Under the pieces are notes generated by a model. That model was not told where the DNA came from. It worked only from the letters and a program-made list of their open reading frames with translations, and did not search any database. Below, one piece after another: positions 1 to 64,000 of a stretch of 64,000 nucleotides of DNA (position 1 is the first letter of the stretch; each line of letters begins with the position of its first letter). Made by a program: the position numbers and the translations under genes. The DNA is from Salibacter halophilus (lineage in GTDB: Bacteria > Bacteroidota > Bacteroidia > Flavobacteriales_G > Salibacteraceae), in contig NZ_WACR01000005.1 in the NCBI RefSeq assembly GCF_008806325.1, forward strand, positions 186,001-250,000, given 5' to 3'.

Positions 1-1283
1 AACGGATCATCAATATTCCAAACCATGAGAGGAAACTCCATTTCAACTTCATGAAATGAATTGTAATAAGGAGTTGATGACATTCCTTTTGATTCTCGAA
101 CTAGACGAGCTTGTCTTTCATCAGTAAGTAATGTAAACTTTAACCCGGGATGTGTGATGGAATCTTTATCCAAAATCATTGTAATCCTGGCATCTCCGGC
201 TACAATTCTGCTTTTTTGTCTGTTTCCCTGTCTTTCTTCATCTTCTTCACCTGGCTGATCATTTGTTTTATTGAGAGCGATGAGGAAGTTATTGCTGCTT
301 ACAACCATGAGCGGATTGGCTTCGTAATTCAGGATCAATCTAGCCGGTGTATTTCCCGTTCCGGTTCCAAGGAATTTTGCTCCTTGTTGAGAAAACCCGC
401 CATCGTAATCTACATTCTTTATGATTCCTTTAATCGGTAAACGCCTCGAATAGCTGCTAAACCGCGGGTACGACAACATAGATCTCTTAGGCTGTGGAAA
501 AACCTTATCTTCAAATTTACCCTGAAGTGGATTATCAAAGTAGTACGAGTTGTGAAAAACAACCGAATCAGCCTCATACTCAGGGTGACGCATGTCTATT
601 TTATAGTCTGATAACTCTGCATAAACCTCATTTGGAGCAAAACCTATACGCGCCCAGGTAACCTTTCCATCTTTACCTGTCCACTCTTCTTCCTCAACAT
701 CATAAACGCCACTGGTTGAAAGTATCTTGATACTATCTCCCTTGGAGTGACAGATAAGGTCAATTTCATTGGTTTCGATGATTGGTTTGCCATCGTATTT
801 GAGCGTCCACGAACCACTGCGAGTAAACCACTTGACAGATCCGGTTCGGGTCTGATAGAAAGAATTATCTTTAAACAAATAACGGCTGAACTCAATAAAA
901 CTGGTCAGATCCCTTTTATTACGCCTGTCATCATCCATTTCATCAATGACCGAGTTCCAGGCTTTAAATCTTTTACTAAACTGACCCTGATTGTGCATAT
1001 TGATGATCGCCCAAAAGTAGTCGTGTAGATCTGGGAAAGAGCGAAATCGAAGTTCTTTGGTGAAATTCTTTGTGTTATCAATGATGATTTTTTGGTCATC
1101 AGCTGAGAGTTGCTCTAAGAATATGGGCTCCAAATTATCTATCAATTCTTTTGTTTCGCGGTTATTGGATCTCCCCATCATTTTATCGAGATCTTTGATG
1201 AAATCCTCAGGTTCGTTCGAAAATTCCTGTGCTGATCCAGCCAGCGATAACAAAACAAAAATGGCAGATAATAAAATTCGCAT
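1..1283 (-). CDS. Large secreted protein of unknown function, N-terminal part (cut by left edge)
   Basis: An open frame runs on the minus strand from an ATG at 1281-1283 through the left edge, about 427 codons with no stop, so the gene continues outside the window. The first 19 residues form a clear signal peptide (MRILLSAIFVLLSLAGSAQ), pointing to export. The rest is acidic and mixed in composition, with no transmembrane segment and no motif I recognise. Around residues 325-380 is a glycine-rich stretch followed by a highly charged GEEDEERQ segment. It lies just upstream of prmA's 3' neighbourhood, separated by 6 bp from the prmA stop on the same strand, so it may be the last gene of the tpiA-prmA transcript. 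I cannot name a family. Confidence 0.85.
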   Translation of the reverse strand, partial: MRILLSAIFVLLSLAGSAQEFSNEPEDFIKDLDKMMGRSNNRETKELIDNLEPIFLEQLSADDQKIIIDNTKNFTKELRFRSFPDLHDYFWAIINMHNQGQFSKRFKAWNSVIDEMDDDRRNKRDLTSFIEFSRYLFKDNSFYQTRTGSVKWFTRSGSWTLKYDGKPIIETNEIDLICHSKGDSIKILSTSGVYDVEEEEWTGKDGKVTWARIGFAPNEVYAELSDYKIDMRHPEYEADSVVFHNSYYFDNPLQGKFEDKVFPQPKRSMLSYPRFSSYSRRLPIKGIIKNVDYDGGFSQQGAKFLGTGTGNTPARLILNYEANPLMVVSSNNFLIALNKTNDQPGEEDEERQGNRQKSRIVAGDARITMILDKDSITHPGLKFTLLTDERQARLVRESKGMSSTPYYNSFHEVEMEFPLMVWNIDDP

Positions 1284-1289
1284 ATGTAC

Positions 1290-2126
1290 TTATTCTTTTT
1301 TGTAGAGCACGTGTGCCCATTTATCTTTTGAAGTCATATCAACATGAATCAGGCCAAGCTTTTTAGCTGTTTCATCAACAACAGGCACATCGCTTTTGTA
1401 AAATCCGCTTGTAAGTAAAACTCCACCTTTTGGGAGAAGCTTAGCGTAGTGATCAAGATGTCTTAAAATGATGTTTCGGTTGATATTCGCTATGATTATA
1501 TCAAACTTTTCATCAGCAGGAACCACATCAATATCACCTAATCTAACTTCAATACCGGGCGTATTATTGATCGCGATATTTTCTTCAGAACTCCTCACCG
1601 ACCATTCATCAATGTCGACTGCAAGAATATCTCCTGCTCCGCGCTTTTTGGCTATGATCGCGAGGATTGAGGTTCCGCACCCCATATCGAGAACGCGTTT
1701 ATCGGTCAGATCCATATCTAACAACCGTTCAGCTATAAGTGCCGTAGTGGCGTGATGCCCTGTACCAAAAGCCATTTTGGGTTCTATGACCAATTCCATA
1801 TCTACGGAGTTATCAGCTTGGTGAAATGGAGCTCTGACCAGTAATTTCTTCCCGATTCTAATGGGGTCAAAGTTTTTCTCCCACTCAGCATTCCAGTTTT
1901 GATCGGCAATGGTTTTGGTGGTGTAATTGACCTGAACGTGATTGGGTAACTGACTAATTAAAGCATCGAGATCTGTTTCGCTGTACTTGTCTTCAGTGAC
2001 GTAAGCGAGGAGCTTGTCATTTTCTTCAGAGAAACTCTCGTAACCCAAATCGGCCAGATCTTGTGGTAGTAAATCCGACCACGGTTCTGACGGTTGTATC
2101 GTAAATGCAACTTCTATCCAATTCAT
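1290..2126 (-). CDS. prmA: Ribosomal protein L11 methyltransferase
   Basis: PrmA trimethylates ribosomal protein L11 with S-adenosylmethionine in the cytoplasm. The 278-residue protein has the family signature FGTGHHATT near residue 117, the SAM-binding motif I VLDMGCGTSILAI near residue 144, an acidic DVDEW at the end of the next strand, and the catalytic-loop equivalent IIANINRNI near residue 212. Length is close to the roughly 280-300 residues usual for the family. Its ATG overlaps the tpiA stop by four bases (2123-2126), so it is translationally coupled in the DoxX-tpiA-prmA operon. It carries one exact copy of the interspersed word at 1704, plus two copies with one mismatch. Confidence 0.95.
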   Translation of the reverse strand: MNWIEVAFTIQPSEPWSDLLPQDLADLGYESFSEENDKLLAYVTEDKYSETDLDALISQLPNHVQVNYTTKTIADQNWNAEWEKNFDPIRIGKKLLVRAPFHQADNSVDMELVIEPKMAFGTGHHATTALIAERLLDMDLTDKRVLDMGCGTSILAIIAKKRGAGDILAVDIDEWSVRSSEENIAINNTPGIEVRLGDIDVVPADEKFDIIIANINRNIILRHLDHYAKLLPKGGVLLTSGFYKSDVPVVDETAKKLGLIHVDMTSKDKWAHVLYKKE

Positions 2127-2878
2127 GAGCGCATTTCAATCAGTTTCACGAAATCTTCAGCTACTAGTGATGCACCGCCAATGAGGCCGCCATCGATATC
2201 CGGTTGAGCGAACAAACCTTCAGCATTTGCCGGCTTGCAGCTACCTCCGTATAAGATAGAGATGGACTTAGCTATTTCTTCACCGTACTGATCAGTTAAA
2301 AGTTTTCTGATGAATGCGTGAATTTCCTGAGCCTGCTCAGGAGTTGCTGTTTCGCCTGTCCCTATTGCCCAAACTGGTTCATAAGCAATGACCACTTTTT
2401 TCATGCTTTCTTCATCGAGGTGAAAAAGTGCTTTTGCTATTTGATTTTCAATAATATCAAAGTGCTCCTCAGCCTTTCGCTGATCGAGTGACTCGCCCAC
2501 GCAGTAAATTGGTTGAAGATTATACTTGAGTGCTTTGTTGACTTTTTCACTCAGGATAAGTTCCTCTTCTCCAAAATACTCTCTGCGTTCTGAATGACCT
2601 ATGATAACCATATCAGCATTCACTGAAGCGATCATTTGAGCCGATATTTCGCCAGTATAAGCGCCTTTATCGTAGTGAGAGCAGTTTTGCGCAGCCACTT
2701 TTACGTTTGAGAAATCTGCGCACATACGCGCCACCTCTTCAAGGTAGAGATATGGTGGGGCAAATACTACTTTAGTTGATGTATCGGGTAAATCTTGTAA
2801 AACAGAAGAAACGAGATCAAGTGCCTCGTTTCTATTTTTATTCATTTTCCAGTTTCCTGCAATTATTTTTTCACTCAT
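2123..2878 (-). CDS. tpiA: Triosephosphate isomerase
   Basis: Interconverts dihydroxyacetone phosphate and glyceraldehyde 3-phosphate in glycolysis and gluconeogenesis. All catalytic elements are present in 251 residues: Lys in GNWKMN (about residue 11), the electrophilic His in IGHSERR (about 96), the catalytic Glu and flexible loop in AYEPVWAIGTG (about 166), and the phosphate-binding YGGS and GGLIGGASL segments near the C-terminus. It starts four bases inside the end of the DoxX gene and ends four bases inside prmA, so the three genes are tightly coupled. No copy of the interspersed word lies in it. Confidence 0.97.
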   Translation of the reverse strand: MSEKIIAGNWKMNKNRNEALDLVSSVLQDLPDTSTKVVFAPPYLYLEEVARMCADFSNVKVAAQNCSHYDKGAYTGEISAQMIASVNADMVIIGHSERREYFGEEELILSEKVNKALKYNLQPIYCVGESLDQRKAEEHFDIIENQIAKALFHLDEESMKKVVIAYEPVWAIGTGETATPEQAQEIHAFIRKLLTDQYGEEIAKSISILYGGSCKPANAEGLFAQPDIDGGLIGGASLVAEDFVKLIEMRS

Positions 2879-4257
2879 GATGAAGCTTGAACTTGGTTTT
2901 TAAGCTCCTCAAAAGTAGGAATATCATTGTGATGCCACTTCCCTTTTACTGTTCCGTTTTTCAACAATACAAGTCCGGGATTACTCCTAATAATTGTTTT
3001 GAGTGTTGTAGCATCACATGTTAAGTAAGGAAACATGAGTTGATATTTGTGTCTAAACTCATCGATTTCCCCTGGTAATGCAGCAGTTAGACCGTAAACA
3101 TTGAAGTTGCTTTGCATAGCAATTTCACTGAGTTTTTTCACATCAGTCATTGCCCCAGTCTCAGTTTTACTCATATCGTACTGAACCCAAAACAGAACGT
3201 AATCCTGGTTTAATATCATGGATGTATAATCTTCTCCAGACTCAGGATCTTCAAGAACGAAATCGTGAATTGGTGGAATGTATCCTTCCTCTACTAAAAA
3301 TTGATCGCTTGTTTCTACAATCTTGAGCTGTTTGTTTTTCCAAACTTCATCTTCGAGATATTTATCAGAACTTACAACTTTTGTTTCGCCCGTAATGGTA
3401 TCTTTCATCGTATAGTTCACAGCATACTTGGGCGGGTTTCTACCTTCAGGAATTGTCATTCCTTTTTCAATATTCTTACCAATGGCGTAAGGTCTAAAGT
3501 CTTCAACCGGCAAATGCGCGTAAGCGAAATATGTAAATCCGCCAGATACGAGCAACACAGCGATCGCCATTACCCAACCTCTGCTCTCATCACTAGTTGA
3601 CAAGCGTTTAATTGTCAGCATAATGATAAATGTAATGAGCGTGAATACAACTGGGAAAAACCATTCTAAAACAAAAATTGAGAAGCTTCCAAGTATAACG
3701 ATGCTTATTGCGTAAATGAATAGGTCTCTCGAATGAGAATTTGGCACTACCCGGTTACGACCAATAAACATGATGACTGTGAAAATCAAAAGCACTAAGT
3801 CTTTCAAGAAACTTTGAAAGGGCGTTAGCATGAGTGCATCACCAAAACATCCACAGTCTTTGAAATAGTGAATGTTTTCTGCTTTAAATCCGAGCATTCC
3901 TTCAAATGTAGCCGTTATAGATGCTTCAGGATTTTCAAAAAACCAGTTCCCTATAGCTGTGTAACCAGTTAGAAATGTAAAAAAGATCATTAATAAAAGA
4001 AGTGCCCAGCTGTTGAGCTTGAATTTTTCACCTGCGAGCGTAGCAAAGCCAAGTAAAATTTCAGCTACAGCTACGATCATAGCGAGGCCTACCTCCCAGC
4101 CCTGAAAAATCACCCAGTTCAGCACATCCTCAGCAAAATACTCTTCGAGTTTATAGGAAAAACCAGTTGTATCATTGGCTTTTATGAGTCCGGATACGAT
4201 AAATAACGAACCCACTAAAATTCTTGAGATAAACAGTAACCATTTCATATTTCGCAA
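2875..4257 (-). CDS. DoxX-like membrane protein with thioredoxin-like C-terminus (BT_3928 type)
   Basis: A 460-residue inner membrane protein. The N-terminal half has four helices typical of DoxX proteins, beginning with LVGSLFIVSGLIKAND around residue 15, then a CGCFGD motif near residue 137 that could be redox active. Two or three more helices follow (about 185-260), then a soluble domain (about 265-460) that looks thioredoxin-like in its ending (NPGLVLLKNGTVKGKWHHN) but has no CxxC that I can see. Bacteroidota commonly carry this gene just ahead of tpiA, as here. Role is not established; respiratory or redox folding functions have been suggested for DoxX proteins. First gene of the tpiA-prmA operon. 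Confidence 0.85.
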   Translation of the reverse strand: MRNMKWLLFISRILVGSLFIVSGLIKANDTTGFSYKLEEYFAEDVLNWVIFQGWEVGLAMIVAVAEILLGFATLAGEKFKLNSWALLLLMIFFTFLTGYTAIGNWFFENPEASITATFEGMLGFKAENIHYFKDCGCFGDALMLTPFQSFLKDLVLLIFTVIMFIGRNRVVPNSHSRDLFIYAISIVILGSFSIFVLEWFFPVVFTLITFIIMLTIKRLSTSDESRGWVMAIAVLLVSGGFTYFAYAHLPVEDFRPYAIGKNIEKGMTIPEGRNPPKYAVNYTMKDTITGETKVVSSDKYLEDEVWKNKQLKIVETSDQFLVEEGYIPPIHDFVLEDPESGEDYTSMILNQDYVLFWVQYDMSKTETGAMTDVKKLSEIAMQSNFNVYGLTAALPGEIDEFRHKYQLMFPYLTCDATTLKTIIRSNPGLVLLKNGTVKGKWHHNDIPTFEELKNQVQASS

Positions 4258-4314
4258 AATTTACGTTCGAATTTACAACCTTTTCACAGCTCTACCATGC
4301 GGCTTAACACCATT

Positions 4315-4860
4315 TTAACGCTGCTCTTCTTCCAGTTGTATAAGAGCAAAAACCGAATAGTTGATGATGTCCATATAATTTGCATCAATCCCTTCACTAA
4401 CAAGTGTTTTTCCCTTGTTGTGCTCAATTTGTTTGATACGAAGCAATTTCATCAAGATTAAATCTGTAAAGGAACTCACGCGCATATCACGCCATGCCTC
4501 ACCATAATCATGATTTTTGGCGAGCATTAATTCCTTTGTTTTCTCGAAATAATTGAGATAAGCTTTTTTGACCTTTTCGTTATCGGTATGTGGTTCTTCA
4601 GCCGTACCCCATTCGAGCTGAATGAGCCCCATCAGGCAGTAGTTGATAATCCCGATGTATTCTGGCTCAACTCCTTCGTCAACTTTTGACTCTTCAACTT
4701 CTTCAATTGTTTTGATGCGTTTAGCTTTGATATAGATTTGGTCAGTAATGCTGGTAGTGCGCAAAATGCGCCACGCTGTACCGTAATCGTGCATTTTTCT
4801 GGTAAAAATATCAGTACATTTGGCGATGATATCATCGTATTGTTGAACAGTTGAATTCAT
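4315..4860 (-). CDS. DUF1599 protein, two internal repeats
   Basis: A 181-residue soluble protein of the DUF1599 family, whose domain has been proposed to act in nucleotide modification. The sequence is an internal duplication. The first half holds HDYGTAWR at about residue 25 and IINYCLMGLIQLE at about 81; the second holds HDYGEAWRD at about 116 and IINYSVFALIQLE at about 164. The repeated HDYG-AWR and INY-ALIQLE blocks are probably the structural or catalytic core. Its ATG (4858-4860) overlaps the folP ATG on the opposite strand. DUF1599 next to folP is a common arrangement in Bacteroidota. No function is assigned here. Confidence 0.85.
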   Translation of the reverse strand: MNSTVQQYDDIIAKCTDIFTRKMHDYGTAWRILRTTSITDQIYIKAKRIKTIEEVEESKVDEGVEPEYIGIINYCLMGLIQLEWGTAEEPHTDNEKVKKAYLNYFEKTKELMLAKNHDYGEAWRDMRVSSFTDLILMKLLRIKQIEHNKGKTLVSEGIDANYMDIINYSVFALIQLEEEQR

Positions 4861-5740
4861 GCTTAAAACCGAGTTTTTAGAAGTGTCGCAAGATAATTTT
4901 TTTCACAAAAAGAATTCCCTCAATATTGACGGAAAACTCCACTCACTTTCAGAACCAAAAGTAATGGGGATTTTGAATATCACACCAAATTCGTTTTACG
5001 ATGGTGGTAAGTTGAGATCTGATCATGATATTCTCAAACTGGCAGAGAAACACTTGAAAGAGGGAGCCTATTTTTTAGATGTTGGCGGATACTCGACTAA
5101 ACCCGGAGCTGATGAAGTGACAATTGAAGAAGAAACCAACAGAGTTTGTGGTGCCGGTGAAGTCATTTTAAAAGAGTTCCCAAATGCTATTTTATCGGTT
5201 GACACTTTCAGATCCGATGTCGCTGAAAAAGCAGTCAGTTCAGGGTTCAAACTCGTTAATGATGTGTCTGGCGGTAGTTTAGACGAATCTATGTTTAATG
5301 TTTTGAGTAAACTAAAAGTGCCTTATATACTGATGCACATGAGGGGAACTCCTAAAAACATGCAATCGCTAACTGATTATGATAATCTAGCCCGTGATAT
5401 CATTTCAGACTTATCGATAAAAGTGAAAAAGCTCACAGAACTCGGTGTTCATGATGTGATCATTGACCCTGGATTTGGATTCAGTAAAACGATCGATCAA
5501 AATTTTGAACTACTCCAATCACTCGATTTATTTCATCTTTTGGAGTTGCCGCTTTTGGTAGGTTTATCAAGAAAATCCTCTATCTACAAAACACTGGAAA
5601 CTGATGCAGAAAATGCGCTCAATGGAACAACGGTTCTGAACACGATTGCACTACAAAAAGGAGCTTCAATTTTAAGAGTCCATGATGTAAAAGAAGCTGT
5701 GGAAGCGATTAAACTTACCCAAAAAATCAAAAAGGCTTAA
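4859..5740 (+). CDS. folP: Dihydropteroate synthase
   Basis: Condenses 6-hydroxymethyl-7,8-dihydropterin pyrophosphate with p-aminobenzoate in folate synthesis. The 293-residue TIM barrel shows VMGILNITPNSFYDGG (about residue 35), the DVGGYSTKPGA loop (about 75), SVDTFRSDVA (about 119), NDVSGG (about 137), HMRGTPKNMQ (about 161), IIDPGFGFSKT (about 200), GLSRKSSI (about 235) and the C-terminal RVHDV. The first 30 residues before the core are longer than usual. No ATG lies between 4859 and the core, so I keep 4859; a GTG at 4883 is the only other obvious choice. It sits six bases before the first possible start of cdaA, so the two are co-transcribed. Confidence 0.95.
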   Translation: MLKTEFLEVSQDNFFHKKNSLNIDGKLHSLSEPKVMGILNITPNSFYDGGKLRSDHDILKLAEKHLKEGAYFLDVGGYSTKPGADEVTIEEETNRVCGAGEVILKEFPNAILSVDTFRSDVAEKAVSSGFKLVNDVSGGSLDESMFNVLSKLKVPYILMHMRGTPKNMQSLTDYDNLARDIISDLSIKVKKLTELGVHDVIIDPGFGFSKTIDQNFELLQSLDLFHLLELPLLVGLSRKSSIYKTLETDAENALNGTTVLNTIALQKGASILRVHDVKEAVEAIKLTQKIKKA

Positions 5741-5754
5741 TACCTTTGACGGGA

Positions 5755-6534
5755 ATGATCAATCCATTATTCATATCGCTCAGGTTACTCGATGTTATCG
5801 ACATCTTGCTCGTTGCTGTTTTGCTATATCAGCTTTACAACCTCGTTAAAGGGACTATCACAATAAGGATTTTGGCCGGAATAGTCGTGGTTCTCGTTAT
5901 TTGGAAAACGGTTGAAGTTCTCCAAATGGAACTCGTTGCCAATATTTTAGGTCAGTTCATTGGTATGGGAGCAATTGCCGTCATTATTATCTTCCAGCCT
6001 GAGTTGCGAAAGTTTCTCGTTAGGCTCGGAAATCATCAATTTTTGAGGAAAGCCACAAGAGGTAGTTTCTTCAACTTTTCTCCAATGGAATCGAATGATG
6101 AACTCGATCACGCTGAAATGAGCCGGGCTATTTGGAACCTATCAGCCCGCAAAACCGGGGCTCTGATCGTTTTCACACAACGAAATGATTTGAGTAATTA
6201 CGAATCAACCGGAATCAGATTAAATTCAGAGTTTTCAGTTGAGCTCATCGAAAGTATTTTTTACAAGAACAACCCATTGCATGATGGAGCTGTGATTATT
6301 AAAGACAATACGATTAAAGCTGCTAGTTGTGTTTTACCGGTGAGTGACCGACAGGATATTCCTTCAAAATTTGGATTGCGCCATCGTGCTGCAATTGGAA
6401 TATCAGAGCACAGTGATGTAAAAGTGGTGACCATTTCTGAGGAAACGGGGCAGGTACATTTCATAGAAAAAGGGAATATCAATCTGATAGATCGAAATTC
6501 CCTTGAAAGCGAATTAGATGATTTTCTGTCTTAG
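5755..6534 (+). CDS. cdaA: Diadenylate cyclase CdaA
   Basis: Makes the second messenger c-di-AMP from two ATP at the cytoplasmic membrane. About 259 residues: three transmembrane helices in the first 80 residues, then a DAC (DisA_N) domain with the catalytic LHDGAVII near residue 176 and the ATP-binding RHRAAIG near residue 211, both intact. I start at the ATG at 5755; a TTG at 5746 is also open but ATG gives the usual short N-terminus before the first helix. It follows folP closely, an arrangement frequent in this phylum. The stop lies inside a 12-bp palindrome (6533-6544) shared with the convergent lipoprotein gene. Confidence 0.94.
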   Translation: MINPLFISLRLLDVIDILLVAVLLYQLYNLVKGTITIRILAGIVVVLVIWKTVEVLQMELVANILGQFIGMGAIAVIIIFQPELRKFLVRLGNHQFLRKATRGSFFNFSPMESNDELDHAEMSRAIWNLSARKTGALIVFTQRNDLSNYESTGIRLNSEFSVELIESIFYKNNPLHDGAVIIKDNTIKAASCVLPVSDRQDIPSKFGLRHRAAIGISEHSDVKVVTISEETGQVHFIEKGNINLIDRNSLESELDDFLS

Positions 6535-6538
6535 TTGA

Positions 6539-7108
6539 TCAACTCGCCTTGTTCTCAGCCTTGTTTTTAGCTTCAAACTCCTCGATCAATTCTTCATCTG
6601 TCTTTCCCAAATGCTGGATAGCAACTCTGGCCTCCTGAGCAAAAACGTGATCAGGATAATTATCAATTACCTTTTCGTAATACTCTTTAGCTCTCCCCTT
6701 TTGATTCATGTGGTAATCGTAAACAAAGCCAGTCATGTAAACTGTTTCAGGAACTTTAATCCAGTCGCTGTAATGCTTTGCAATCCTATTAAACGTCCCC
6801 ACAGCTCTATCATAATTTTTGATCGTAATGAATACGTTGGCAGATTTAAAAAGCATTTCAGGAGCGAGAGAATCCTGAGGATAAGCATCAGCATAAGATT
6901 TCAAAACTTTAGCCAATCTCTCTGCTCTACCTTCATAATTGTTTTCGGGATTTTTCTCCAGGTCCTTCTCTATCTTAGAAATCTCAGTGAGCATTTCTTC
7001 TTTAGACATCGGTTCCTTTTCAGTCTTTTCTTTTTTACTGTCAGATCCACCATTACCGCAGGCGAAAGTGAAAGCAGCTAAAACAAACAGGATTAGTATT
7101 CTTTTCAT
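6539..7108 (-). CDS. TPR lipoprotein
   Basis: A 189-residue lipoprotein: signal peptide with lipobox ending AAFTFAC at residue 17, then a charged serine/glutamate/lysine linker and helical tetratricopeptide-like repeats (about 45-175), including DRAVGTFNRIAKHY and AKEYYEKVIDNYPDH. The repeat style recalls BamD and YbgF C-terminal domains, so an envelope assembly role is possible but not shown. It ends four bases from the cdaA stop (convergent) and follows def by 11 bp on the same strand, making ruvX-def-lipoprotein one probable transcript. Confidence 0.8.
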   Translation of the reverse strand: MKRILILFVLAAFTFACGNGGSDSKKEKTEKEPMSKEEMLTEISKIEKDLEKNPENNYEGRAERLAKVLKSYADAYPQDSLAPEMLFKSANVFITIKNYDRAVGTFNRIAKHYSDWIKVPETVYMTGFVYDYHMNQKGRAKEYYEKVIDNYPDHVFAQEARVAIQHLGKTDEELIEEFEAKNKAENKAS

Positions 7109-7119
7109 AAAAATTCAAT

Positions 7120-7704
7120 TTATCGTTTTAATGCGGGAAATTTCATTCTATAATCAACATTGACAGCACCTTTTGAAATGTTACTCAATTTTTTCTTGAG
7201 CACACGTTTTTTCAAAGGATTCACATAATCGGTGAAGAGAATGCCCTCAATGTGATCGTATTCATGCTGAATAACGCGAGCAATTACTCCTGAGTATGTT
7301 TCTTCTAAAAGTTCCCAGTTTTCATCGTAATACTCGATCGTAATTTCAGGCTTTCGGGAAACATCTTCGTGAATTCCGGGAATACTGAGACAACCTTCCT
7401 GAAAATTCCAGGGCTTTCCTTCTTCTTCAAGAATAATGGGATTGATGAATACCTTTTTGAAACTCTCGAGTTGTTTCCGCTCTTCATCAGGCAGATCTTC
7501 ATCTTCAGCAAAAGGAGAAGCATCGACCACAAAAAGCCTAATCGATTTCCCAATTTGAGGAGCGGCCAATCCAACACCATTAGCGTTGTACATCGTTTCA
7601 AACATATTCTCGATAAGCTCATCGAGCTTTGGATAGTCATCTTCAATATCTTCAGCAACCTTCTTCAATACAGGATCGCCATAAGCAACAATCGGTAGAA
7701 TCAT
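7120..7704 (-). CDS. def: Peptide deformylase
   Basis: Removes the formyl group from the N-terminal methionine of nascent proteins. The 194-residue protein has all three motifs: GVGLAAPQIG (about residue 44), EGCLSIPG with the metal-ligand Cys (about 103) and QHEYDHIEGILF with both His ligands and the catalytic Glu (about 147). It is in a row with ruvX (10 bp upstream) and the TPR lipoprotein (11 bp downstream). Confidence 0.97.
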   Translation of the reverse strand: MILPIVAYGDPVLKKVAEDIEDDYPKLDELIENMFETMYNANGVGLAAPQIGKSIRLFVVDASPFAEDEDLPDEERKQLESFKKVFINPIILEEEGKPWNFQEGCLSIPGIHEDVSRKPEITIEYYDENWELLEETYSGVIARVIQHEYDHIEGILFTDYVNPLKKRVLKKKLSNISKGAVNVDYRMKFPALKR

Positions 7705-7713
7705 AATTTCTTT

Positions 7714-8127
7714 TTAAAGAGTATGTCCCAAATAGGACTGCAAAATTAACGTAGCACTCACCTTATCCACAAGTTCTTTTTCTCTTCTCTTCTTTTTCTT
7801 CACTCCGCCCTGCACCATCGACTGCATGGCCATTTTCGAGGTAAAGCGCTCATCCTCCCTCTCAACGTTGATTTTAGGAAAACGTTTTTCCACACCGCGA
7901 ATAAAAACTTTTATCTGCTCCTCCACTGCTGATGGTTCATCATTCATTCTCTTTGGCTCACCAATAACGAGCGTTTCAACATCTTCATTAGTCAAATATT
8001 CCTTGAGAAATTTAAAAATATTTTCGGTCAGAACCGTGTCCAGCCCGTTGGCAGATATCTGAAGTGTATCCGTCACCGCAATACCGCATCTCTTCTTCCC
8101 GTAATCAATAGCCATTATTCGCGCCAT
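7714..8127 (-). CDS. ruvX: RuvX/YqgF pre-16S rRNA processing nuclease
   Basis: RNase H-fold nuclease family linked to maturation of the 16S rRNA 5' end (called Holliday junction resolvase-like in older annotation). The 137-residue form starts at MARIMAIDYGKKRCGIAVTD, with the first catalytic Asp in AIDYG, GEPKRMND in the middle, and the EDERFTS motif followed by a late acidic KELVDKVSA. A longer frame to 8166 exists, but a -7 element at 8132-8139 lies inside that extension, so I prefer the start at 8127; MAIDYG at 8115 is a further option. An exact copy of the interspersed word at 8026 is read as VLTE. Confidence 0.92.
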   Translation of the reverse strand: MARIMAIDYGKKRCGIAVTDTLQISANGLDTVLTENIFKFLKEYLTNEDVETLVIGEPKRMNDEPSAVEEQIKVFIRGVEKRFPKINVEREDERFTSKMAMQSMVQGGVKKKKRREKELVDKVSATLILQSYLGHTL

Positions 8128-8131
8128 TTGC

Positions 8132-8139
8132 CAAAAATA
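8132..8139 (-). promoter_or_regulatory. Candidate -7 element for ruvX
   Basis: The minus strand reads TATTTTTG, an exact match to the Bacteroidetes -7 consensus TAnnTTTG, ending five bases before the ruvX ATG. Transcription would begin at or next to the start codon, so the mRNA would be leaderless or would use MAIDYG at 8115. No -33 TTTG is visible at the right distance. Confidence 0.4.
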
Positions 8140-8158
8140 TTCAAACCTTCGTAAAATG

Positions 8159-8187
8159 TTGTACACAATTGCGAAATACTACATTTG
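8159..8187 (+). promoter_or_regulatory. dapD promoter
   Basis: TTG at 8159-8161 and TACATTTG at 8180-8187 match the -33 and -7 consensus of Bacteroidetes sigma factor promoters, at about the expected spacing. The element ends 18 bases before the ATG at 8206. It also shows that the TTG codon at 8185 is part of the promoter and not the start of dapD. Confidence 0.65.
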
Positions 8188-8205
8188 CAAAAATTTGAAA
8201 GCTCC

Positions 8206-9012
8206 ATGAGGGAAATAATAGAAAAAGCGTGGGAAGATCGTTCCCTGTTAAAAGACAAAGAAACAGTTAAAACCATTGAAAAAGTCATTGAATCGATAGA
8301 CGCAGGTGAACTGCGTTGTGCTGAGCCAACAGGTGACGGCTGGAAAGTCAATGAATGGGTTAAAAAAGCTGTTGTGCTCTATTTCCCAACTCGCGAAATG
8401 GAAACAATTGAAGTGGGACCATTTGAGTTTCACGACAAAATGAAGCTCAAAAAAGACTACAAAAAAAGAGGTGTGCGCGTAGTTCCGCACGCAATTGCTC
8501 GTTATGGAGCTTATATATCGAGCAACGTTGTCATGATGCCCAGCTATGTCAATATAGGTGCTTATGTCGATAGCGGCTCTATGGTAGACACATGGGCTAC
8601 AGTTGGTAGTTGTGCTCAAATTGGTAAGAATGTACACTTATCGGGCGGAGTTGGAATAGGTGGCGTTTTGGAACCACTCCAGGCAAGTCCGGTTATTATT
8701 GAAGACAACGCTTTTATAGGATCTAGAAGCATTGTAGTTGAAGGAGTTAAAGTTGAAAAAGAAGCTGTTCTAGGTGCAAATGTGGTTCTGACCAAGAGCA
8801 CGCGAATTATTGATGTTTCAGGAGATGAGCCAATTGAATACAAAGGTTATGTTCCGGCTCGCTCAGTGGTAATCCCGGGAAGCGTGACCAAAAAATTCCA
8901 GGCCGGGGAATACAATGTTCCAGTGGCTCTGATCATTGGAAAACGAAAAGAGAGTACAGATAAGAAAACCTCATTGAACAACGCACTCCGCGACCACGAT
9001 GTAGCGGTTTAA
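8206..9012 (+). CDS. dapD: 2,3,4,5-tetrahydropyridine-2,6-dicarboxylate N-succinyltransferase
   Basis: Succinyl-CoA-dependent step of the lysine/diaminopimelate pathway. About 268 residues: a helical N-terminal domain (IIEKAWEDRSLL) followed by a left-handed beta helix of hexapeptide repeats from about residue 95 (SSNVVMMPSYVNIGAYV, GSCAQIGKNVHLSGGVGIGG, GSRSIVVEGV), as in DapD trimers. The start at ATG 8206 is chosen because the promoter occupies 8180-8187. An exact interspersed word at 8784 encodes VLT. It is divergent from ruvX and 11 bp ahead of the marC gene. Confidence 0.95.
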   Translation: MREIIEKAWEDRSLLKDKETVKTIEKVIESIDAGELRCAEPTGDGWKVNEWVKKAVVLYFPTREMETIEVGPFEFHDKMKLKKDYKKRGVRVVPHAIARYGAYISSNVVMMPSYVNIGAYVDSGSMVDTWATVGSCAQIGKNVHLSGGVGIGGVLEPLQASPVIIEDNAFIGSRSIVVEGVKVEKEAVLGANVVLTKSTRIIDVSGDEPIEYKGYVPARSVVIPGSVTKKFQAGEYNVPVALIIGKRKESTDKKTSLNNALRDHDVAV

Positions 9013-9023
9013 ATTTTGACCTT

Positions 9024-9662
9024 ATGAACGAAACCTTGTCATTTGGATTGATGGCTTTTACGTCATTTTTCACCCTTCTCAATCCGCTGGGGACAATGCC
9101 TGTTTTCCTCACAATGACAGCGAACCTCAGTCCCGAGGAAAGAACCAAAACGGCTCGTAAAGCAATCATAACGGCAATTATAACTTTAATTGCATTTTCA
9201 TTCAGTGGTAAGGTGCTATTCGAGTTCTTTGGTATCTCAATCCACGCTTTTAGGGTTGTGGGCGGAATCATCTTCTTTTTGATGGGACAGGATATGTTGC
9301 AGGCTAGGTTAGCTTCAACCAAAATTAATGAAGAAGATATCAAATCTTATGTCAATGATATCTCTATCACGCCACTCGCAATCCCAATGATAGCTGGACC
9401 GGGATCCATTACAAACGGAATCATTTTAATGCAGGATGCCCACAGTGTAACCTTAAAAGTTACATTAGTCATTGTTATTATAGTTGTGTTACTTTTGACA
9501 TTTGTTATCCTTTGGTCTTCAACAAAATTGGTCAAGTTTCTGGGCGAAACCGGAAACCTGGTTTTGATGAGATTAATGGGTTTAATTGTAATGGTAATCG
9601 CAGTAGAATTCCTTTTTTCAGGTCTCTCTCCAATGATTAGAGAGATGCTCGACCTACAATGA
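9024..9662 (+). CDS. MarC family membrane protein
   Basis: A 212-residue inner membrane protein of the MarC/NAAT family with six predicted helices. Characteristic stretches are FFTLLNPLGTMPVFLTMT (about residue 14) and TPLAIPMIAGPGSITNGI (about 113). Some members are reported to move amino acids, but the substrate of most, including this one, is not known. Its stop overlaps the next gene's ATG by four bases (9659-9662), so translation is coupled. Confidence 0.9.
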   Translation: MNETLSFGLMAFTSFFTLLNPLGTMPVFLTMTANLSPEERTKTARKAIITAIITLIAFSFSGKVLFEFFGISIHAFRVVGGIIFFLMGQDMLQARLASTKINEEDIKSYVNDISITPLAIPMIAGPGSITNGIILMQDAHSVTLKVTLVIVIIVVLLLTFVILWSSTKLVKFLGETGNLVLMRLMGLIVMVIAVEFLFSGLSPMIREMLDLQ

Positions 9663-10660
9663 AAACACATCCTAAAATACTAGTCATTCAAACTGCTTTC
9701 ATAGGCGATGCAATTTTAGCGAGTTCAGTATTGGAGACCATTCATAAGTGCCTGCCAAAAGCACAAATTCATTTACTTGTTAGAAAAGGCAACGACTCTC
9801 TTTACAATGACCATCCATTTTTATCAAAACTCCACGTTTGGGATAAAACAATAAAGAAGTACAAGAACCTTAAGCGTATTTTATCTACGGTCAGAGCCGA
9901 AAAGTATGACACCGTTATCAACCTCCAGCGATTTGGTGCTACCGGCTTGCTGACTGCTTTTTCAGGAGCAAAGGAGAAAATTGGATTTTCGAAAAACCCT
10001 TTCTCTGTGTTTTTCACAAAAAAATATGATCACCAAATTGGAGATGGCACGCACGAAATAGAGCGGAATCATCAATTGATAAAACCTTTCACTCAGGAGA
10101 AGCCTGAAAAGCCTAAGCTCTACCCCAATCAAGGTGAATTAAAGAAAATTGGACCACTCCAGAGAGAAAAATACATCACTTTATCACCAACATCTGTTTG
10201 GTTCACCAAACAATGGAGTGCTGATAAATGGAGCGCATTGATCGATGCTATACCATCTAGTTACAAAGTTTATTTATTAGGATCACCTGCTGATCACAAC
10301 GCCTGTGAAAAGATCATCGAAACCACACTACACCGAAATGTTCAGGTCTTGGCCGGTAAGCTGAGTCTGCTCGAATCTGCTGCACTCATGGCAAATGCAG
10401 AAATGAACTATTGTAACGACTCTGCTCCAATGCATTTGGCAAGTGCAATGAATGCTCCAACAACAGCTGTTTTCTGCAGCACTGTACCTGCTTTTGGTTT
10501 TGGTCCGCTCAGCGATAATTCGCACATCGTTGAAACTGAAGAAAAACTGACGTGCCGGCCATGCGGACTGCACGGCCACAAAGCGTGCCCAGAAGGTCAC
10601 TTTAAATGCTCAAAGACAATTTCTATTCGGCAAGCTCTTAAACCGATTGAAAAAGGTTAA
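9659..10660 (+). CDS. Glycosyltransferase family 9 (heptosyltransferase-like)
   Basis: A 333-residue GT-B fold enzyme of the lipopolysaccharide heptosyltransferase family. The N-terminus ILVIQTAFIGDAILASSVL and the acceptor/donor region NDSAPMHLASAMNAP near residue 250 are typical, as is the pro-Phe-Gly stretch before a C-terminal Cys cluster (CRPCGLHGHKACPEGHFKC, about 297-316) often seen in this family. It probably adds a sugar to the LPS core on the cytoplasmic side. An exact interspersed word at 9889 encodes VRA. Confidence 0.88.
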   Translation: MKTHPKILVIQTAFIGDAILASSVLETIHKCLPKAQIHLLVRKGNDSLYNDHPFLSKLHVWDKTIKKYKNLKRILSTVRAEKYDTVINLQRFGATGLLTAFSGAKEKIGFSKNPFSVFFTKKYDHQIGDGTHEIERNHQLIKPFTQEKPEKPKLYPNQGELKKIGPLQREKYITLSPTSVWFTKQWSADKWSALIDAIPSSYKVYLLGSPADHNACEKIIETTLHRNVQVLAGKLSLLESAALMANAEMNYCNDSAPMHLASAMNAPTTAVFCSTVPAFGFGPLSDNSHIVETEEKLTCRPCGLHGHKACPEGHFKCSKTISIRQALKPIEKG

Positions 10661-10774
10661 CATAGCAAGTTGGATATTTTTTTGAGATTCTTCTGCTCCC
10701 TTATGAACTTTGTGTACCTTTCGATCGTTAAGAATTCAAAGAGAATCTAACATAAGAGATTAACACACAACAAA

Positions 10775-12232
10775 ATGAGTGATTTCAGAAAACTCACCAT
10801 AAGAGAGAAAGCGCTCAAGATCAACCTGGATCCTGAAATCTATGGTTCTTTCTCTGAAATTGGTGCCGGACAAGAAGTCGCAGGTACTTTTTTTCACGCT
10901 GGAGCATCTTCAGGAACTATTGCGCTAAGTCAGTCTGCTTATGACATGAAAATAAGCGACTCTATTTATGGTGAAAGTCCGCGTTACGTAAGTGCGCAAC
11001 GACTAAAAGCAATGCTCGTCAAAGATTACGACAATATTTGTTCTAAGCTCGATGAGCGAAAAGATAACTCGAAGTTTTTCGCTTTTTCCAACACGATTGA
11101 AACGTTAAACTTTTACAAAACTAACCAGGGACACGGCTGGCTGGGACTTAGATTTCAACTGAGTCCAGATTCAGAACCAAATACCTGTGTACTTCACTGT
11201 CAACTCAATGACAACGATACACTACTCCAACAAAAAGCAGTTGGAAGACTTGGTGTTAACCTGGTTTATTCGTGTTATTACCATCACGACAATAAAGAAG
11301 ATTTCCTCAAATCTTTAATGGACAGTATTGCGACCGGTCGTGTTGAAATTGACATGTTCAACATGGAAGGCCCTGATTTCAAAGACTGGGACAATCGTCT
11401 CATATCATTGAAATTAGTGAAAATGGGCTTAACTCCAGCTGCGATGTTTGGTCCGGATGGTAATAATTTACAAGCATCAGAAGTTCTTTACAAAAAGAAT
11501 ATTCTCGTGTTGAGAGGTCGTTTTCGTCCTCCAACTCTCGTGAATGTCGATATGTTTATGAGTGCTTATCGACAATTCAAAAAAGAAAAAGATGTAGATA
11601 AGGAAAACCTTACGGTTCTGAGTGAATTAACGCTCAACAACCTCATCAATAAGGGAGAAAAGATTGATGAAAAGGATTTCCTTGATCGCGTTGATATTTT
11701 GTGCTCGCTCGGTCAAACGGTGATTATCACCAATTTCCAGCGCTACTACAAACTTGTCACTTACCTCTCTAATATCAACAGAGAGCGTAAAATTGGTGTA
11801 ATACTGGGAATCAACAATCTCAAAGCTATTTTTGACCGCAAATTCTACACTCATTTAAAGGGTGGAATTTTGGAAGCGTTTGGTATGTTGTTCGGCAGGA
11901 ATGTAAAACTCTACGTTTATCCTGCCACCAATAGTGAGCACGATGGTCTTTACAATTGTGAGAATTTTGAATTACCTGATAAGCTCAAAGGTTTGTTTCA
12001 GTATTTAACAGATAACAAACAGCTAGAGGATATAACATCAGCGAATAAAAAGCTCCTCACAATATACAGCGATGATGTATTGGATATGATTAAAAATGGC
12101 CAGGAAGGTTGGGAAGAAATGGTTCCTACCAGAGTGGCTCATTTCATAAAAGAACACTGTCTTTTTGATTATCCCTGCTCCGTTGAGGAGAAAAAAGAGG
12201 CAAAAAAGAAGGAAAAAGAGCAGTACGCTTAA
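10775..12232 (+). CDS. Conserved cytoplasmic protein of unknown function
   Basis: A 485-residue protein without signal peptide or transmembrane segment. Blocks that look strongly conserved are IREKALKINLDPEIYGSF (about residue 10), EIGAGQEVAGTFFHAG with glycine-rich loop (about 29), GHGWLGLRFQLSP (about 117), GPDGNNL (about 227), LRGRFRPPTLVNVDM (about 245) and GGILEAFGMLFGRN (about 363). From memory, relatives in other Bacteroidota are sometimes labelled TonB-dependent receptor, which this sequence does not support: there is no barrel, plug or export signal. The C-terminus is lysine/glutamate rich. It stands alone, with a 114-bp upstream gap and a convergent 4-bp overlap with the next gene. 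Confidence 0.85.
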   Translation: MSDFRKLTIREKALKINLDPEIYGSFSEIGAGQEVAGTFFHAGASSGTIALSQSAYDMKISDSIYGESPRYVSAQRLKAMLVKDYDNICSKLDERKDNSKFFAFSNTIETLNFYKTNQGHGWLGLRFQLSPDSEPNTCVLHCQLNDNDTLLQQKAVGRLGVNLVYSCYYHHDNKEDFLKSLMDSIATGRVEIDMFNMEGPDFKDWDNRLISLKLVKMGLTPAAMFGPDGNNLQASEVLYKKNILVLRGRFRPPTLVNVDMFMSAYRQFKKEKDVDKENLTVLSELTLNNLINKGEKIDEKDFLDRVDILCSLGQTVIITNFQRYYKLVTYLSNINRERKIGVILGINNLKAIFDRKFYTHLKGGILEAFGMLFGRNVKLYVYPATNSEHDGLYNCENFELPDKLKGLFQYLTDNKQLEDITSANKKLLTIYSDDVLDMIKNGQEGWEEMVPTRVAHFIKEHCLFDYPCSVEEKKEAKKKEKEQYA

Positions 12233-12486
12233 GTGCTGCTCTTCTTTTTTAACCTTCCGTAAGATTTTTTGAGATTATCATGTAACGCTATGTGCTCCTT
12301 AATGGCATTATCATAGAATTCATCATCGAGCATTTCTTCCAACTCTTCTACTCCTGAAAATCCATCTTTGCTAACCTTGTAAGATTGCTCAATTGAGCCA
12401 CCTTCAAGTTTCACGACATACTTTTCGTTCATATCGAAAATTGTGACAGTAAAATTCTCGTTGGGTATCGTTTTTATGATTCTCAT
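12229..12486 (-). CDS. Small conserved hypothetical protein
   Basis: 85 residues, no signal peptide; an N-terminal strand-rich half (TVTIFDMNEKYVVKLEGG) then a helical acidic half (GVEELEEMLDDEFYDNAIKEH) and a basic tail. I do not recognise the family. Its ATG overlaps the yaaA stop by one base, so it is the second gene of that transcript, and its stop overlaps the convergent upstream gene by four bases. Confidence 0.7.
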   Translation of the reverse strand: MRIIKTIPNENFTVTIFDMNEKYVVKLEGGSIEQSYKVSKDGFSGVEELEEMLDDEFYDNAIKEHIALHDNLKKSYGRLKKKSST

Positions 12487-13259
12487 TATTGTTCTCCTCT
12501 TGAAAAAACAAGGTTATTATCTTTGGTTAAATGGTGATTGAGCGAGTATCCTTCCCACTCAAAAGTTTTTAAATACTCAGGATTATCAATTCGGTTACGA
12601 GCAATGAAAGCTGCCATTGCACCTCTGGCTTTTTTAGCGTAAAAAGCAATTACTTTGAACTTTCCATTTTTGAAATCTTTAAATTCTGGAGTGATAATTT
12701 CTGCATTTAGCTTTTTCGTATCAATTACCTTGAAGTATTCTTTACTGGCAAGGTTTATAAGATATTTATGGTCAGAACCTTTTAAATCTTCGTTTAAAAA
12801 CTCCGTAGGTCTGTCAGACCAAAATTCATATAGGTTTTTAGCTTTATTCACTTTCAGTTTGGTTCCCATTTCCAATCTGTAAGGCTGAATTCGATCAAGA
12901 GGTCTCAATACTCCGTAGAGCCCGCTTAAAATGCAAATGTGTTCCTGTGCGAACTCCATTTCGCTTTCATCGAGGTTTTCAGGCTCCATTCCCTGAAAAA
13001 CATCTCCTTTAAAAGCATAAACGGCCTGTTTTGAGTGATCTTTTGACGGACTTTCCTCCCACTCTTGATAGCGTTGATAATTGAGATCAGCTAGCTGACT
13101 GCTGAGATTCATTAAATCACCAATCTGCTTTCTGCTTTTTTTCTTCAACTCAGCGATCAACTTACCTGAAAATTCGGCTAGTTTAGGTTCTGACCATTGA
13201 TTAATGGGAGAGTTATTTTCAAAGTCCAGAGTTTTGGAGGGAGAAAGTATTGTAATCAT
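12486..13259 (-). CDS. yaaA: Peroxide stress protein YaaA
   Basis: UPF0246/DUF328 family; E. coli YaaA is induced by hydrogen peroxide and limits free iron and DNA damage. About 257 residues with the family N-terminus ITILSPSKTLDF, GLYGVLRPLDRIQPYRLEMG near residue 135, NLASKEYFKVID near 195 and FYAKKARGAMAAF near 225. I start at 13259 since that gives the usual N-terminus; the frame is open to 13277. It carries two exact copies of the interspersed word, at 12770 (GSD) and 13186 (SEP), in opposite orientation to each other. Confidence 0.93.
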   Translation of the reverse strand: MITILSPSKTLDFENNSPINQWSEPKLAEFSGKLIAELKKKSRKQIGDLMNLSSQLADLNYQRYQEWEESPSKDHSKQAVYAFKGDVFQGMEPENLDESEMEFAQEHICILSGLYGVLRPLDRIQPYRLEMGTKLKVNKAKNLYEFWSDRPTEFLNEDLKGSDHKYLINLASKEYFKVIDTKKLNAEIITPEFKDFKNGKFKVIAFYAKKARGAMAAFIARNRIDNPEYLKTFEWEGYSLNHHLTKDNNLVFSRGEQ

Positions 13260-13321
13260 GCTAATTTTATTTTGCAACCAAAAACGTTTTCTTTGTATCT
13301 ATTAAATCAAACCACAGGAAT

Positions 13322-13957
13322 ATGAAAAAGTTGTTTTTTACTCTGCTTCTTATCTCTTTAGGATCTTCTGTGATTGCTCAAAATTACTACGATTCAAATG
13401 ATAAGAAAAAAGTCAACTCAGAGAAACCCTTGAATGAGTTTCCTCGAGAAAATATTATGAGTATTGAGCCAGTTTCTTTTTTTATAGGTGGTTTTGTAAT
13501 GGGATATGAGAGATTTTTAACAAATACCTCATCTCTTAAATTTAGAGCTGGATACTACTACCGTGAAGATGCCGGTATTTACAATGGCTACAATTATTTT
13601 GAGGGATTTAATTTAAAAGTGAACTTTAAAAAGTACATCAATGATGTGCATGAAAATGAGAGCACTATCTATATTTCCCCATATGCACTTTACAAGCAAA
13701 TAACACTCGAAGAAAATAATATGGGACAGTTGGCTGTTCCTGTTACAAGGGAAGCAAGCACGGCTTCTGTAGGGGTTATGGTTGGTACTATAATTGGCAT
13801 TAGCGAAACTCCTTTTTTCATTGATGTTGCATTAGGTGGAGGTATGTTTTTCCCTATCGCATCCGGTAGTCATGATGAAGCCCACTTGGGTTTTGTCAAT
13901 CATTACAAAAAAGGTGTTGGTCCTCAATTAGATTTCGCATTTGGTTACTCTTTCTAG
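13322..13957 (+). CDS. Secreted or outer membrane protein of unknown function
   Basis: 211 residues with a 19-residue signal peptide ending VIAQ. The mature part alternates hydrophobic and polar residues (LKFRAGYYYRED, FNLKVNFKKYI, ESTIYISPYALYK, GPQLDFAFGYSF) and ends in an aromatic residue, as small outer membrane beta-barrels do. The terminal Phe supports BAM-dependent insertion. No named family recognised. It is 19 bp upstream of the Nramp-like gene on the same strand. Confidence 0.75.
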   Translation: MKKLFFTLLLISLGSSVIAQNYYDSNDKKKVNSEKPLNEFPRENIMSIEPVSFFIGGFVMGYERFLTNTSSLKFRAGYYYREDAGIYNGYNYFEGFNLKVNFKKYINDVHENESTIYISPYALYKQITLEENNMGQLAVPVTREASTASVGVMVGTIIGISETPFFIDVALGGGMFFPIASGSHDEAHLGFVNHYKKGVGPQLDFAFGYSF

Positions 13958-13976
13958 AAATACCTAATTTCACCAC

Positions 13977-15224
13977 GTGATTAAAAGAGGTGAAATTTTC
14001 AAGACAATTGGTCCCGGTTTGCTATATGCCGGAGCTGCAATTGGTGTTTCACATCTCGTACAATCGACAAGAGCGGGTGCATCTTACGGTATAGCGCTTC
14101 TCGGGATTGTTATTGTTACCAATATAATCAAATATCCATTTTTTGAATATGGCCCTCGCTACGCAGCAGCCACGGGTAACAACTTACTCGATGGTTACGA
14201 AAAGCTGGGCAAATGGACATTGGTTCTCTTTGCTATTATTACGGTCGGAACCATGTTTACGGTGCAGGCAGCCATTACAGTTGTCACAGCCGGACTGGCT
14301 CAGGAAATAATCGGTGTTGACCTCCCTGCCTGGCAATGGAGTGTCTCCGTTCTCATTCTATGTGCCGTTATTTTATTCCGGGACTCTTACAAGCTGCTTG
14401 ATAAAGTCATGCGGTACATCATAATACTTCTCACGATTGCAACGGTAACAGCTTTAGTAGGAGCGTTCGTGAGTCCACAAGGCGAAAGCTCTATTACTAA
14501 GCCTGCTTTTGATTGGCAAAATCATACAGATTTATTTTTTCTCATTGCACTTATCGGTTGGATGCCGGCTCCATTTGATATTAGTGTGTGGCACTCGATT
14601 TGGTCAATTGAGAAGAATAAAAAAATGAGCAAAACGCAGCGGGTAAAAGCTGCACGTACAGACTTCCATGTCGGTTACTGGGGTACAACTTTTTTGGCTA
14701 TCTGTTTTATGTTGCTTGGCGCTAAAGTACTGTACACGTCTGATGTTACACTTTCTTCATCCGGATCTGAATTTGCCGCTCAACTGATCTCTATTTACAC
14801 TGAAACGCTGGGAGACTGGAGTTACCCGATCATTGGAACTGCGGCTCTGACCACTATGTTTAGCACTTCTTTAACCGTGATGGACGGATTTACTAGAGTG
14901 ATGGTTCCACTTTCGAATAAACTCGTGAATCAAAAACAACTAAAACATAAAGCTCATTACAGATTTTGGTTGATAATACTTGTTTTGGGAGCTGCTCAAA
15001 TTGTGATTTTCTTCGTGACTAACATGCATTCACTTGTCGATTTGGCAACAACAATTTCCTTTGTTACTGCTCCAATCATTGCTATACTGAACTACAGTGT
15101 TATTAATTCAAAGGATGTTAAAAAACATTTGAGACCAAAACTTATTACACGAATAATAAGCATCGTTGGAATATTATTGCTCTCAGGTTTTGCTGTCTAC
15201 TTCTTATTTCTCAAATTTAGCTGA
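13977..15224 (+). CDS. Nramp-like transporter lacking the usual metal-site residues
   Basis: A 415-residue protein with about 11 helices and the overall Nramp layout, starting with GTG. The first helix reads GPGLLYAGAAIGVSHLVQ and the sixth ALIGWMPAPFDISVWHS. In manganese/iron Nramps these helices carry DPGN and MPH, whose Asp, Asn and Met bind the metal; here those residues are replaced. Substrate is therefore open: it may be another divalent ion, or something else, as in the magnesium-specific NRMT branch. It ends two bases before the pterin dehydratase gene, so they share a transcript. An exact interspersed word at 14843 encodes ALT. Confidence 0.85.
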   Translation: MIKRGEIFKTIGPGLLYAGAAIGVSHLVQSTRAGASYGIALLGIVIVTNIIKYPFFEYGPRYAAATGNNLLDGYEKLGKWTLVLFAIITVGTMFTVQAAITVVTAGLAQEIIGVDLPAWQWSVSVLILCAVILFRDSYKLLDKVMRYIIILLTIATVTALVGAFVSPQGESSITKPAFDWQNHTDLFFLIALIGWMPAPFDISVWHSIWSIEKNKKMSKTQRVKAARTDFHVGYWGTTFLAICFMLLGAKVLYTSDVTLSSSGSEFAAQLISIYTETLGDWSYPIIGTAALTTMFSTSLTVMDGFTRVMVPLSNKLVNQKQLKHKAHYRFWLIILVLGAAQIVIFFVTNMHSLVDLATTISFVTAPIIAILNYSVINSKDVKKHLRPKLITRIISIVGILLLSGFAVYFLFLKFS

Positions 15225-15226
15225 AA

Positions 15227-15466
15227 ATGAAAGTTATGTGGAAAGAAGAAAACAATAAACTAGTTCTCGAAAAGCAATTTGAAAATTTCAATGAAGCATG
15301 GAGGTTTTTAAACGGTGTAGCTCTTCTTGCAGAGCAAAACCAACACCATCCCACAATTCAAAATACATTCAATAATGTGAAGTTAGAACTCACTACACAT
15401 GACAGTGGGAATACAATTACGGATAAAGATCGTGATTTAGCTTCAAAGATCGAAAAGCTATTCTAG
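15227..15466 (+). CDS. 4a-hydroxytetrahydrobiopterin dehydratase (PCD family)
   Basis: 79 residues, near the short end for pterin-4a-carbinolamine dehydratases. The signature is present: QHHPTIQNTFNNVKLELTTHD (about 38-58), with two adjacent His, the later His in TTHD, and a distal Asp in DRDLASKI. The family recycles pterin cofactor for aromatic amino acid hydroxylases; in bacteria without a clear hydroxylase the role is less certain. The start at 15227 overlaps nothing; an ATG at 15236 is possible. Convergent 4-bp overlap with the ComB-like gene. Confidence 0.85.
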   Translation: MKVMWKEENNKLVLEKQFENFNEAWRFLNGVALLAEQNQHHPTIQNTFNNVKLELTTHDSGNTITDKDRDLASKIEKLF

Positions 15467-16221
15467 TCCTCAGCTGTTTCAGCTGCCAGGCGAAGTTCCT
15501 CAAGGACCTGATCGTTCATTGGAACTAAACTACCTTCATGCAAGACAGGTATAATCTCTGTGTTATCCATTGACAGGCAGTAGCGGATATCTTCTTTTAG
15601 GTTGAGTTTTTTGAGTCTTCTCCTATGTGAAGAATTCATCAAAAACTTATAAGGGTCGTCTTTAGCTAAATTGTAAAGGTATTTAGCAGAAAGTGCTGAA
15701 TCTTCAGTGAGAGAAACGGTTCCCATTTGCTCAAGTCTCTCCGTCAAAGCTCCTGCAAATAAAGTATCCTCCAGATTATAACGTCCTTTCCAGCCTGAGC
15801 AAAGTATTAGAATATCCCGCTCTTGTTGTGATAGCCAGTTTGCTAGTGCAGTGAAGTTTGTAAAAGCTCCTACCACGACCTGGAATGAATTTTTCGCCAT
15901 ATTGATCGCCTTTGTACCGTTAGTTGTGGTTAAAACAACACTGCGATCTTCCAGTTCATTCATGTAGCTGTAGGGAGAGTTGCCAAAATCAAATTCTTCG
16001 AGCTGCACACCATTTCGTTCAGCTCCAACTAAATACCCTTTGCTTTTATAAAAACGTGCCTCTTCTACAGTTGAAACAGGAATTACTTCTCTAGCTCCGT
16101 GATGCAAAGCCGTACAAATGGCTGAGGTAGCCCTCAAAATATCAGTAACCACCACGATATTGTCTAAATTCTCATAAACGTGATAGTTCTCAGGCGTAAA
16201 ACTTACTTCAACTTTTGACAT
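15463..16221 (-). CDS. comB: 2-phosphosulfolactate phosphatase (ComB family)
   Basis: 252 residues of the ComB family, which removes phosphate from 2-phosphosulfolactate in coenzyme M synthesis. Visible blocks are VVTDILRATSAICTAL (about 24), GAERNGVQLEEFDFGNSP (about 67), LTTTNGTKAI (about 97), CSGWKGRYNLEDTLFAGAL (about 140). Bacteroidota do not make coenzyme M by the methanogen route as far as I know, so the product may be sulfolactate for another use. It lies 10 bp downstream of gcvT on the same strand. Confidence 0.88.
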   Translation of the reverse strand: MSKVEVSFTPENYHVYENLDNIVVVTDILRATSAICTALHHGAREVIPVSTVEEARFYKSKGYLVGAERNGVQLEEFDFGNSPYSYMNELEDRSVVLTTTNGTKAINMAKNSFQVVVGAFTNFTALANWLSQQERDILILCSGWKGRYNLEDTLFAGALTERLEQMGTVSLTEDSALSAKYLYNLAKDDPYKFLMNSSHRRRLKKLNLKEDIRYCLSMDNTEIIPVLHEGSLVPMNDQVLEELRLAAETAED

Positions 16222-16231
16222 TACTTCTCCG

Positions 16232-17320
16232 TCACTTTTTAATGAATGGTAACTTAACCACTTCTGCTTTCAACTGTTTCTTCCTTACCTGAATATATAT
16301 TTCAGATCCCGTTTTATGATGGGGAACCTTCACATATCCAAGACCAATACCCTTTTTCAAACTCGGTGACATAGTTCCTGATGTCACTTCACCCAGTTCG
16401 TTGCCGTCTGCATCAATTATCTTATATCCCTGACGTGGAATTCCTTTGTCGATCATTTGAAAAGCAGTTAGCTTTCTATCAACTCCGTTTTCTTTCTGTT
16501 GAGCCAATTGATCTCTGTCAATAAAGTTATTTCCATCGACAAATTTTGTTATCCAGCCTAGTTTAGCTTCAATAGGTGAGGTGCTTTCATCGATATCATT
16601 ACCGTAAAGCGCCATTCCCATTTCAAGTCTCAATGTATCACGAGCTCCTAAACCGGCCATTTTCATGTCAACTTTTTGCCCCTCTTCCCAAATAGCATCA
16701 AAGAGCTTTTCAGCATCCTCATTTTTGCAGTATAGTTCAAAGCCTTTCTCACCTGTGTAACCTGTAGCAGAGATAATAACATCTTCAACTCCACCCATTT
16801 TATCAATAACAAAAGTGTAGAAAGTAACCTTCTCTAAATCTACATCCGTAATTTCCTGAAGTACTTTTATTGCGTTAGGGCCCTGAACAGCGAGAAGAGA
16901 CATATCATCAGAAGCGTTGATCAATTCAGCTCCCATCGTATTGTTTTCACTAACCCAATTCCAGTCTTTTTCAATATTACTGGCATTCACTACCATTAGG
17001 TATTCTTCTTCACTTATTCGGTAAACGAGTAAATCATCAACGATTCCCCCTTTTCCGTTTGGCATACAAGTGTATTGGATCTTACCATCAGTTAGTTTGG
17101 CCACATCATTAGATGTTACTTTTTGAACCAAATCAAATGCTTTAGGACCTTTCACATAAAACTCACCCATGTGAGAAACATCAAACATCCCCACATTTTC
17201 ACGAACATTAAGGTGCTCGTCAGTAAGCCCAGTGTACTGTAATGGCATATTATATCCTGCAAAAGGGACCATTTTTGCTCCCAACTCCTCGTGCTTGCCT
17301 TTTAATGCAATATTCTTCAT
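16232..17320 (-). CDS. gcvT: Aminomethyltransferase (glycine cleavage T protein)
   Basis: Transfers the methylene group of glycine from the H protein to tetrahydrofolate. 362 residues, full length, with MVPFAGYNMPLQY (about 17), NVGMFDVSHMGE (about 41), NDVAKLTDGKIQYTCM (about 72), LLAVQGPN (about 142), GYTGEKGFELY (about 188) and GLGARDTLRLEMGMALYGND (about 225). The folate-binding Asp and the family's conserved Arg are in place. Transcribed divergently from the nucleotide-sugar dehydratase; a -7 element lies 32 bp upstream. Confidence 0.96.
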   Translation of the reverse strand: MKNIALKGKHEELGAKMVPFAGYNMPLQYTGLTDEHLNVRENVGMFDVSHMGEFYVKGPKAFDLVQKVTSNDVAKLTDGKIQYTCMPNGKGGIVDDLLVYRISEEEYLMVVNASNIEKDWNWVSENNTMGAELINASDDMSLLAVQGPNAIKVLQEITDVDLEKVTFYTFVIDKMGGVEDVIISATGYTGEKGFELYCKNEDAEKLFDAIWEEGQKVDMKMAGLGARDTLRLEMGMALYGNDIDESTSPIEAKLGWITKFVDGNNFIDRDQLAQQKENGVDRKLTAFQMIDKGIPRQGYKIIDADGNELGEVTSGTMSPSLKKGIGLGYVKVPHHKTGSEIYIQVRKKQLKAEVVKLPFIKK

Positions 17321-17351
17321 TCCTTGCTATTCGTTTTCATTTGAGCGGTTG

Positions 17352-17359
17352 CAAAGATA
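17352..17359 (-). promoter_or_regulatory. gcvT -7 element
   Basis: The minus strand reads TATCTTTG, an exact TAnnTTTG, ending 31 bases before the gcvT start codon. A clear -33 box is not seen. Together with 17379-17408 it makes the 113-bp gap a divergent promoter region. Confidence 0.55.
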
Positions 17360-17378
17360 AAATTACAATTGAATTCGC

Positions 17379-17408
17379 TTTGATTGAAGTGTAAAACAGC
17401 TACTTTTG
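17379..17408 (+). promoter_or_regulatory. Promoter of the nucleotide-sugar dehydratase gene
   Basis: TTTG at 17379-17382 and TACTTTTG at 17401-17408 match the -33/-7 consensus with 18 bases between. The GTG start codon is 25 bases beyond the -7 element. Confidence 0.65.
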
Positions 17409-17433
17409 TTCGAATTGTAAATAGAATAAATCT

Positions 17434-19317
17434 GTGAATTTACTCAAAGAAGACAAAAATGCACCGCGCTGGATAATCCTGGTCATCGATTTGGGAATAG
17501 CTCTTTTCTCAATCGTGACGGCTTATTTCCTGCGGTTTAACTTCTCAATTCCAGATACTGAATTCAATTATTTACCGGTTAGTATTGCCTTTGCTCTCGT
17601 AACAAGAGCTTTCTCATTCTACCTTTTTAAGACTTATGCCGGTATCATCAGGCACTCAGGTTTCAACGACTTTCAACGTATTTTCTTTGCCTCCATCCTC
17701 AGCACCATGATCATGGCAGCGGGTAATGTGGTTCTTTTTTACATCGAATCACAATACCTCATTCCGTTTTCAATTCTAGTAATCGATTTTTTACTCACTT
17801 TCTTCCTCATGGGAGCAATGCGGGTTTCAGTGAAATTGCTTTACCGGGAATTGGTCAGAACCAGCACTGAGCAAATTCCGGTTGTCATTTTCGGAGCTGG
17901 TGAATCAGGATTGATGACAAAGCGAGCTCTGGACAGACTTAAAGAGCAGAATTACAACATCCTGGCATTTGTTGACGACAATCCGTCAAAAATATCAAAG
18001 CGACTTGAGGGAACACTGATAATCAACGGATCTGAACTGGAAAATTTCCTCAGTAAAAACAAGGTTGAAGAATTGATCATTGCTGTTCAGAGCCTGGAGA
18101 GAAAAAGAAAGTCTGAAATCGTTGAGTGCGCTCTCAATCACAAGGTGAAGGTTCTGAACGTACCACCTGTAACTGATTGGATTAACGGAGAAATCAACGT
18201 TCAACAGATTAAAAATGTACGCATTGAAGACTTATTAGGCCGAAAACCAATACGCCTTGATCAGGAAGAAATCAGTGCCGAGTTAAAAGGTAAAAGAGTC
18301 CTCATTACAGGCGCTGCCGGCTCAATTGGCAGCGGTCTCGTTAGACAGGTTGCCCGTTTTTATCCCGAAAAAATTCTCATGCTCGATCAGGCAGAGTCAC
18401 CACTTTATGAAGTTGATCTTGAAGTAAGTGAAAATTACGGAAAAGGAATAGGACACGTTTTAATAGGAGACATAAGATGCTATGACCGCATCAAGTCGAT
18501 TTTTGAGGAATTCAAGCCAGAAGTTGTTTTTCATGCAGCAGCTTACAAACACGTTCCTTTGATGGAATCAGCTCCTGTGGAAGCTATTCAAACGAACATT
18601 TTGGGAACAGCAAATCTCGTTGATCTCAGTGATGAATACGGAGTGGAAAAATTCGTAATGATCTCTACCGATAAAGCTGTAAATCCCACAAATGTGATGG
18701 GTGCCTCAAAACGAATTGCCGAGATGTACGCTCAAGCAAAAAATGAGGTTGCGAATAAGACTAAATATATCACTACAAGATTTGGAAACGTTTTGGGTTC
18801 TAACGGATCTGTGATTCCAATCTTTAGAAAACAGATAGAAAAAGGCGGCCCCATAACAGTAACTCATCCTGAAATCACCCGCTTTTTCATGACGATTCCA
18901 GAAGCCTGTCAGCTCGTTTTAGAAGCCGGCATGATGGGGAATGGTGGTGAAATTTACATCTTCGATATGGGTGAACCTGTTAAGATTGTAGATCTCGCCA
19001 AAAAGATGATCAAGCTCAGCGGACTTGAAGTCAACAGAGATATTGAAATCAAATTCTCTGGTCTTAGACCGGGAGAAAAGCTTTATGAGGAACTCCTTGC
19101 TAACGAGGAAAATACTGTGAACACGCATCATCCTCAAATTATGATCGCTCAGGTACGTCCTCAGGATATTGAAAGTATTACATCGAGTTTAAAAGAACTG
19201 GAATCAAAAAGTGGCAGCTCTACTCCTGCAGAACTTGTGAAAATTATGAAAGGACTCGTTCCTGAGTTTATCAGTAAGAACTCTGAGTTTGCCAAACTGG
19301 ATAACGAAAAAGTATGA
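17434..19317 (+). CDS. Membrane-bound nucleotide-sugar 4,6-dehydratase (PglF/WbpM/CapD type)
   Basis: 627 residues, start GTG. Four transmembrane helices occupy about 15-130, followed by a first nucleotide-binding fold (VVIFGAGESGLMTKRAL, about 150) and a short-chain dehydrogenase domain with GAAGSIGSGLVRQ near residue 290, YKHVPLME near 370 and the TDKAVNPTNVMGASKR active-site region near 410, where Met replaces Tyr of the common YxxxK, as in PglF and WbpM. It likely makes UDP-4-keto-6-deoxy-HexNAc for capsule, O-antigen or protein glycans. It overlaps the next gene by four bases. An exact interspersed word at 17853 encodes VRT, with three one-mismatch copies between 18028 and 18159. Confidence 0.92.
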   Translation: MNLLKEDKNAPRWIILVIDLGIALFSIVTAYFLRFNFSIPDTEFNYLPVSIAFALVTRAFSFYLFKTYAGIIRHSGFNDFQRIFFASILSTMIMAAGNVVLFYIESQYLIPFSILVIDFLLTFFLMGAMRVSVKLLYRELVRTSTEQIPVVIFGAGESGLMTKRALDRLKEQNYNILAFVDDNPSKISKRLEGTLIINGSELENFLSKNKVEELIIAVQSLERKRKSEIVECALNHKVKVLNVPPVTDWINGEINVQQIKNVRIEDLLGRKPIRLDQEEISAELKGKRVLITGAAGSIGSGLVRQVARFYPEKILMLDQAESPLYEVDLEVSENYGKGIGHVLIGDIRCYDRIKSIFEEFKPEVVFHAAAYKHVPLMESAPVEAIQTNILGTANLVDLSDEYGVEKFVMISTDKAVNPTNVMGASKRIAEMYAQAKNEVANKTKYITTRFGNVLGSNGSVIPIFRKQIEKGGPITVTHPEITRFFMTIPEACQLVLEAGMMGNGGEIYIFDMGEPVKIVDLAKKMIKLSGLEVNRDIEIKFSGLRPGEKLYEELLANEENTVNTHHPQIMIAQVRPQDIESITSSLKELESKSGSSTPAELVKIMKGLVPEFISKNSEFAKLDNEKV

Positions 19318-19736
19318 CATTTTACTCTCCTATTGAAATAAGATTCAGAGATCTAGATGCTTTGGGTCACGTCAATAACGCGGTTTATTTTAGTTATGTA
19401 GAACAAGCACGTATTGCCTACTTTAGGCAAATAATCGATGAAAATCACGACTGGAAGAAGTTTGGTGTTCTCATCGCCAGAAATGAGATCAACTACTACT
19501 CCCCTGTGCACATCAATGACCATCTCGAGTGCGGACTCAACCTCATCAAGCTGGGATCTAAAAGTATGGAGTATTCTTTTGAGTTCAGGATATTGAAAGA
19601 TGGGAAGCAAATCAAAGCAGCAGATGGAAAATTCGTTCTGGTTTGTTTTGATCCTATTGAACAAAAGTCTGCCCCAGTTCCTGAACTGTGGAGAGAAAGG
19701 ATTACAGCTTTTGAGAAGAATGACGAGCGACCTTAA
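19314..19736 (+). CDS. Acyl-CoA thioesterase (hotdog fold, YbgC/FadM-like)
   Basis: 140 residues of the 4-hydroxybenzoyl-CoA thioesterase-like hotdog family. The active-site segment RFRDLDALGHVNNAVYF is at about residues 8-24, with the catalytic Asp and the helix residues HVNN. It begins four bases inside the sugar dehydratase gene (ATGA), so it is translated from the same mRNA, though a functional link to sugar synthesis is not obvious. It ends two bases before the convergent miaE stop. Confidence 0.88.
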   Translation: MTFYSPIEIRFRDLDALGHVNNAVYFSYVEQARIAYFRQIIDENHDWKKFGVLIARNEINYYSPVHINDHLECGLNLIKLGSKSMEYSFEFRILKDGKQIKAADGKFVLVCFDPIEQKSAPVPELWRERITAFEKNDERP

Positions 19737-19738
19737 AG

Positions 19739-20323
19739 TTATCCGTGAATACGCTCGCTTTTGCCAAACATAGCGATGACATCGCTTTCGTAATCGAGGA
19801 ATTTTTGCCAGCGTTCTTCAACATCATCAGGATCGCCATATTTTTTCGCTAGCAAAAGAAACATCGAGTAATGTCCGGCCTCGCTTTTCATGAGTTCGTG
19901 GTAAAAATCTGCGAGTTCTTCATCCTGAATATTTTCGCTCAAAACCCGAAAACGTTCACAGCTACGAGCTTCTATCATCGCGGCAAACAACAACTTATCG
20001 ATGAGCACATCTAAGCGTGACCTGCCACCATTTGAAAAGTACTTTTTGAGTTCATGGATGTATTCGTCTTTTCGCTCCCTCCCTAATGGAATATCACGTT
20101 TCTCCATGATTTGATGAACACGCTGAAAGTGCTCCATCTCCTCTTGTGCCAGTTCACTCATCTTTGATACTAACTCGGTGTACTCTGGAAATTGTACAAT
20201 CAACGAAATAGCTGTTGAAGCAGCTTTTTGCTCACAATAAGCGTGATCTGTCAGAATTTCTTCCAGGTTTTTCTCTGCAATGTTCACCCAGCGTGGATCA
20301 GTGGGTAACCGCAATTTCAGCAT
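19739..20323 (-). CDS. miaE: tRNA-(ms2io6A)-hydroxylase
   Basis: Non-haem diiron enzyme that hydroxylates the isopentenyl group of modified A37 in tRNA. About 194 residues with a four-helix bundle carrying the ligands: EKNLEEIL and DHAYCEQKAA (about 20-35), QEEMEHFQRVH (about 69), MIEARSCERFRVL (about 121) and LMKSEAGHYSMFL (about 147). I start at ATG 20323, giving MLKLRLPTDPRW; the ATG at 20335 lies so close to a -7 element (20340-20347) that it would be at or before the transcription start. Confidence 0.92.
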   Translation of the reverse strand: MLKLRLPTDPRWVNIAEKNLEEILTDHAYCEQKAASTAISLIVQFPEYTELVSKMSELAQEEMEHFQRVHQIMEKRDIPLGRERKDEYIHELKKYFSNGGRSRLDVLIDKLLFAAMIEARSCERFRVLSENIQDEELADFYHELMKSEAGHYSMFLLLAKKYGDPDDVEERWQKFLDYESDVIAMFGKSERIHG

Positions 20324-20339
20324 CCTCTTACTCATACGG

Positions 20340-20347
20340 CAAAATTA
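20340..20347 (-). promoter_or_regulatory. Candidate -7 element for miaE
   Basis: The minus strand reads TAATTTTG, an exact TAnnTTTG. Transcription would start near 20333-20336, leaving about ten leader bases before the ATG at 20323. No -33 box is evident. Confidence 0.45.
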
Positions 20348-20349
20348 AA

Positions 20350-20369
20350 CGGGATTTGGAAAACTCCCG
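20350..20369 (-). terminator. Weak terminator-like hairpin after the 20396-20614 gene
   Basis: CGGGA at 20350-20354 pairs with TCCCG at 20365-20369, followed on the minus strand by TTTAATTTT. It lies downstream of the 72-residue membrane gene. The stem is short. The interspersed word begins at its outer base (20369). Confidence 0.35.
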
Positions 20370-20395
20370 GCTCTGACCGTTAAAAAATGTACTTC

Positions 20396-20614
20396 TTACT
20401 TGTCGTTTTGGTCAGATCTGGAGGCATCATCCTGGGCCCACCTCTTTGTCAGGAAACGAAGAGCCACAAGGATAAGGCCAGCTATAATGCCAGAATAAGC
20501 TTTTGCATTACCTGCCCATGAAGGCTCCTCTGTATTGAGCAAGGTGATTCCCATAGTCAAAAAAATCACCGCCATTACTCCTATCAAATTGATGAGATTG
20601 TTCTTGAGGTTCAT
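20396..20614 (-). CDS. Small membrane protein of unknown function
   Basis: 72 residues with two predicted transmembrane helices (about 8-25 and 38-55) and a charged tail rich in Asp, Ser and Arg. No family recognised. It starts one base after the stop of the 233-residue membrane protein gene and is presumably co-transcribed with it. A one-mismatch interspersed word at 20410 covers its last codons. Confidence 0.6.
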   Translation of the reverse strand: MNLKNNLINLIGVMAVIFLTMGITLLNTEEPSWAGNAKAYSGIIAGLILVALRFLTKRWAQDDASRSDQNDK

Positions 20615-20615
20615 G

Positions 20616-21317
20616 CTATTTAGAATTTACAATTGATGTAGACTCCATCATGAATTTTCCTGCGAGCAAAAAATAAGGAATACTAACAGCCATGATCACG
20701 TGACTAATATCAATATGGTTGAACCAAATATCAATTGAAATTTCGGTTGCAAAAACAACTGCTGACACTGCGTTTAAAGCCAGGCCAACTACCAAAAAAC
20801 GAAGTGCTTTATTAGGGACAAGCGTGAAATGACTGCGAATTAAAAGTGGCAGTGACACTCCAATTAACAAAATGACAGAGTGTATTGATATCCAAAAAAA
20901 TGAGAGGCTAAAAACGGTAAGCATTGTGGCAGTAATACTCTCGATTACGATAAAACCAAAAATGAAGTTGTACAGATTGTCATTCAACACATTGCGTGTA
21001 TATTTCAGTACTGCAACTGATAAAAAACTCACACTCAACAAGCTCAACAACCAACCGGGTAGTTTATACGCCAACGAGAGGTAATGCAAGAAACCATGTC
21101 CCAACAATCCACCGAGTAAAGTTCCAATTGAAAGGAAAAGAAAATGAGCTCTCAAGTATTTTTTCAGTTGATGGTACTTCACCGATTTCCCGAGATTGAG
21201 AAAAGCCCACATTGCAACTGCTGCTACCAAAATATCTGTCAGAACCGTTACAGGCTCCTCGATGCGAATATCTCCAAAGTTGATAAAAGTCAAAATCGTA
21301 ATTTTAAAGCTTCGCAA
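20616..21317 (-). CDS. Multi-pass membrane protein of unknown function
   Basis: 233 residues with about seven hydrophobic helices spread over the whole length (for example TDILVAAVAMWAFLNLG at about 26 and VIMAVSIPYFLLAGKFMM near the C-terminus). Intramembrane His residues (GHGFLHYL, FNHIDISHVIM) may bind a metal or haem, which is inference. I do not recognise the family. It is followed by the 72-residue membrane gene and is divergent from the next membrane gene at 21378, with a 60-bp shared upstream region. Confidence 0.7.
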   Translation of the reverse strand: MRSFKITILTFINFGDIRIEEPVTVLTDILVAAVAMWAFLNLGKSVKYHQLKKYLRAHFLFLSIGTLLGGLLGHGFLHYLSLAYKLPGWLLSLLSVSFLSVAVLKYTRNVLNDNLYNFIFGFIVIESITATMLTVFSLSFFWISIHSVILLIGVSLPLLIRSHFTLVPNKALRFLVVGLALNAVSAVVFATEISIDIWFNHIDISHVIMAVSIPYFLLAGKFMMESTSIVNSK

Positions 21318-21377
21318 GATAGCCGTTTTTCAAATGATACGAAAACGTTACTTACTTTTACGTAATCAAATGACCAA

Positions 21378-21848
21378 ATGAGAGAACTGCACAGTCAAAT
21401 AAAAAAGCTCAAAACAATATGGATTTCAATCCTTATTGTGCTCATTTTGCTCTCGCTAATTGGAGGATGGATTATCTACATCAATACCACTGCGAGTATT
21501 TCAGGCGATCCAATAAGTGATCAACTCGAGTTTAGTGTGATATCACTCGCCACAATTGGTATTTTTATCGTTTGTTTTGCTCTGCAAAAAAAGACAGAGT
21601 CTTCAACATTAGTTGATATGCAATCAATTGAAAGCGTTGTTGAGCGATTTGATGCTTACACATCAGGATTGATTGTCAAATTTGGTTGTTTTGGTGTGTC
21701 AGGTGTATGGGCAGGGATTTTATTCTTGCTCACAGCAAACCTGATTCACGCTTTTATTCTGCTTGCATCACTTCTTTTGCTACTCATTCACTTTCCCAGG
21801 AAAAAAGAAATAATGAATGTTGTTCACCAGACTTTCAATAAATCATAA
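21378..21848 (+). CDS. Membrane protein of unknown function
   Basis: 156 residues with four predicted helices (about 15-32, 50-65, 94-112, 118-135) and a basic C-terminal end. No recognised family. A TACTTTTA sequence about 15-25 bases upstream is one base from the -7 consensus. It is divergent from the 20616-21317 membrane gene. Confidence 0.65.
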   Translation: MRELHSQIKKLKTIWISILIVLILLSLIGGWIIYINTTASISGDPISDQLEFSVISLATIGIFIVCFALQKKTESSTLVDMQSIESVVERFDAYTSGLIVKFGCFGVSGVWAGILFLLTANLIHAFILLASLLLLLIHFPRKKEIMNVVHQTFNKS

Positions 21849-21884
21849 AGACTGTTAACCCTTTTACCATTATGTCCTTCTTGA

Positions 21885-21917
21885 TTGGCTATAATTGCGC
21901 ATTATTCTTTACCTTTG
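21885..21917 (+). promoter_or_regulatory. Promoter of the TPR gene
   Basis: TACCTTTG at 21910-21917 is an exact -7 match, with TTG at 21885-21887 as a possible -33 box 22 bases upstream. The ATG follows 25 bases later. Confidence 0.5.
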
Positions 21918-21941
21918 AGACGCTAAACCTTAATAATCCCG

Positions 21942-22274
21942 ATGAGTCACGACAGGTTAGAATTAGTTCTTGAAATGCTTGAGAAAAACCCGAATGATGT
22001 TTTTCTCAAATACGCTGCTGCCATTGAATATCGAAAAATCGATGAAGACGAAAAGGCGATAAAACACATCGAAGAATTACTCGAAATTGATCCTGAATAT
22101 TTGGGAGCTTATTACACGCTCGGTCATCTTTACGAACAAAAAGATGAGATCGAAAAAGCGATCAATATTTACAAAAAGGGAAAAGCTGTTGCCAAGAAAC
22201 AAAATGACCAAAAGACTATTGGCGAACTCACTGAGGCTCTCATGTTACTAGATGAGGAAGAGGAAAACTGGTAG
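21942..22274 (+). CDS. Small tetratricopeptide repeat protein
   Basis: 110 residues, cytoplasmic, consisting of about two and a half TPR units: DVFLKYAAAIEYRKIDEDEKAIKHIEEL... (about 18-48) and GAYYTLGHLYEQKDEIEKAINIYKKG (about 52-77; given here in parts as GAYYTLGHLYEQ and EKAINIYKKG). It ends in an acidic tail. TPRs mediate protein contacts; no partner is evident. It has its own promoter and ends two bases before the convergent SRPBCC gene. Confidence 0.8.
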   Translation: MSHDRLELVLEMLEKNPNDVFLKYAAAIEYRKIDEDEKAIKHIEELLEIDPEYLGAYYTLGHLYEQKDEIEKAINIYKKGKAVAKKQNDQKTIGELTEALMLLDEEEENW

Positions 22275-22276
22275 TT

Positions 22277-22720
22277 TTAATCTTTTTGAGACTCGGCATA
22301 ACTTTTAAAAGCTCTCATAATTTTCCGCGTCTCTTTTTTGAACATTCCGGGCATTAGCCAGCCCATCAATTTCATCATGAAATTGCTGAATAAGAATTCA
22401 GGTTTTGTTACCCACTTCGTTTTACTTTCTTCGGTTACTTCAAAGTAATTTTCTTGATTATTGACAACTCCCTGAGTTTCAAATTTAGCATGAAATGAAT
22501 CGGGAAGGTTGTTTTCCTGTATTGTTTCAGTCATGGTAGTGAGCCTACTCCCCATCTCGAACTCGAGCTCAGTTTTTGAACCGTTTTTTCCGGGTAACCC
22601 ACTGATGACTTTAATATCTTTGAGTCCGCTCATCCATTTCTTCATCGATTCAGGATCTGAAAACAACTCAACAGTTTTTTCTCGCGGTAAGTCAATGGTA
22701 ATTTCTTCTGTGTACTTCAT
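22277..22720 (-). CDS. SRPBCC (START-like) family protein
   Basis: About 147 residues with the START/Bet v1-like pattern: an N-terminal strand EEITIDLPREKTVELFSDPESM, then KWMSGLKDIKVISG, strand-rich middle, and a long C-terminal helix (KKETRKIMRAFKSYAES). These proteins bind hydrophobic ligands. I start at MKYTEE (22720); the frame is open to 22741. An exact interspersed word lies just upstream at 22751, in the divergent promoter region. Confidence 0.78.
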   Translation of the reverse strand: MKYTEEITIDLPREKTVELFSDPESMKKWMSGLKDIKVISGLPGKNGSKTELEFEMGSRLTTMTETIQENNLPDSFHAKFETQGVVNNQENYFEVTEESKTKWVTKPEFLFSNFMMKLMGWLMPGMFKKETRKIMRAFKSYAESQKD

Positions 22721-22817
22721 TGAAATTGGGTTTGTTAGCAAGCTGATCGTGGATCTGACCGATAGACTGTTACAATAGTAGGAGTTTATTTACTTTTATT
22801 CACCCAAAATTGAGCAC

Positions 22818-23846
22818 ATGACAAATCAGTTTCGCGAAAGAGTAAAAACTTACAGTCACATCAGTATTGTACTGACTTTTATTGTGGTTTTTGTAATTGC
22901 TTCTAAAGCATTTCTGATTCCACTACTCTTTTCACTTCTCCTTTCAATTGTATTAAATCCGCTATTGAGGAAATTTGAAAAGCTCAAAATCGGTCGAATA
23001 TTCGCTATAATTCTGGTTTTGCTTACTGCAACAATTGTTATTGGCGGAATTATCACTTACACGATTTATCAAATGAACTTGCTGATTGAGGATTTACCTT
23101 CAATACAGAAAAAAATTACGAGTTTATTTAACTCTACAGTTCAACAAATAGAGTCTCTCATTGGTGTTGGGTACCTTCAGGATTTGAGTATTTGGGAAAA
23201 TGCTTTGGGTAAAGCTGCTCCGCTTTTTTCTAATGTCATTTCCAAGGTTTCTTCTATTACGAGTATCGGTATTCAAATTCCAATTTATGTTTTCTTAATC
23301 ATGCTCTACAAAGAGCGTTTTTCAGAGTTTCTTTCGCATTTATGGAAGAATAGCGACACAGCACGTGAGCGCACAAATGAATTAAAAGGAGTAATTCAAA
23401 ATTACGTAACAGGCCTTTCTATTGTAATACTGATACTGGCGATATTAAACTCTGTTGGGTTGTTTATTCTGGGAATTAGATACGCGCTTTTCTTCGGCAT
23501 TTTCTCCGCTATTTTAACGGTAATCCCCTATTTTGGAAATCTGATTGGCGGTTTTTTCCCATTCCTCATAGCACTTGTTACGAAAGACTCTGCCTGGTAT
23601 GCAGTGGGAGTTGTTGCCGTTTATGCATTTGTTCAGTTTCTAGAAGGGAACTTCATTACGCCTAAAATAATGGGGGGAAAAATCAGTGTGAATCCGCTCG
23701 CTGCATTGGTTTCATTAATCGTGGGCGGACAAATACTCGGTATAACCGGAATTATACTGGCTATCCCTGTTCTCGGGATATTGAAAGTCACTATGCAATA
23801 CAGCGAAACGCTCAAGCCTATTGTCGCGTTGATTGAAGATGATTGA
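22818..23846 (+). CDS. AI-2E family transporter (PerM-like permease)
   Basis: 342 residues with seven or eight helices in the family layout: a helical hairpin of two helices (about 15-45), one at 58-85, an amphipathic extramembrane region with IQKKITSLFNSTVQQIESL (about 98-150), then five helices including GIFSAILTVIPYFGNLIGGFFPF and the signature VQFLEGNFITPKIMGGKI near residue 275. Substrates differ across the family, including sodium/proton exchange, so the AI-2 name should not be taken literally. Followed by a bidirectional terminator. Confidence 0.88.
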   Translation: MTNQFRERVKTYSHISIVLTFIVVFVIASKAFLIPLLFSLLLSIVLNPLLRKFEKLKIGRIFAIILVLLTATIVIGGIITYTIYQMNLLIEDLPSIQKKITSLFNSTVQQIESLIGVGYLQDLSIWENALGKAAPLFSNVISKVSSITSIGIQIPIYVFLIMLYKERFSEFLSHLWKNSDTARERTNELKGVIQNYVTGLSIVILILAILNSVGLFILGIRYALFFGIFSAILTVIPYFGNLIGGFFPFLIALVTKDSAWYAVGVVAVYAFVQFLEGNFITPKIMGGKISVNPLAALVSLIVGGQILGITGIILAIPVLGILKVTMQYSETLKPIVALIEDD

Positions 23847-23850
23847 CACA

Positions 23851-23879
23851 AAAAAGGGCGCCAATAACGGCACCCTTTA
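23851..23879. terminator. Bidirectional terminator
   Basis: AAAGGG-CGCC and GGCA-CCCTTT pair around AATAAC between the convergent AI-2E and CstB-like genes, with A-rich and T-rich flanks on the two sides and one mismatch in the stem. Confidence 0.7.
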
Positions 23880-23903
23880 CTCTAAAATCAAATCAATAAC
23901 TCT

Positions 23904-25241
23904 CTATTGAAATTCCTTCACAGCCTCACTTAGGTCGTAGACTTCAGTATTTTCTTTCAACTTACTGAGGATGCTGGCTCCAGCTGCTGAGCGATACCCT
24001 CCTGCACAGTGCACTACGACTGGTTTGTCCTTTGGAATTTCATCAAACTTTTCGCGTAAATCAGGAAGTGGGATGTTTATTGCATTGTCAAAAAACTTAC
24101 CTCCTTCAACTTCTGATGCATTGCGAATATCAATTATCGTGTAATGATCAGGGTTTGATTTGAAATCATCTAAATTCAAATCACTTTCTTTCTCACTTGT
24201 ATTTTTTGGGTCAACTACACCTGAAATGATATTTCCTTCATAACCGATTTTAGCTGCACGATAAATTGCAAAGTCTAGCTTTTCTTCGTTTTCGGCAACG
24301 AGATAGAACTTTTCGTTTGGTCCAACAATACTTCCCAACCAGGTTTCAAACTTGTCTTTTTCACCATTTTGAATGTTGATCGCTCCTTTTACGTGACCAC
24401 TTCTAAAGCTCTCTCCATCTCTGGCATCAATGACAATTGCATCAGCCGGAATTTCGATTCCTTTTTCTCTCTTTACTGACTTCACAGCTTCATCGAGTGT
24501 TTGAGCTCCTTTTCGGTTCACTTCAACACTGTTTGGGAAATACTTTGGAATGAACTTTTGTCCATCCAAAAATGCTTCAACGAACTCTCCTTTATCCTTA
24601 ATGTGGAAAGCCCAGTTGTCAGACTTTTCTTTGGCAATTGTACTGGTCAGATCCGAACTCATGTTTTTCCCACAAAGCGATCCCGGTCCGTGAGCAGGAT
24701 AAACAACCGTGTTATCATCGAGATTAGAAAAAACATCATTGATCGTATCGAACATCATACCGGCAAGCTCTTTTTTACTCACCTGGATATTTCCGGCACC
24801 TTCGCGGAGATCTGGTCGGCCAACATCACCTACAAAGAGCGAATCACCGGTGAAAACCCCGTGCTGTTTGCCATCTTCATCGATGAGCAAATAACTGTTG
24901 TGGTCTGGTGAGTGGCCCGGAGTGAAAAGGGCTCTGAACGTTACGTCACCAACTTTTACTTCATCTCCATGATTCATATTCTCAAAATCGTAAGACACCC
25001 CAACTTTTTCATTGATGTAGATATCCACACCCAATTTCTCTTTTAACTCGAGATGTGAACTGATGAAATCAGCATGTGGGTGCGTTTCAAAAACAGCCAC
25101 AATTTTGGCATTGTGCTTATCAGCAAAATCAATGTATGGTTTAATATCTCTGGAAGGATCTACCAGAGCAACTTCTCCGTTGCTTTCAATGGCGAATGAT
25201 CCCTGAGCAAGTGCGTCATCATAAAAATGTTGTATATTCAT
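23904..25241 (-). CDS. CstB-like persulfide dioxygenase/sulfurtransferase
   Basis: 445 residues in three parts. The metallo-beta-lactamase-fold dioxygenase domain (1-250) has the metal-binding THPHADFISSH at about 53, GHSPDHN at about 110 and GDSLFVGDVGRPDL at about 132. The middle rhodanese domain (about 258-345) has no catalytic Cys. The C-terminal rhodanese (about 355-440) keeps the active loop CAGGYRSA. This order and length match staphylococcal CstB, which oxidises persulfides to thiosulfate during sulfide stress. Probably a soluble sulfide-detoxification enzyme. It stands alone. An exact interspersed word at 24645 encodes DLT. Confidence 0.9.
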   Translation of the reverse strand: MNIQHFYDDALAQGSFAIESNGEVALVDPSRDIKPYIDFADKHNAKIVAVFETHPHADFISSHLELKEKLGVDIYINEKVGVSYDFENMNHGDEVKVGDVTFRALFTPGHSPDHNSYLLIDEDGKQHGVFTGDSLFVGDVGRPDLREGAGNIQVSKKELAGMMFDTINDVFSNLDDNTVVYPAHGPGSLCGKNMSSDLTSTIAKEKSDNWAFHIKDKGEFVEAFLDGQKFIPKYFPNSVEVNRKGAQTLDEAVKSVKREKGIEIPADAIVIDARDGESFRSGHVKGAINIQNGEKDKFETWLGSIVGPNEKFYLVAENEEKLDFAIYRAAKIGYEGNIISGVVDPKNTSEKESDLNLDDFKSNPDHYTIIDIRNASEVEGGKFFDNAINIPLPDLREKFDEIPKDKPVVVHCAGGYRSAAGASILSKLKENTEVYDLSEAVKEFQ

Positions 25242-25269
25242 ATTATCTGTATCTTTTTATTTGTTGATA

Positions 25270-25277
25270 CAAATTTA
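25270..25277 (-). promoter_or_regulatory. Candidate -7 element of the CstB-like gene
   Basis: The minus strand reads TAAATTTG, an exact TAnnTTTG, 28 bases before the start codon. The 238-bp gap to the desaturase gene should also hold the desaturase promoter, which I could not identify with confidence. Confidence 0.45.
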
Positions 25278-25479
25278 CATTTTTGGTGAGAGCCTTACTG
25301 TAACCTTTATCACGCTGATTTTTAAACTGATTAAACTGATTCTAACATTACTGTTTTGATAAATGTTTATTAAAAAATCGTGTTTTACTCCAACATTCAC
25401 ATCCGTATTGCGTAATATTGGCAGCTATTAACGACAGAATAAAGCATTATTAATTAGCTTTACCTGTAACATTTTATTT

Positions 25480-26583
25480 ATGAAATCATTGAGATTTAAC
25501 CGGAAAGACAATCCGGAGTTCATCAAAGAACTACGCAAAAACGTCAATCAGTACTTCAAAGACAACAACATTTCAAAGCACGCAAATCTGGCCATGGTAA
25601 TAAAGACTTTATTCATGGTGAGTCTTTATTTTACACCTTTAGTGCTCATGCTTACCGGAGTGGTAACTTCTTTTTGGGGCACAATAGCCATGTGGACAAT
25701 CATGGGATTTGGTATGGCAGGTATTGGCTTGTCTGTAATGCACGATGCTAATCACGGTGCATATTCAAACAAAAAATGGGTCAACAAATTATTGGGCTTT
25801 TTGGCTAACTTCCTCGGTGCTTACCACATCAACTGGAAAATTCAACACAATGTTCTTCACCACTCGTTCACAAATGTTGATGGTATGGATGACGATATTG
25901 CCAATCCGGTTATGCGATTCTCTCCTCAGCAAAAAAAGAAGTGGATATTTAGGTTCCAGGCTTTTTATGCTCCATTCTTCTATTCCATTATGACTTTATA
26001 CTGGTTTTTAGGAAAAGACTTTGTGCAATTAATTCGCTACAAAAAAGAAGACTTGCTGGTAAGAGAAGGAATGACCTTTAAAAAGGCTCTATCTCATCTT
26101 ATAATTAATAAATCGTGGTATATTGCTTTAACAATAGCGCTGCCTATTATTTTAATCGATCTACCCTGGTGGCAAATTATGATTGGCTTTGTATTCATGC
26201 AAATGATTTGTGGATTACTCTTAGCTCTTATTTTCCAAACAGCTCACGTTATTGAAGAAACAAGCTTTTTTGAGCCTGCTCAAAGCGGAACAAGCATGGA
26301 AAACAACTGGGCTATCCACCAGCTTAAAACGACAGCAAACTTCGCTCACAAGAGTGTTTTACTGTCATGGTTTATTGGAGGTTTGAATTATCAAATTGAA
26401 CACCACCTATTCCCTAATATTTGTCACATTCATTACAAACGCATTTCAGAGATTGTGAAAAAAACTGCTGAGGATTTTAATATTCCTTATTACCAACACA
26501 CAACTTTTGCGCACGCATTGAAAAGTCACTTCTCAATGCTCAATTCATTAGGAACTGGTAGCTATGACAAAAAAGTAGCTTAG
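25480..26583 (+). CDS. Membrane fatty acid desaturase
   Basis: 367 residues with the three His boxes that bind the diiron centre: HDANHGA (about 88), HNVLHHSF (about 125) and QIEHHLFP (about 306). Four or more helices lie at about 40-80, 165-180 and 210-255. The third box with Gln in place of the first His is typical of front-end (delta-5/delta-6 type) and linoleoyl-CoA-like desaturases. It introduces a double bond into an acyl chain, probably for membrane fluidity; position and substrate cannot be told from sequence. Followed by a strong terminator. Confidence 0.92.
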   Translation: MKSLRFNRKDNPEFIKELRKNVNQYFKDNNISKHANLAMVIKTLFMVSLYFTPLVLMLTGVVTSFWGTIAMWTIMGFGMAGIGLSVMHDANHGAYSNKKWVNKLLGFLANFLGAYHINWKIQHNVLHHSFTNVDGMDDDIANPVMRFSPQQKKKWIFRFQAFYAPFFYSIMTLYWFLGKDFVQLIRYKKEDLLVREGMTFKKALSHLIINKSWYIALTIALPIILIDLPWWQIMIGFVFMQMICGLLLALIFQTAHVIEETSFFEPAQSGTSMENNWAIHQLKTTANFAHKSVLLSWFIGGLNYQIEHHLFPNICHIHYKRISEIVKKTAEDFNIPYYQHTTFAHALKSHFSMLNSLGTGSYDKKVA

Positions 26584-26608
26584 CTTTAGATCAATATAAT
26601 TTTCATCG

Positions 26609-26641
26609 AAAGGGTTTGACATATGGTCAGACCCTTTTTTT
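26609..26641 (+). terminator. Terminator whose 3' arm is an interspersed word
   Basis: A 12-bp stem (26609-26620 with 26626-26637, one G-T wobble) and a 5-base loop are followed by a T run to 26641. The descending arm is the exact word GGTCAGACCC at 26625-26634. It ends the desaturase transcript. Confidence 0.85.
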
Positions 26642-26743
26642 GTTTCGTTTTCTTTGCGAAATGATGTACGACCCTCTTGAACCATCAAGTTCACTCTTAA
26701 CAATCACATCACAACTAAAGCCTTCATTTTAGCTATTTTTCAC

Positions 26744-26751
26744 TAATTTTG
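26744..26751 (+). promoter_or_regulatory. Pyrophosphatase -7 element
   Basis: TAATTTTG is an exact TAnnTTTG. It implies a leader of roughly 90 bases before the ATG at 26850. No good -33 box. Confidence 0.45.
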
Positions 26752-26849
26752 CATCCTTTTTAAACGAAAGTTTTTCTCAAAGCTTTCAACTAATCGATAA
26801 TCTGGATTTGATATTTAGAGCTTTCAGAGTTCTGTAACGACATATTATT

Positions 26850-27557
26850 ATGGAAGAAAAGATTAAGAATTACCTCAAAAAAATTAGCATGCGCTACAAA
26901 GCGCATCCATGGCACGGTGTAGATTTAGGAGATGAAGTGCCAAACCGCGTAACCGCTTTTATTGAAGTTGTACCATCTGATACTGTAAAGTACGAAGTAG
27001 ACAAAGACTCGGGCTTCATGACCATTGACCGCCCTCAAAAATTCTCGAATATTATGCCGGCTATGTACGGTTTCCTACCGAGAACTTATTGTGGCGATAA
27101 AGTAGCTCAACACTGCATGGATAAAACAGATCTGACCGATATTGTTGGTGATGGCGATCCTTTAGACATTTGTGTTTTAAGCGAAAAAGAAGTAACGCAC
27201 GGAAATATCCTTGCACAAGCTATCCCGATCGGTGGTTTTCGCATGATTGACGGTGGTGAGGCTGACGATAAAATTATCGCGGTTCTTAAAGACGATTCTA
27301 TTTACGGTCACATGCGCGATATCAGTGAATTACCGGAAAAAGTGTCGAACAGATTGAAACACTACTTCCTCACGTACAAGGCGATGCCCGGTGATGAAAG
27401 TTATGATGTTAAAATTACTGATCGCTACAATGCTGAAGAAGCTAAGGAGATCATTAAGCTGAGTCAAAAGGATTACGAAGCGGAATACGAGCTAATTACT
27501 CGTGACAGAGCTCGTGAAATGCTCAGCGAAGTATTATCGAAAGTTCAATTTAGCTAA
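26850..27557 (+). CDS. ppa: Inorganic pyrophosphatase (family I)
   Basis: Hydrolyses pyrophosphate to drive biosynthesis. 235 residues, longer than the about 175 of E. coli PPase. The core keeps the signature DGDPLDICVL at about residue 102, YGFLPRTYCGD at about 72, and the acidic/lysine active-site segment IGGFRMIDGGEADDKIIAV at about 129. The extra length lies in the N-terminus (HPWHGVDLGDEVPNRV) and a C-terminal helix after residue 185. It overlaps the convergent DUF6495-like gene by eight bases. Confidence 0.93.
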   Translation: MEEKIKNYLKKISMRYKAHPWHGVDLGDEVPNRVTAFIEVVPSDTVKYEVDKDSGFMTIDRPQKFSNIMPAMYGFLPRTYCGDKVAQHCMDKTDLTDIVGDGDPLDICVLSEKEVTHGNILAQAIPIGGFRMIDGGEADDKIIAVLKDDSIYGHMRDISELPEKVSNRLKHYFLTYKAMPGDESYDVKITDRYNAEEAKEIIKLSQKDYEAEYELITRDRAREMLSEVLSKVQFS

Positions 27558-28026
27558 TCCAATCGTGGAGTAGCTCATAATTATCTTTAGAAGCAGGGAA
27601 TGTACCGCTTTCAAGAACAGCGTACATTTCCTGTTCTCTACTTTTATCAAACTCTTTCTCTGCCCTGTATATCTTAAGATGGTCGTGAATCAATGCATCG
27701 CCCAGTACAGTCGTGATGTTTTCATTGGTAAACGCTTCAGGTGCATCCTGAGTCAGTTTTACGACAATCAACTCTACGCTGTCATCACTGAAGTAATACG
27801 TGCGGAATTCCTTGGGAGTGATCTTTTCCAAACACGGGCTATTTCCCAAAATATTATCGAAAACGTAGTCACTAAATAGCTCAATTAGATAGCGAGCTTT
27901 AGAAGGCTCTTTTCTCTGAATCTCAGCCCAGCGATCCTCATCGACTGAGTTTTTTGCCAAAAAACGGTTGAACTGCTTTTCAAACTTTGTCAGCTCATGA
28001 TCTGTAAGTTTCCGGTATTTTAACAT
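27550..28026 (-). CDS. DUF6495-like hypothetical protein
   Basis: 158 residues, soluble, no catalytic motif. The N-terminus LKYRKLTDHELTKFEKQF followed by FLAKNSVDEDRW resembles what I remember of the Bacteroidota family DUF6495, so the name is tentative. The last third is acidic with aromatic residues. It overlaps the 3' end of ppa by eight bases and starts 57 bp downstream of the nfeD stop. Confidence 0.7.
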   Translation of the reverse strand: MLKYRKLTDHELTKFEKQFNRFLAKNSVDEDRWAEIQRKEPSKARYLIELFSDYVFDNILGNSPCLEKITPKEFRTYYFSDDSVELIVVKLTQDAPEAFTNENITTVLGDALIHDHLKIYRAEKEFDKSREQEMYAVLESGTFPASKDNYELLHDWIS

Positions 28027-28072
28027 AGCGCGTGATTTTGGCCCTGTTAATATACAACTTTTTTCTATTGCG

Positions 28073-28099
28073 TGTCAGATCCACTATTTGGTTCTGACT
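28073..28099. repeat. Hairpin made of two near-copies of the interspersed word
   Basis: TGTCAGATCC (28073-28082) and GGTTCTGACT (28090-28099) each differ from the word by one base and face each other across a 7-base loop, giving a 9-bp stem with one mismatch. The loop holds part of the nfeD stop codon. No T run follows on the minus strand, so it is not a classical terminator. Confidence 0.7.
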
Positions 28100-29424
28100 C
28101 TAACCTGAGCTCCCTGAGTCGATACAACTTCGATCTCTACACCCTCAGCGATATAACCTTCAATTGAAAATGCATCGAAATACGCATTATCTATTTTCAC
28201 CTTTCCGCCAGGTCGAAGCTCTGTGTAAGTTGTTCCTGTTTTACCAGTAAGCGTAGCATTTACATCTTTATTGCTCACAAAGCCTTCGCTTTTTTGCTGT
28301 GTAGAGGATAGTACGATCTTTTTGAGTGGCCCTGTATTGAGCAATTTAGTACCAAAGAAAAGAGCAAACAAGAGTGAAGCCGTAATTGCCACGAGAACAG
28401 TAGCCAAAGAACCGAGGAAGTTATTTGGACTAACTCCCGAAAAATCAAAACCAACATTCCCGATCATGCTAAAGACCAATCCGCCAACTATGCAAATGAT
28501 TCCGCCAATTCCAGCAACACCAAATCCCGGAATCACAAAAACCTCAAGTGCCAATAACACCAGTCCGACTACAAACAGCAAAATTTCCCAGTTATCAGCC
28601 AGTCCTTCCAGGTAATACGGAGCAAAGAACATCAACGCTGCTCCTATTGATGCGAGAATTGGAAAACCTAATCCGGGTGTTTGTAGCTCGAAGTAAATTC
28701 CACCAATGATAATAAGGATCAGAACGCCACTAATAGCAGGGTTAATTAACCACCCGATAATTTTATCGATTGTGGTGGGTTTGTATTTCTTTGTCTCAAA
28801 GTTTGTGATTTCAAGATAGCGCAAGGCGTTGGGAATTGTACGCATTTCTGCTTCGCAAAAGCCGTTTTCGATAGCCGCTGATGTGGTAAAAGTTAACACT
28901 TTGCCACTGTCGCTAACTCCTTTTATATATTTATCAGGATCTACCATCGCCTCAGCCATATCGGGGTCGCGGCCTGTTTCTTCAGCTGTAGCGCGCATTT
29001 TGTTGCGCATGTAGCTCTGGTATTTATCAGGAACGGGTTTTCCGGATTGATCCACAACAGTAGCGGCTCCAATAGTTGATCCGGGTTGCATGAATATTTT
29101 GTCACAAGCAATCGAAATTAAAGCTCCGGCTGATGCTGCGTTATTTTCAACGAGGACATAAACCGGTTTAGGGCTGTTGAGAATTTTGGTTCTGATCGAG
29201 TCTGCCATATCGACCTGACCGCCATACGTGTTGAGATTGAGAAAAATAATATCGGCATCCCACTCATCAGCTTCTCTGAACGCTTCTTGTGTTATTCTCC
29301 ACGATGGCGGAGCGATAGCTTCGTGAATATCGAAGATGTAGACACGCGTTGCGGTATCGGCTTGTTCGGCTCTGACCGTAAAAAGTGATAAAAAGAATAT
29401 AAAAAACAGAAATATGTTGCGCAT
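28084..29424 (-). CDS. NfeD family protein with ClpP-like serine protease domain
   Basis: About 446 residues. A signal peptide (to about residue 19, ending VRAEQA) precedes a ClpP/SppA-class domain with the nucleophile region NNAASAGALISIACD (about 95-109) and a later Lys-containing helix. Four to five transmembrane helices follow (about 225-365), then a C-terminal OB-fold NfeD domain (about 385-446, GTTYTELRPGGKV). Such proteins often work with stomatin-like partners in membrane protein quality control; no stomatin gene is adjacent. I use ATG 29424 because it gives a clean signal peptide and avoids overlap with the upstream gene; the frame is open to 29448. An exact interspersed word (29368) lies in the signal peptide. 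Confidence 0.88.
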   Translation of the reverse strand: MRNIFLFFIFFLSLFTVRAEQADTATRVYIFDIHEAIAPPSWRITQEAFREADEWDADIIFLNLNTYGGQVDMADSIRTKILNSPKPVYVLVENNAASAGALISIACDKIFMQPGSTIGAATVVDQSGKPVPDKYQSYMRNKMRATAEETGRDPDMAEAMVDPDKYIKGVSDSGKVLTFTTSAAIENGFCEAEMRTIPNALRYLEITNFETKKYKPTTIDKIIGWLINPAISGVLILIIIGGIYFELQTPGLGFPILASIGAALMFFAPYYLEGLADNWEILLFVVGLVLLALEVFVIPGFGVAGIGGIICIVGGLVFSMIGNVGFDFSGVSPNNFLGSLATVLVAITASLLFALFFGTKLLNTGPLKKIVLSSTQQKSEGFVSNKDVNATLTGKTGTTYTELRPGGKVKIDNAYFDAFSIEGYIAEGVEIEVVSTQGAQVRVRTK

Positions 29425-29434
29425 GGTAACCGAT

Positions 29435-30244
29435 TTAAACGGAACCAATATACGGTTTTATCGTGGTTATGAGCTCATCGTGAACCGATCCGTTTGAGCA
29501 AGCCAACCTGCCGGCATGAAGGAAATCATCATCACCTGTGAAAGTCGAAACTTTTCCACCTGCTTCCTGGATGAGAAGCGCTCCGGCCGCAATATCCCAG
29601 GGCTTTAGTCCCATTTCATAAAATGCATCGAAATAACCGCAAGCAACATAAGCCATGTCGATTGCAGCAGAGCCCAGTCTGCGCAAACCTCGTGTAGAAT
29701 ACAACAATTCGCTGTAGAGTTCCATGAACTTGGGTAAATGTCCCTCAGGATCATAAGGAAAACCGGTAGCGATAAGCGAATTTTTGAGCTTTTGAGCAGA
29801 TGAAACATTCACTTTTCTATGGTTGCGACACGTACCACCACCTTTGTAAGCCGTGAAAAGTTCATCGTTGCTGATATGATAAACCAACGCGATAACAGTT
29901 TCGCCTTTCTCCTGTAACGCAATGCTGATCGAGTAAACGGGCAATCCGTGAACAAAATTGGTTGTTCCGTCAATGGGATCGATAATCCACAAATAGTCAG
30001 ATCCACCGGACTGACCGGCCGTTCCTTCCTCAGCGATGAAGTCTGAGTTTGGGAGAAGCTTTGAGAGTTCTGAAACGAGCAGCTCCTCACTCATCTTGTC
30101 GACTTTTGTCACAAGATTTTGGTTGCCCTTTTCATCTATCTGTTGAGCATCCAGTTTTTCGCGTTCCCGCAAAACGAGCTGACGAGCTTTTAGAGCTACA
30201 TCTTCAACTTTATCGAGAAGGTCTTTCAATTCTGTCTGATTCAT
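29435..30244 (-). CDS. Inositol monophosphatase family protein (SuhB-like)
   Basis: 269 residues with all metal and phosphate motifs: EEGTAG (about 70), WIIDPIDGTTNFVHGLP (about 84) and the C-terminal KPWDIAAGALLIQEAGG (about 214). Members hydrolyse inositol 1-phosphate or related sugar phosphates; some are 3'-phosphoadenosine phosphatases, so the exact substrate is uncertain. Its ATG overlaps the mtaB stop by four bases, so it is translated from the mtaB transcript. Confidence 0.92.
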   Translation of the reverse strand: MNQTELKDLLDKVEDVALKARQLVLREREKLDAQQIDEKGNQNLVTKVDKMSEELLVSELSKLLPNSDFIAEEGTAGQSGGSDYLWIIDPIDGTTNFVHGLPVYSISIALQEKGETVIALVYHISNDELFTAYKGGGTCRNHRKVNVSSAQKLKNSLIATGFPYDPEGHLPKFMELYSELLYSTRGLRRLGSAAIDMAYVACGYFDAFYEMGLKPWDIAAGALLIQEAGGKVSTFTGDDDFLHAGRLACSNGSVHDELITTIKPYIGSV

Positions 30245-31551
30245 GCTTCAGCCAATTCTAGGATTCTTGATTTTACCACACCGTCTCTATCGATTTCTTC
30301 AAGCTGTACTTTTGAAAAAGTATTGATTAGCGACTCATCAAATGGCGCTTTTACCTTGACATAGTTTTCGGTAAATCCGTGCATACTTTCTCCGTGCTTT
30401 TCTGATTCCCAGAGTACTGTTTTTTCATTACCAACCTGTGACTCGTAGAATGCGCGCTTTTTCTTTTCACTCAAAATCCTGAGCATTTTGCTGCGTTCGT
30501 GGCGGACATTCATCGGTACAACGCCATCCATTCTATCGGCTAAAGTGTTGTTGCGTTCTGAATAAGTGAACACGTGCAAATATGATATTGGAAGCTCATT
30601 GAGGAAATTGTAGGTTTTCATAAACTCCTCCTCAGTTTCGCCCGGATATCCAACAATCACATCTACGCCAATACATCCGTCAGGCATGAGTCGCTTGATC
30701 GTGTAAACGCGATCTTCATAGAGTTTTGTGTCGTATTTCCTGCGCATGCTTTTTAGCAAACGGTCAGAGCCGGACTGAAGCGGAATGTGAAAGTGCGGAA
30801 CGAACTTACCGGAACGAGCTGAGAATTCGATGATTTCATCGTGGAGTAAATTCGGTTCAATCGAGCTGATTCTAAACCGATTGATATCGAGTTTTTCGAG
30901 TTCCTGAACGAGCATGAAGAAATTTTCATCAGTTCCGGCACCAAAATCACCTGTGTTGACACCGGTCAGAACCACTTCCTTCACATCAGTACTTTCCAGC
31001 TCACTCGCCTTTTTGATAGTTTGCTCAATGTTATTACTCCTGCTCTTTCCGCGAGCTAGGGGAATTGTACAGAACGTGCAAAAGTAATCGCAACCATCCT
31101 GTACTTTCAGAAAAGTACGAGTGCGATCTCCATATGAATACGAAGGATAAAACTCTCTCACTTTCCCAATTCTGCCGGCAATGTATTCACCACTTACATC
31201 TTCATCTAGCGATTCGAGATGCTGAGCGACATTGAACTTTTCATTGGCTCCCAATACGAGCGTTACACCTTCAATCTCCGAAATTTCTTTCGGCTTGAGT
31301 TGAGCGTAACATCCGATTACAACAACCTTTGCATCGGGATTTTTGCGGAGTGCCCTGCGCACAACATTTCTGCATTTCTTATCAGCCTGGTCAGTCACAG
31401 AACAGGTGTTGATCACGTAAACATCAGCGCCTTCATCAAAGCCTACACGGGCATAGCCGGCATCTTTGAGATTGCGCGCAATCGTTGACGTTTCAGAAAA
31501 ATTGAGCTTGCACCCAAGCGTGTAATATGCTGCAGTTTTATACGGTTGCAT
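30241..31551 (-). CDS. mtaB: tRNA t6A37 methylthiotransferase MtaB
   Basis: Radical SAM enzyme converting t6A to ms2t6A at tRNA position 37. 436 residues with an N-terminal UPF0004 domain bearing three cluster Cys (TLGCKLNFSE at about 12, NTCSVTD at about 49, VIGCYAQ at about 80), the radical SAM motif CDYFCTFCTIP at about 152 and a C-terminal TRAM-like domain (about 370-430). First gene of the mtaB-IMPase pair. Exact interspersed words at 30762 (GSD) and 30964 (VLT). A -7 element lies nine bases upstream of the ATG. Confidence 0.94.
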   Translation of the reverse strand: MQPYKTAAYYTLGCKLNFSETSTIARNLKDAGYARVGFDEGADVYVINTCSVTDQADKKCRNVVRRALRKNPDAKVVVIGCYAQLKPKEISEIEGVTLVLGANEKFNVAQHLESLDEDVSGEYIAGRIGKVREFYPSYSYGDRTRTFLKVQDGCDYFCTFCTIPLARGKSRSNNIEQTIKKASELESTDVKEVVLTGVNTGDFGAGTDENFFMLVQELEKLDINRFRISSIEPNLLHDEIIEFSARSGKFVPHFHIPLQSGSDRLLKSMRRKYDTKLYEDRVYTIKRLMPDGCIGVDVIVGYPGETEEEFMKTYNFLNELPISYLHVFTYSERNNTLADRMDGVVPMNVRHERSKMLRILSEKKKRAFYESQVGNEKTVLWESEKHGESMHGFTENYVKVKAPFDESLINTFSKVQLEEIDRDGVVKSRILELAEA

Positions 31552-31559
31552 AGAGCGCG

Positions 31560-31567
31560 CAAAGGTA
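31560..31567 (-). promoter_or_regulatory. mtaB -7 element close to the start codon
   Basis: The minus strand reads TACCTTTG, an exact -7 match, ending eight bases before the ATG. Transcription would begin 2-5 bases from the start codon. There is no later in-frame Met ahead of the conserved N-terminus, so a nearly leaderless mRNA is implied. Confidence 0.45.
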
Positions 31568-31630
31568 ATGATTTTTGGGGAGGAATTTTCTTTAAAAGAA
31601 TATAGTAAGTAAGAGGTTAACCACTACATT

Positions 31631-32272
31631 CTATTTAATTTCAATCTTCTTACCATAAAACTTTGGATCAACTCCAAATAAAATATCTAACATCATTTTA
31701 ACTCTAGCCAGTTTTTCTCTGAGCTTTGTTTTGAAGCCATACTTCATACTAACATCCTCAGCATTGAAGGCAACAGCATCAATATCATTTTCTCTACATA
31801 AAACCAAAGCTCTTCGATTGTGAAACTCCTGTGAAATGACGGTCAGCTTTTCCTGACTAAAAATCGCTTTACTTCTCACAACAGAGTCCAGGGTTCTAAA
31901 ACCAGCATAATCGAGGTAAATTTTATCCTCGGGTACTCCTCTTTCAATTAAATCATTTTTAATTGTTGTGGGCTCATCATAAGTCTTCCGGGAATTATCT
32001 CCACTCACTAGTAAAAACTCAACCTTTCCTGCTTTGTATAATTCTACTGCAGCATCAATTCTATATTTGTAATAGAGGTTCATCCAGCCATTATTGAGTT
32101 TTTTGCTTGTTCCGAGTACGAGCCCAACTCTATTTTTAGGAATATTTGATACAGACTCGTAGACTTTATCTTCAGTTGAGTTTTTGACATAAAAATCTAC
32201 TGAAAAGATTAAAATAATAACTGATAGTATTAGTACTCCAGCGAATATCAGGAGTTTCTTAACTTTTTTCAC
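31631..32272 (-). CDS. SanA-type membrane protein (DUF218 family)
   Basis: 213 residues of the ElyC/SanA/YdcF family: one N-terminal transmembrane helix (about 7-26), then a periplasmic domain with VGLVLGTSK (about 49), YKYRIDAAVELYKAGKVEFLLVSGDN (in parts YKYRIDAAVELY and LLVSGDN), GVPEDKIYLDYAGFRTLDS and TVISQEFHNRRAL. E. coli SanA affects envelope permeability to vancomycin at high temperature. Biochemical activity is not established. It is a single-gene unit 79 bp beyond the mtaB start. Confidence 0.88.
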   Translation of the reverse strand: MKKVKKLLIFAGVLILSVIILIFSVDFYVKNSTEDKVYESVSNIPKNRVGLVLGTSKKLNNGWMNLYYKYRIDAAVELYKAGKVEFLLVSGDNSRKTYDEPTTIKNDLIERGVPEDKIYLDYAGFRTLDSVVRSKAIFSQEKLTVISQEFHNRRALVLCRENDIDAVAFNAEDVSMKYGFKTKLREKLARVKMMLDILFGVDPKFYGKKIEIK

Positions 32273-32381
32273 AAATATCTTTTTTACTAAGTAACAAATG
32301 AACTTAAGCCAGCGTTAAAAGTAGTGATTTCTAACCAAAACAAACTCTACATCTTTACTGTTGAAATCATAAAGTTTATTA

Positions 32382-32657
32382 ATGCAAGAACTATCAGTTG
32401 AAGAAATCGACAGAATCATCGAAATGGCATGGGAAGATCGCACAACATTTGATGCGATAGAATTTCAGTTCGGGCTCAAGGAACAAGAAGTGATCGAGTT
32501 GATGCGCAGAGAAATGAAACCGAGTTCATTCAGAATGTGGCGCAAACGCGTACAGGGAAGAAGTACAAAACACGCTAAACTGCGAAACTTCAACGAGGGC
32601 AGACATAAAAGCTCACGCCAAAAGCAAATCACGCACAACAAGATATCTAAGCGTTAG
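32382..32657 (+). CDS. TIGR03643 family small basic protein
   Basis: 91 residues. The first half fits the TIGR03643 pattern: IDRIIEMAWEDRTTFDAI then LKEQEVIELMRREMKPSSF and MWRKRVQGR, which resembles a helix-turn-helix. The second half is very basic (RHKSSRQKQ), fitting nucleic acid binding. Role unknown. It ends directly against the convergent glycosyltransferase gene with no gap. Confidence 0.8.
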   Translation: MQELSVEEIDRIIEMAWEDRTTFDAIEFQFGLKEQEVIELMRREMKPSSFRMWRKRVQGRSTKHAKLRNFNEGRHKSSRQKQITHNKISKR

Positions 32658-34124
32658 CTACTCCAATTTAAATCCGCCCGTTTCCAACAATTCTCTCGTT
32701 GGTGATTTAACGAGAAAAAATTCATCATTGATAATCGTAACATTGTATTTCGTAGTATCCAGCTTAGGAGGCATGTACCCAACTAGCCCAACTCCCGGAT
32801 CTGACCGAAAAAATGCTGCATTTACGGTATCTATGTAAGGCTGGTATCGATCTGTCATTCCTCGATATCGCGCAATTATTGACTCATTTGAATAAAATAT
32901 CAATTGCCACTGCAACAAACCTCCTTCGCAAAACACATACTTTACATCCTGTTTTTCAGCTACTTCAACAACATCAGTGATAGTGGATTTTTCGATATAA
33001 GCGAAATCACGAAAACTGTAAACCGAATAAGCAGAAATAAAAACCATTACAGTCAGAACCGAAACGACTGCTGCCTTGTAGCGCACTTTTCGCAATCCGT
33101 AAAACATCAACAGGAGCAAAAAGCCCTGTAGCGGGAGTAAGTAGCGAAAAGCATTTTGATTGACAATTGTGAAATATGAAATGGAGAGGATAACTGAGAC
33201 GAACAAAAAAATTGAAAGTTTATCAGTTGACTTTCTCTTAGTAACAATTTCAACCGCGATCCAAATGATGCTCAACCCAATTGCTCCCATGTAAATCCAA
33301 GTTACAATTTTAGTTGACAAATCAGGTTCGATAAACGCTCCGTAGTAATAACTTCCTGTCAGCGATTTGAAAACCTGTTCAACAAAAGTCATCAAATTAA
33401 AATCTGAAAGTCTCTCCCAACTCACAACAGAAGGTGACCAAAAACTCGACATTCCACTTTTCAAAATGATGAAAGCCACATAACCAATACACAAACCTAA
33501 AAGCACATTAATTCCCGATTTCCAGTTTGTTTTATTCAGGTACTGATAAACGATCAACGGCAATAAACCTACTAACCAGAGTGGCTGAGACTGATAGATC
33601 AATACTACTAACAGGCCAACAAAAACTGATGTTATCGCTTTCCTGTTTACTGACTTATTGAAAAGTAGAAAAGTCGTAAGAAAACTGAATGCAAATGCAG
33701 TGTGGTATCCGCCCCGAGCTTTCATCGCCCAAATAGCCCAGGAAGGAGCTAAAGCTAGCAGAGTTGTCACAATTATGATCAACCATGAATTGCGTTTTTC
33801 ATTCAGTTCATAAAGTGTCAGGTAAAAAAATGTCAATCCGATTGCGAACAAGATCAACATCGCGATTTTCAAGGCTATTCCAGAAACACCGATAAACGAA
33901 TAAACTGCAGAGATGAACAACACTTCGATAAACGCAAATCCGTAAGACTGCCCATAGAAGAATAGCGGCAGCTCTTTTCCTTGCAGAAAATGCTTAGCCA
34001 TCAGCCCCATTATACTTTCATCTCCGTCAATAACAAAGTCTGATCCGGTCATGTAAAACCATCGCGAAGCGAAAAGTAGGACCAAAACCAGTAAAATTGA
34101 GATAAAGCGATTTGGGGGTCTCAT
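32658..34124 (-). CDS. GT39/ArnT-like membrane glycosyltransferase
   Basis: 488 residues with about 11 helices and an acidic motif in the first external loop (VIDGDESIMGLMAKHF, about 31), the hallmark of polyprenyl-phosphate-sugar-dependent GT-C enzymes. A soluble C-terminal domain follows about residue 380. It likely transfers a sugar from a lipid carrier to an envelope glycan or protein; the acceptor is unknown. A second GT-C gene lies at 39239-40957. An exact interspersed word at 32797 encodes RSDP. Confidence 0.83.
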   Translation of the reverse strand: MRPPNRFISILLVLVLLFASRWFYMTGSDFVIDGDESIMGLMAKHFLQGKELPLFFYGQSYGFAFIEVLFISAVYSFIGVSGIALKIAMLILFAIGLTFFYLTLYELNEKRNSWLIIIVTTLLALAPSWAIWAMKARGGYHTAFAFSFLTTFLLFNKSVNRKAITSVFVGLLVVLIYQSQPLWLVGLLPLIVYQYLNKTNWKSGINVLLGLCIGYVAFIILKSGMSSFWSPSVVSWERLSDFNLMTFVEQVFKSLTGSYYYGAFIEPDLSTKIVTWIYMGAIGLSIIWIAVEIVTKRKSTDKLSIFLFVSVILSISYFTIVNQNAFRYLLPLQGFLLLLMFYGLRKVRYKAAVVSVLTVMVFISAYSVYSFRDFAYIEKSTITDVVEVAEKQDVKYVFCEGGLLQWQLIFYSNESIIARYRGMTDRYQPYIDTVNAAFFRSDPGVGLVGYMPPKLDTTKYNVTIINDEFFLVKSPTRELLETGGFKLE

Positions 34125-34172
34125 AAGTTTGATTGGGTTGTCAATGAGCTAATTTAATAACTTCTCACTTCC

Positions 34173-34817
34173 CTACTCTCCTCCCGGAGGCAAATCATTG
34201 ATAACATTGTGAATGTTTTCATCGACCATTTCAAAGGGCATGTAGCCGCGCCCCACCATGAAGTATTCACCATTATGTTCGATAATTGTGGCGGGAAAAC
34301 CCTGTATTCCAAACTGTTTCGTCATGTAAAAATCTTCAACAGCCCACGTTATGGATTCGTTGCTGTAGAATTTTTCTCTGAACTCTTTTTCATCGAGGTC
34401 AAACTCTTTTGCGAGCGGTAGATACGACTCCAAACTGGCCGGCTCAGCACCATCAAAATAGATTCGCTGCTGAACGCGTTCGGCAAAAGGGATCTGAATG
34501 TGAGGAGCCATATTCTTAGCTGTTGAAATAGCTCTAGCAGGTTCCAGACTCGATAGTTTGTTGGTTCCTTCTTCTATCGTTTTTTTAAACCCTTCACCAA
34601 ATTTCACTCCACTCCTCTTCTCTACTTCCTCATTTGCTCCTCGCAAGAAATCAGCCAGTTCACCAATGGGTTTTACCTGATCACCCGTAATCATTCCTCC
34701 ACTGTAAACAGTGAAATCGAGTTTATCGGCATATTTTTCATGGATCTGACCAATAACTTTACTGAATCCGTAACACCATCCGCACAGCGGATCAAAGAAA
34801 TACAACAGTTTGTCCAT
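34173..34817 (-). CDS. DsbA family thioredoxin-fold protein
   Basis: 214 residues, no signal peptide, so cytoplasmic. The active site is DPLCGWCYGF near residue 9 (CxxC within a CGWC motif), followed by the all-helical insertion typical of FrnE/DsbA-like proteins and the cis-Pro region GIQGFPATIIEHNG near 173. Could be a thiol oxidoreductase or an FrnE-type stress protein. Adjacent to a uracil-DNA glycosylase-like gene (4-bp gap) transcribed first. An exact interspersed word at 34742 encodes GQI. Confidence 0.87.
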   Translation of the reverse strand: MDKLLYFFDPLCGWCYGFSKVIGQIHEKYADKLDFTVYSGGMITGDQVKPIGELADFLRGANEEVEKRSGVKFGEGFKKTIEEGTNKLSSLEPARAISTAKNMAPHIQIPFAERVQQRIYFDGAEPASLESYLPLAKEFDLDEKEFREKFYSNESITWAVEDFYMTKQFGIQGFPATIIEHNGEYFMVGRGYMPFEMVDENIHNVINDLPPGGE

Positions 34818-34821
34818 AATG

Positions 34822-35499
34822 CTATTTTATATGTGGTCCAAGTTTTTCGATGATCGACTCCAGGATTTGCGGTTTCTGCTTTCTGCGGTATTGCATTACC
34901 CATCGCGGGTGAGGAACCGTATCGATTCGCTTGAACCAACCGTGTTCTTTATTGAGTTTTTCTAAAAATTTGAGGTTTTTCCCCTTGCCTATGCTGTAAG
35001 CGATTTCCCGATTTGCTCCAAAATCTATTTGCGCTTCAATCTGCTCTGTTATCCAATCGGTCAGAGCCGTTTCAAGCGGCTTCTCGTCATAGTAATTGAG
35101 GTTTTTTCCATCTTTCACAAAGCCGAGTGGGCAAACAGACCCGATGTAAAATGAATTGTAAAAAGATTCTGCACCGCCCAGAGCTTCGATCATTTCGTAG
35201 ATGAATTGAGATGATAACTCTGCTCGTTGATCAAAATCATTCTCCACTCCCAGTCTGTTCATCTGAACCGGATCAGTAAACGAAACACCTGTCACGCCAG
35301 CTCCAAACCTACCCGGGTTTATCCCGAACAAGAACGTGCGATCGTGATTACCAGCATAATAACGGTGAGCAAAGGAACTCACACATTCCTGTACTTCTCT
35401 ATCATCATAGGGAAATATCCAATCTACTCCATCCGGTAACTCGTCATTTGACGGTTCAATGGTGTTGAAATACTCTGCAAATCGATCTCCAAAACTCAT
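34822..35499 (-). CDS. SMUG1-like uracil-DNA glycosylase family protein
   Basis: About 225 residues with FLFGINPGRFGAGVTGVSFTDP near residue 57 (in parts LFGINPGRFGAG and GVSFTDP), matching motif 1 of SMUG-type uracil-DNA glycosylases, and a late VPHPRWVMQYRRK that fits the DNA-intercalation loop. It would excise uracil or oxidised pyrimidines. The start at 35499 (MSFGDRF) is preferred over 35550 since an exact -7 element (35532-35539) lies inside the longer form. Exact interspersed word at 35059 (ALT). First gene of a pair with the DsbA-like gene. Confidence 0.85.
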   Translation of the reverse strand: MSFGDRFAEYFNTIEPSNDELPDGVDWIFPYDDREVQECVSSFAHRYYAGNHDRTFLFGINPGRFGAGVTGVSFTDPVQMNRLGVENDFDQRAELSSQFIYEMIEALGGAESFYNSFYIGSVCPLGFVKDGKNLNYYDEKPLETALTDWITEQIEAQIDFGANREIAYSIGKGKNLKFLEKLNKEHGWFKRIDTVPHPRWVMQYRRKQKPQILESIIEKLGPHIK

Positions 35500-35531
35500 G
35501 GCACAAAAGTGAGCTTTTAACAATTCGTGAA

Positions 35532-35539
35532 CAAATCTA
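35532..35539 (-). promoter_or_regulatory. -7 element of the SMUG-like gene
   Basis: The minus strand reads TAGATTTG, an exact TAnnTTTG, 32 bases before the ATG at 35499. It argues against the upstream ATG at 35550. Confidence 0.5.
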
Positions 35540-35576
35540 TCACATTGCATGTATATACATATATATTTAAAGTTTA

Positions 35577-35584
35577 TATATTTG
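35577..35584 (+). promoter_or_regulatory. -7 element of the nitroreductase-pirin operon
   Basis: TATATTTG is an exact TAnnTTTG in a very AT-rich stretch, 25 bases before the ATG. No clear -33 box. Confidence 0.55.
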
Positions 35585-35609
35585 TACCTACAAATAAATT
35601 TAAAACATT

Positions 35610-36251
35610 ATGAAAACAAAGACATCACCAGTAGAAAGTTTAGAATGGCGTTACGCTACAAAAAAGTTTGATAACACGAAGAAGATCAGTCACTCTGACT
35701 TCAAAGAGATTTTGAGGACGTTACAATTGGCTCCATCCTCATACGGACTCCAGCCTTTTGAATTTTGGGTAATTGAAGATGAAACACTTCGTGCCGAGTT
35801 GAAGGAAAGAGCTTTCAACCAACCTCAAGTTACAGATGCCTCTCACCTCATCCTGTTCCTTTCAAAAACAGATTTTGCTGAATCAGATATTGATAAATTT
35901 ATAGAGCTTTCACAAGAAGTTCGTGATATTCCGGATGAGCAGGCACAACAATACGCAGAAATGATGAAAGGTGCCGTATTGTCAAAAAGCACTCGCGATA
36001 TTGAGGAGTGGACATCATTACAGACTTATTTAGTTATTGGTCAGACCCTCAAAGTGGCAGCCGAAATGGGAATTGACGCTTCACCAATGGAGGGCTTTGA
36101 GCCACAAAAGTTTACTGAACACCTGAAGCTCGAGGAAAAAGGGCTCCGACCATTAGCTATGATTGGCCTGGGCTACAGAAGCGATGAAGATGCTACTCAA
36201 CACATGGCAAAAGTGAGAAAACCTCAACACGAATTGATCAAGTTTTTATAA
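35610..36251 (+). CDS. Nitroreductase family NAD(P)H oxidoreductase
   Basis: 213 residues of the FMN-dependent nitroreductase family (NfsB/DrgA-like). FMN-binding features include WRYATKKFDNTKKI (about 13), LAPSSYGLQPFEFWVIED (about 40) and the C-terminal LRPLAMIGLGYRSDED (about 186). Reduces quinones, nitro compounds or related electrophiles. Co-transcribed with the pirin gene 10 bp downstream, which suggests a joint role in redox or aromatic stress. An exact interspersed word at 36039 encodes GQT, one of two copies with C at the variable base. Confidence 0.9.
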   Translation: MKTKTSPVESLEWRYATKKFDNTKKISHSDFKEILRTLQLAPSSYGLQPFEFWVIEDETLRAELKERAFNQPQVTDASHLILFLSKTDFAESDIDKFIELSQEVRDIPDEQAQQYAEMMKGAVLSKSTRDIEEWTSLQTYLVIGQTLKVAAEMGIDASPMEGFEPQKFTEHLKLEEKGLRPLAMIGLGYRSDEDATQHMAKVRKPQHELIKFL

Positions 36252-36261
36252 TTTAAGGCTT

Positions 36262-36987
36262 ATGAAAAAGATTCTTTATCCATCATCATCGAGAGGACAT
36301 GCAAACCACGGCTGGTTGAATACTCACCACTCGTTCAGTTTTGCAAATTGGTTCAATCCCGATCAAATGCATTTTGGTGCACTTAGGGTTTTGAACGATG
36401 ACGAAATCGCTGGCGGAATGGGCTTTGGCACGCATCCGCACAAGGATATGGAAATTGTGACTATTCCGCTCGAAGGCGATTTGGAACACAAAGACAGCAT
36501 GGGGAACAGCGGTGTCATAAAAGCCGGTGATGTTCAGGTTATGAGTGCCGGAACAGGCATTGAGCACAGCGAGTTCAACCACAATAAAGATGAAGCGTGC
36601 AAGTTGTTACAGATTTGGGTTTTTCCGCGTAAAAAACACGTGGAACCCCGTTATGATCAGATCACGCTTGATCAGTCTAAAATGAAGAATCAGTTCTCAC
36701 AAGTAGTATCACCAAATCAAAATGACGAAGGTGTTTGGGTACATCAAAACACCTGGTTTCATCTTGCAGAATTAGATGATGGAAAATCCATTGACTATAA
36801 AGTTAAAGGAGGTGCAAACAATGGTGTGTACTTCTTTTTGCTAGAAGGAAGAGTAAACGTGGGTGATGAAACGCTCAATAAACGCGATGCAGTTGGTATT
36901 TGGGACACTAAATCGATCCCGGTTGAAGCAACTGAAAAATCAAAGTTACTCGCTATAGAAATCCCGATGGAGAATTGGGAAGACTAA
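36262..36987 (+). CDS. Pirin family protein
   Basis: 241 residues, bicupin fold. The N-terminal cupin has the metal ligands THPHKDMEIVTIPLEG (His-His near 58-60) and a later GIEHSEFNH (about 100-108). Some pirins are quercetinases; others bind transcription factors. The C-terminal cupin lacks obvious metal ligands, as is usual. Second gene of the nitroreductase operon and followed by a terminator. Confidence 0.93.
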   Translation: MKKILYPSSSRGHANHGWLNTHHSFSFANWFNPDQMHFGALRVLNDDEIAGGMGFGTHPHKDMEIVTIPLEGDLEHKDSMGNSGVIKAGDVQVMSAGTGIEHSEFNHNKDEACKLLQIWVFPRKKHVEPRYDQITLDQSKMKNQFSQVVSPNQNDEGVWVHQNTWFHLAELDDGKSIDYKVKGGANNGVYFFLLEGRVNVGDETLNKRDAVGIWDTKSIPVEATEKSKLLAIEIPMENWED

Positions 36988-37010
36988 CACTTTTCGGTCA
37001 TCAATAATAG

Positions 37011-37040
37011 AACCACCAGCTCGAAAGGGTTGGTGGTTTT
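37011..37040 (+). terminator. Terminator after the pirin gene
   Basis: AACCACCA (37011-37018) pairs with TGGTGGTT (37031-37038), loop of about 12 bases, followed by a T run. The next 195 bp to the lipoprotein gene contain no feature I can name; no exact -7 element is visible. Confidence 0.85.
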
Positions 37041-37235
37041 TTATTTTAAAAAATCACACTAAGTTGATTCCCAGAAAGTCCTAAAATGGGAATTCCGTAC
37101 CAAATCAGGTCTAATTATGAGATTTAATGCTCTTTTCTAAAACAGCATTAACTACTGATTTTCAATGTTTTTAAAGCATTATCCACAATTGGCACTATTT
37201 CGGTAAGTGATATTGAAATTTCAAATTTTACATTT

Positions 37236-39086
37236 ATGAAAAAGTACCTAATTCAAATACTAACAGTGCTGTTCATCTCAGTACTTATTACCTTTGGTTG
37301 TACGCCTGAGGATGATAACGGGCTTAACCAAACAGAAAAGCGCATTGATACTTACGATGAGTTTTCTGGACGAATTACATATCACAACGAACCTGTTGAG
37401 GCATATGATGGTTCTGGAAAGAAAGCATCAAACAATATGACTGAGTTCATATATGTGGCTAATGTTACATCTCCAACAATTCATGGCAAAAGATTATCTG
37501 CTACAGGTATTTCGATTGATGGCAACAAGGCTTATGTTTCTTATCACTGGAATGAAGGCGAAGCAGACTTTGCCGGTGCTGTAGAAGTTATCGATATTGC
37601 TGATCCTTCTCAACCGGTTTTAATTCAAGGTGTTTACTTTACAGATACTGATTTAAATGAATTGTACGTTGAAAACAACGAGCTTTATGTTGTTGGAGGA
37701 CGTAGTTTGAGTTCATCTGGTTATGACCCTGCTGTTACAAGTGGCGGAGTTGTTGAAGTTATTGAACTATCAGGAGGCTTACCAACTACGAATGTTCAGG
37801 AAGCATCAATTCCTTCTTATTCTGGAAACTCAGTTTTTAGAGATGGTGATAACCTTTACTGCGTTAGTGGAAATACTGGCGGAGGTGTTTTTGAAGTGAG
37901 TCTTTCTCCTTCAAATTACTTACAGGTTACAGAAAGTGATTACTACAACAACTCTAAGTTTGGTGTAATGGGTGGTTCTTACTACACATTCCTGGAAACA
38001 GGATCCAGCCCTAATCTTCACATCCACAATGGCAACAACTTTGATCCGGCTTCAAAAACAGTTGTTCCTTTGGCTTCTCCAACTGCTCCTGATGATGGTA
38101 AAAAAGTATTGAGTGTAGATTACCCAAATCAAGTAGCTTATGTTTCTTCAGGCTCTTACGGTTTACACTCTTATGATTTATTCACTCAAAGCGGAACACC
38201 TGTAGAATCATTTAATACGCAAGGAAACGGATTACTCAATGGTGTTGATTACGACCACAATTATGTTTATGCTGCTAAAGGAAGCGAAGGTCTTTACATT
38301 CTAGATAAAGATACGCTCTCTAAAATCATGGCTAACTTCAGCTTTGACGGATCTGCAAACTTTGTGAAATCATCAGTTGAAAATGTGTTTATCGCACATG
38401 GTAAGGGAGGATTGAGAATCTTAGCTAAAGAAAAAGAGACTGGTGCTCCTGATGATCCAATCGAGACTGAACCATGTTCTACTCTCCTCGGTAACATCGC
38501 TGATCTTTTCCCTGAAAGAGAAAACGCAATGAACAATCACCCAAATTTATTTGCGGGTGGTTCTACGAAAAATGTTGTTCTCGATCAGTCATCTGAAGTA
38601 TATGTTCAGTTTGTTTGGGAAGGTGCCGGTAAAACAAACACATTTGGCTACTTCACTTATCCAAAGAATAATCCTCCAACATCTATGCAGGATATTCAAA
38701 ATCTACAGAAACATGTCGTATTCCCTAATGTAACCAAAACTAGTGATGGTGGCGGCTTGAATCAGGGTGATATGGTTCAGCTAGGCAACGGTGCATTTCC
38801 AGCTAATACTCTAATTGGTTTTTACCTGGTTGTCGATGGATGGTCTGGTGGAAAAATGGTTTCAGGTAGTACTACCATTTATTCACTACCTCAATTCAAC
38901 GATAATACAACACAGCAGCATTTACTCTTTGTTGAGAATAGCTGTGACGATTTAACACTCACATTTGAAGATCTTTTACTCCCTCATGGAGACAAGGATT
39001 TCAACGATATTATTTTAGTGGTTAAAGATAACGATCAGGGGCTCGTTAACACTAAATTTGATTTAACAGGGGTCGTTCATAAATAG
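37236..39086 (+). CDS. Lipoprotein with LVIVD-like propeller and DUF4114 domain
   Basis: 616 residues. A lipoprotein signal peptide ends at LITFGC (Cys about 22). Residues about 70-405 contain repeats of the type KAYVSYHWNE...GAVEVIDIADPSQPV, ELYVVGG, NLYCVSG and VYAAKGSEGLYILD, which match LVIVD-like beta-propeller blades found on Bacteroidota and archaeal surfaces. The C-terminal 120 residues end with LLPHGDKDFNDIILVVKDN, the signature of DUF4114, often Ca-binding. The protein is likely on the outer membrane surface or periplasm; ligand unknown. It stands alone with a strong terminator. Confidence 0.85.
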   Translation: MKKYLIQILTVLFISVLITFGCTPEDDNGLNQTEKRIDTYDEFSGRITYHNEPVEAYDGSGKKASNNMTEFIYVANVTSPTIHGKRLSATGISIDGNKAYVSYHWNEGEADFAGAVEVIDIADPSQPVLIQGVYFTDTDLNELYVENNELYVVGGRSLSSSGYDPAVTSGGVVEVIELSGGLPTTNVQEASIPSYSGNSVFRDGDNLYCVSGNTGGGVFEVSLSPSNYLQVTESDYYNNSKFGVMGGSYYTFLETGSSPNLHIHNGNNFDPASKTVVPLASPTAPDDGKKVLSVDYPNQVAYVSSGSYGLHSYDLFTQSGTPVESFNTQGNGLLNGVDYDHNYVYAAKGSEGLYILDKDTLSKIMANFSFDGSANFVKSSVENVFIAHGKGGLRILAKEKETGAPDDPIETEPCSTLLGNIADLFPERENAMNNHPNLFAGGSTKNVVLDQSSEVYVQFVWEGAGKTNTFGYFTYPKNNPPTSMQDIQNLQKHVVFPNVTKTSDGGGLNQGDMVQLGNGAFPANTLIGFYLVVDGWSGGKMVSGSTTIYSLPQFNDNTTQQHLLFVENSCDDLTLTFEDLLLPHGDKDFNDIILVVKDNDQGLVNTKFDLTGVVHK

Positions 39087-39106
39087 ATTATTATATCTAT
39101 TACCTA

Positions 39107-39138
39107 AAACCCAAAATGGAATTCCATTTTGGGTTTTT
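39107..39138. terminator. Palindromic terminator
   Basis: A perfect palindrome, 15 bases per arm (39107-39121 with 39122-39136), followed by T's to 39139 or so. The outer arm is AAACCC/GGGTTT. It follows the DUF4114 lipoprotein gene. Confidence 0.88.
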
Positions 39139-39238
39139 TTATGTTTAAACATCACCTCTCACAAATAAGAATCTACTACATAATTAACCAACCTCCATCA
39201 ACGATCAATTTTCTGTAAATTGGCCACGAGAAAAGGTC

Positions 39239-40957
39239 ATGAATAAAATTATCAGATTTTCGGTTTTTGCTGTTTTCATCTTGCTTTCAGCTGTATCAAT
39301 GTACATGGGGTTTTATGCAGAAGAGCTGATAGAAGCTTTAGCAGAAAAGATTGGGAGTGATGGTGATTCTGAAAAGATAAAATCCTTCCTAACTGGAGAA
39401 AAGATCCAGTTGTTGTTTGGCTTTTCTACTCTCGTAGCTCTCTCAACCGGTTTTCTGTTTTTGTTCAGATTTGAGCGAATAACAAATCTTTGGAACAGCT
39501 TCTTACAGGAGTTCTACCAAAAACTACGCGGACTAAAATCTGCGGTCTCTACGAGAGAGGCTCTGACCGTGACTAGTATCATTCTCGTTCACCTGGCCTT
39601 GAGTATCTATCACGCTTCGCAAATACCGGTCACAAATGATGAGGCGTTTACTTACCTGAATTATGTCAATCGCGGATTTGTTGCGGCTTTTGCGTTTTAC
39701 AATGAGCCCAATAATCACATTCTGTATTCGCTGCTGGCCAACTGTAGTGATTTGCTTTCATTCATGGACATTTCCTGGAGACTCCGCCTTCCTTCTCTTA
39801 TAATTGGCGCGGTTTCGACTTTCAGTTTTTACTGGTTGTTTCGCAAACTGTACGGCATTAAAAGAGCGCAGATTTTCACCATTGTCTGGATAGGGTTGTT
39901 CCTTGTTGCCAAATATCATTTCCTTGCACGAGGCTACGGATTGATGATGTTATCATTTATCACAGCTTTTTACGCGCTCATCAGCCTAAAGGAAGATCCC
40001 CAAAGCACTTTTGCAAAAGGATTTTTCATCTGCTCTATGTTCATTGGACTGTACGCTCATCCAACGTTTGTGATTCCCCTCATAGCATTGATCATTTATT
40101 CATGGTCAGATCGCGAAATACAAATCACCTCTATTCTCAAACTGTTGATTCCGGCTGTTTTCCTCACAGTCATTTTCTACGCTCCGCCCATTATCCTCAA
40201 CGGATTTGAGGCATTTACCCAAAACTCTGGACTAGAAAAACCATCATTTCTCCGGTTACTCAAAGAAATCGGTGAGAATATTTGGGGAGTCGTTTATCAA
40301 ACAAGTTACAACAGCCCATTTGCAAGCGGAGTTGTAACTGGTCTTGCAATCGTATCCATTATCAGTAATCGCAAATTGGCAGGAACAAGACTATTCTTCT
40401 TCTCCCTCATCTCGATTTTGCTCGTTCTAATTGCCGCTGGCTCACCCATGTTTACACGCAACCTACTCTGGCTCACGGTTCCGATTGTGATGCTTATAGC
40501 ACAAATCGTAAAAGACAATTATCTGGCTCCAAAAATGAGGTTCAACATCGTATTTGCTTTTGTCGCTATTCTGTTTTTCACGGTCAGAGCCTTCTTTTTC
40601 AAGCCCACATTTGACATCTACTACGAGCGACTTCAACCGGCTTATGATTTTGCTGATGCGCTACCTGCAGAATACGGGGAGCTTTTCTTTACAAATACCA
40701 CGTATCACTACACCATCCTGAAATACAAGGCCAACCTCATCGATCACAAGAAAGGAACACTTCAGCGCACCGATTTTGATCCTTCAATGAAGTACAATTT
40801 CATCGTCAACGAAAAAGAAAAAGACCAGGCATTTCACCAAAAATCACAGTTCGATTATACTTCGTATTACGAAGATGATTGGGTGAGTGTGTGGGCATTG
40901 AGTAATAAAAAAAGGTACAATGAAAACATTGCACCTTTATCAAAAATATTCGGCTAA
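39239..40957 (+). CDS. GT-C fold membrane glycosyltransferase-like protein
   Basis: 572 residues with about 12 helices. A first helix pair (about 7-25 and 58-78) precedes SIYHASQIPVTNDEAFTYLNYV (in parts SIYHASQIPVTNDEAF), where the Asp-Glu pair is the GT39-like acidic motif; a second feature is YHFLARGYGLMML near residue 225. The C-terminal 80 residues are soluble. Like the protein at 32658-34124 it probably uses a polyprenyl-phosphate sugar. Its last 18 codons also contain the hairpin that ends the convergent helicase transcript. Exact interspersed words at 39559 (ALT) and 40582 (VRA). Confidence 0.82.
   Translation: MNKIIRFSVFAVFILLSAVSMYMGFYAEELIEALAEKIGSDGDSEKIKSFLTGEKIQLLFGFSTLVALSTGFLFLFRFERITNLWNSFLQEFYQKLRGLKSAVSTREALTVTSIILVHLALSIYHASQIPVTNDEAFTYLNYVNRGFVAAFAFYNEPNNHILYSLLANCSDLLSFMDISWRLRLPSLIIGAVSTFSFYWLFRKLYGIKRAQIFTIVWIGLFLVAKYHFLARGYGLMMLSFITAFYALISLKEDPQSTFAKGFFICSMFIGLYAHPTFVIPLIALIIYSWSDREIQITSILKLLIPAVFLTVIFYAPPIILNGFEAFTQNSGLEKPSFLRLLKEIGENIWGVVYQTSYNSPFASGVVTGLAIVSIISNRKLAGTRLFFFSLISILLVLIAAGSPMFTRNLLWLTVPIVMLIAQIVKDNYLAPKMRFNIVFAFVAILFFTVRAFFFKPTFDIYYERLQPAYDFADALPAEYGELFFTNTTYHYTILKYKANLIDHKKGTLQRTDFDPSMKYNFIVNEKEKDQAFHQKSQFDYTSYYEDDWVSVWALSNKKRYNENIAPLSKIFG
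40904..40938 (-). terminator. Terminator of the DEAD-box gene, inside the neighbouring CDS
   Basis: On the minus strand AAAGGT-G-CAATG (from 40938 down) pairs with CATTG-T-ACCTTT, loop TTTT, followed by a run of seven T's. It lies 37-70 bases past the helicase stop, within the last codons of the convergent glycosyltransferase gene. Confidence 0.75.
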
Positions 40958-40974
40958 AAGAGTAGCTTACGCCA

Positions 40975-42678
40975 TTACCTTCTTTTTCGCCTTCCAAACT
41001 TTTTTCCGCGGCCACCGCTGTTGCCTCGCCCTTTTTGGATTGGATCAGCATCGTTGTTAACGCGCAGTTTTCGTCCGTTGTGTTTTTTATTTTTTAATCC
41101 TTCAAGGAAAGAATCCGCCTCGTGGTTTGCTACCTCAACGAATGAGATGCGGTCCTGGATTTGGATCTGACCGATAGCGCCATTGCTAACTCCGGTGTTT
41201 TCCTGAATGAAGTTCATGAAAGAGCCTTTGTTGAAACCATCAGTGCGGCCAACATTGATAAACATCGTTTCAACATCACTAGGATCGCCCTTGCGTCTTT
41301 TGCGCGGAGCTTTTTCGCCTTTTCCTTTGTCAGAACCGACTTTTCCTTTGTAGTTCAAATCTTCTTCCCTACCCGGAATTTCATCGGTAATTTTAGCGAT
41401 ATCAGCCGAGATCAATTGAAGCAATAATGCTTCGTTGTTCAGGTGACTGAATTGCTCCAAATAAGCTTCTAAAAGCTCATCAGGAACTGTTTGTCCGCCT
41501 GCTCTTTCAATCTCTCTACTCCTGTTCTCAATGCGCGTTTTGAGTACATCTGATTTTGATGGGATTTTACTCTCAATAAAATCGATGTCCAATTTACGTT
41601 CGAGGAACTTGAGTTTGCGCCTATCACGCGGATCGAGGATCACGATGGAAACACCTTCTTTACCTGCACGAGCAGTTCTACCACTACGGTGTGTGTAATA
41701 CGCATCGTCATCAGGTAAACTGTAATGTAGTACGTGTGTGAGGTTGTTCACGTCAATTCCGCGAGCTGCCACATCAGTAGCAACGAGAATTGTCGTTTGT
41801 TTCTTTTTGAAACGACCCATCACAGTTTCACGCGCACTTTGTGTCATGTCACCATTGATGGCTTCAGCATCGTACTTCAACGTTCTCAACCGCTCAGCGA
41901 TTTTAGATGTTTCAGCTTTGGTACGACAAAAGATTACACCGTAAAAATCGGTGTTTGTTTCTACAATTCTGCAAAGCGCGTCAAACTTGCGTTTGGGCTC
42001 GACCAATACGAATTTATGAACGAGATTCTCATTCAGGTTTTCGCCACCTTTTGACGAAATGTGAACGGGATCGTTCATGTACTTTTTGGAAAGCTTCTTA
42101 ATGGCAGCCGGCATAGTTGCAGAGAAGAGCCAAATGTTGCGCTCAGCCGGAACCGAACTCAGGATCTGATCAATATCTTCCTGGAATCCCATGCTCAGCA
42201 TTTCATCAGCTTCATCGAGCACTACATTATTGAGATTTGAAAAGTTTACGACCTTTCTTCTCAACAGATCGAGTAAACGACCCGGTGTAGCCACTAGGAT
42301 AGTGGGCTTTCCCTTTTTAATGGCAGTAATTTGGTTGGTAATAGAAACACCGCCATACACAGTTTCTATTTTAATACCCTTTTCATATTTACTAAACGCC
42401 TCCAGGTTTTGCGTAATTTGCAACGCTAATTCCCGCGTTGGCGCTAATACTAGCGAAGTCAAATGACTGGTATCACCCTGTAACGCATATTCCACCAATG
42501 GAAGTCCAAAAGCTGCTGTTTTACCGGTTCCCGTTTGCGAGAGACCAAGTAAATCAGATTTTTTTTGGAGCAAATGCGTGAGACAGAGTTGTTGAATTTC
42601 GGTTGGAGTGTCGAACTCCAGGTCTTTTAGGGCTTTGAGTATCGAATTCGATAGCCCTGATTCTTTAAAATTTTGCAC
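40975..42678 (-). CDS. DEAD-box RNA helicase (DeaD/CsdA type)
   Basis: 567 residues. Helicase motifs in order: Q motif DTPTEIQQLCL (about 19), Walker A SQTGTGKTA (about 46), PTRELALQ (about 80), TPGRLLD (about 131), DEAD in LDEADEMLS (about 153), SAT (about 185), then ATDVAARGIDV (about 300) and HRSGRTARAG (about 330). After about residue 450 a DbpA/CsdA RNA-binding domain (FINVGRTDGFNKG) and a basic Gly-rich tail (GRGNSGGRGKKFGRRKRR) follow. Acts in ribosome assembly or mRNA decay, often cold-induced. Exact interspersed word at 41163 (GQI). Confidence 0.95.
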   Translation of the reverse strand: MQNFKESGLSNSILKALKDLEFDTPTEIQQLCLTHLLQKKSDLLGLSQTGTGKTAAFGLPLVEYALQGDTSHLTSLVLAPTRELALQITQNLEAFSKYEKGIKIETVYGGVSITNQITAIKKGKPTILVATPGRLLDLLRRKVVNFSNLNNVVLDEADEMLSMGFQEDIDQILSSVPAERNIWLFSATMPAAIKKLSKKYMNDPVHISSKGGENLNENLVHKFVLVEPKRKFDALCRIVETNTDFYGVIFCRTKAETSKIAERLRTLKYDAEAINGDMTQSARETVMGRFKKKQTTILVATDVAARGIDVNNLTHVLHYSLPDDDAYYTHRSGRTARAGKEGVSIVILDPRDRRKLKFLERKLDIDFIESKIPSKSDVLKTRIENRSREIERAGGQTVPDELLEAYLEQFSHLNNEALLLQLISADIAKITDEIPGREEDLNYKGKVGSDKGKGEKAPRKRRKGDPSDVETMFINVGRTDGFNKGSFMNFIQENTGVSNGAIGQIQIQDRISFVEVANHEADSFLEGLKNKKHNGRKLRVNNDADPIQKGRGNSGGRGKKFGRRKRR

Positions 42679-42700
42679 AGAACATATATAAATTAAGTTG

Positions 42701-42708
42701 CAAAAGTA
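42701..42708 (-). promoter_or_regulatory. -7 element of the DEAD-box gene
   Basis: The minus strand reads TACTTTTG, an exact TAnnTTTG, 22 bases before the start codon. No clear -33 box. Confidence 0.5.
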
Positions 42709-42760
42709 CGGACTTATTTCGGTTCGTGTGCATGAATGTGTATTAACTTTCTCATTTCAC

Positions 42761-42836
42761 GGTCAGAACCAATGGTGTAAAGTTGATATAAAAAAGCCTA
42801 CATGTCAATGGTTTGGTAGAATTTCGGCTCTGACCA
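42761..42836. repeat. Inverted pair of exact interspersed words between genes
   Basis: GGTCAGAACC at 42761-42770 and GGCTCTGACC at 42827-42836 are in opposite orientation, 56 bases apart, in the 219-bp gap between rocD and the helicase gene, upstream of the helicase promoter. They could pair over 9 of 10 bases. Confidence 0.85.
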
Positions 42837-42841
42837 ATACT

Positions 42842-42876
42842 AAAAAAGCCCGACAAAATGACTTTGCCGGGCTTTG
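42842..42876 (-). terminator. rocD terminator
   Basis: On the minus strand AAAGCCCG (with an inner CAAAG) pairs with CGGGCTTT, and a run of six T's follows. It is 21-55 bases downstream of the rocD stop. Confidence 0.85.
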
Positions 42877-42897
42877 ACTTATATCAAAATGAAAAAA

Positions 42898-44196
42898 TTA
42901 CTTCTTCCATTCTTTTTCAAAATCTGAAATAGTGTTCGTGATGATCGAGATGCACTCATCGAGTTGCTCTTTCGTCATTACGAGTGGCGGTGCAAAACGG
43001 ATGATGTTACCATGAGTTGGTTTTGCGATAAGACCATTTTCAGCCATTTTCACACAAAGATCCCACGCTGTTGTTGATTCTTCAGAATCGTTTACAACAA
43101 TTGCATTGAGGAGACCTTTACCTCTAACGAGTTTTACGAGGTCACTTTGATCGATGAATTTCTGCAGCTCACTGCGGAAATGTTCTCCTAGTTCACGTGC
43201 ATTTTGTGTGAGTTTTTCATCGCGAATAACCTCCAGTGCAGCGTGCGAAACAGCAGCACCAAGTGGGTTACCGCCAAATGTCGATCCGTGTTGTCCGGGT
43301 TTGATCACAAGCATAATCTCGTCATCAGCCAGGATTGCAGAAACAGGATAAGCTCCACCTGAAAGTGCTTTACCCAAAATCAAAATATCAGGCTTTACAT
43401 AAGTATCTTCCTGGCGTTCACAGTGTCCCTGGCAATCGCAGTTTCCGCAACTGGCTAAAAGACTTCCGGTACGACCGATTCCTGTTTGGATCTCATCAGC
43501 GATGAAAATCGCGTTGTTTTTGTGGCAAAGTTCTTTTGCTTTTGCCAGGTAATCATCATCAGGTACAACAACACCTGCTTCACCTTGAATAGGCTCAACC
43601 ATGAAACCGGCAACATTATCTTCCTGAAGTGCTTTTTCAAGCGCATCAGTATCGTTGTAAGGAACCTGGATAAATCCGGGTGTGTAAGGTCCGTAATCTT
43701 TACGAGCCTCTTCATCATTACTGAAAGATACAATTGTTGTTGTGCGGCCGTGGAAGTTGTTATTCGCTACGATGATTTTCGCTTTGTTTTCATCCACTCC
43801 TTTTTTCTCGTGAGCATATTTGCGGCAAACTTTAATAGCTGTTTCAACTGCTTCAGCTCCTGAGTTCATCGGGAGCAATTTGTCAAATCCGAAATATTCT
43901 GTCGCGTAAGCTTCATACCTTCCCAGTATATCATTGTGAAAAGCACGAGAAGTCAACGTAATGCGAGATGCCTGATCTGTAAGCGCTTTAGTAATAGTGG
44001 GATGACAGTGTCCCTGATTTACCGCTGAGTATGCAGATAAGAAGTCGAAGTATTTTTTTCCTTCAACATCCCAAACATGAACTCCCTCTCCTTTTGACAA
44101 TACAACCGGTAGCGGATGATAATTATGTGCTCCGTGTTTATCTTCTAGTTCAATTAATTCCTTTGATGATAGCTTCTTTGTGAAAATATCCTCCAT
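42898..44196 (-). CDS. rocD: Ornithine aminotransferase
   Basis: PLP enzyme transferring the delta-amino group of ornithine to 2-oxoglutarate. 432 residues: KHGAHNYHPLPVVLSKGEG (about 23-41), MNSGAEAVETAIKV (about 109), NNFHGRTTTIVSFSND (about 146), FIADEIQTGIGRTGSL (about 230), the Schiff-base Lys in ILGKALSGGAYP (about 273) and HGSTFGGNP (about 303). Between the Asp loop and the active-site Lys is an insert with four closely spaced Cys and a His, CGNCDCQGHC at about 249-258, absent from the classical enzyme. A good -33/-7 promoter lies upstream. Confidence 0.93.
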   Translation of the reverse strand: MEDIFTKKLSSKELIELEDKHGAHNYHPLPVVLSKGEGVHVWDVEGKKYFDFLSAYSAVNQGHCHPTITKALTDQASRITLTSRAFHNDILGRYEAYATEYFGFDKLLPMNSGAEAVETAIKVCRKYAHEKKGVDENKAKIIVANNNFHGRTTTIVSFSNDEEARKDYGPYTPGFIQVPYNDTDALEKALQEDNVAGFMVEPIQGEAGVVVPDDDYLAKAKELCHKNNAIFIADEIQTGIGRTGSLLASCGNCDCQGHCERQEDTYVKPDILILGKALSGGAYPVSAILADDEIMLVIKPGQHGSTFGGNPLGAAVSHAALEVIRDEKLTQNARELGEHFRSELQKFIDQSDLVKLVRGKGLLNAIVVNDSEESTTAWDLCVKMAENGLIAKPTHGNIIRFAPPLVMTKEQLDECISIITNTISDFEKEWKK

Positions 44197-44228
44197 TGAT
44201 ATGTGATTTTTGTTTTTTCTAATTTAAG

Positions 44229-44258
44229 CAAAGGTACAGAATTGCTCAAGGCTTCAAA
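44229..44258 (-). promoter_or_regulatory. rocD promoter
   Basis: On the minus strand TTTG (44258-44255) and TACCTTTG (44236-44229) are separated by 18 bases, a full match to the Bacteroidetes -33/-7 consensus. The -7 element ends 32 bases before the start codon. Confidence 0.7.
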
Positions 44259-44285
44259 ATGTACCTTGTGAGAGTAACACAGCTA

Positions 44286-44317
44286 TTGAGTTGGTGTTTT
44301 AAAAGTTTATATTTTTG
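44286..44317 (+). promoter_or_regulatory. Promoter of the 44352 membrane gene
   Basis: TATTTTTG at 44310-44317 is an exact -7 match, with TTG at 44286-44288 as a likely -33 box. The ATG follows 34 bases later. Confidence 0.55.
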
Positions 44318-44351
44318 AAATGTAGTTAAGTCATCAAAATACCACAACATC

Positions 44352-44912
44352 ATGACATTTGAAAATATCCTAAAATCTTACAAACCAACCTGGGAAGGAG
44401 AAAGAGTCAAAGATATCTCGCAGAGAACGACATACCTTAAAGTACTGGTATGGCCCAATGTTATCATTTATCCAATCATCCTCGTACTATCTGGGTATAT
44501 AATTGTGCAAAGCTATTTGACTGGAAACCTGTCTGAATGGAATTCAGCATCATTGATTATTCTGTTCAGTTGTGTATTTCAAATTAATTTACCGAGGATG
44601 ACTTTTGATTTGTTAATAGCTCAAAAAATGAAAAGTTTAAAAGAGAGTAATGAATTAAAAAAAGAGATTGAGGACACCGAATTTGAGAACTTCATTTCGG
44701 GTTTGACCAATAAAGAACTTTTTAAAAAGCACATGATCCCCGCCCTTTTACTTATTCTTGTTGCCATTGCTGCAATCTACACAGAGTTCACAGAGAGTTT
44801 TATTATTTGGGAATATATGCGAATTCCGGCTGCAGCGGTATTACTTTATTTTACTATCCAGTTCTTAATTACATTCAAAAAATTGAGAAACAAGCTGAAT
44901 AATTTGAGGTAA
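44352..44912 (+). CDS. Membrane protein of unknown function
   Basis: 186 residues with four predicted helices in two pairs (about 30-48 and 58-80; about 128-145 and 152-172), separated by a charged lysine/glutamate-rich segment (KMKSLKESNELKKEIED) that may form a coiled coil. I do not recognise the family. It has its own promoter and a bidirectional terminator. Confidence 0.68.
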   Translation: MTFENILKSYKPTWEGERVKDISQRTTYLKVLVWPNVIIYPIILVLSGYIIVQSYLTGNLSEWNSASLIILFSCVFQINLPRMTFDLLIAQKMKSLKESNELKKEIEDTEFENFISGLTNKELFKKHMIPALLLILVAIAAIYTEFTESFIIWEYMRIPAAAVLLYFTIQFLITFKKLRNKLNNLR

Positions 44913-44914
44913 AA

Positions 44915-44945
44915 AAAAGCCTCACCGATAATTTCAGTGAGACTT
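44915..44945. terminator. Bidirectional terminator
   Basis: AAAG-CCTCAC and GTGAG-ACTTT pair around a 12-base loop, with eight A's before and TTTCT after, between the convergent membrane gene and the DUF4168-like gene. Confidence 0.75.
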
Positions 44946-44972
44946 TCTAATTCCTAATCAAAAATTGAGTTA

Positions 44973-45509
44973 TTATCCTTCAGAAATCATCATTGATTTG
45001 AGTTTCTGTTGCATTTCAGGGTCCTGACGAACAGCCATCATAATTTCTTGATAGCGCTTTGGCGTAAGACCTACTTCTTCAATTTTAGCGCGCATTTCCT
45101 TCTCCGCATCTTTTCTTACGCTCTTTAGTTCTCCGTTTATTTTTGTCATTTTCTTCTTCTCAGCCGGAGTTACATTAGCGCTTTGTTGAGGATTTCTTTT
45201 AGCTTTTTGGATTTGAGTAAACCTCTTGGTTTTCATTCCATTCTCCTGAATAACACCTTTCATATCTTCCTGAGCCTCTCCATTGATAGACTGCACTTCC
45301 TGAAAAGCATCAGCAAACTTTGCAAACTCAGCATCAGAAACATCAATATCCGGTGCCTGACGCTGTTGTGGCATCTGCATTCTTTTCTGTTGTTGCTGTT
45401 GCTGTTGCTGTCTTTGTTGTTGGTGTTGACGATCGAGCTGACCATAACTTGTTCCTGCAACTAATAATGAAACGAATAATGTTCCGAGTGTCTTTTTTGG
45501 TACTATCAT
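44973..45509 (-). CDS. DUF4168-like secreted protein with glutamine tract
   Basis: 178 residues. A signal peptide ends near residue 23 (TSYGQ), followed by a glutamine-dominated tract (about 27-50) and then two helical units that look like DUF4168: VSDAEFAKFADAFQEVQSI (about 57) and a later TPKRYQEIMMAVRQDPEMQQKL (in parts TPKRYQEIMMAVRQ). The polyQ tract is encoded by a CAA/CAG run and could vary in length. Function unknown. Confidence 0.75.
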   Translation of the reverse strand: MIVPKKTLGTLFVSLLVAGTSYGQLDRQHQQQRQQQQQQQQKRMQMPQQRQAPDIDVSDAEFAKFADAFQEVQSINGEAQEDMKGVIQENGMKTKRFTQIQKAKRNPQQSANVTPAEKKKMTKINGELKSVRKDAEKEMRAKIEEVGLTPKRYQEIMMAVRQDPEMQQKLKSMMISEG

Positions 45510-45636
45510 AATATATTATTTTCTAACGAGATTTAATCTCAAGTTTAGTTATGATGCATAGGTACAATTCACAAAAGGCGATGCAAAACACATAATATTC
45601 ATCTTGTTAAGTATTGTTAAGCAACGTCACTCAAAC

Positions 45637-45667
45637 AAAAAAGCCGCTCCAAAAATGAAGCGGCTTT
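45637..45667 (-). terminator. Terminator of the T9SS protein gene
   Basis: AAAGCCGCT and AGCGGCTTT form a 9-bp stem; on the minus strand it is followed by a T-rich run (TTTTTTG). It lies about 30-55 bases past the stop of the 914-residue gene. Confidence 0.85.
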
Positions 45668-45694
45668 CATAATCAACAGATGTATCAATCTGTA

Positions 45695-48439
45695 TTATTC
45701 TATCATTATCTTCATAACTCTTACATCCTGTCCATTTTGAAGGCTGAGGAAATACATTCCTGGAGTGAGATCAGACACGTTAAACGTATTTGTTTGAGAA
45801 CCTGTAATAGTTCTATTTTCGGTCAGAACCTCGCGTCCATTCATATCATTCAGCCTAACGTTCCACACTCCCTCCAAGTCGATTGCTTCAAGAGTGAAAG
45901 CATCACGTGCCGGATTAGGATACAAGTTGAGTGATCCTTTGCCGATATCTGAAATACCAGTTTCATCTTCAATAGTGATATTGATCGTGTCAGTTGCAGT
46001 ACAACCATTATTAGCAGTCACTACAACCCAGTAAGTTCCAGATTCATCAACATCAATCGTAGGTGAAGTTTCATTCGTTGACCAAATGATATTGGAGAAG
46101 CTACCGCTCGCTCCAATAGTAACAGTAGTATTAGTATCTATATCCTGACCAAGATTGATATTGATACCCTGCCTAACCTCCACCTGTGCAGATGCTGTAG
46201 AGCTACAACCGTATATATCTGTTACAGTTACATTGTAAGTGTTTTGAGAGTTAACTGCAATAGTTTCAGTAGACTCACCATTTGACCAATTGTAGTCATC
46301 AAAACCAACACCCGGACTCAAAACAATTGGATCACTTCCTGTGCACCAAAATGTATCTGAAAGCGAAATATCAGGAAATGGCTGCTTGATTACATTTAAA
46401 GTCCTCGTGAAGGAATCTGGACAGAAACCATCCTGAGAAACGGTTACACTGTAAGTTCCGGAGTCGTTAACAAAGAAGGTTTGATTTGAAGATCCATCGT
46501 GCCAGTTGAAGTCTGCTGATGGATTTTGAGCATTGAGCGTAAATCCAATATTTGCATTTTCACCGCAAAATGCAGTATCTCCACCAAATGATGGCTCTGT
46601 AAGATATGGTACTTCAATTACGTTGATTATACCAGTATCAACACAACCATTCAAATCACCATATACAGTATAGGTTCCCGCTGAATCAATCGTGAATGTT
46701 CCCCCCTGTGCTCCATTAGCCCAACTATAAGTGGCTCCAGGAGTATTAAGATTAACAGGAATACTAAAACCTGAAGCTTCTCCAACACAATATCCTGTAT
46801 CGGCACCTAATTCAACATCTGCAGTTGGTAATTCTATCACTTCTACAGTATCAGATAATGAAACACCGCATTTAGAAACTGTCACAGCATAAGTACCTGA
46901 TGTATCTACAGTAATACTTTGAGTAGTTGAATTATTATTCCAAGAATAGTTACCGCCATATACATATGCGTCTAAGTTCCAGTTGAGCGCTTCAGTTGGG
47001 CAGTATGTTGAATCTGGACCTAAATCGACTGTAAACTGATTTGTAGTTGCATTTCCAAATACTGGTCTAATACCTAATACAACCTGAAAGCCTGAACTTT
47101 CAAATGGTGTCCAGCTACCAGCAGGAACTTTGTAGTAACAAATATTTGGAACATACCCTTCTTGAGTAAACCCAAAACCGAGATTATTAGTGTTACGTTG
47201 ATCAACCGCGAAAAAATATTGACCTGGAGTCAACTCCTTATTACAGGTAAATTCAACGGTGTACCACCCCGGAGAAGAAGATGGAATAACAAAAATATCA
47301 CTTGAATCAATAAGTGTTGACGGAGTGCTACCCAACACATCATACAAATAGAATCGAATAGTATCTCCCATTTGAGGTGTTTCTAACCGAATATCAACTG
47401 AAGTTAGCGTATCCGTATTGTATATTTCAAATGTTTGACCGAATCTACCTGTTCCACCTGTAAAACCAATACCTCCTGAGAAGTTTCCTCTCTCTAAAGA
47501 GTAAACTGAATCAGTAACATTAAATTGATAATTGAGGGTATCATTATTTTGAAATGTATCAGATGCGGCAGTATTGAGTAAGAACTCTACATCATAATTA
47601 CCAGTACCTGATGGATAAAATGCAGAAGTTGTAATACTCGATGAGTTACCTCCGGCTATAGTAGAATTAGATGAACTAGAAAAACTACCTGTAGCTGAAG
47701 TAAAGCTAGCTGTTGCTCCAACTGAAGTTGATCCAGTACCATAATTCGTAATATTCCCAATAAAATTGATTGAGTCTGCTTGTTGAATAGGAATTTGATA
47801 ATAAGGTCTGGAAGCTGTCACCCCATCAAGACCAGCATCTTCAGAAGGCATTTCTACGAAAGTACAGTTGTCCACAGCAAAATCACCTCGACCTGTCTGA
47901 TATGAATCAGCAGAAAAGCGAACTTTTGTATTAGCCGTGTTGTAACTCGATAAATCTAATCTTTTATATTTCCACCTTTGATTTCGGTTGATGTGAGAAG
48001 GCAAGTGAATTGTGTCAATCGGTGTCCAGGTTGCTCCTCCTGTATTCACTTCAACAACAACATCGTAATAAGATGCTCCGTTACCGTAGTACCAAAAACC
48101 AAATCCAGGATTAGTAAATGATGTTAAATCTTCAGAGGGACTTTCAAGTGTAGCTGTATTCGTAACAGTTGGGCCAGGTGCATTTACTGAAGCCACAAAC
48201 ATATAATTTGATCCGTTGAAAGCTGTAGAAGGTCCTGTAGAAGTGCCAGAAGAAAATCCTGAACCTACCTCCCATCTATATTGCCCAGCTAAAGATGGTG
48301 AGCAAGTCCATCCATTTGTCAATGTCCCGGAAGAACCCAAAGTTAAATTATCAAAATCATAACTCTGGGCCTTTAATTCAGCTATCCAAAACGAACTGAA
48401 TAGTAATAAAGAAAATAGATTAAAGGTTAACTTTTTCAT
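45695..48439 (-). CDS. Large T9SS-secreted protein with Ig-like repeats
   Basis: 914 residues. Signal peptide to about 25. An N-terminal jelly-roll-like region (30-200) with GFGFWYYGNG and DFAVDN resembles MAM/adhesion modules, then CARDB-like strands (210-310). About five Ig/PKD-like repeats of about 75 residues follow (470-830), each with a Trp-containing turn (YSWNN, YSWANG, FNWHDG, YNWSNG, IIWSTNE), a SGTY-VTV ending and often one Cys pair. The final 80 residues are a type A sorting domain: LNLYPNPARD, NDMNGREVL and LTPGMYFLSL. Expected on the cell surface or released. Exact interspersed word at 45821 in the sorting domain (VLTE). Confidence 0.92.
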   Translation of the reverse strand: MKKLTFNLFSLLLFSSFWIAELKAQSYDFDNLTLGSSGTLTNGWTCSPSLAGQYRWEVGSGFSSGTSTGPSTAFNGSNYMFVASVNAPGPTVTNTATLESPSEDLTSFTNPGFGFWYYGNGASYYDVVVEVNTGGATWTPIDTIHLPSHINRNQRWKYKRLDLSSYNTANTKVRFSADSYQTGRGDFAVDNCTFVEMPSEDAGLDGVTASRPYYQIPIQQADSINFIGNITNYGTGSTSVGATASFTSATGSFSSSSNSTIAGGNSSSITTSAFYPSGTGNYDVEFLLNTAASDTFQNNDTLNYQFNVTDSVYSLERGNFSGGIGFTGGTGRFGQTFEIYNTDTLTSVDIRLETPQMGDTIRFYLYDVLGSTPSTLIDSSDIFVIPSSSPGWYTVEFTCNKELTPGQYFFAVDQRNTNNLGFGFTQEGYVPNICYYKVPAGSWTPFESSGFQVVLGIRPVFGNATTNQFTVDLGPDSTYCPTEALNWNLDAYVYGGNYSWNNNSTTQSITVDTSGTYAVTVSKCGVSLSDTVEVIELPTADVELGADTGYCVGEASGFSIPVNLNTPGATYSWANGAQGGTFTIDSAGTYTVYGDLNGCVDTGIINVIEVPYLTEPSFGGDTAFCGENANIGFTLNAQNPSADFNWHDGSSNQTFFVNDSGTYSVTVSQDGFCPDSFTRTLNVIKQPFPDISLSDTFWCTGSDPIVLSPGVGFDDYNWSNGESTETIAVNSQNTYNVTVTDIYGCSSTASAQVEVRQGININLGQDIDTNTTVTIGASGSFSNIIWSTNETSPTIDVDESGTYWVVVTANNGCTATDTINITIEDETGISDIGKGSLNLYPNPARDAFTLEAIDLEGVWNVRLNDMNGREVLTENRTITGSQTNTFNVSDLTPGMYFLSLQNGQDVRVMKIMIE

Positions 48440-48584
48440 ACTTGTTAAATTAGGGGTTGATTAATTCAAGCCCAATTTAACAAAAATTAGAAACTAAATG
48501 CTAAAAATAAAGAAAAGTAAGTTTTGTGATAGCCTTATATTTCAAACTCCACACCCAAAAGCAAATAAAATTTGGTGAATTGGT

Positions 48585-48614
48585 TTTGTAGTTCCAAAAA
48601 ACTTTTTACTTTTA
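48585..48614 (+). promoter_or_regulatory. Promoter of the candidate small RNA
   Basis: TTTG at 48585-48588 and TACTTTTA at 48607-48614 (one base from TAnnTTTG) are 18 bases apart. Transcription would start near 48619. Confidence 0.5.
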
Positions 48615-48618
48615 TCAT

Positions 48619-48711
48619 CACAATAGCCGACCAGTTTCTATGCTGGGAAGCAATGGTTCCAAGTTTTTCGATTAGTAGCGGAAAGGTATGGGGGTACCTT
48701 TCCGCTTTTTT
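48619..48711 (+). ncRNA. Candidate small non-coding RNA, about 92 nt
   Basis: A promoter-like element and a strong intrinsic terminator bracket about 92 bases with no ORF. Inside, ACCAG/CTGGG (around 48631-48646) and GGAA/TTCC (around 48645-48660) can form two small hairpins before the terminator stem. The terminator points away from the T9SS gene and is 187 bases before rpsP, so it serves no annotated gene. It does not show the SRP RNA or 6S signatures I know. It could instead be an attenuator for the rpsP operon. Confidence 0.5.
48677..48711 (+). terminator. Strong orphan terminator
   Basis: A perfect 12-bp stem (AGCGGAAAGGTA at 48677-48688 with its complement at 48695-48706), a 6-base loop, then a T run. 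The absence of a T run on the other side makes it specific to the plus strand. Confidence 0.88.
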
Positions 48712-48839
48712 AATGTAACTAACCCTAAATCCTAATCAACAATATTCACGCATATTTATCTCATAAGGTTGGGGCCATTTTTATTTTCATCAAAAAAAGT
48801 TGTTGTAATCTTCTCAGTTTAAAAGAAAGTCAGATATTT

Positions 48840-48880
48840 GCACTCCAAATTTTATTATTAACCGGGGTTTCGCACTCCAA
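48840..48880 (+). repeat. Direct repeat in the rpsP leader
   Basis: GCACTCCAA occurs at 48840-48848 and again at 48872-48880, 32 bases apart, 18 bases before the rpsP start. It might be a protein- or RNA-binding site; there is no other support. Confidence 0.35.
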
Positions 48881-48897
48881 CCAATAATTTTACAAAT

Positions 48898-49539
48898 ATG
48901 TCAGTAAGAATTAGACTTCAAAGGTACGGTAGAAAAGCCCGTCCATTTTATCACATCGTAACAGCTGATCAACGCTCTAAAAGAGATGGTCGCCTGATCG
49001 AAAGAATCGGATCTTATGATCCAACAAGAAATCCAGCTTTGATCGACCTCGATTTTGACAAAGCACTTAAATGGATTGAAAAAGGTGCACAACCAAGTGA
49101 TACTTGTCGTGCTATCCTTTCTTACAAAGGAGTCCTTATGAGAGATCACCTCAACCGTGGTGTCAAAAAAGGAGCTCTAACACAAGATCAAGCTGATGCT
49201 AAATTCGAGAAATGGCTCGAAGAAAAGCAAGCGAAAATCGCTAAGCAAACTGAAGGAGTTCAGAAAGAAGCTGAAAAACGTAAAGCTGAAGCACTGAAAG
49301 CTGAAGCTGAGCGCAACGAAAAACGCAGAGCTGAAATTGAAGCTCGCAACGCTGAAGTTGCTGCTGAAGAGCAGGAAGATGAAGCTGCAACTGAAGAAGC
49401 GCCTGCTGAAGAAGGTTCTGAAGAGGCTCCTGCACAGGAAGCTAAAGCAAAAGAAAAACCTGCTGAAGAGGCTAAAACTGAAGAAAAGCCTGAAGCAGAA
49501 GCTAAAGAAGAAGAGAAAAAAGACGAAAAATCAGAATAA
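48898..49539 (+). CDS. rpsP: 30S ribosomal protein S16 with long acidic-basic tail
   Basis: Structural protein of the small ribosomal subunit. Residues 1 to about 85 are canonical S16 (VRIRLQRYGRKARPFYHIV, RLIERIGSYDP, WIEKGAQPSDT). The protein then continues to 213 residues in a low-complexity tail of Ala, Glu and Lys (from about 100). E. coli S16 has 82 residues, so the tail more than doubles the length. It looks helical near the start (KRKAEALKAEAERNEKRRAE) and disordered at the end. First gene of rpsP-rimM-trmN6. Confidence 0.95.
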   Translation: MSVRIRLQRYGRKARPFYHIVTADQRSKRDGRLIERIGSYDPTRNPALIDLDFDKALKWIEKGAQPSDTCRAILSYKGVLMRDHLNRGVKKGALTQDQADAKFEKWLEEKQAKIAKQTEGVQKEAEKRKAEALKAEAERNEKRRAEIEARNAEVAAEEQEDEAATEEAPAEEGSEEAPAQEAKAKEKPAEEAKTEEKPEAEAKEEEKKDEKSE

Positions 49540-49543
49540 GTCG

Positions 49544-50080
49544 ATGAATAAGAGTGACTGCTTCCAACTCGGATGGGTTGCTAAAAAGCACGGCTTTGAC
49601 GGAGCGGTTACACTTCATTTAGACACTGATTTTCCTGATAATTACTCAAAATTGGAATCAGTCTTTGTCGAAATTAACGACAAACTGGTTCCTTTTTTTT
49701 TGGAAGAATATCAACTCTCTAATCGCGGAACAGCGAGAGCAAAATTTGAAGGAATCGATAATCAGGATGATGCTGCTAGCCTAGTTGGTTCACTCCTGTT
49801 CCTCCCGCTCAAAATCCTTCCTCCTCTATCCGGCAACAAATTCTATTTCCACGAAATAATTGGCTTTTCAGCTGTTGCCTCAACTGATCAAGCAGCCATT
49901 GGTACTATTGAAAACATCATTGAAAGTGCCGGCAACGCTGTGTTTGTCATAAAGAATGACAAAAAACAAGAAATCATGATTCCGTGTGTTGATGATTTCA
50001 TTGAAAATGTGGATCGGGAGCACAAAACAATCACACTAAATCCGCCTGAAGGATTGCTCGATCTCTATTTGAACGACTAG
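49544..50080 (+). CDS. rimM: 16S rRNA processing protein RimM
   Basis: Ribosome maturation factor binding S19 during 30S head assembly. The 178-residue protein starts at ATG 49544; an open frame reaches back over rpsP to 49337 but that part is an out-of-frame reading of the S16 tail. The N-terminal RimM domain shows LGWVAKKHGFDGAVTLHL (in parts GWVAKKHGFDGAV), and the PRC-barrel half has KFYFHEIIGF and a C-terminal PPEGLLDLY, which is typical. It is 4 bp from rpsP and directly abuts trmN6. Confidence 0.93.
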   Translation: MNKSDCFQLGWVAKKHGFDGAVTLHLDTDFPDNYSKLESVFVEINDKLVPFFLEEYQLSNRGTARAKFEGIDNQDDAASLVGSLLFLPLKILPPLSGNKFYFHEIIGFSAVASTDQAAIGTIENIIESAGNAVFVIKNDKKQEIMIPCVDDFIENVDREHKTITLNPPEGLLDLYLND

Positions 50081-50770
50081 ATGTTCCATTTTAAAAAGTT
50101 TAGTGTAAAACAAAATCTCAACACATTTAAGATTGGAACAGATTCTGTTTTATTGGGTTCCTGGGCCACTATTGGTCAGAACCGAATTCTTGACATTGGA
50201 ACCGGCACCGGAATTATTTCGCTCATGCTGGCTCAACGCTTTCCGGATGCTGTAATCAAAGCTTTAGAAATCCATCCCGATTCAGCAGAACTGGCGAATT
50301 TCAATTTCGCTAACAGCAAATTCCGTGATCGTTTGTCATGTATTAATGAAGATTTTCTCAAATCACACTTCAGAGATAAAATCGATCACATCATTTCCAA
50401 TCCTCCCTATTTTTCAAACAGCACGAAAAGTGAAAAGCTATCAAATGCCAGGCACGATGATTTAATGCCGCTTGATGCATTCTTTGAAAAATCGGCTTCG
50501 GTTCTGACCGAAAAAGGAGATATTCAAATGATTTTACCCATTCAAAGACTTGATGATGTACTAAAAACCAGTGAAAAATGTGGTTTTTCTCTCGATCGGC
50601 TCACGAAAGTAAAAGATCAGGAAAAGAGTAATCCAAAGCGAATATTAGCACGCTTTTCGTTTCAAAAAAAGACAAGTCATCTCGAAGATGAATTGATTTT
50701 GAAAAACGAGGATGGGAGTTTTCACGAGCAGTATAAGGATCTGACCAACTCGTTTCACCCATTTTTATAA
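50081..50770 (+). CDS. trmN6: tRNA1(Val) adenine-37 N6-methyltransferase TrmN6
   Basis: SAM-dependent methyltransferase (YfiC family) for A37 of tRNA-Val. 229 residues with F-F-Q-like N-terminus MFHFKKFSVKQ, FKIGTDSVLLGSW (about 18), SAM motif LDIGTGTGIISLMLAQRF (about 38) and the catalytic SNPPYF (about 107). Starts on the base after the rimM stop. Unusually dense in interspersed words: exact copies at 50174 (GQN), 50500 (VLTE) and 50737 (DLT) in 690 bp. Confidence 0.92.
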   Translation: MFHFKKFSVKQNLNTFKIGTDSVLLGSWATIGQNRILDIGTGTGIISLMLAQRFPDAVIKALEIHPDSAELANFNFANSKFRDRLSCINEDFLKSHFRDKIDHIISNPPYFSNSTKSEKLSNARHDDLMPLDAFFEKSASVLTEKGDIQMILPIQRLDDVLKTSEKCGFSLDRLTKVKDQEKSNPKRILARFSFQKKTSHLEDELILKNEDGSFHEQYKDLTNSFHPFL

Positions 50771-50796
50771 AAAGGAGAAGGATTGCTCCCTCTCCT
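50771..50796 (-). terminator. Terminator between trmN6 and the saccharopine-dehydrogenase-like gene
   Basis: On the minus strand AGGAG and CTCCT close an imperfect stem and are followed by TTTTTA. It sits 13-38 bases past the stop of the minus-strand gene. Confidence 0.55.
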
Positions 50797-50808
50797 ATCT
50801 CTGTTTGT

Positions 50809-52155
50809 TTAGCCTTCTTTGTAAGGAACCTCTCTTTCGAGGAATGTGATATCGTATTGTTCCAGCTCTTTTAAAACAGGTGTATAAACCTTTTTGTCAA
50901 TTGGGAGATGGACACCTTTAAGATCGATTTTGTTGTTGAGAATCAACTTTACTGCTATTCCTACCGGATAGCCAACAGTTTGAGCCATAGCAGTGTAAGT
51001 TTGATCAGCACCTATTTTCACCATGCTCGATTCCATCTGCTTGCGTTCACCGTTCTTCATGTAACCAAAGATGTGATGCATAGCGATCATGTCTTTATCC
51101 TGTGGTTCAAGTTGCCATTTTGAACCGAGAAGTTTTTGAAGTACCTGAGCAGGAGTGGCATTTTTAATCCCGATTTTTTCATCTTCAAAAATACCCAGCC
51201 ATTCGAGTTTATGCATGATATCATCATCGTGATCGATACGTAAATAGTGCATCAATTTCAACTCTACTGAATCGTGTGGATTGTAAGCCAGGAATAAGTT
51301 GATAAACTCACGGTAAGTCATATCCTCAGAGTCCTCTAGCTGATAACTGTCATCAGTAGCACCCAGCTTCACAAAAACATCCCATGCGCGACAAAAACCG
51401 GGTCTTCTGAAAGTTCCTCTAAAAAGTGTTGGGATGTCATCGAGTCCGTAAATTTCACGATATTTCAACGAATCACGATTCGCATATCCTTCAAAATTGC
51501 CGTAGTTGGGAACTTCAATAATCTCAGTTCTTCTAAATAATTGATGATAAGGAATGTACTTGTATTTTCCTTCCTGAATAAACTTCACAGCTCCACCTGC
51601 ACCGGCAAGAACTACATTTCTAGGGTTCCATGTAAATTTATAATTCCATGGATTATTGTCACTTTCAGGAGCTACGAGTCCGCCAGTGAATGATTCAAAC
51701 TGAACCATTTCACCACCATCTTCTCTGATCTCGTCAATCACTTTCATGGCAGACATGTGATCGATACCGGGATCAACTCCAATTTCATTCATTATTAAAA
51801 CACCTGCTTTTTCCGCTTCATCGTTCAACTCCCTCATTTCATCAGAGATGTAGCTAGCCGTCACCATATTCTTTTTCAGTGCCACACAGTCCTTGGCAAC
51901 TTTAGTGTGCATAAATGCCGGTAGCATACTCACGACAATATCAGCTTCACTGATCATGGAAACACGCTGAATATCATTCTCAATATTGAGCTCAGCAGCC
52001 TCAGCATTAGGGTGGTTACCCACTTTATCTTTGGCCATGTTGATGTCGATATCGACAAGTTTCACGAACCAATCCTGTTCTTTGGCGTTATCAAGTAAGT
52101 ACTTAATGAGCGAAGAAGTAGACCTTCCTGCACCTATAACTAAAATATTACGCAT
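50809..52155 (-). CDS. Saccharopine dehydrogenase family protein
   Basis: 448 residues. N-terminal Rossmann fold with ILVIGAGRSTSSLIKYLL (about 4), VDIDINMAKDK and the substrate region NEIGVDPGIDHMSAMKVID (about 123) and FTGGLVAPESDNNPWNYKFTW (in parts FTGGLVAPESDNNPW, about 155). The family includes saccharopine reductase and lysine 6-dehydrogenase, so lysine catabolism or synthesis is likely, but the reaction is uncertain. Single gene, with a terminator shared with trmN6. Confidence 0.88.
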   Translation of the reverse strand: MRNILVIGAGRSTSSLIKYLLDNAKEQDWFVKLVDIDINMAKDKVGNHPNAEAAELNIENDIQRVSMISEADIVVSMLPAFMHTKVAKDCVALKKNMVTASYISDEMRELNDEAEKAGVLIMNEIGVDPGIDHMSAMKVIDEIREDGGEMVQFESFTGGLVAPESDNNPWNYKFTWNPRNVVLAGAGGAVKFIQEGKYKYIPYHQLFRRTEIIEVPNYGNFEGYANRDSLKYREIYGLDDIPTLFRGTFRRPGFCRAWDVFVKLGATDDSYQLEDSEDMTYREFINLFLAYNPHDSVELKLMHYLRIDHDDDIMHKLEWLGIFEDEKIGIKNATPAQVLQKLLGSKWQLEPQDKDMIAMHHIFGYMKNGERKQMESSMVKIGADQTYTAMAQTVGYPVGIAVKLILNNKIDLKGVHLPIDKKVYTPVLKELEQYDITFLEREVPYKEG

Positions 52156-52214
52156 ATTTATGTTTTGATTTTTACTATTCGTTCATAACAAAGCAAACAA
52201 CTTAAATATAAATT

Positions 52215-52931
52215 TTGATGAATCGCCTTCACAAATTATCAACAACGCTAATAATCTTTATTTTTTCGGTAATGGTCGGATCCGCACAACCGACAACTAT
52301 TACCGTTCAGTCTAACATTGAGCACCCCTTTTACCTTTACCTCAATGGCGAGCAAATCAATAAGATACCCACTTCAAAAGTTGAGGCCCACGACCTGGTT
52401 CTGACCGATTACCAAATAAGAATTGAGTTTAGAGACATTACCCAACCAATATTGAAAGAAACTGTCAAGCCTAAATCTGGTAAAAACAGCATTTACAAGG
52501 TCAAAATAGATACATTAAAAAAGCAACATCGATTAGAGCTCTATGAAACACTCAAACCATCTGATGTAAGTGAGTTCAGCGAAAGTTATTACCACATGCC
52601 TGATTATGAAGGTAAGCTAGGCTGTGCATGGCCTGTTGATGAAAGTGTACACGAAGATTTATTGAACAATCTCAAAGGACAGGAAATTGAAGCTCCCATG
52701 CTTTTCAAAATTAGATCTTTTGTTTCATCGCGATGTTTAACAGTTGATCAATTCAAACCAATATTAGCTCTTGTTGAAGAAGAACATGAAAAGGAAGAAT
52801 TAGCAGAGTTTGCATACAGCTACCTGTATGATCGCGAGAACTTTAGCGAGTTATATTCAGAGTTTCAATATTCACAAACTGTGGCAGATATCAAACGGTA
52901 TATTCAAAAACATACCGGTAATAGAAGATGA
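52215..52931 (+). CDS. DUF4476 domain secreted protein
   Basis: 238 residues. Signal peptide to about residue 24 (VGSAQ), a beta-rich domain (30-110) with PFYLYLNGEQI, and a C-terminal DUF4476 domain (about 140-235) with KIRSFVSSRCLTVDQFKPIL, a conserved Cys and FAYSYLYDRENF. Role unknown; export to periplasm or surface is expected. Exact interspersed word at 52397 (VLT). Separated from the next gene by a promoter and a terminator. Confidence 0.85.
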   Translation: MMNRLHKLSTTLIIFIFSVMVGSAQPTTITVQSNIEHPFYLYLNGEQINKIPTSKVEAHDLVLTDYQIRIEFRDITQPILKETVKPKSGKNSIYKVKIDTLKKQHRLELYETLKPSDVSEFSESYYHMPDYEGKLGCAWPVDESVHEDLLNNLKGQEIEAPMLFKIRSFVSSRCLTVDQFKPILALVEEEHEKEELAEFAYSYLYDRENFSELYSEFQYSQTVADIKRYIQKHTGNRR

Positions 52932-52991
52932 AATTGTTAATAACTGTTGATAAAAGAACCTTGATATAAAGAAGATCTTTTCAAGAATATT

Positions 52992-52999
52992 TACCTTTG
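52992..52999 (+). promoter_or_regulatory. -7 element before the DUF423 gene
   Basis: TACCTTTG is an exact TAnnTTTG. Transcription would begin around 53004-53006, immediately ahead of a terminator-like hairpin. Confidence 0.55.
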
Positions 53000-53014
53000 T
53001 TTTAACGAAAAAAT

Positions 53015-53036
53015 GGCTGCTAATAGCAGCCTTTTT
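53015..53036 (+). terminator. Terminator-like hairpin in the DUF423 leader
   Basis: GGCTGCT (53015-53021) and AGCAGCC (53025-53031) form a perfect 7-bp stem with a 3-base loop, followed by TTTTT. It may end the DUF4476 transcript or act as an attenuator for the DUF423 gene. Confidence 0.7.
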
Positions 53037-53045
53037 AATTGGGTT

Positions 53046-53453
53046 ATGCATTCAAAAACGCTCATAATAGCTGCCGGAATCTCTGGAGCTGTTGCCATAT
53101 CACTTGGCGCAATGGGAGCTCACGCTCTCAGCGAATCACTGACGCCAAAAAATCTAAATAGTTTTACAACCGGTAACGATTATCACATATACCATTCAAT
53201 TGCTTTTTTAGCTTTGACTGCTCTACGAGGCAAAATGGGAGACGGTGCTGTGAAAACGGTGTTTTGGTTTTGGCTAATAGGTACAATTCTATTCAGTGGT
53301 TCTATTTATTTACTTTCAATAAGGAATTTAATCGACACCCCTGAACTAGCTATGCTGGGGCCTATTACTCCAATTGGTGGAGTATCACTGATCATTGGCT
53401 GGGCGTATTTAATCATAGCTCCAATGAGAGGAAAAAAGAAATCAAATAATTAA
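53046..53453 (+). CDS. DUF423 membrane protein (YgdD-like)
   Basis: About 135 residues with four helices and the family signature GAISGAVAISLGAMGAHAL (here AAGISGAVAISLGAMGAHAL, about 6-25), NDYHIYHSIAFL (about 44) and SGSIYLLSI with GPITPIGGVSLIIGW near the C-terminus. Function unknown. I use ATG 53046; the upstream ATG at 53013 overlaps the hairpin. Confidence 0.88.
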   Translation: MHSKTLIIAAGISGAVAISLGAMGAHALSESLTPKNLNSFTTGNDYHIYHSIAFLALTALRGKMGDGAVKTVFWFWLIGTILFSGSIYLLSIRNLIDTPELAMLGPITPIGGVSLIIGWAYLIIAPMRGKKKSNN

Positions 53454-53531
53454 TTCGTGTTTACAAACTCAAAAAATACAGTGATTTGTATTGACGAAAA
53501 TTAAAACAATCGCAATCATCAAATATCAATT

Positions 53532-55145
53532 ATGGCTGAAAAAGGACTGAAAGCAGAAAATGCTACAGTAGAATCACTCGGAATCAAAGGAGCAACTGCT
53601 CACTGGAATTTAACTTCTGAGGAACTGGCAAACATTTCCATTGATAAAGAAATGGCTAAAGAAACGAGTACTGGAGCCATTACTGTTGATACAGGAAAGT
53701 TCACAGGTCGTTCACCTAAAGATCGTTTTATCGTTAAAGACGACATCACGAAAGACGCTATTTGGTGGGGAGACATCAATATCCCTTTCGAATCTGATAA
53801 GTTTGATAAGCTCTACGATAAAGTTGTAGACTACCTGAGTGAGAAAGAAATTTTTGTTCGTGACAGCTATGTATGTGATCACCCTGATTACAGAATGGAC
53901 TTGAGAGTAGTAACGGAATATCCGTGGTCTAACCTCTTTGCTCACAACATGTTTCTTCGCCCAACTGAAAATGAAATAAAATCATTTGACCCAGAGTGGA
54001 ATGTAGTTTGTGCTCCTGGGTTTTTGGCCGATCCTGAAGTTGATGGAACACGCCAGGAAAACTTTGCAATCCTCAATTTCAAACGCAAAATCGCGTTGAT
54101 TGGCGGTACTGGATACACAGGTGAAATCAAAAAAGGAATTTTCAGTGCACTCAACTTTATCCTTCCGCACCAAAAGAACACGCTATCAATGCACTGTTCA
54201 GCCAATGTTGGACAACAAGGCGATACAGCTATTTTCTTTGGTCTTTCAGGAACAGGTAAAACAACACTTTCAGCTGATCCTAACCGCCAGCTAATTGGTG
54301 ATGATGAGCACGGCTGGAGTGAAGACAACACCGTTTTCAATTTCGAAGGCGGATGCTACGCTAAAACTATTGATCTCTCTGCTGAAAATGAACCAGATAT
54401 TTGGAATGCTATTAAGCCGGGAGCACTTTTAGAGAATGTTCGTTTTAAAGGAGACACTAATGAAGTTGATTTCTCTGATAGTTCAGTTACTGAAAACACA
54501 CGTGTGTCATACCCTATTTATCATATCAATAATATTCAGCAGCCATCTCGTGGTCAGAACCCAAAGAACATCTTCTTCTTAACATGTGATGCTTTTGGTG
54601 TACTCCCTCCAATATCGAAACTTACTCCCGGTCAGGCCGCTTTCCATTTCATTTCTGGTTACACAGCAAAAGTTGCCGGAACTGAAGCAGGTATCACTGA
54701 ACCTCAAACAACTTTCTCAGCCTGTTTTGGAGCACCATTTATGCCGCTTCATCCAACTGTATACGCTGAAATGCTCAGTAAAAAAATGCAGGAAGCTGGA
54801 GTAAATGTTTGGCTCATAAACACCGGCTGGAGCGGTGGCGAATACGGAACCGGTTCAAGAATAAAACTCAAGTACACACGCGGAATGATCACTGCTGCAT
54901 TAAACGGTGAACTCGAAGATGTCGACTACAAAGAGCATCCAGTTTTTGGATTGAAATATCCTGTTGAATCTCCCGGTGTGCCAACAGAAGTTTTAGACGC
55001 TCGCGAAACATGGGAAGACAAAGATGATTACGACAAAAAAGCTAACATTCTGGCTCAAAAGTTCGTGAATAACTTTGAGAAATTCTCTGATTACGCCAAT
55101 GATGAAATCATGGCTGGAGCTCCTAAAGTGAATCAAAACGCTTAA
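53532..55145 (+). CDS. pckA: Phosphoenolpyruvate carboxykinase (ATP)
   Basis: Converts oxaloacetate and ATP to PEP, the first step of gluconeogenesis, which fits growth on amino acids or organic acids. 537 residues, full length. Motifs: VDTGKFTGRSPKDRF (about 52), RDSYVCDHPDYRMDLRVV, the kinase-1a P-loop FGLSGTGKTTLS (about 236), the metal-binding LIGDDEHGW (about 256) and GYTAKVAGTEAGI (about 376). Single gene with its own terminator. Exact interspersed word at 54552 (GQN). Confidence 0.97.
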   Translation: MAEKGLKAENATVESLGIKGATAHWNLTSEELANISIDKEMAKETSTGAITVDTGKFTGRSPKDRFIVKDDITKDAIWWGDINIPFESDKFDKLYDKVVDYLSEKEIFVRDSYVCDHPDYRMDLRVVTEYPWSNLFAHNMFLRPTENEIKSFDPEWNVVCAPGFLADPEVDGTRQENFAILNFKRKIALIGGTGYTGEIKKGIFSALNFILPHQKNTLSMHCSANVGQQGDTAIFFGLSGTGKTTLSADPNRQLIGDDEHGWSEDNTVFNFEGGCYAKTIDLSAENEPDIWNAIKPGALLENVRFKGDTNEVDFSDSSVTENTRVSYPIYHINNIQQPSRGQNPKNIFFLTCDAFGVLPPISKLTPGQAAFHFISGYTAKVAGTEAGITEPQTTFSACFGAPFMPLHPTVYAEMLSKKMQEAGVNVWLINTGWSGGEYGTGSRIKLKYTRGMITAALNGELEDVDYKEHPVFGLKYPVESPGVPTEVLDARETWEDKDDYDKKANILAQKFVNNFEKFSDYANDEIMAGAPKVNQNA

Positions 55146-55166
55146 GGAAATACCGCTTTATACAAT

Positions 55167-55197
55167 GAGGGGCTGCTTATTAGTAGCCCCTTTTTTA
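55167..55197 (+). terminator. pckA terminator
   Basis: GGGGCT-G-CT and AG-T-AGCCCC pair around TTAT, then a run of seven T's. It follows the pckA stop by about 20 bases. Confidence 0.88.
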
Positions 55198-55220
55198 TTA
55201 CTTCGTACAAAAACCAGGTA

Positions 55221-55922
55221 ATGCGTTTATTCTTTTCTCAAAATATAACTGACAACCGTGGTTTCCTCTCTCCCGAGGATAGCAGGCATGTAGTGAAATC
55301 GCTTAGGATGAAAGCCGGTGATGAAGTCAATATCACTGATGGCAAAGGAATCTGCTACTCTGCCCGGATTGAAGACGCCAACTTTAGGAAATGTACGTTC
55401 TCTATATACGGCTCTGACCGAATAGAAAAAAACTGGAATTTTTACCTCCATATCGCAATTGCTCCTACCAAAAACATCGATCGTTTTGAGTGGTTCTTAG
55501 AAAAAGCCACCGAATTGGGAATCGATGAAATAACGCCTATCCTTACAGAAAACAGCGAACGAAAACGCATCAAAATGGATCGCTGTGAGAGGATTTTACA
55601 ATCTGCCATGAAGCAATCTCACAAATTCACGTTACCTAAAATCAATGAACTAATAGCATTTTCAGATTTCATCGAAAACACATCACAGGAAGTAAATAAG
55701 TTCATCGCACATTGTTATGATGGGGAAAAAACCGATATTAAAAATATCCAAACTCCTGATCGATTAACAATTGTAATTGGACCTGAGGGAGATTTCACAC
55801 AGGAGGAAGTCAGTTTGGCTCAAAATGCTAACTTTACGCCTCTCAGTTTGGGGAGATCCCGTTTGCGAACAGAGACAGCAGCCGTTTTTGCCTGCAATGC
55901 GGCACACTTAAATGCCAGTTGA
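55221..55922 (+). CDS. rsmE: 16S rRNA U1498 N3-methyltransferase
   Basis: SPOUT-class enzyme methylating U1498 in the 30S decoding region. 233 residues with an N-terminal PUA-like domain (HVVKSLRMKAGDEVNITDGKG; in parts VVKSLRMKAGDEV) and the knotted SAM domain with IGPEGDFTQEEV (about 190) and LSLGRSRLRTETAA (about 210). Its stop overlaps the short upstream extension of the DUF4159 gene. Exact interspersed word at 55410 (GSD). Confidence 0.93.
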   Translation: MRLFFSQNITDNRGFLSPEDSRHVVKSLRMKAGDEVNITDGKGICYSARIEDANFRKCTFSIYGSDRIEKNWNFYLHIAIAPTKNIDRFEWFLEKATELGIDEITPILTENSERKRIKMDRCERILQSAMKQSHKFTLPKINELIAFSDFIENTSQEVNKFIAHCYDGEKTDIKNIQTPDRLTIVIGPEGDFTQEEVSLAQNANFTPLSLGRSRLRTETAAVFACNAAHLNAS

Positions 55923-55924
55923 GT

Positions 55925-56605
55925 ATGAAAAGATTGTTTTTGGGTTTACTTTTTTTATTAGGAGTTCTTTACGGTCAGAGCCAGTCTTTCCAAATAGCTG
56001 TAGCTAAATATCGTGGCGGAGGTGACTGGTATGCAAATCTCAAAACCTCTCTTCCAAACCTCATCGATTTTACGAACAGGGAGCTGGATCTGAACATTGA
56101 TCCTGAACAGGCTATTGTAGAAGTAGGTAGTCCTAAAATATTTGAATATCCATTCGTTCACATGACCGGGCACGGAAACATCATCCTCAATAGCCAGGAA
56201 GCCAACAATCTACGGAGCTACATGCTGGGTGGAGGCTTTTTACACATCGATGATAATTACGGAATGGATCCTTACATAAGAAGAGAAATCAAAAAAGTAT
56301 TTCCGGAAAAAGAATTTGTTCCGTTACCTGCCTCCCACCCGATTTATCATCAACATTTTGAATTATCTGATGGAGTTCCCAAAGTCCACGAACACGATGG
56401 CAAACCGCCACAGGCTTTTGGAATTTTTCATGAAGGCAGGCTTGTTTGCTATTACACATTTGAATCTGACCTCGGTGACGGATGGGAAAACCCAACAGTA
56501 CACAACGATCCTCCACAGGTTCACAGAGAAGCTCTAAAAATGGGAGCTAATATCTTGCAATTTGCATTCTTAAACATCACAAACGATGAGCAGCAGGAGT
56601 ACTAG
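55925..56605 (+). CDS. DUF4159 domain protein, exported
   Basis: About 226 residues. Signal peptide to about 20 (LYGQSQ), then a DUF4159 domain that resembles a class I glutamine amidotransferase-like fold: FEYPFVHMTGHGNI (about 77), LRSYMLGGGFLHIDDNYG (about 99) and HPIYHQHFEL (about 137). Function unknown. I use ATG 55925; TTG 55919 is also open. It overlaps the K+ channel gene by 20 bases. Exact interspersed word at 55973 in the signal peptide. Confidence 0.86.
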   Translation: MKRLFLGLLFLLGVLYGQSQSFQIAVAKYRGGGDWYANLKTSLPNLIDFTNRELDLNIDPEQAIVEVGSPKIFEYPFVHMTGHGNIILNSQEANNLRSYMLGGGFLHIDDNYGMDPYIRREIKKVFPEKEFVPLPASHPIYHQHFELSDGVPKVHEHDGKPPQAFGIFHEGRLVCYYTFESDLGDGWENPTVHNDPPQVHREALKMGANILQFAFLNITNDEQQEY

Positions 56606-57449
56606 ATACAAACCAAAAAGCGGTTGGCGTAGAAAGTGGTTCACTGTTATTTATGAAGCAGACACTCCCGGAGGAAAACTGTTCGATATTATTTTACTGA
56701 TCCTCATCCTTTTCAGTGTACTTACAGTTATGCTTGAAACGGTTAGTTTCATTAAAATAAAATACGGTTCAACCTTATTGATGATCGAATGGATTCTTAC
56801 AGGTTTTTTCACAATTGAATACATTCTCAGACTCATCATTACAACCAGGCCCGGCAAATACGCACTTAGTTTCATGGGAGTAATTGATTTGTTGGCTATT
56901 ATTCCCACATACATTGCATTCTTTTTTGCAGGCTCATCTTATCTACTCACGATCAGAGCCCTTCGACTCATCAGGGTTTTCAGGATATTGAAGCTGACTC
57001 GATTCATCGGTGAAGCACAAACGCTCTCTTTAGCCATGAAAAACAGCCGATACAAAATAACTGTTTTCATGGTAAGCGTAACAGCCATTGTAACGATTAT
57101 CGGGACAGTTTTATATATGGTTGAAGGGCCTGAACACGGTTTTAACAGCATCCCAAAAAGTATCTACTGGGCAATTGTAACCTTAACGACAGTTGGCTAT
57201 GGTGACATTTCACCTCAAACTGCATTGGGGCAGTTTATTGCATCGATAGTTATGATTCTCGGTTATGCGATAATTGCAGTGCCAACCGGGATTGTTTCTG
57301 TTGAAATGAATAAAGCCCAAAAAAAGAATGACTTTAAAACCTGCCCAAAATGTCATAATTCGTACACCCCAATTGATGCTCATTTTTGCCCAGAGTGCGG
57401 CACAAACATCGAGGAATACGAAGAGAATAAAGAATCAGAAAAAGCATAA
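56586..57449 (+). CDS. Voltage-gated-like potassium channel with C-terminal zinc ribbon
   Basis: 287 residues. Six helices: S1-S4 (about 30-50, 60-85, 100-118, 120-140), with S4 showing regularly spaced Arg (IRALRLIRVFRILKLTRF), and a pore region with the K+ filter TTVGYGDISP at about residue 203. After the last helix a zinc-ribbon-like tail CPKCHNSY...CPECG (about 255-274) follows. A cytoplasmic metal-binding or assembly role for the tail is inference. Overlaps the DUF4159 gene by 20 bases, so expression is coupled. Confidence 0.9.
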   Translation: MSSRSTRYKPKSGWRRKWFTVIYEADTPGGKLFDIILLILILFSVLTVMLETVSFIKIKYGSTLLMIEWILTGFFTIEYILRLIITTRPGKYALSFMGVIDLLAIIPTYIAFFFAGSSYLLTIRALRLIRVFRILKLTRFIGEAQTLSLAMKNSRYKITVFMVSVTAIVTIIGTVLYMVEGPEHGFNSIPKSIYWAIVTLTTVGYGDISPQTALGQFIASIVMILGYAIIAVPTGIVSVEMNKAQKKNDFKTCPKCHNSYTPIDAHFCPECGTNIEEYEENKESEKA

Positions 57450-57450
57450 A

Positions 57451-57478
57451 AAAACCCGATCGAAATCGACCGGGTTCA
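57451..57478. terminator. Bidirectional terminator
   Basis: AACCCG and CGGGTT, with inner CGA/TCG, pair between the convergent channel and lpdA genes. A-rich sequence precedes it. Confidence 0.7.
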
Positions 57479-57505
57479 ATGCTATGACTATATAACGATG
57501 AAATC

Positions 57506-58894
57506 TTAGATGTGAATCACCTCATCATAAGCCGCTGCTGCAGCTTCCATGATAGCTTCACTCATTGTTGGGTGTGGGTGAACAGTTTTGATGATCTCAT
57601 GACCTGTTGTTTCAAGCTTGCGAATTGAAACGAGCTCAGCAACCATTTCAGTTACGTTATAACCAATCATGTGACCTCCTAGAAGTTCACCGTATTTTGC
57701 ATCAAAGATCAACTTCACAAATCCATCATTATGACCAGCAGCTGATGCTTTACCAGATGCTGAGAATGGGAATTTACCAACTTTAAGATCGTATCCGGCT
57801 TCTTTTGCATCTTTTTCAGTCATTCCAACTGATGCTACTTCAGGGAAGCAATAAGTACAACCGGGTACATTTCCATAATCCATCGGCTCTGGATTCATCT
57901 CTGCCATTTTTTCTACAGCGATGATTCCTTCGTGTGAAGCAACGTGTGCAAGTGCTGGGCCAGGAGCACAGTCACCGATAGCCCAAACATTTGGAATATT
58001 CGTTTGGTAGAAATCATTGACTACAACTTTTCCGTTGTCAGTTGCAACGCCAACATCTTCAAGACCAATGTTTTCAATATTAGCCTGAATACCAACAGCT
58101 GAAAGTACTATATCAGCCTCAATAGTTTCTTCGCCTTTCTTAGTTTTAACTTTAACCTTGCAGTTTTTGCCTTTAGTATCAACACTCTCAACTGATGAGT
58201 TTGTCATCACTTTCATACCCATTTTCTTGAATGAGCGCTCGAGTTGTTTTGATACTTCTTCATCTTCAACAGGAACAATGCGTGGCATGTATTCAACAAG
58301 CGTTACTTCAGTTCCCATAGACTGGTAGAAATAAGAAAACTCAGATCCGATTGCACCTGATCCTACAACAACCATTTTCTTAGGCTGCTTTTCGAGAGAC
58401 ATCGCCTTGCGGTACTCGATGATTTTTTTACCATCGATAGGAAGGTTTGGTAGCTCACGAGCTCTAGCACCTGTAGCGATAATAATGTTTTTACCTTCTA
58501 CAGTTTCCTTTTTACCGTCTTCCTTCTCTACTTCTATTTTATTTTTTCCCTTGAGTTTTCCATAGCCCATGATAACGTCAATCTTGTTCTTCTTCATCAA
58601 GAACTGAACACCGTTACTCATCTTATCTGCTACGCCACGACTGCGGGAAATTACTTTGCTAAAATCTTTATCAAATTCTTTTCCTGACAATCCGTACTCA
58701 TCAGCATGCTTCATGTATTCGTAAACATTTGCTGTTTTGAGTAAAGATTTCGTTGGAATACAGCCCCAGTTAAGGCAAATTCCACCGAGCGATTCTTTTT
58801 CAACAACCGCCACTTTCATTCCTAACTGAGAGCCGCGAATGGCAGCTACATAACCGCCAGGACCACTTCCTAAAACTACTAAATCGTAAGCCAT
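57506..58894 (-). CDS. lpdA: Dihydrolipoyl dehydrogenase
   Basis: E3 component of 2-oxo acid dehydrogenase complexes and glycine cleavage. 462 residues: FAD motif VVLGSGPGGYVAAI (about 5), redox disulfide GGICLNWGCIPTKS (about 36), NAD motif VVVGSGAIGSEFSYF (about 174), WAIGDCAPGPALAHVASHEG (about 306) and the C-terminal catalytic TVHPHPTMSEA (about 440). The gene stands alone rather than in a dehydrogenase cluster. It would also serve gcvT's pathway encoded at 16-17 kb. Confidence 0.97.
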   Translation of the reverse strand: MAYDLVVLGSGPGGYVAAIRGSQLGMKVAVVEKESLGGICLNWGCIPTKSLLKTANVYEYMKHADEYGLSGKEFDKDFSKVISRSRGVADKMSNGVQFLMKKNKIDVIMGYGKLKGKNKIEVEKEDGKKETVEGKNIIIATGARARELPNLPIDGKKIIEYRKAMSLEKQPKKMVVVGSGAIGSEFSYFYQSMGTEVTLVEYMPRIVPVEDEEVSKQLERSFKKMGMKVMTNSSVESVDTKGKNCKVKVKTKKGEETIEADIVLSAVGIQANIENIGLEDVGVATDNGKVVVNDFYQTNIPNVWAIGDCAPGPALAHVASHEGIIAVEKMAEMNPEPMDYGNVPGCTYCFPEVASVGMTEKDAKEAGYDLKVGKFPFSASGKASAAGHNDGFVKLIFDAKYGELLGGHMIGYNVTEMVAELVSIRKLETTGHEIIKTVHPHPTMSEAIMEAAAAAYDEVIHI

Positions 58895-59092
58895 TATTTC
58901 TTGAGTTTAATTGAATTTATGTCGAGAAATTCTGATGCGAATTTAAAGGAAATGCACTGAATTAGGAAAGTTTTGGAAAACAATGAACAGCCAACATTTT
59001 CACAATATAAAGTAAACAACTTATTTTACTATCGCGTTAAGCCTGTCAATACCCTGATGATATTTGTGTAAAATAAAGAAAGAGCGTATCCT

Positions 59093-59677
59093 ATGCGACT
59101 TGAAGTCAAACATCAACAACGTTACAGCAGATTAGAATTACTGGCAAGATCAATTCTTGGTCCTCTCTACATTGCAGTACCACATGTCATTGTTCTCGCT
59201 TTTGTTTCTGTAGCTGCGTTTTTTCACTATCTCAAAGCGACCTTTACTATTTTGCGATCTGGTGAATATCCTCAAGATTCTCATTCATTTTTGACTTCTT
59301 ACCTCCATTGGGCTGCCAGGCTCCACCTGAGGGTTTTCAACATGAATGATGGTTATCCAAATTTCGGTATTAAACAAAATGATCCCTATTTAACTTTAGA
59401 CTTTGATAAATACGATCCAGACAGAAAGAAAACACTTTTAAGAACGATTTTCGGGTTGTTCTACATCTTTATTCCACATATTATCGTGTGGTTCCTGGGT
59501 TACATTCTTTCATTAATTGGTGTTTTGATCGCTTTCTTTATCGTTTTATTCACCGGTAAATATCCTGCGGGGCTACACCGTTTTCAAGTAGGTACGCTCA
59601 GATGGATGGTTCGGGTACTTGGCTCTTTATTCCATCTCGAGGATTCGTATCCGGCTTTTAGTGGATCTGACCGATAA
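59093..59677 (+). CDS. DUF4389 membrane protein, duplicated
   Basis: 194 residues containing two copies of the DUF4389 unit. Copy one (about 12-95) has RSILGPLYIAVPHVIV, GEYPQDSHSF and MNDGYPNFG; copy two (about 115-190) has RTIFGLFYIFIPHIIV, GKYPAGLHRF and LEDSYPAFSG. Each unit carries one or two membrane helices with a Pro-His pair. Function unknown. The exact interspersed word at 59663 encodes the terminal GSDR. It ends two bases before xerD and is likely co-transcribed with it. Confidence 0.85.
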   Translation: MRLEVKHQQRYSRLELLARSILGPLYIAVPHVIVLAFVSVAAFFHYLKATFTILRSGEYPQDSHSFLTSYLHWAARLHLRVFNMNDGYPNFGIKQNDPYLTLDFDKYDPDRKKTLLRTIFGLFYIFIPHIIVWFLGYILSLIGVLIAFFIVLFTGKYPAGLHRFQVGTLRWMVRVLGSLFHLEDSYPAFSGSDR

Positions 59678-59679
59678 AA

Positions 59680-60582
59680 ATGAGTAATTGGAAACCGTAC
59701 ATACAGGATTTCAAGTCGTATTTACAGCTAGAACGTTCGATGGCTGAAAACACAGTGCTCAATTATTTGCGCGATATTGATAAGCTGGAATTGTTCAATG
59801 AAAGTGAAAATCAATCGAAAAAGCTGGAGAATTATACTGAGGATGATCTATCGAATTTCCTGCAGTGGATTGGCGAAATTGGTTTGAGCGCTAACAGTCA
59901 GAACCGAATTCTATCGGGCATTAAGGCGTTTTTCAAGTTTTTGGTGCTGGAAAACTACATGGATCACAATCCGGCTGAGTTGATAGAATCAGCAAAAGTT
60001 GGCAGGAAATTTCCAGATACTCTTGCCGATTATGAAGTTGAAAAGATGATCAACGCTGTTGACCGCAGCTCTCCTGAGGGAGAACGAAACCGCGCGATAA
60101 TTGAGGTTTTGTACGGATGTGGTTTACGCGTATCAGAACTTATTTCACTGAGACTGAGCGACTGTGCATTTGATGATGGTTTTTTGAGAATTGTGGGAAA
60201 GGGAAATAAACAACGACTTGTTCCTGTAGGTAAACATGCAACAAAACAGATCAAACTCTACATTAATGAAGTTCGTGTTCACCAGGATATAAAGCCCGGC
60301 CACGAAGATATTTTGTTTTTAAACAGACGCGGAAAAGGACTTACGCGAATGATGATTTTCTACATCGTTCGTGATTTAGCCAAAGCAGCCGGAATTAAAA
60401 AGAAGATTAGTCCGCACACTTTGCGTCACAGCTTTGCTACAGAATTAGTACAACGTGGTGCAGATTTGAGAGCTGTGCAGGAAATGCTGGGGCACGAATC
60501 CATTACGACAACCGAAATCTACACCCACCTCGACCAAAGCGACTTACAAGATGCCATTTTCAATTTTCACCCTAGAGCCTAA
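59680..60582 (+). CDS. xerD: Tyrosine recombinase XerD
   Basis: Resolves chromosome dimers at dif with its partner XerC. 300 residues: SAM-like core-binding domain (about 5-90), catalytic Arg in GLRVSELISLRLSD (about 150), KGNKQRLVP (about 175), HTLRHSFATEL (about 247), LGHESITTTEIYTHL with final His and nucleophile Tyr (about 270-284). All catalytic residues are present. The chromosomal setting (no attachment repeats or phage genes) argues for the housekeeping enzyme rather than an integrase. Confidence 0.93.
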   Translation: MSNWKPYIQDFKSYLQLERSMAENTVLNYLRDIDKLELFNESENQSKKLENYTEDDLSNFLQWIGEIGLSANSQNRILSGIKAFFKFLVLENYMDHNPAELIESAKVGRKFPDTLADYEVEKMINAVDRSSPEGERNRAIIEVLYGCGLRVSELISLRLSDCAFDDGFLRIVGKGNKQRLVPVGKHATKQIKLYINEVRVHQDIKPGHEDILFLNRRGKGLTRMMIFYIVRDLAKAAGIKKKISPHTLRHSFATELVQRGADLRAVQEMLGHESITTTEIYTHLDQSDLQDAIFNFHPRA

Positions 60583-63461
60583 GTTTTGGCTTCCTCTTTA
60601 AGATAGCGTGTCATTACTTTGAGGAATTCTTCAGGGTTGATTGGTTTAGTTACGTAGTCATTCATCCCAACCTCCAGTACATTATCTCTCACTTCATTGA
60701 ATGCATCAGCTGTTAAGGCTACAACAGGAATGTTTTTGAAATATTCTTCATCAATTGACCTTATCGCTTTAGTAGCTTCATAGCCATCCATCTCAGGCAT
60801 TTGCAAATCCATTAGGATAAGATCAAAGTCTTTGGAGGTTATTACATCAAGCGCATCTTTTCCGTTTTCGCTAACTGTAACTTTTGCTCCCCATTTGTTT
60901 AAGAACTGAGCTGCAATTTTTTGATTTATTGGATTATCTTCAACTAAAAGAATGTGATATCCTTTGAGATCATCTTTTCCTGATTGATTCTTTCTCCCTT
61001 CATGTTGCTGTCCTGTGGAATCGTCTTCAATTTTTTCAGTCTCTAAACATTTTTCAAAACTCAGGATAACAGTAAACTCTGATCCTTTGCCTTGCTCACT
61101 TTCAGCTTTGATGCTCCCTCCCTGCATTTCTACAAGGTTTTTGGTTATCGACAGTCCTAAACCAGTTCCACCATAGGTATTTAGAATACTAGAATCAGCC
61201 TGTTCAAAAGCATTAAAAATTGCTTCTTTTTTATCTTCCGGTATTCCAATACCCGTATCGGTTATTTTAAACTCAATTTCATGATGATCACGTGTTTCAC
61301 TAATTTGAGACACCCTCATTTCAACTTTTCCTTCATCAGTGAATTTTACGGCATTCCCCACAATGTTGATGAGTATTTGATTGAGTCGGTTTTCATCTCC
61401 CAGCACCTTTACCGGCACTCTTGAATCAATTTCGATCGCCAGTTCAACACCTTTTTCATCAGTTTTTTCACGCATCATTTCACCAACCTGACTCACAATA
61501 TCTTTAAGTTGCAGGGGCTCATTGGAGAATGAAATCTTTCCTGATTCAATTTTACTGTGATCGAGGATATCATTAACCAATGCAAGCAAGTTATCTGCAC
61601 TGAACTTGAGAGATTTTAACTTATCTATTTGATCGTCTTTTGGGTCTTCTTCAAGTAGGAAACTTGTGTAGCCAATCACTGCATTGAGAGGAGTACGAAT
61701 TTCGTGACTCATACTGGATAGGAACTGTTGTTTTGATCTTGCGAGTTCCTCAGCTCTTTGTTTTGCATCGATCAGAGCCTGTTCTACTCGTTTTCGCTCA
61801 GTTAGATCGTGCCACACCGCCAAAATGACCTGTTCATTATTAAGGGTTACAGCTGTGTAGGTAACTTCAGTTGGCACTTCCTGCCCACTGGTTTTCCTGT
61901 AAGTCCAATCGAAAGTGTGTTTTCCTTTTTCAAGAGCGGCATTGAGCATCTCATCAGCCTTGTATTCAGATCGTCTTCCATCAGGTTGGCGATCCTTGGA
62001 AAACTCCCACGGTAGTTTCCCTATGAAGTCGTCTTTTCTACTGATATTGAGCATCTGTAAGGCTGCTTCATTACAATCTAATATTCCATCACTGTTGAAA
62101 ATGAGGTGTGGATCTGAAGAGTATTCAAACAGGATGCGGAACTTTTGTTCACTCATGAACTTATCCGTCACATCTTTAGCTATTCCTATAACCCCAACAA
62201 CATTACCCTCGTCATCTTTATAAGGTTTTTCTTTAACCTCAAGCGTAATGGGGTTTCCGTTTTTATCGCGAACCTCAGCATAAAAAAGATTGCCATCGTC
62301 TACACCCTGAAGAACTTTTGATGTTGTTTCGTGTGCAGTTCGATTCAATGGATTTTGCGTGAATAGTCGGTATTCAGATTTCTCAAACTCTTCAGGTGTG
62401 TAACCGAGCACTTTTTGAACATTTTCACTTACGTAATCATACTCGTAATCGGCATTATGACGATATGTGAAATCTCTTGAATATTCAAAAAGAAGCTTTT
62501 GTTGATCGATTAGTTTTTCGAGGTTTTGTCTATTCTCTCTCAGTTCCTGAGCAGATTTCCTCAATTGCTGAATACTTCTACTAAAAACAAATACTACTAG
62601 TACAATTACTAATAGGTTTACAGCTATCACAAAGAATAGATTTTGCCTGATAGAATCTACCACTACACTTTTAGGCATGGCAAATACAAGGCCTATTGAC
62701 TCACCATAAATATTTACGGGATAAAAAGCTGTTACAAAAGATTCTTGTTCACCATTTTCGTTGATTTTTAAATCAACTTCTAACGAAGTAGCAACCTCTG
62801 CTTCAAAGGCTTCTTTTAATGGAGTTTCAAGTATATTGTTAGTTGTAAAAAGCCTGTTTCCTCCGGGATTATCTGACGCGATGACACCACTAGCATCGAG
62901 TAATGATTTATAGGAGTCTAAAGAGCTGAAGTATCTTCTAAATTGATCGTTGACGAATTCGTTGGTTTTCAACTCGAAGATAACAGCACCATTTTCAGTA
63001 GTTAGGAACGCATTATTGTAGCCGTTGATAAACTTGAGCTGATTAGCAGAATCTTCAAATTGTAAAGTCGTATCAATTTGCTGTACTTCAAATGTTCCTT
63101 TCCCATACCACTTTACTCGCCTACTGCCACCTTCACTACTGATTGTCATTGACTTGATAAGATCACGGTGCTCAACCATCAATGATTTTATATCCGCGAG
63201 CTCTGAGGTTGACAATTGGCTCTGACCGAAAAAATTATTTTCAGAATTAGAGAAAAGAAACTCAACATCGTACCGAAACTGGTTGAAGGAACGCTCAATT
63301 TGCTCAGCACATATTTGTGACTCTCTTGACAAATAATTTTGCTCATTCTCAACCCTGTCTTTCAACAACAAATTGAATATAAACAACGAACCTCCCACCA
63401 TTGCTATTAACAGCAAAACGATGGTAAGGATAACTCCAATATCTTTTTTGGTTAAGTTCAT
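60579..63461 (-). CDS. Hybrid sensor histidine kinase/response regulator
   Basis: 960 residues. Two membrane helices (about 10-33 and 273-295) flank an extracytoplasmic sensor domain. A short coiled coil leads to two PAS domains (about 325-440 and 440-565; YSRDFTYRHNADYEY, LFEYSSDPHLIFNSDG), then HisKA with the phospho-acceptor SSMSHEIRTPLNAVIGY (about 585), a HATPase with NAVKFTDEG and GTGLGLSITKNLVEMQGG (about 700-805), and a receiver domain with LLVEDNPINQ and the phospho-acceptor DLILMDLQMPEMDG (about 840-950). Target genes unknown. Overlaps xerD by four bases (convergent). Adjacent to a Cache-domain gene. Exact interspersed word at 63218 (GQS). Confidence 0.92.
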   Translation of the reverse strand: MNLTKKDIGVILTIVLLLIAMVGGSLFIFNLLLKDRVENEQNYLSRESQICAEQIERSFNQFRYDVEFLFSNSENNFFGQSQLSTSELADIKSLMVEHRDLIKSMTISSEGGSRRVKWYGKGTFEVQQIDTTLQFEDSANQLKFINGYNNAFLTTENGAVIFELKTNEFVNDQFRRYFSSLDSYKSLLDASGVIASDNPGGNRLFTTNNILETPLKEAFEAEVATSLEVDLKINENGEQESFVTAFYPVNIYGESIGLVFAMPKSVVVDSIRQNLFFVIAVNLLVIVLVVFVFSRSIQQLRKSAQELRENRQNLEKLIDQQKLLFEYSRDFTYRHNADYEYDYVSENVQKVLGYTPEEFEKSEYRLFTQNPLNRTAHETTSKVLQGVDDGNLFYAEVRDKNGNPITLEVKEKPYKDDEGNVVGVIGIAKDVTDKFMSEQKFRILFEYSSDPHLIFNSDGILDCNEAALQMLNISRKDDFIGKLPWEFSKDRQPDGRRSEYKADEMLNAALEKGKHTFDWTYRKTSGQEVPTEVTYTAVTLNNEQVILAVWHDLTERKRVEQALIDAKQRAEELARSKQQFLSSMSHEIRTPLNAVIGYTSFLLEEDPKDDQIDKLKSLKFSADNLLALVNDILDHSKIESGKISFSNEPLQLKDIVSQVGEMMREKTDEKGVELAIEIDSRVPVKVLGDENRLNQILINIVGNAVKFTDEGKVEMRVSQISETRDHHEIEFKITDTGIGIPEDKKEAIFNAFEQADSSILNTYGGTGLGLSITKNLVEMQGGSIKAESEQGKGSEFTVILSFEKCLETEKIEDDSTGQQHEGRKNQSGKDDLKGYHILLVEDNPINQKIAAQFLNKWGAKVTVSENGKDALDVITSKDFDLILMDLQMPEMDGYEATKAIRSIDEEYFKNIPVVALTADAFNEVRDNVLEVGMNDYVTKPINPEEFLKVMTRYLKEEAKT

Positions 63462-63514
63462 GTGTCAATTTAAGAGTTAGTGAAAATACATCAATTTCAT
63501 TTTAAAGTTAACGA

Positions 63515-64000
63515 TCAAAGCTTAATGACCTGCACAAGCTGCCATTTTAATTCTGATATTTCAGCGTTGAGCAGCATATAGTCAGATCCATTCCAATTAA
63601 AACGTACCTTTTTTTCTCCATCTGTCAGTATTTTCCTGCAAGCTTCTTTAAAGCCCTGGTTTTTACTTCTGTAAATATTTCGAGATTCAGGAAACTCGAA
63701 TGAATTTTTAATCATTTTTTGAGTCTCAGTATCAACTGCAATTATTGTCTCAGTATTCTCTCTTAACGAAATTAACCTGCCTTCAGAGTCCATGATAAAA
63801 TAATACCCTGATTGTTTATCAAGATACTTTTCCTTTATAGTTTGAACAGGTATATTCAATTGAAGATACATGTCATTTGAAGGCACAATGCATGACATCA
63901 ACCAGCCTGATTCAACAGGTGACCAATACGGAGTTGTGACCCAATTACCAGAGGGTGTTTCCTTGCTATTATTGGCTTCATTCAATATATGAGCAATACA
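63515..64000 (-). CDS. Cache-domain sensor fragment, C-terminal part (cut by right edge)
   Basis: An open frame enters from the right edge and ends at 63515, about 161 codons in the window. It looks like the second half of a double Cache sensor: YWSPVESGWLMSCIVPSN, then a loop with YYFIMDSEGRLISL. It stops right after the last strand (LKWQLVQVIKL) without the helix and signalling domain that usually follow. The frame has no Met start of its own inside the window; a TTG at 63983 is unlikely to be the true start. It lies 53 bp upstream of the hybrid kinase. It may be a stand-alone sensor or a truncated gene. Confidence 0.75.
   Translation of the reverse strand, partial: CIAHILNEANNSKETPSGNWVTTPYWSPVESGWLMSCIVPSNDMYLQLNIPVQTIKEKYLDKQSGYYFIMDSEGRLISLRENTETIIAVDTETQKMIKNSFEFPESRNIYRSKNQGFKEACRKILTDGEKKVRFNWNGSDYMLLNAEISELKWQLVQVIKL

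Follow-up and report, generated by a model that had tools for sequence, protein, structure and literature searches.

Small RNAs of the Bacteroidota are poorly charted; Hfq is often missing from these bacteria, and RRM proteins may replace it. In Bacteroides thetaiotaomicron, the RRM protein RbpB is described as binding small RNAs that combine an open seed with a terminator hairpin (PMC11697453). The account of the small RNA Rfp18 of Flavobacterium psychrophilum gives metalloproteases and an adhesin as its predicted targets (PMC9723704), and an S16 ribosomal leader of Flavobacteria is described as lying directly upstream of rpsP, where it is presumed to act in cis (PMC7247131).

We analyzed a window of 64,000 nucleotides from Salibacter halophilus (the whole stretch of DNA under study), in which an earlier note had pointed to a stretch ahead of rpsP as either a small RNA or a leader of that gene. 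Comparison with relatives strengthened the first of these readings and weakened the second: positions 48619–48711 of the plus strand, located between a secreted-protein gene and the ribosomal-protein gene rpsP, very probably constitute a free-standing small RNA gene. The features of the window that bear on this proposal, counting the window copy among the five homologues, are the following:

48619–48711, plus strand: predicted small RNA of ~93 nt, with homologues in four relatives (model scores 98–112 bits)
48585–48588, plus strand: −33 promoter element TTTG, read from the sequence and in the same place in all five homologues
48607–48614, plus strand: −7 box TACTTTTA, of the TAnnTTTG type, in the same place in all five homologues (predicted start 48619)
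48626–48651, plus strand: 5′ hairpin P1, predicted to form in each of the five sequences separately (z −1.9 to −4.7)
48653–48675, plus strand: invariant core of 23 nt, identical in all five and mostly unpaired by pairing probabilities; candidate seed or protein site
48677–48706, plus strand: terminator hairpin of 12 bp with a covarying stem (all 60 cells paired; both sides changed in 6 of the 12 pairs)
48689–48694, plus strand: terminator loop UGGGGG, identical in all five homologues
48706–48711, plus strand: T-tract T6, the predicted 3′ end, read from the sequence
45695–48439, minus strand: divergent gene for a 914-amino-acid protein with a MAM domain and a type IX sorting tail (Pfam PF18962, PF00629)
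34834–34851, minus strand: weak candidate for a target site, which could form 18 pairs with the core around one bulge (−24.8 kcal/mol)

The predicted transcription unit

The promoter of the window copy has the Bacteroidota-type form TTTG-N18-TACTTTTA, and all five homologues fit TTTG-N18/19-TAnnTTTR, with the box predicted to end 36–39 nt 5′ of the core. Because the TAnnTTTG box of F. psychrophilum is placed at −12 to −5 from the start in the account of that species (PMC9723704), we predicted that transcription begins at 48619, which agrees with the boundaries and with the −33/−7 pair that the earlier note had put forward. A sigma-70 promoter scan found no promoter at the locus, which is no surprise in a member of the Bacteroidota.

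The perfect 12-bp terminator described in the same note was borne out, with 48677–48688 pairing with 48695–48706 through 12 Watson-Crick pairs plus a possible U-G. Using a simple script, we found 18 terminator-like sites in the window, 14 of which lie no more than 80 bases from the point at which an ORF of ≥100 amino acids on the same strand ends. The small RNA terminator is the most distant of the 18 from any such ORF end (3765 bases), and none of the other 17 sites has a G-run loop. The claim that this terminator serves no known gene was upheld. Elsewhere in the window, a hairpin at 53010–53036 carries T-runs on both strands and is possibly a two-way terminator, and a similar one occupies 12212–12247.

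Folding of the strand from 48619 to 48715 gave −31.5 kcal/mol, compared with a shuffle mean of −21.0 (z −3.5), and none of 200 shuffles did as well. From the arrangement of boxes and terminator, we infer that the small RNA would be transcribed from ~48619 to ~48711 from a housekeeping-type Bacteroidota promoter.

Conserved structure and an invariant core

Two smaller hairpins had been proposed between the promoter and the terminator, of which comparison supported one: the P1 stem CCAGU/GCUGG, which joins 48631–48635 to 48642–48646 and is weakly extended to 48626–48651 by outer GC/GC pairs (48626–48627 with 48650–48651). The sequence of P1 differs in each of the five homologues, with the hairpin retained. 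When aligned to the covariance model, six of its nine pairs were changed on both sides, and 75.6% of cells were paired in this alignment, which was fitted to the model; the fraction is no higher because stem lengths differ among the homologues. At the terminator stem, sliding the partners as a control left 0 or 1 pairs with changes on both sides, as opposed to the 6 of 12 seen in register. Conservation of the hairpins in relatives, which had been named in advance as the test that could refute the proposal, thus held in all five genomes in which the RNA exists. An alternative 5′ helix that pairs the core (RNAalifold on A1) was rejected, as its pairs were broken in up to two of the five sequences at several positions and none had changes on both sides.

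Although mostly open, the core includes a segment, AUGGUUC, for which folding predicts partial pairing with the 5′ end of the RNA in four of the five homologues. Its 23 unchanged bases point to strong constraint, given that the rpsP genes of the same five genomes are 65–87% identical over 180 nt and 45–77% identical at third positions. Comparison of the five sequences establishes the predicted unit, its boundaries, its conserved structure and its invariant core.

One way to account for this constraint would be a short mRNA whose product, a small peptide, begins at the ATG within the core, because all five homologues share this ATG and the seven codons after it without change. The claim that the stretch is without any ORF was literally untrue, as a 48-amino-acid TTG frame (48572–48718) and short ATG frames cross the predicted RNA, but none of them behaves as coding. 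The frame from the core ATG is shifted by a one-base deletion just 3′ of the core in two of the five homologues, and in all five it runs past the T-tract before reaching a stop, which together argue that the constraint on the core is not on a protein. Moreover, the core codons contain no synonymous changes, despite the divergence of rpsP third positions. We therefore rejected the small ORFs within the RNA as coding and regard the peptide explanation as very improbable.

Distribution and genomic neighborhood

A DNA search of 60 genomes, including that of S. halophilus, returned strong matches in four others, G001, G002, G013 and G020 (E 4e-22 to 4e-14). A covariance model built from these four and the window copy scored strongly in exactly five of 42 genomes of the order, representing all three genomes of the same genus and both genomes of a second genus, and gave no strong match in the other 37. 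Across the class, sampled with 395 genomes, S. halophilus alone scored strongly, with no homologue found in any other. Scanning 84,980 species for exact matches to 21 bases of the core gave four records, which were metagenome assemblies named Flavobacteriales or Cryomorphaceae and which we took to be the same four relatives. No match to the small RNA was found in phage records, plasmid records or viral contigs, and a check of 61 loci surrounding homologues of rpsP or of the type IX-type gene found no diverged copy. The family is therefore narrow, seen in these searches in two genera of the Flavobacteriales, most of whose relatives are without it.

The S. halophilus genome has one copy. In G013, which was judged from two loci (L011 and L070), the intact RNA is followed, after ~130 bases, by a degraded second copy of the core and of some of the terminator stem (L070, 17853–17881), which agrees at 25 of 29 bases and has no terminator of its own.

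Weaker matches were considered and set aside. In the class sample, eight of the 395 genomes, S. halophilus included, reached E ≤0.05 with the model. The best of the others, G108 (37.7 bits), is a terminator behind a type IX-type gene and lacks the core, and the match in G112 is a G-loop terminator that lies between convergent genes and also lacks the core; neither was accepted as a homologue, nor were the remaining, weaker matches. The terminator of G112, a distant genome, has the same UAUGGGGGUA loop (L049, ~1560). A match in G034 in the scan of the order (E 0.05) was taken as chance. When up to three mismatches to the core were allowed in the 42 genomes, eight matches fell outside the family, and we attribute these to chance because a reversed control pattern gave the same count of eight. 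With up to two mismatches, the 395 genomes yielded S. halophilus and G043, and we rejected the site in G043, which has no terminator after it and resembles coding sequence.

The surroundings of the five copies bear on whether the RNA might instead be an attenuated leader of rpsP. The position in the window would suit such a leader, with rpsP on the same strand 190 bases downstream, and rpsP is also the next gene in G013 and G020. In G001 and G002, however, the gene that follows is convergent (we take it to encode an NRDE/TANGO2-like protein), and rpsP lies elsewhere with no such RNA ahead of it, so that in these two genomes the terminator has nothing to attenuate. We then surveyed the region upstream of rpsP in relatives, a comparison that the earlier note had recommended. 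This survey took in 30 loci, of which 26 were read; in the other four (L078, L089, L095 and L096) the start motif went unrecognized, and they were left out. Another six genomes matched rpsP but provided no locus. In all 26 readable loci, rpsP has the TTTGC of a −7 box of its own and a short leader, irrespective of whether the small RNA is present or absent. An orphan terminator upstream of rpsP was seen in S. halophilus and G020 alone among the 26, with L081 having one that ends an ORF. The convergent genes, together with the separate box and short leader of rpsP, exclude an rpsP attenuator in two genomes and make it unlikely in the rest, and as an explanation of the family we consider it scarcely credible.

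The rpsP gene of the window has a promoter-like TATTTGC box, a short leader and a small GGGGT/ACTCC hairpin at 48830–48897, and similar leaders precede rpsP in most of the 26 relatives read. No Rfam model matched this leader. It may be the flavobacterial S16 ribosomal leader, as the short leader and separate box found at all 26 loci fit what is described for that element (PMC7247131).

A more constant neighbor is the gene divergently upstream of the small RNA, which is of the type IX secreted-protein type in all five genomes (Pfam was run on the window copy), even where rpsP is not adjacent; the G020 gene is a shorter relative, not listed in the protein search at E 1e-8. This constancy raises the possibility of a local element, in which the divergent gene is controlled by the RNA or by the act of transcribing it. 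The G-loop pairs with the leader of the type IX-type gene in S. halophilus (three of 300 shuffles did as well) and, less strikingly, in G001 (14 of 300), but no such pairing was seen in G002, G013 or G020 (262, 243 and 260 of 300 shuffles as good, respectively), and pairing of the core with this leader was no better than expected in most genomes. Furthermore, the distance from the core to the start of the divergent gene varies from 191 to 403 nt among the homologues (214 in S. halophilus), and the closest homologue of the gene elsewhere, in G003, has no small RNA beside it. We consider local control improbable.

Possible modes of action and comparison with known RNAs

The explanation that we favor, with modest confidence and from sequence comparison, is that of a free-standing small RNA acting in trans through pairing of its core with mRNAs. 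The RNA of ~93 nt would fold such that the 5′ hairpin and the 3′ terminator hairpin flank the mostly open 23-nt core, which would then serve as a seed for pairing with mRNAs near their start codons, perhaps assisted by the invariant G-rich loop of the terminator. A search for Hfq found none in the five genomes with the small RNA, of which two have ratings of ≥90% completeness and ≤5% contamination; the same search was positive in five control genomes. Because Hfq was not found, a single RRM-domain protein becomes a possible partner, and each of the five genomes encodes one RRM_1 protein.

Seeds used for pairing are usually short. The core and the 6-nt loop, both without any change, are longer than such seeds, and we found no complementary site common to the five genomes, which raises the alternative that an autonomous small RNA binds a protein, for example the RRM protein, through its core and G-loop and titrates or modulates that protein with no mRNA pairing. 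The single RRM_1 protein in all five genomes would suit this alternative, but the RNA is present in a single copy per genome where this was checked (S. halophilus), and we regard protein binding of this kind as unlikely, though the strongest competitor of pairing in trans.

Searches for mRNA partners of the core did not single out a gene. Exact complements of 10 and 12 bases of the core numbered 26 and 10 in the five genomes; the RNA itself accounts for five in each set, and no gene common to several of the five genomes was among them. Two complements near start codons, each in a single genome (C151 of G020 and C152 of G013), were left as chance, and longer matches to the core, in C219 of G001, C159 of G002 and others, had no gene in common. 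One locus in C219 of G001 (L180, 1346–1377) contains a perfect inverted repeat with arms of 9 bp; its loop of 14 bases matches the core and its flank, with 17 bases in all identical to the RNA, and the locus is probably coding sequence. Around the starts of the type IX-type and rpsP genes, pairing was not consistently better than that of shuffles.

The candidate site at 34834–34851 lies at the end of a UDG-like gene, from −34 to −17 relative to the start of a DsbA-like gene, and 18 of 19 core bases could pair there. Its energy was equaled by one of 400 shuffled cores over 45 gene starts of the window, which are a hand-picked subset of 69 ORFs (ATG starts, with overlapping frames left out). The site was found post hoc and falls within ordinary codons, and one site as good would not be surprising genome-wide by chance. 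We treat the UDG-like/DsbA-like junction as an unproven lead and claim no specific target for the small RNA.

A fuller picture, which we offer as a doubtful one, would combine these elements: an Hfq-free small RNA family of two Flavobacteriales genera that acts on multiple mRNAs through its frozen 23-nt core and G5 terminator loop with an RbpB-like RRM partner, that forms one module with the gene for a type IX-secreted surface protein, and that counts the junction at 34834–34851 among its targets. Whichever way the RNA acts, an invariant 23-nt core within a covarying frame offers a clean test object for how partners are found without Hfq, and the locus illustrates that an orphan terminator together with a TTTG/TAnnTTTG promoter can reveal a real RNA gene in raw sequence.

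The covariance search against Rfam that had been suggested for this locus gave no match in the window at the gathering score (Rfam 15); with E allowed up to 10, the best weak match scored 17.9 bits, against a cut-off of 40, and lay on the opposite strand. A limited literature search turned up no published description that we recognized as this RNA.

The S16 leader, described ahead of rpsP and rimM within the Bacteroidota (PMC7247131), resembles the Salibacter RNA in its placement. Unlike that leader, the Salibacter RNA carries a predicted promoter and a terminator of its own, and in two of the five genomes (G001 and G002) it is present with no rpsP beside it; it is predicted to be a separate unit and not part of the rpsP mRNA. 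Rfp18 is likewise an independent intergenic small RNA of the Flavobacteriales, with strong structure and conservation across species, but is described as pairing through its third stem-loop, which, compared by description, differs from the core of the Salibacter RNA (PMC9723704). Nearest in layout is FopS/GibS of B. thetaiotaomicron, also from the Bacteroidota, for which the published account gives its own promoter and an open conserved seed followed by an intrinsic terminator, in a host that, like Salibacter, is Hfq-free and has an RRM protein (PMC11697453). The same account describes 14 paralogues and an open 5′ end for FopS, whereas the Salibacter RNA has one copy (in S. halophilus) and a 5′ hairpin; this comparison, too, is by description, with Rfam 15 giving no match for the Salibacter RNA. 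The likeness to RbpB-bound small RNAs is one of analogy, not of membership, and by its predicted architecture the Salibacter RNA is a new family of a known kind.
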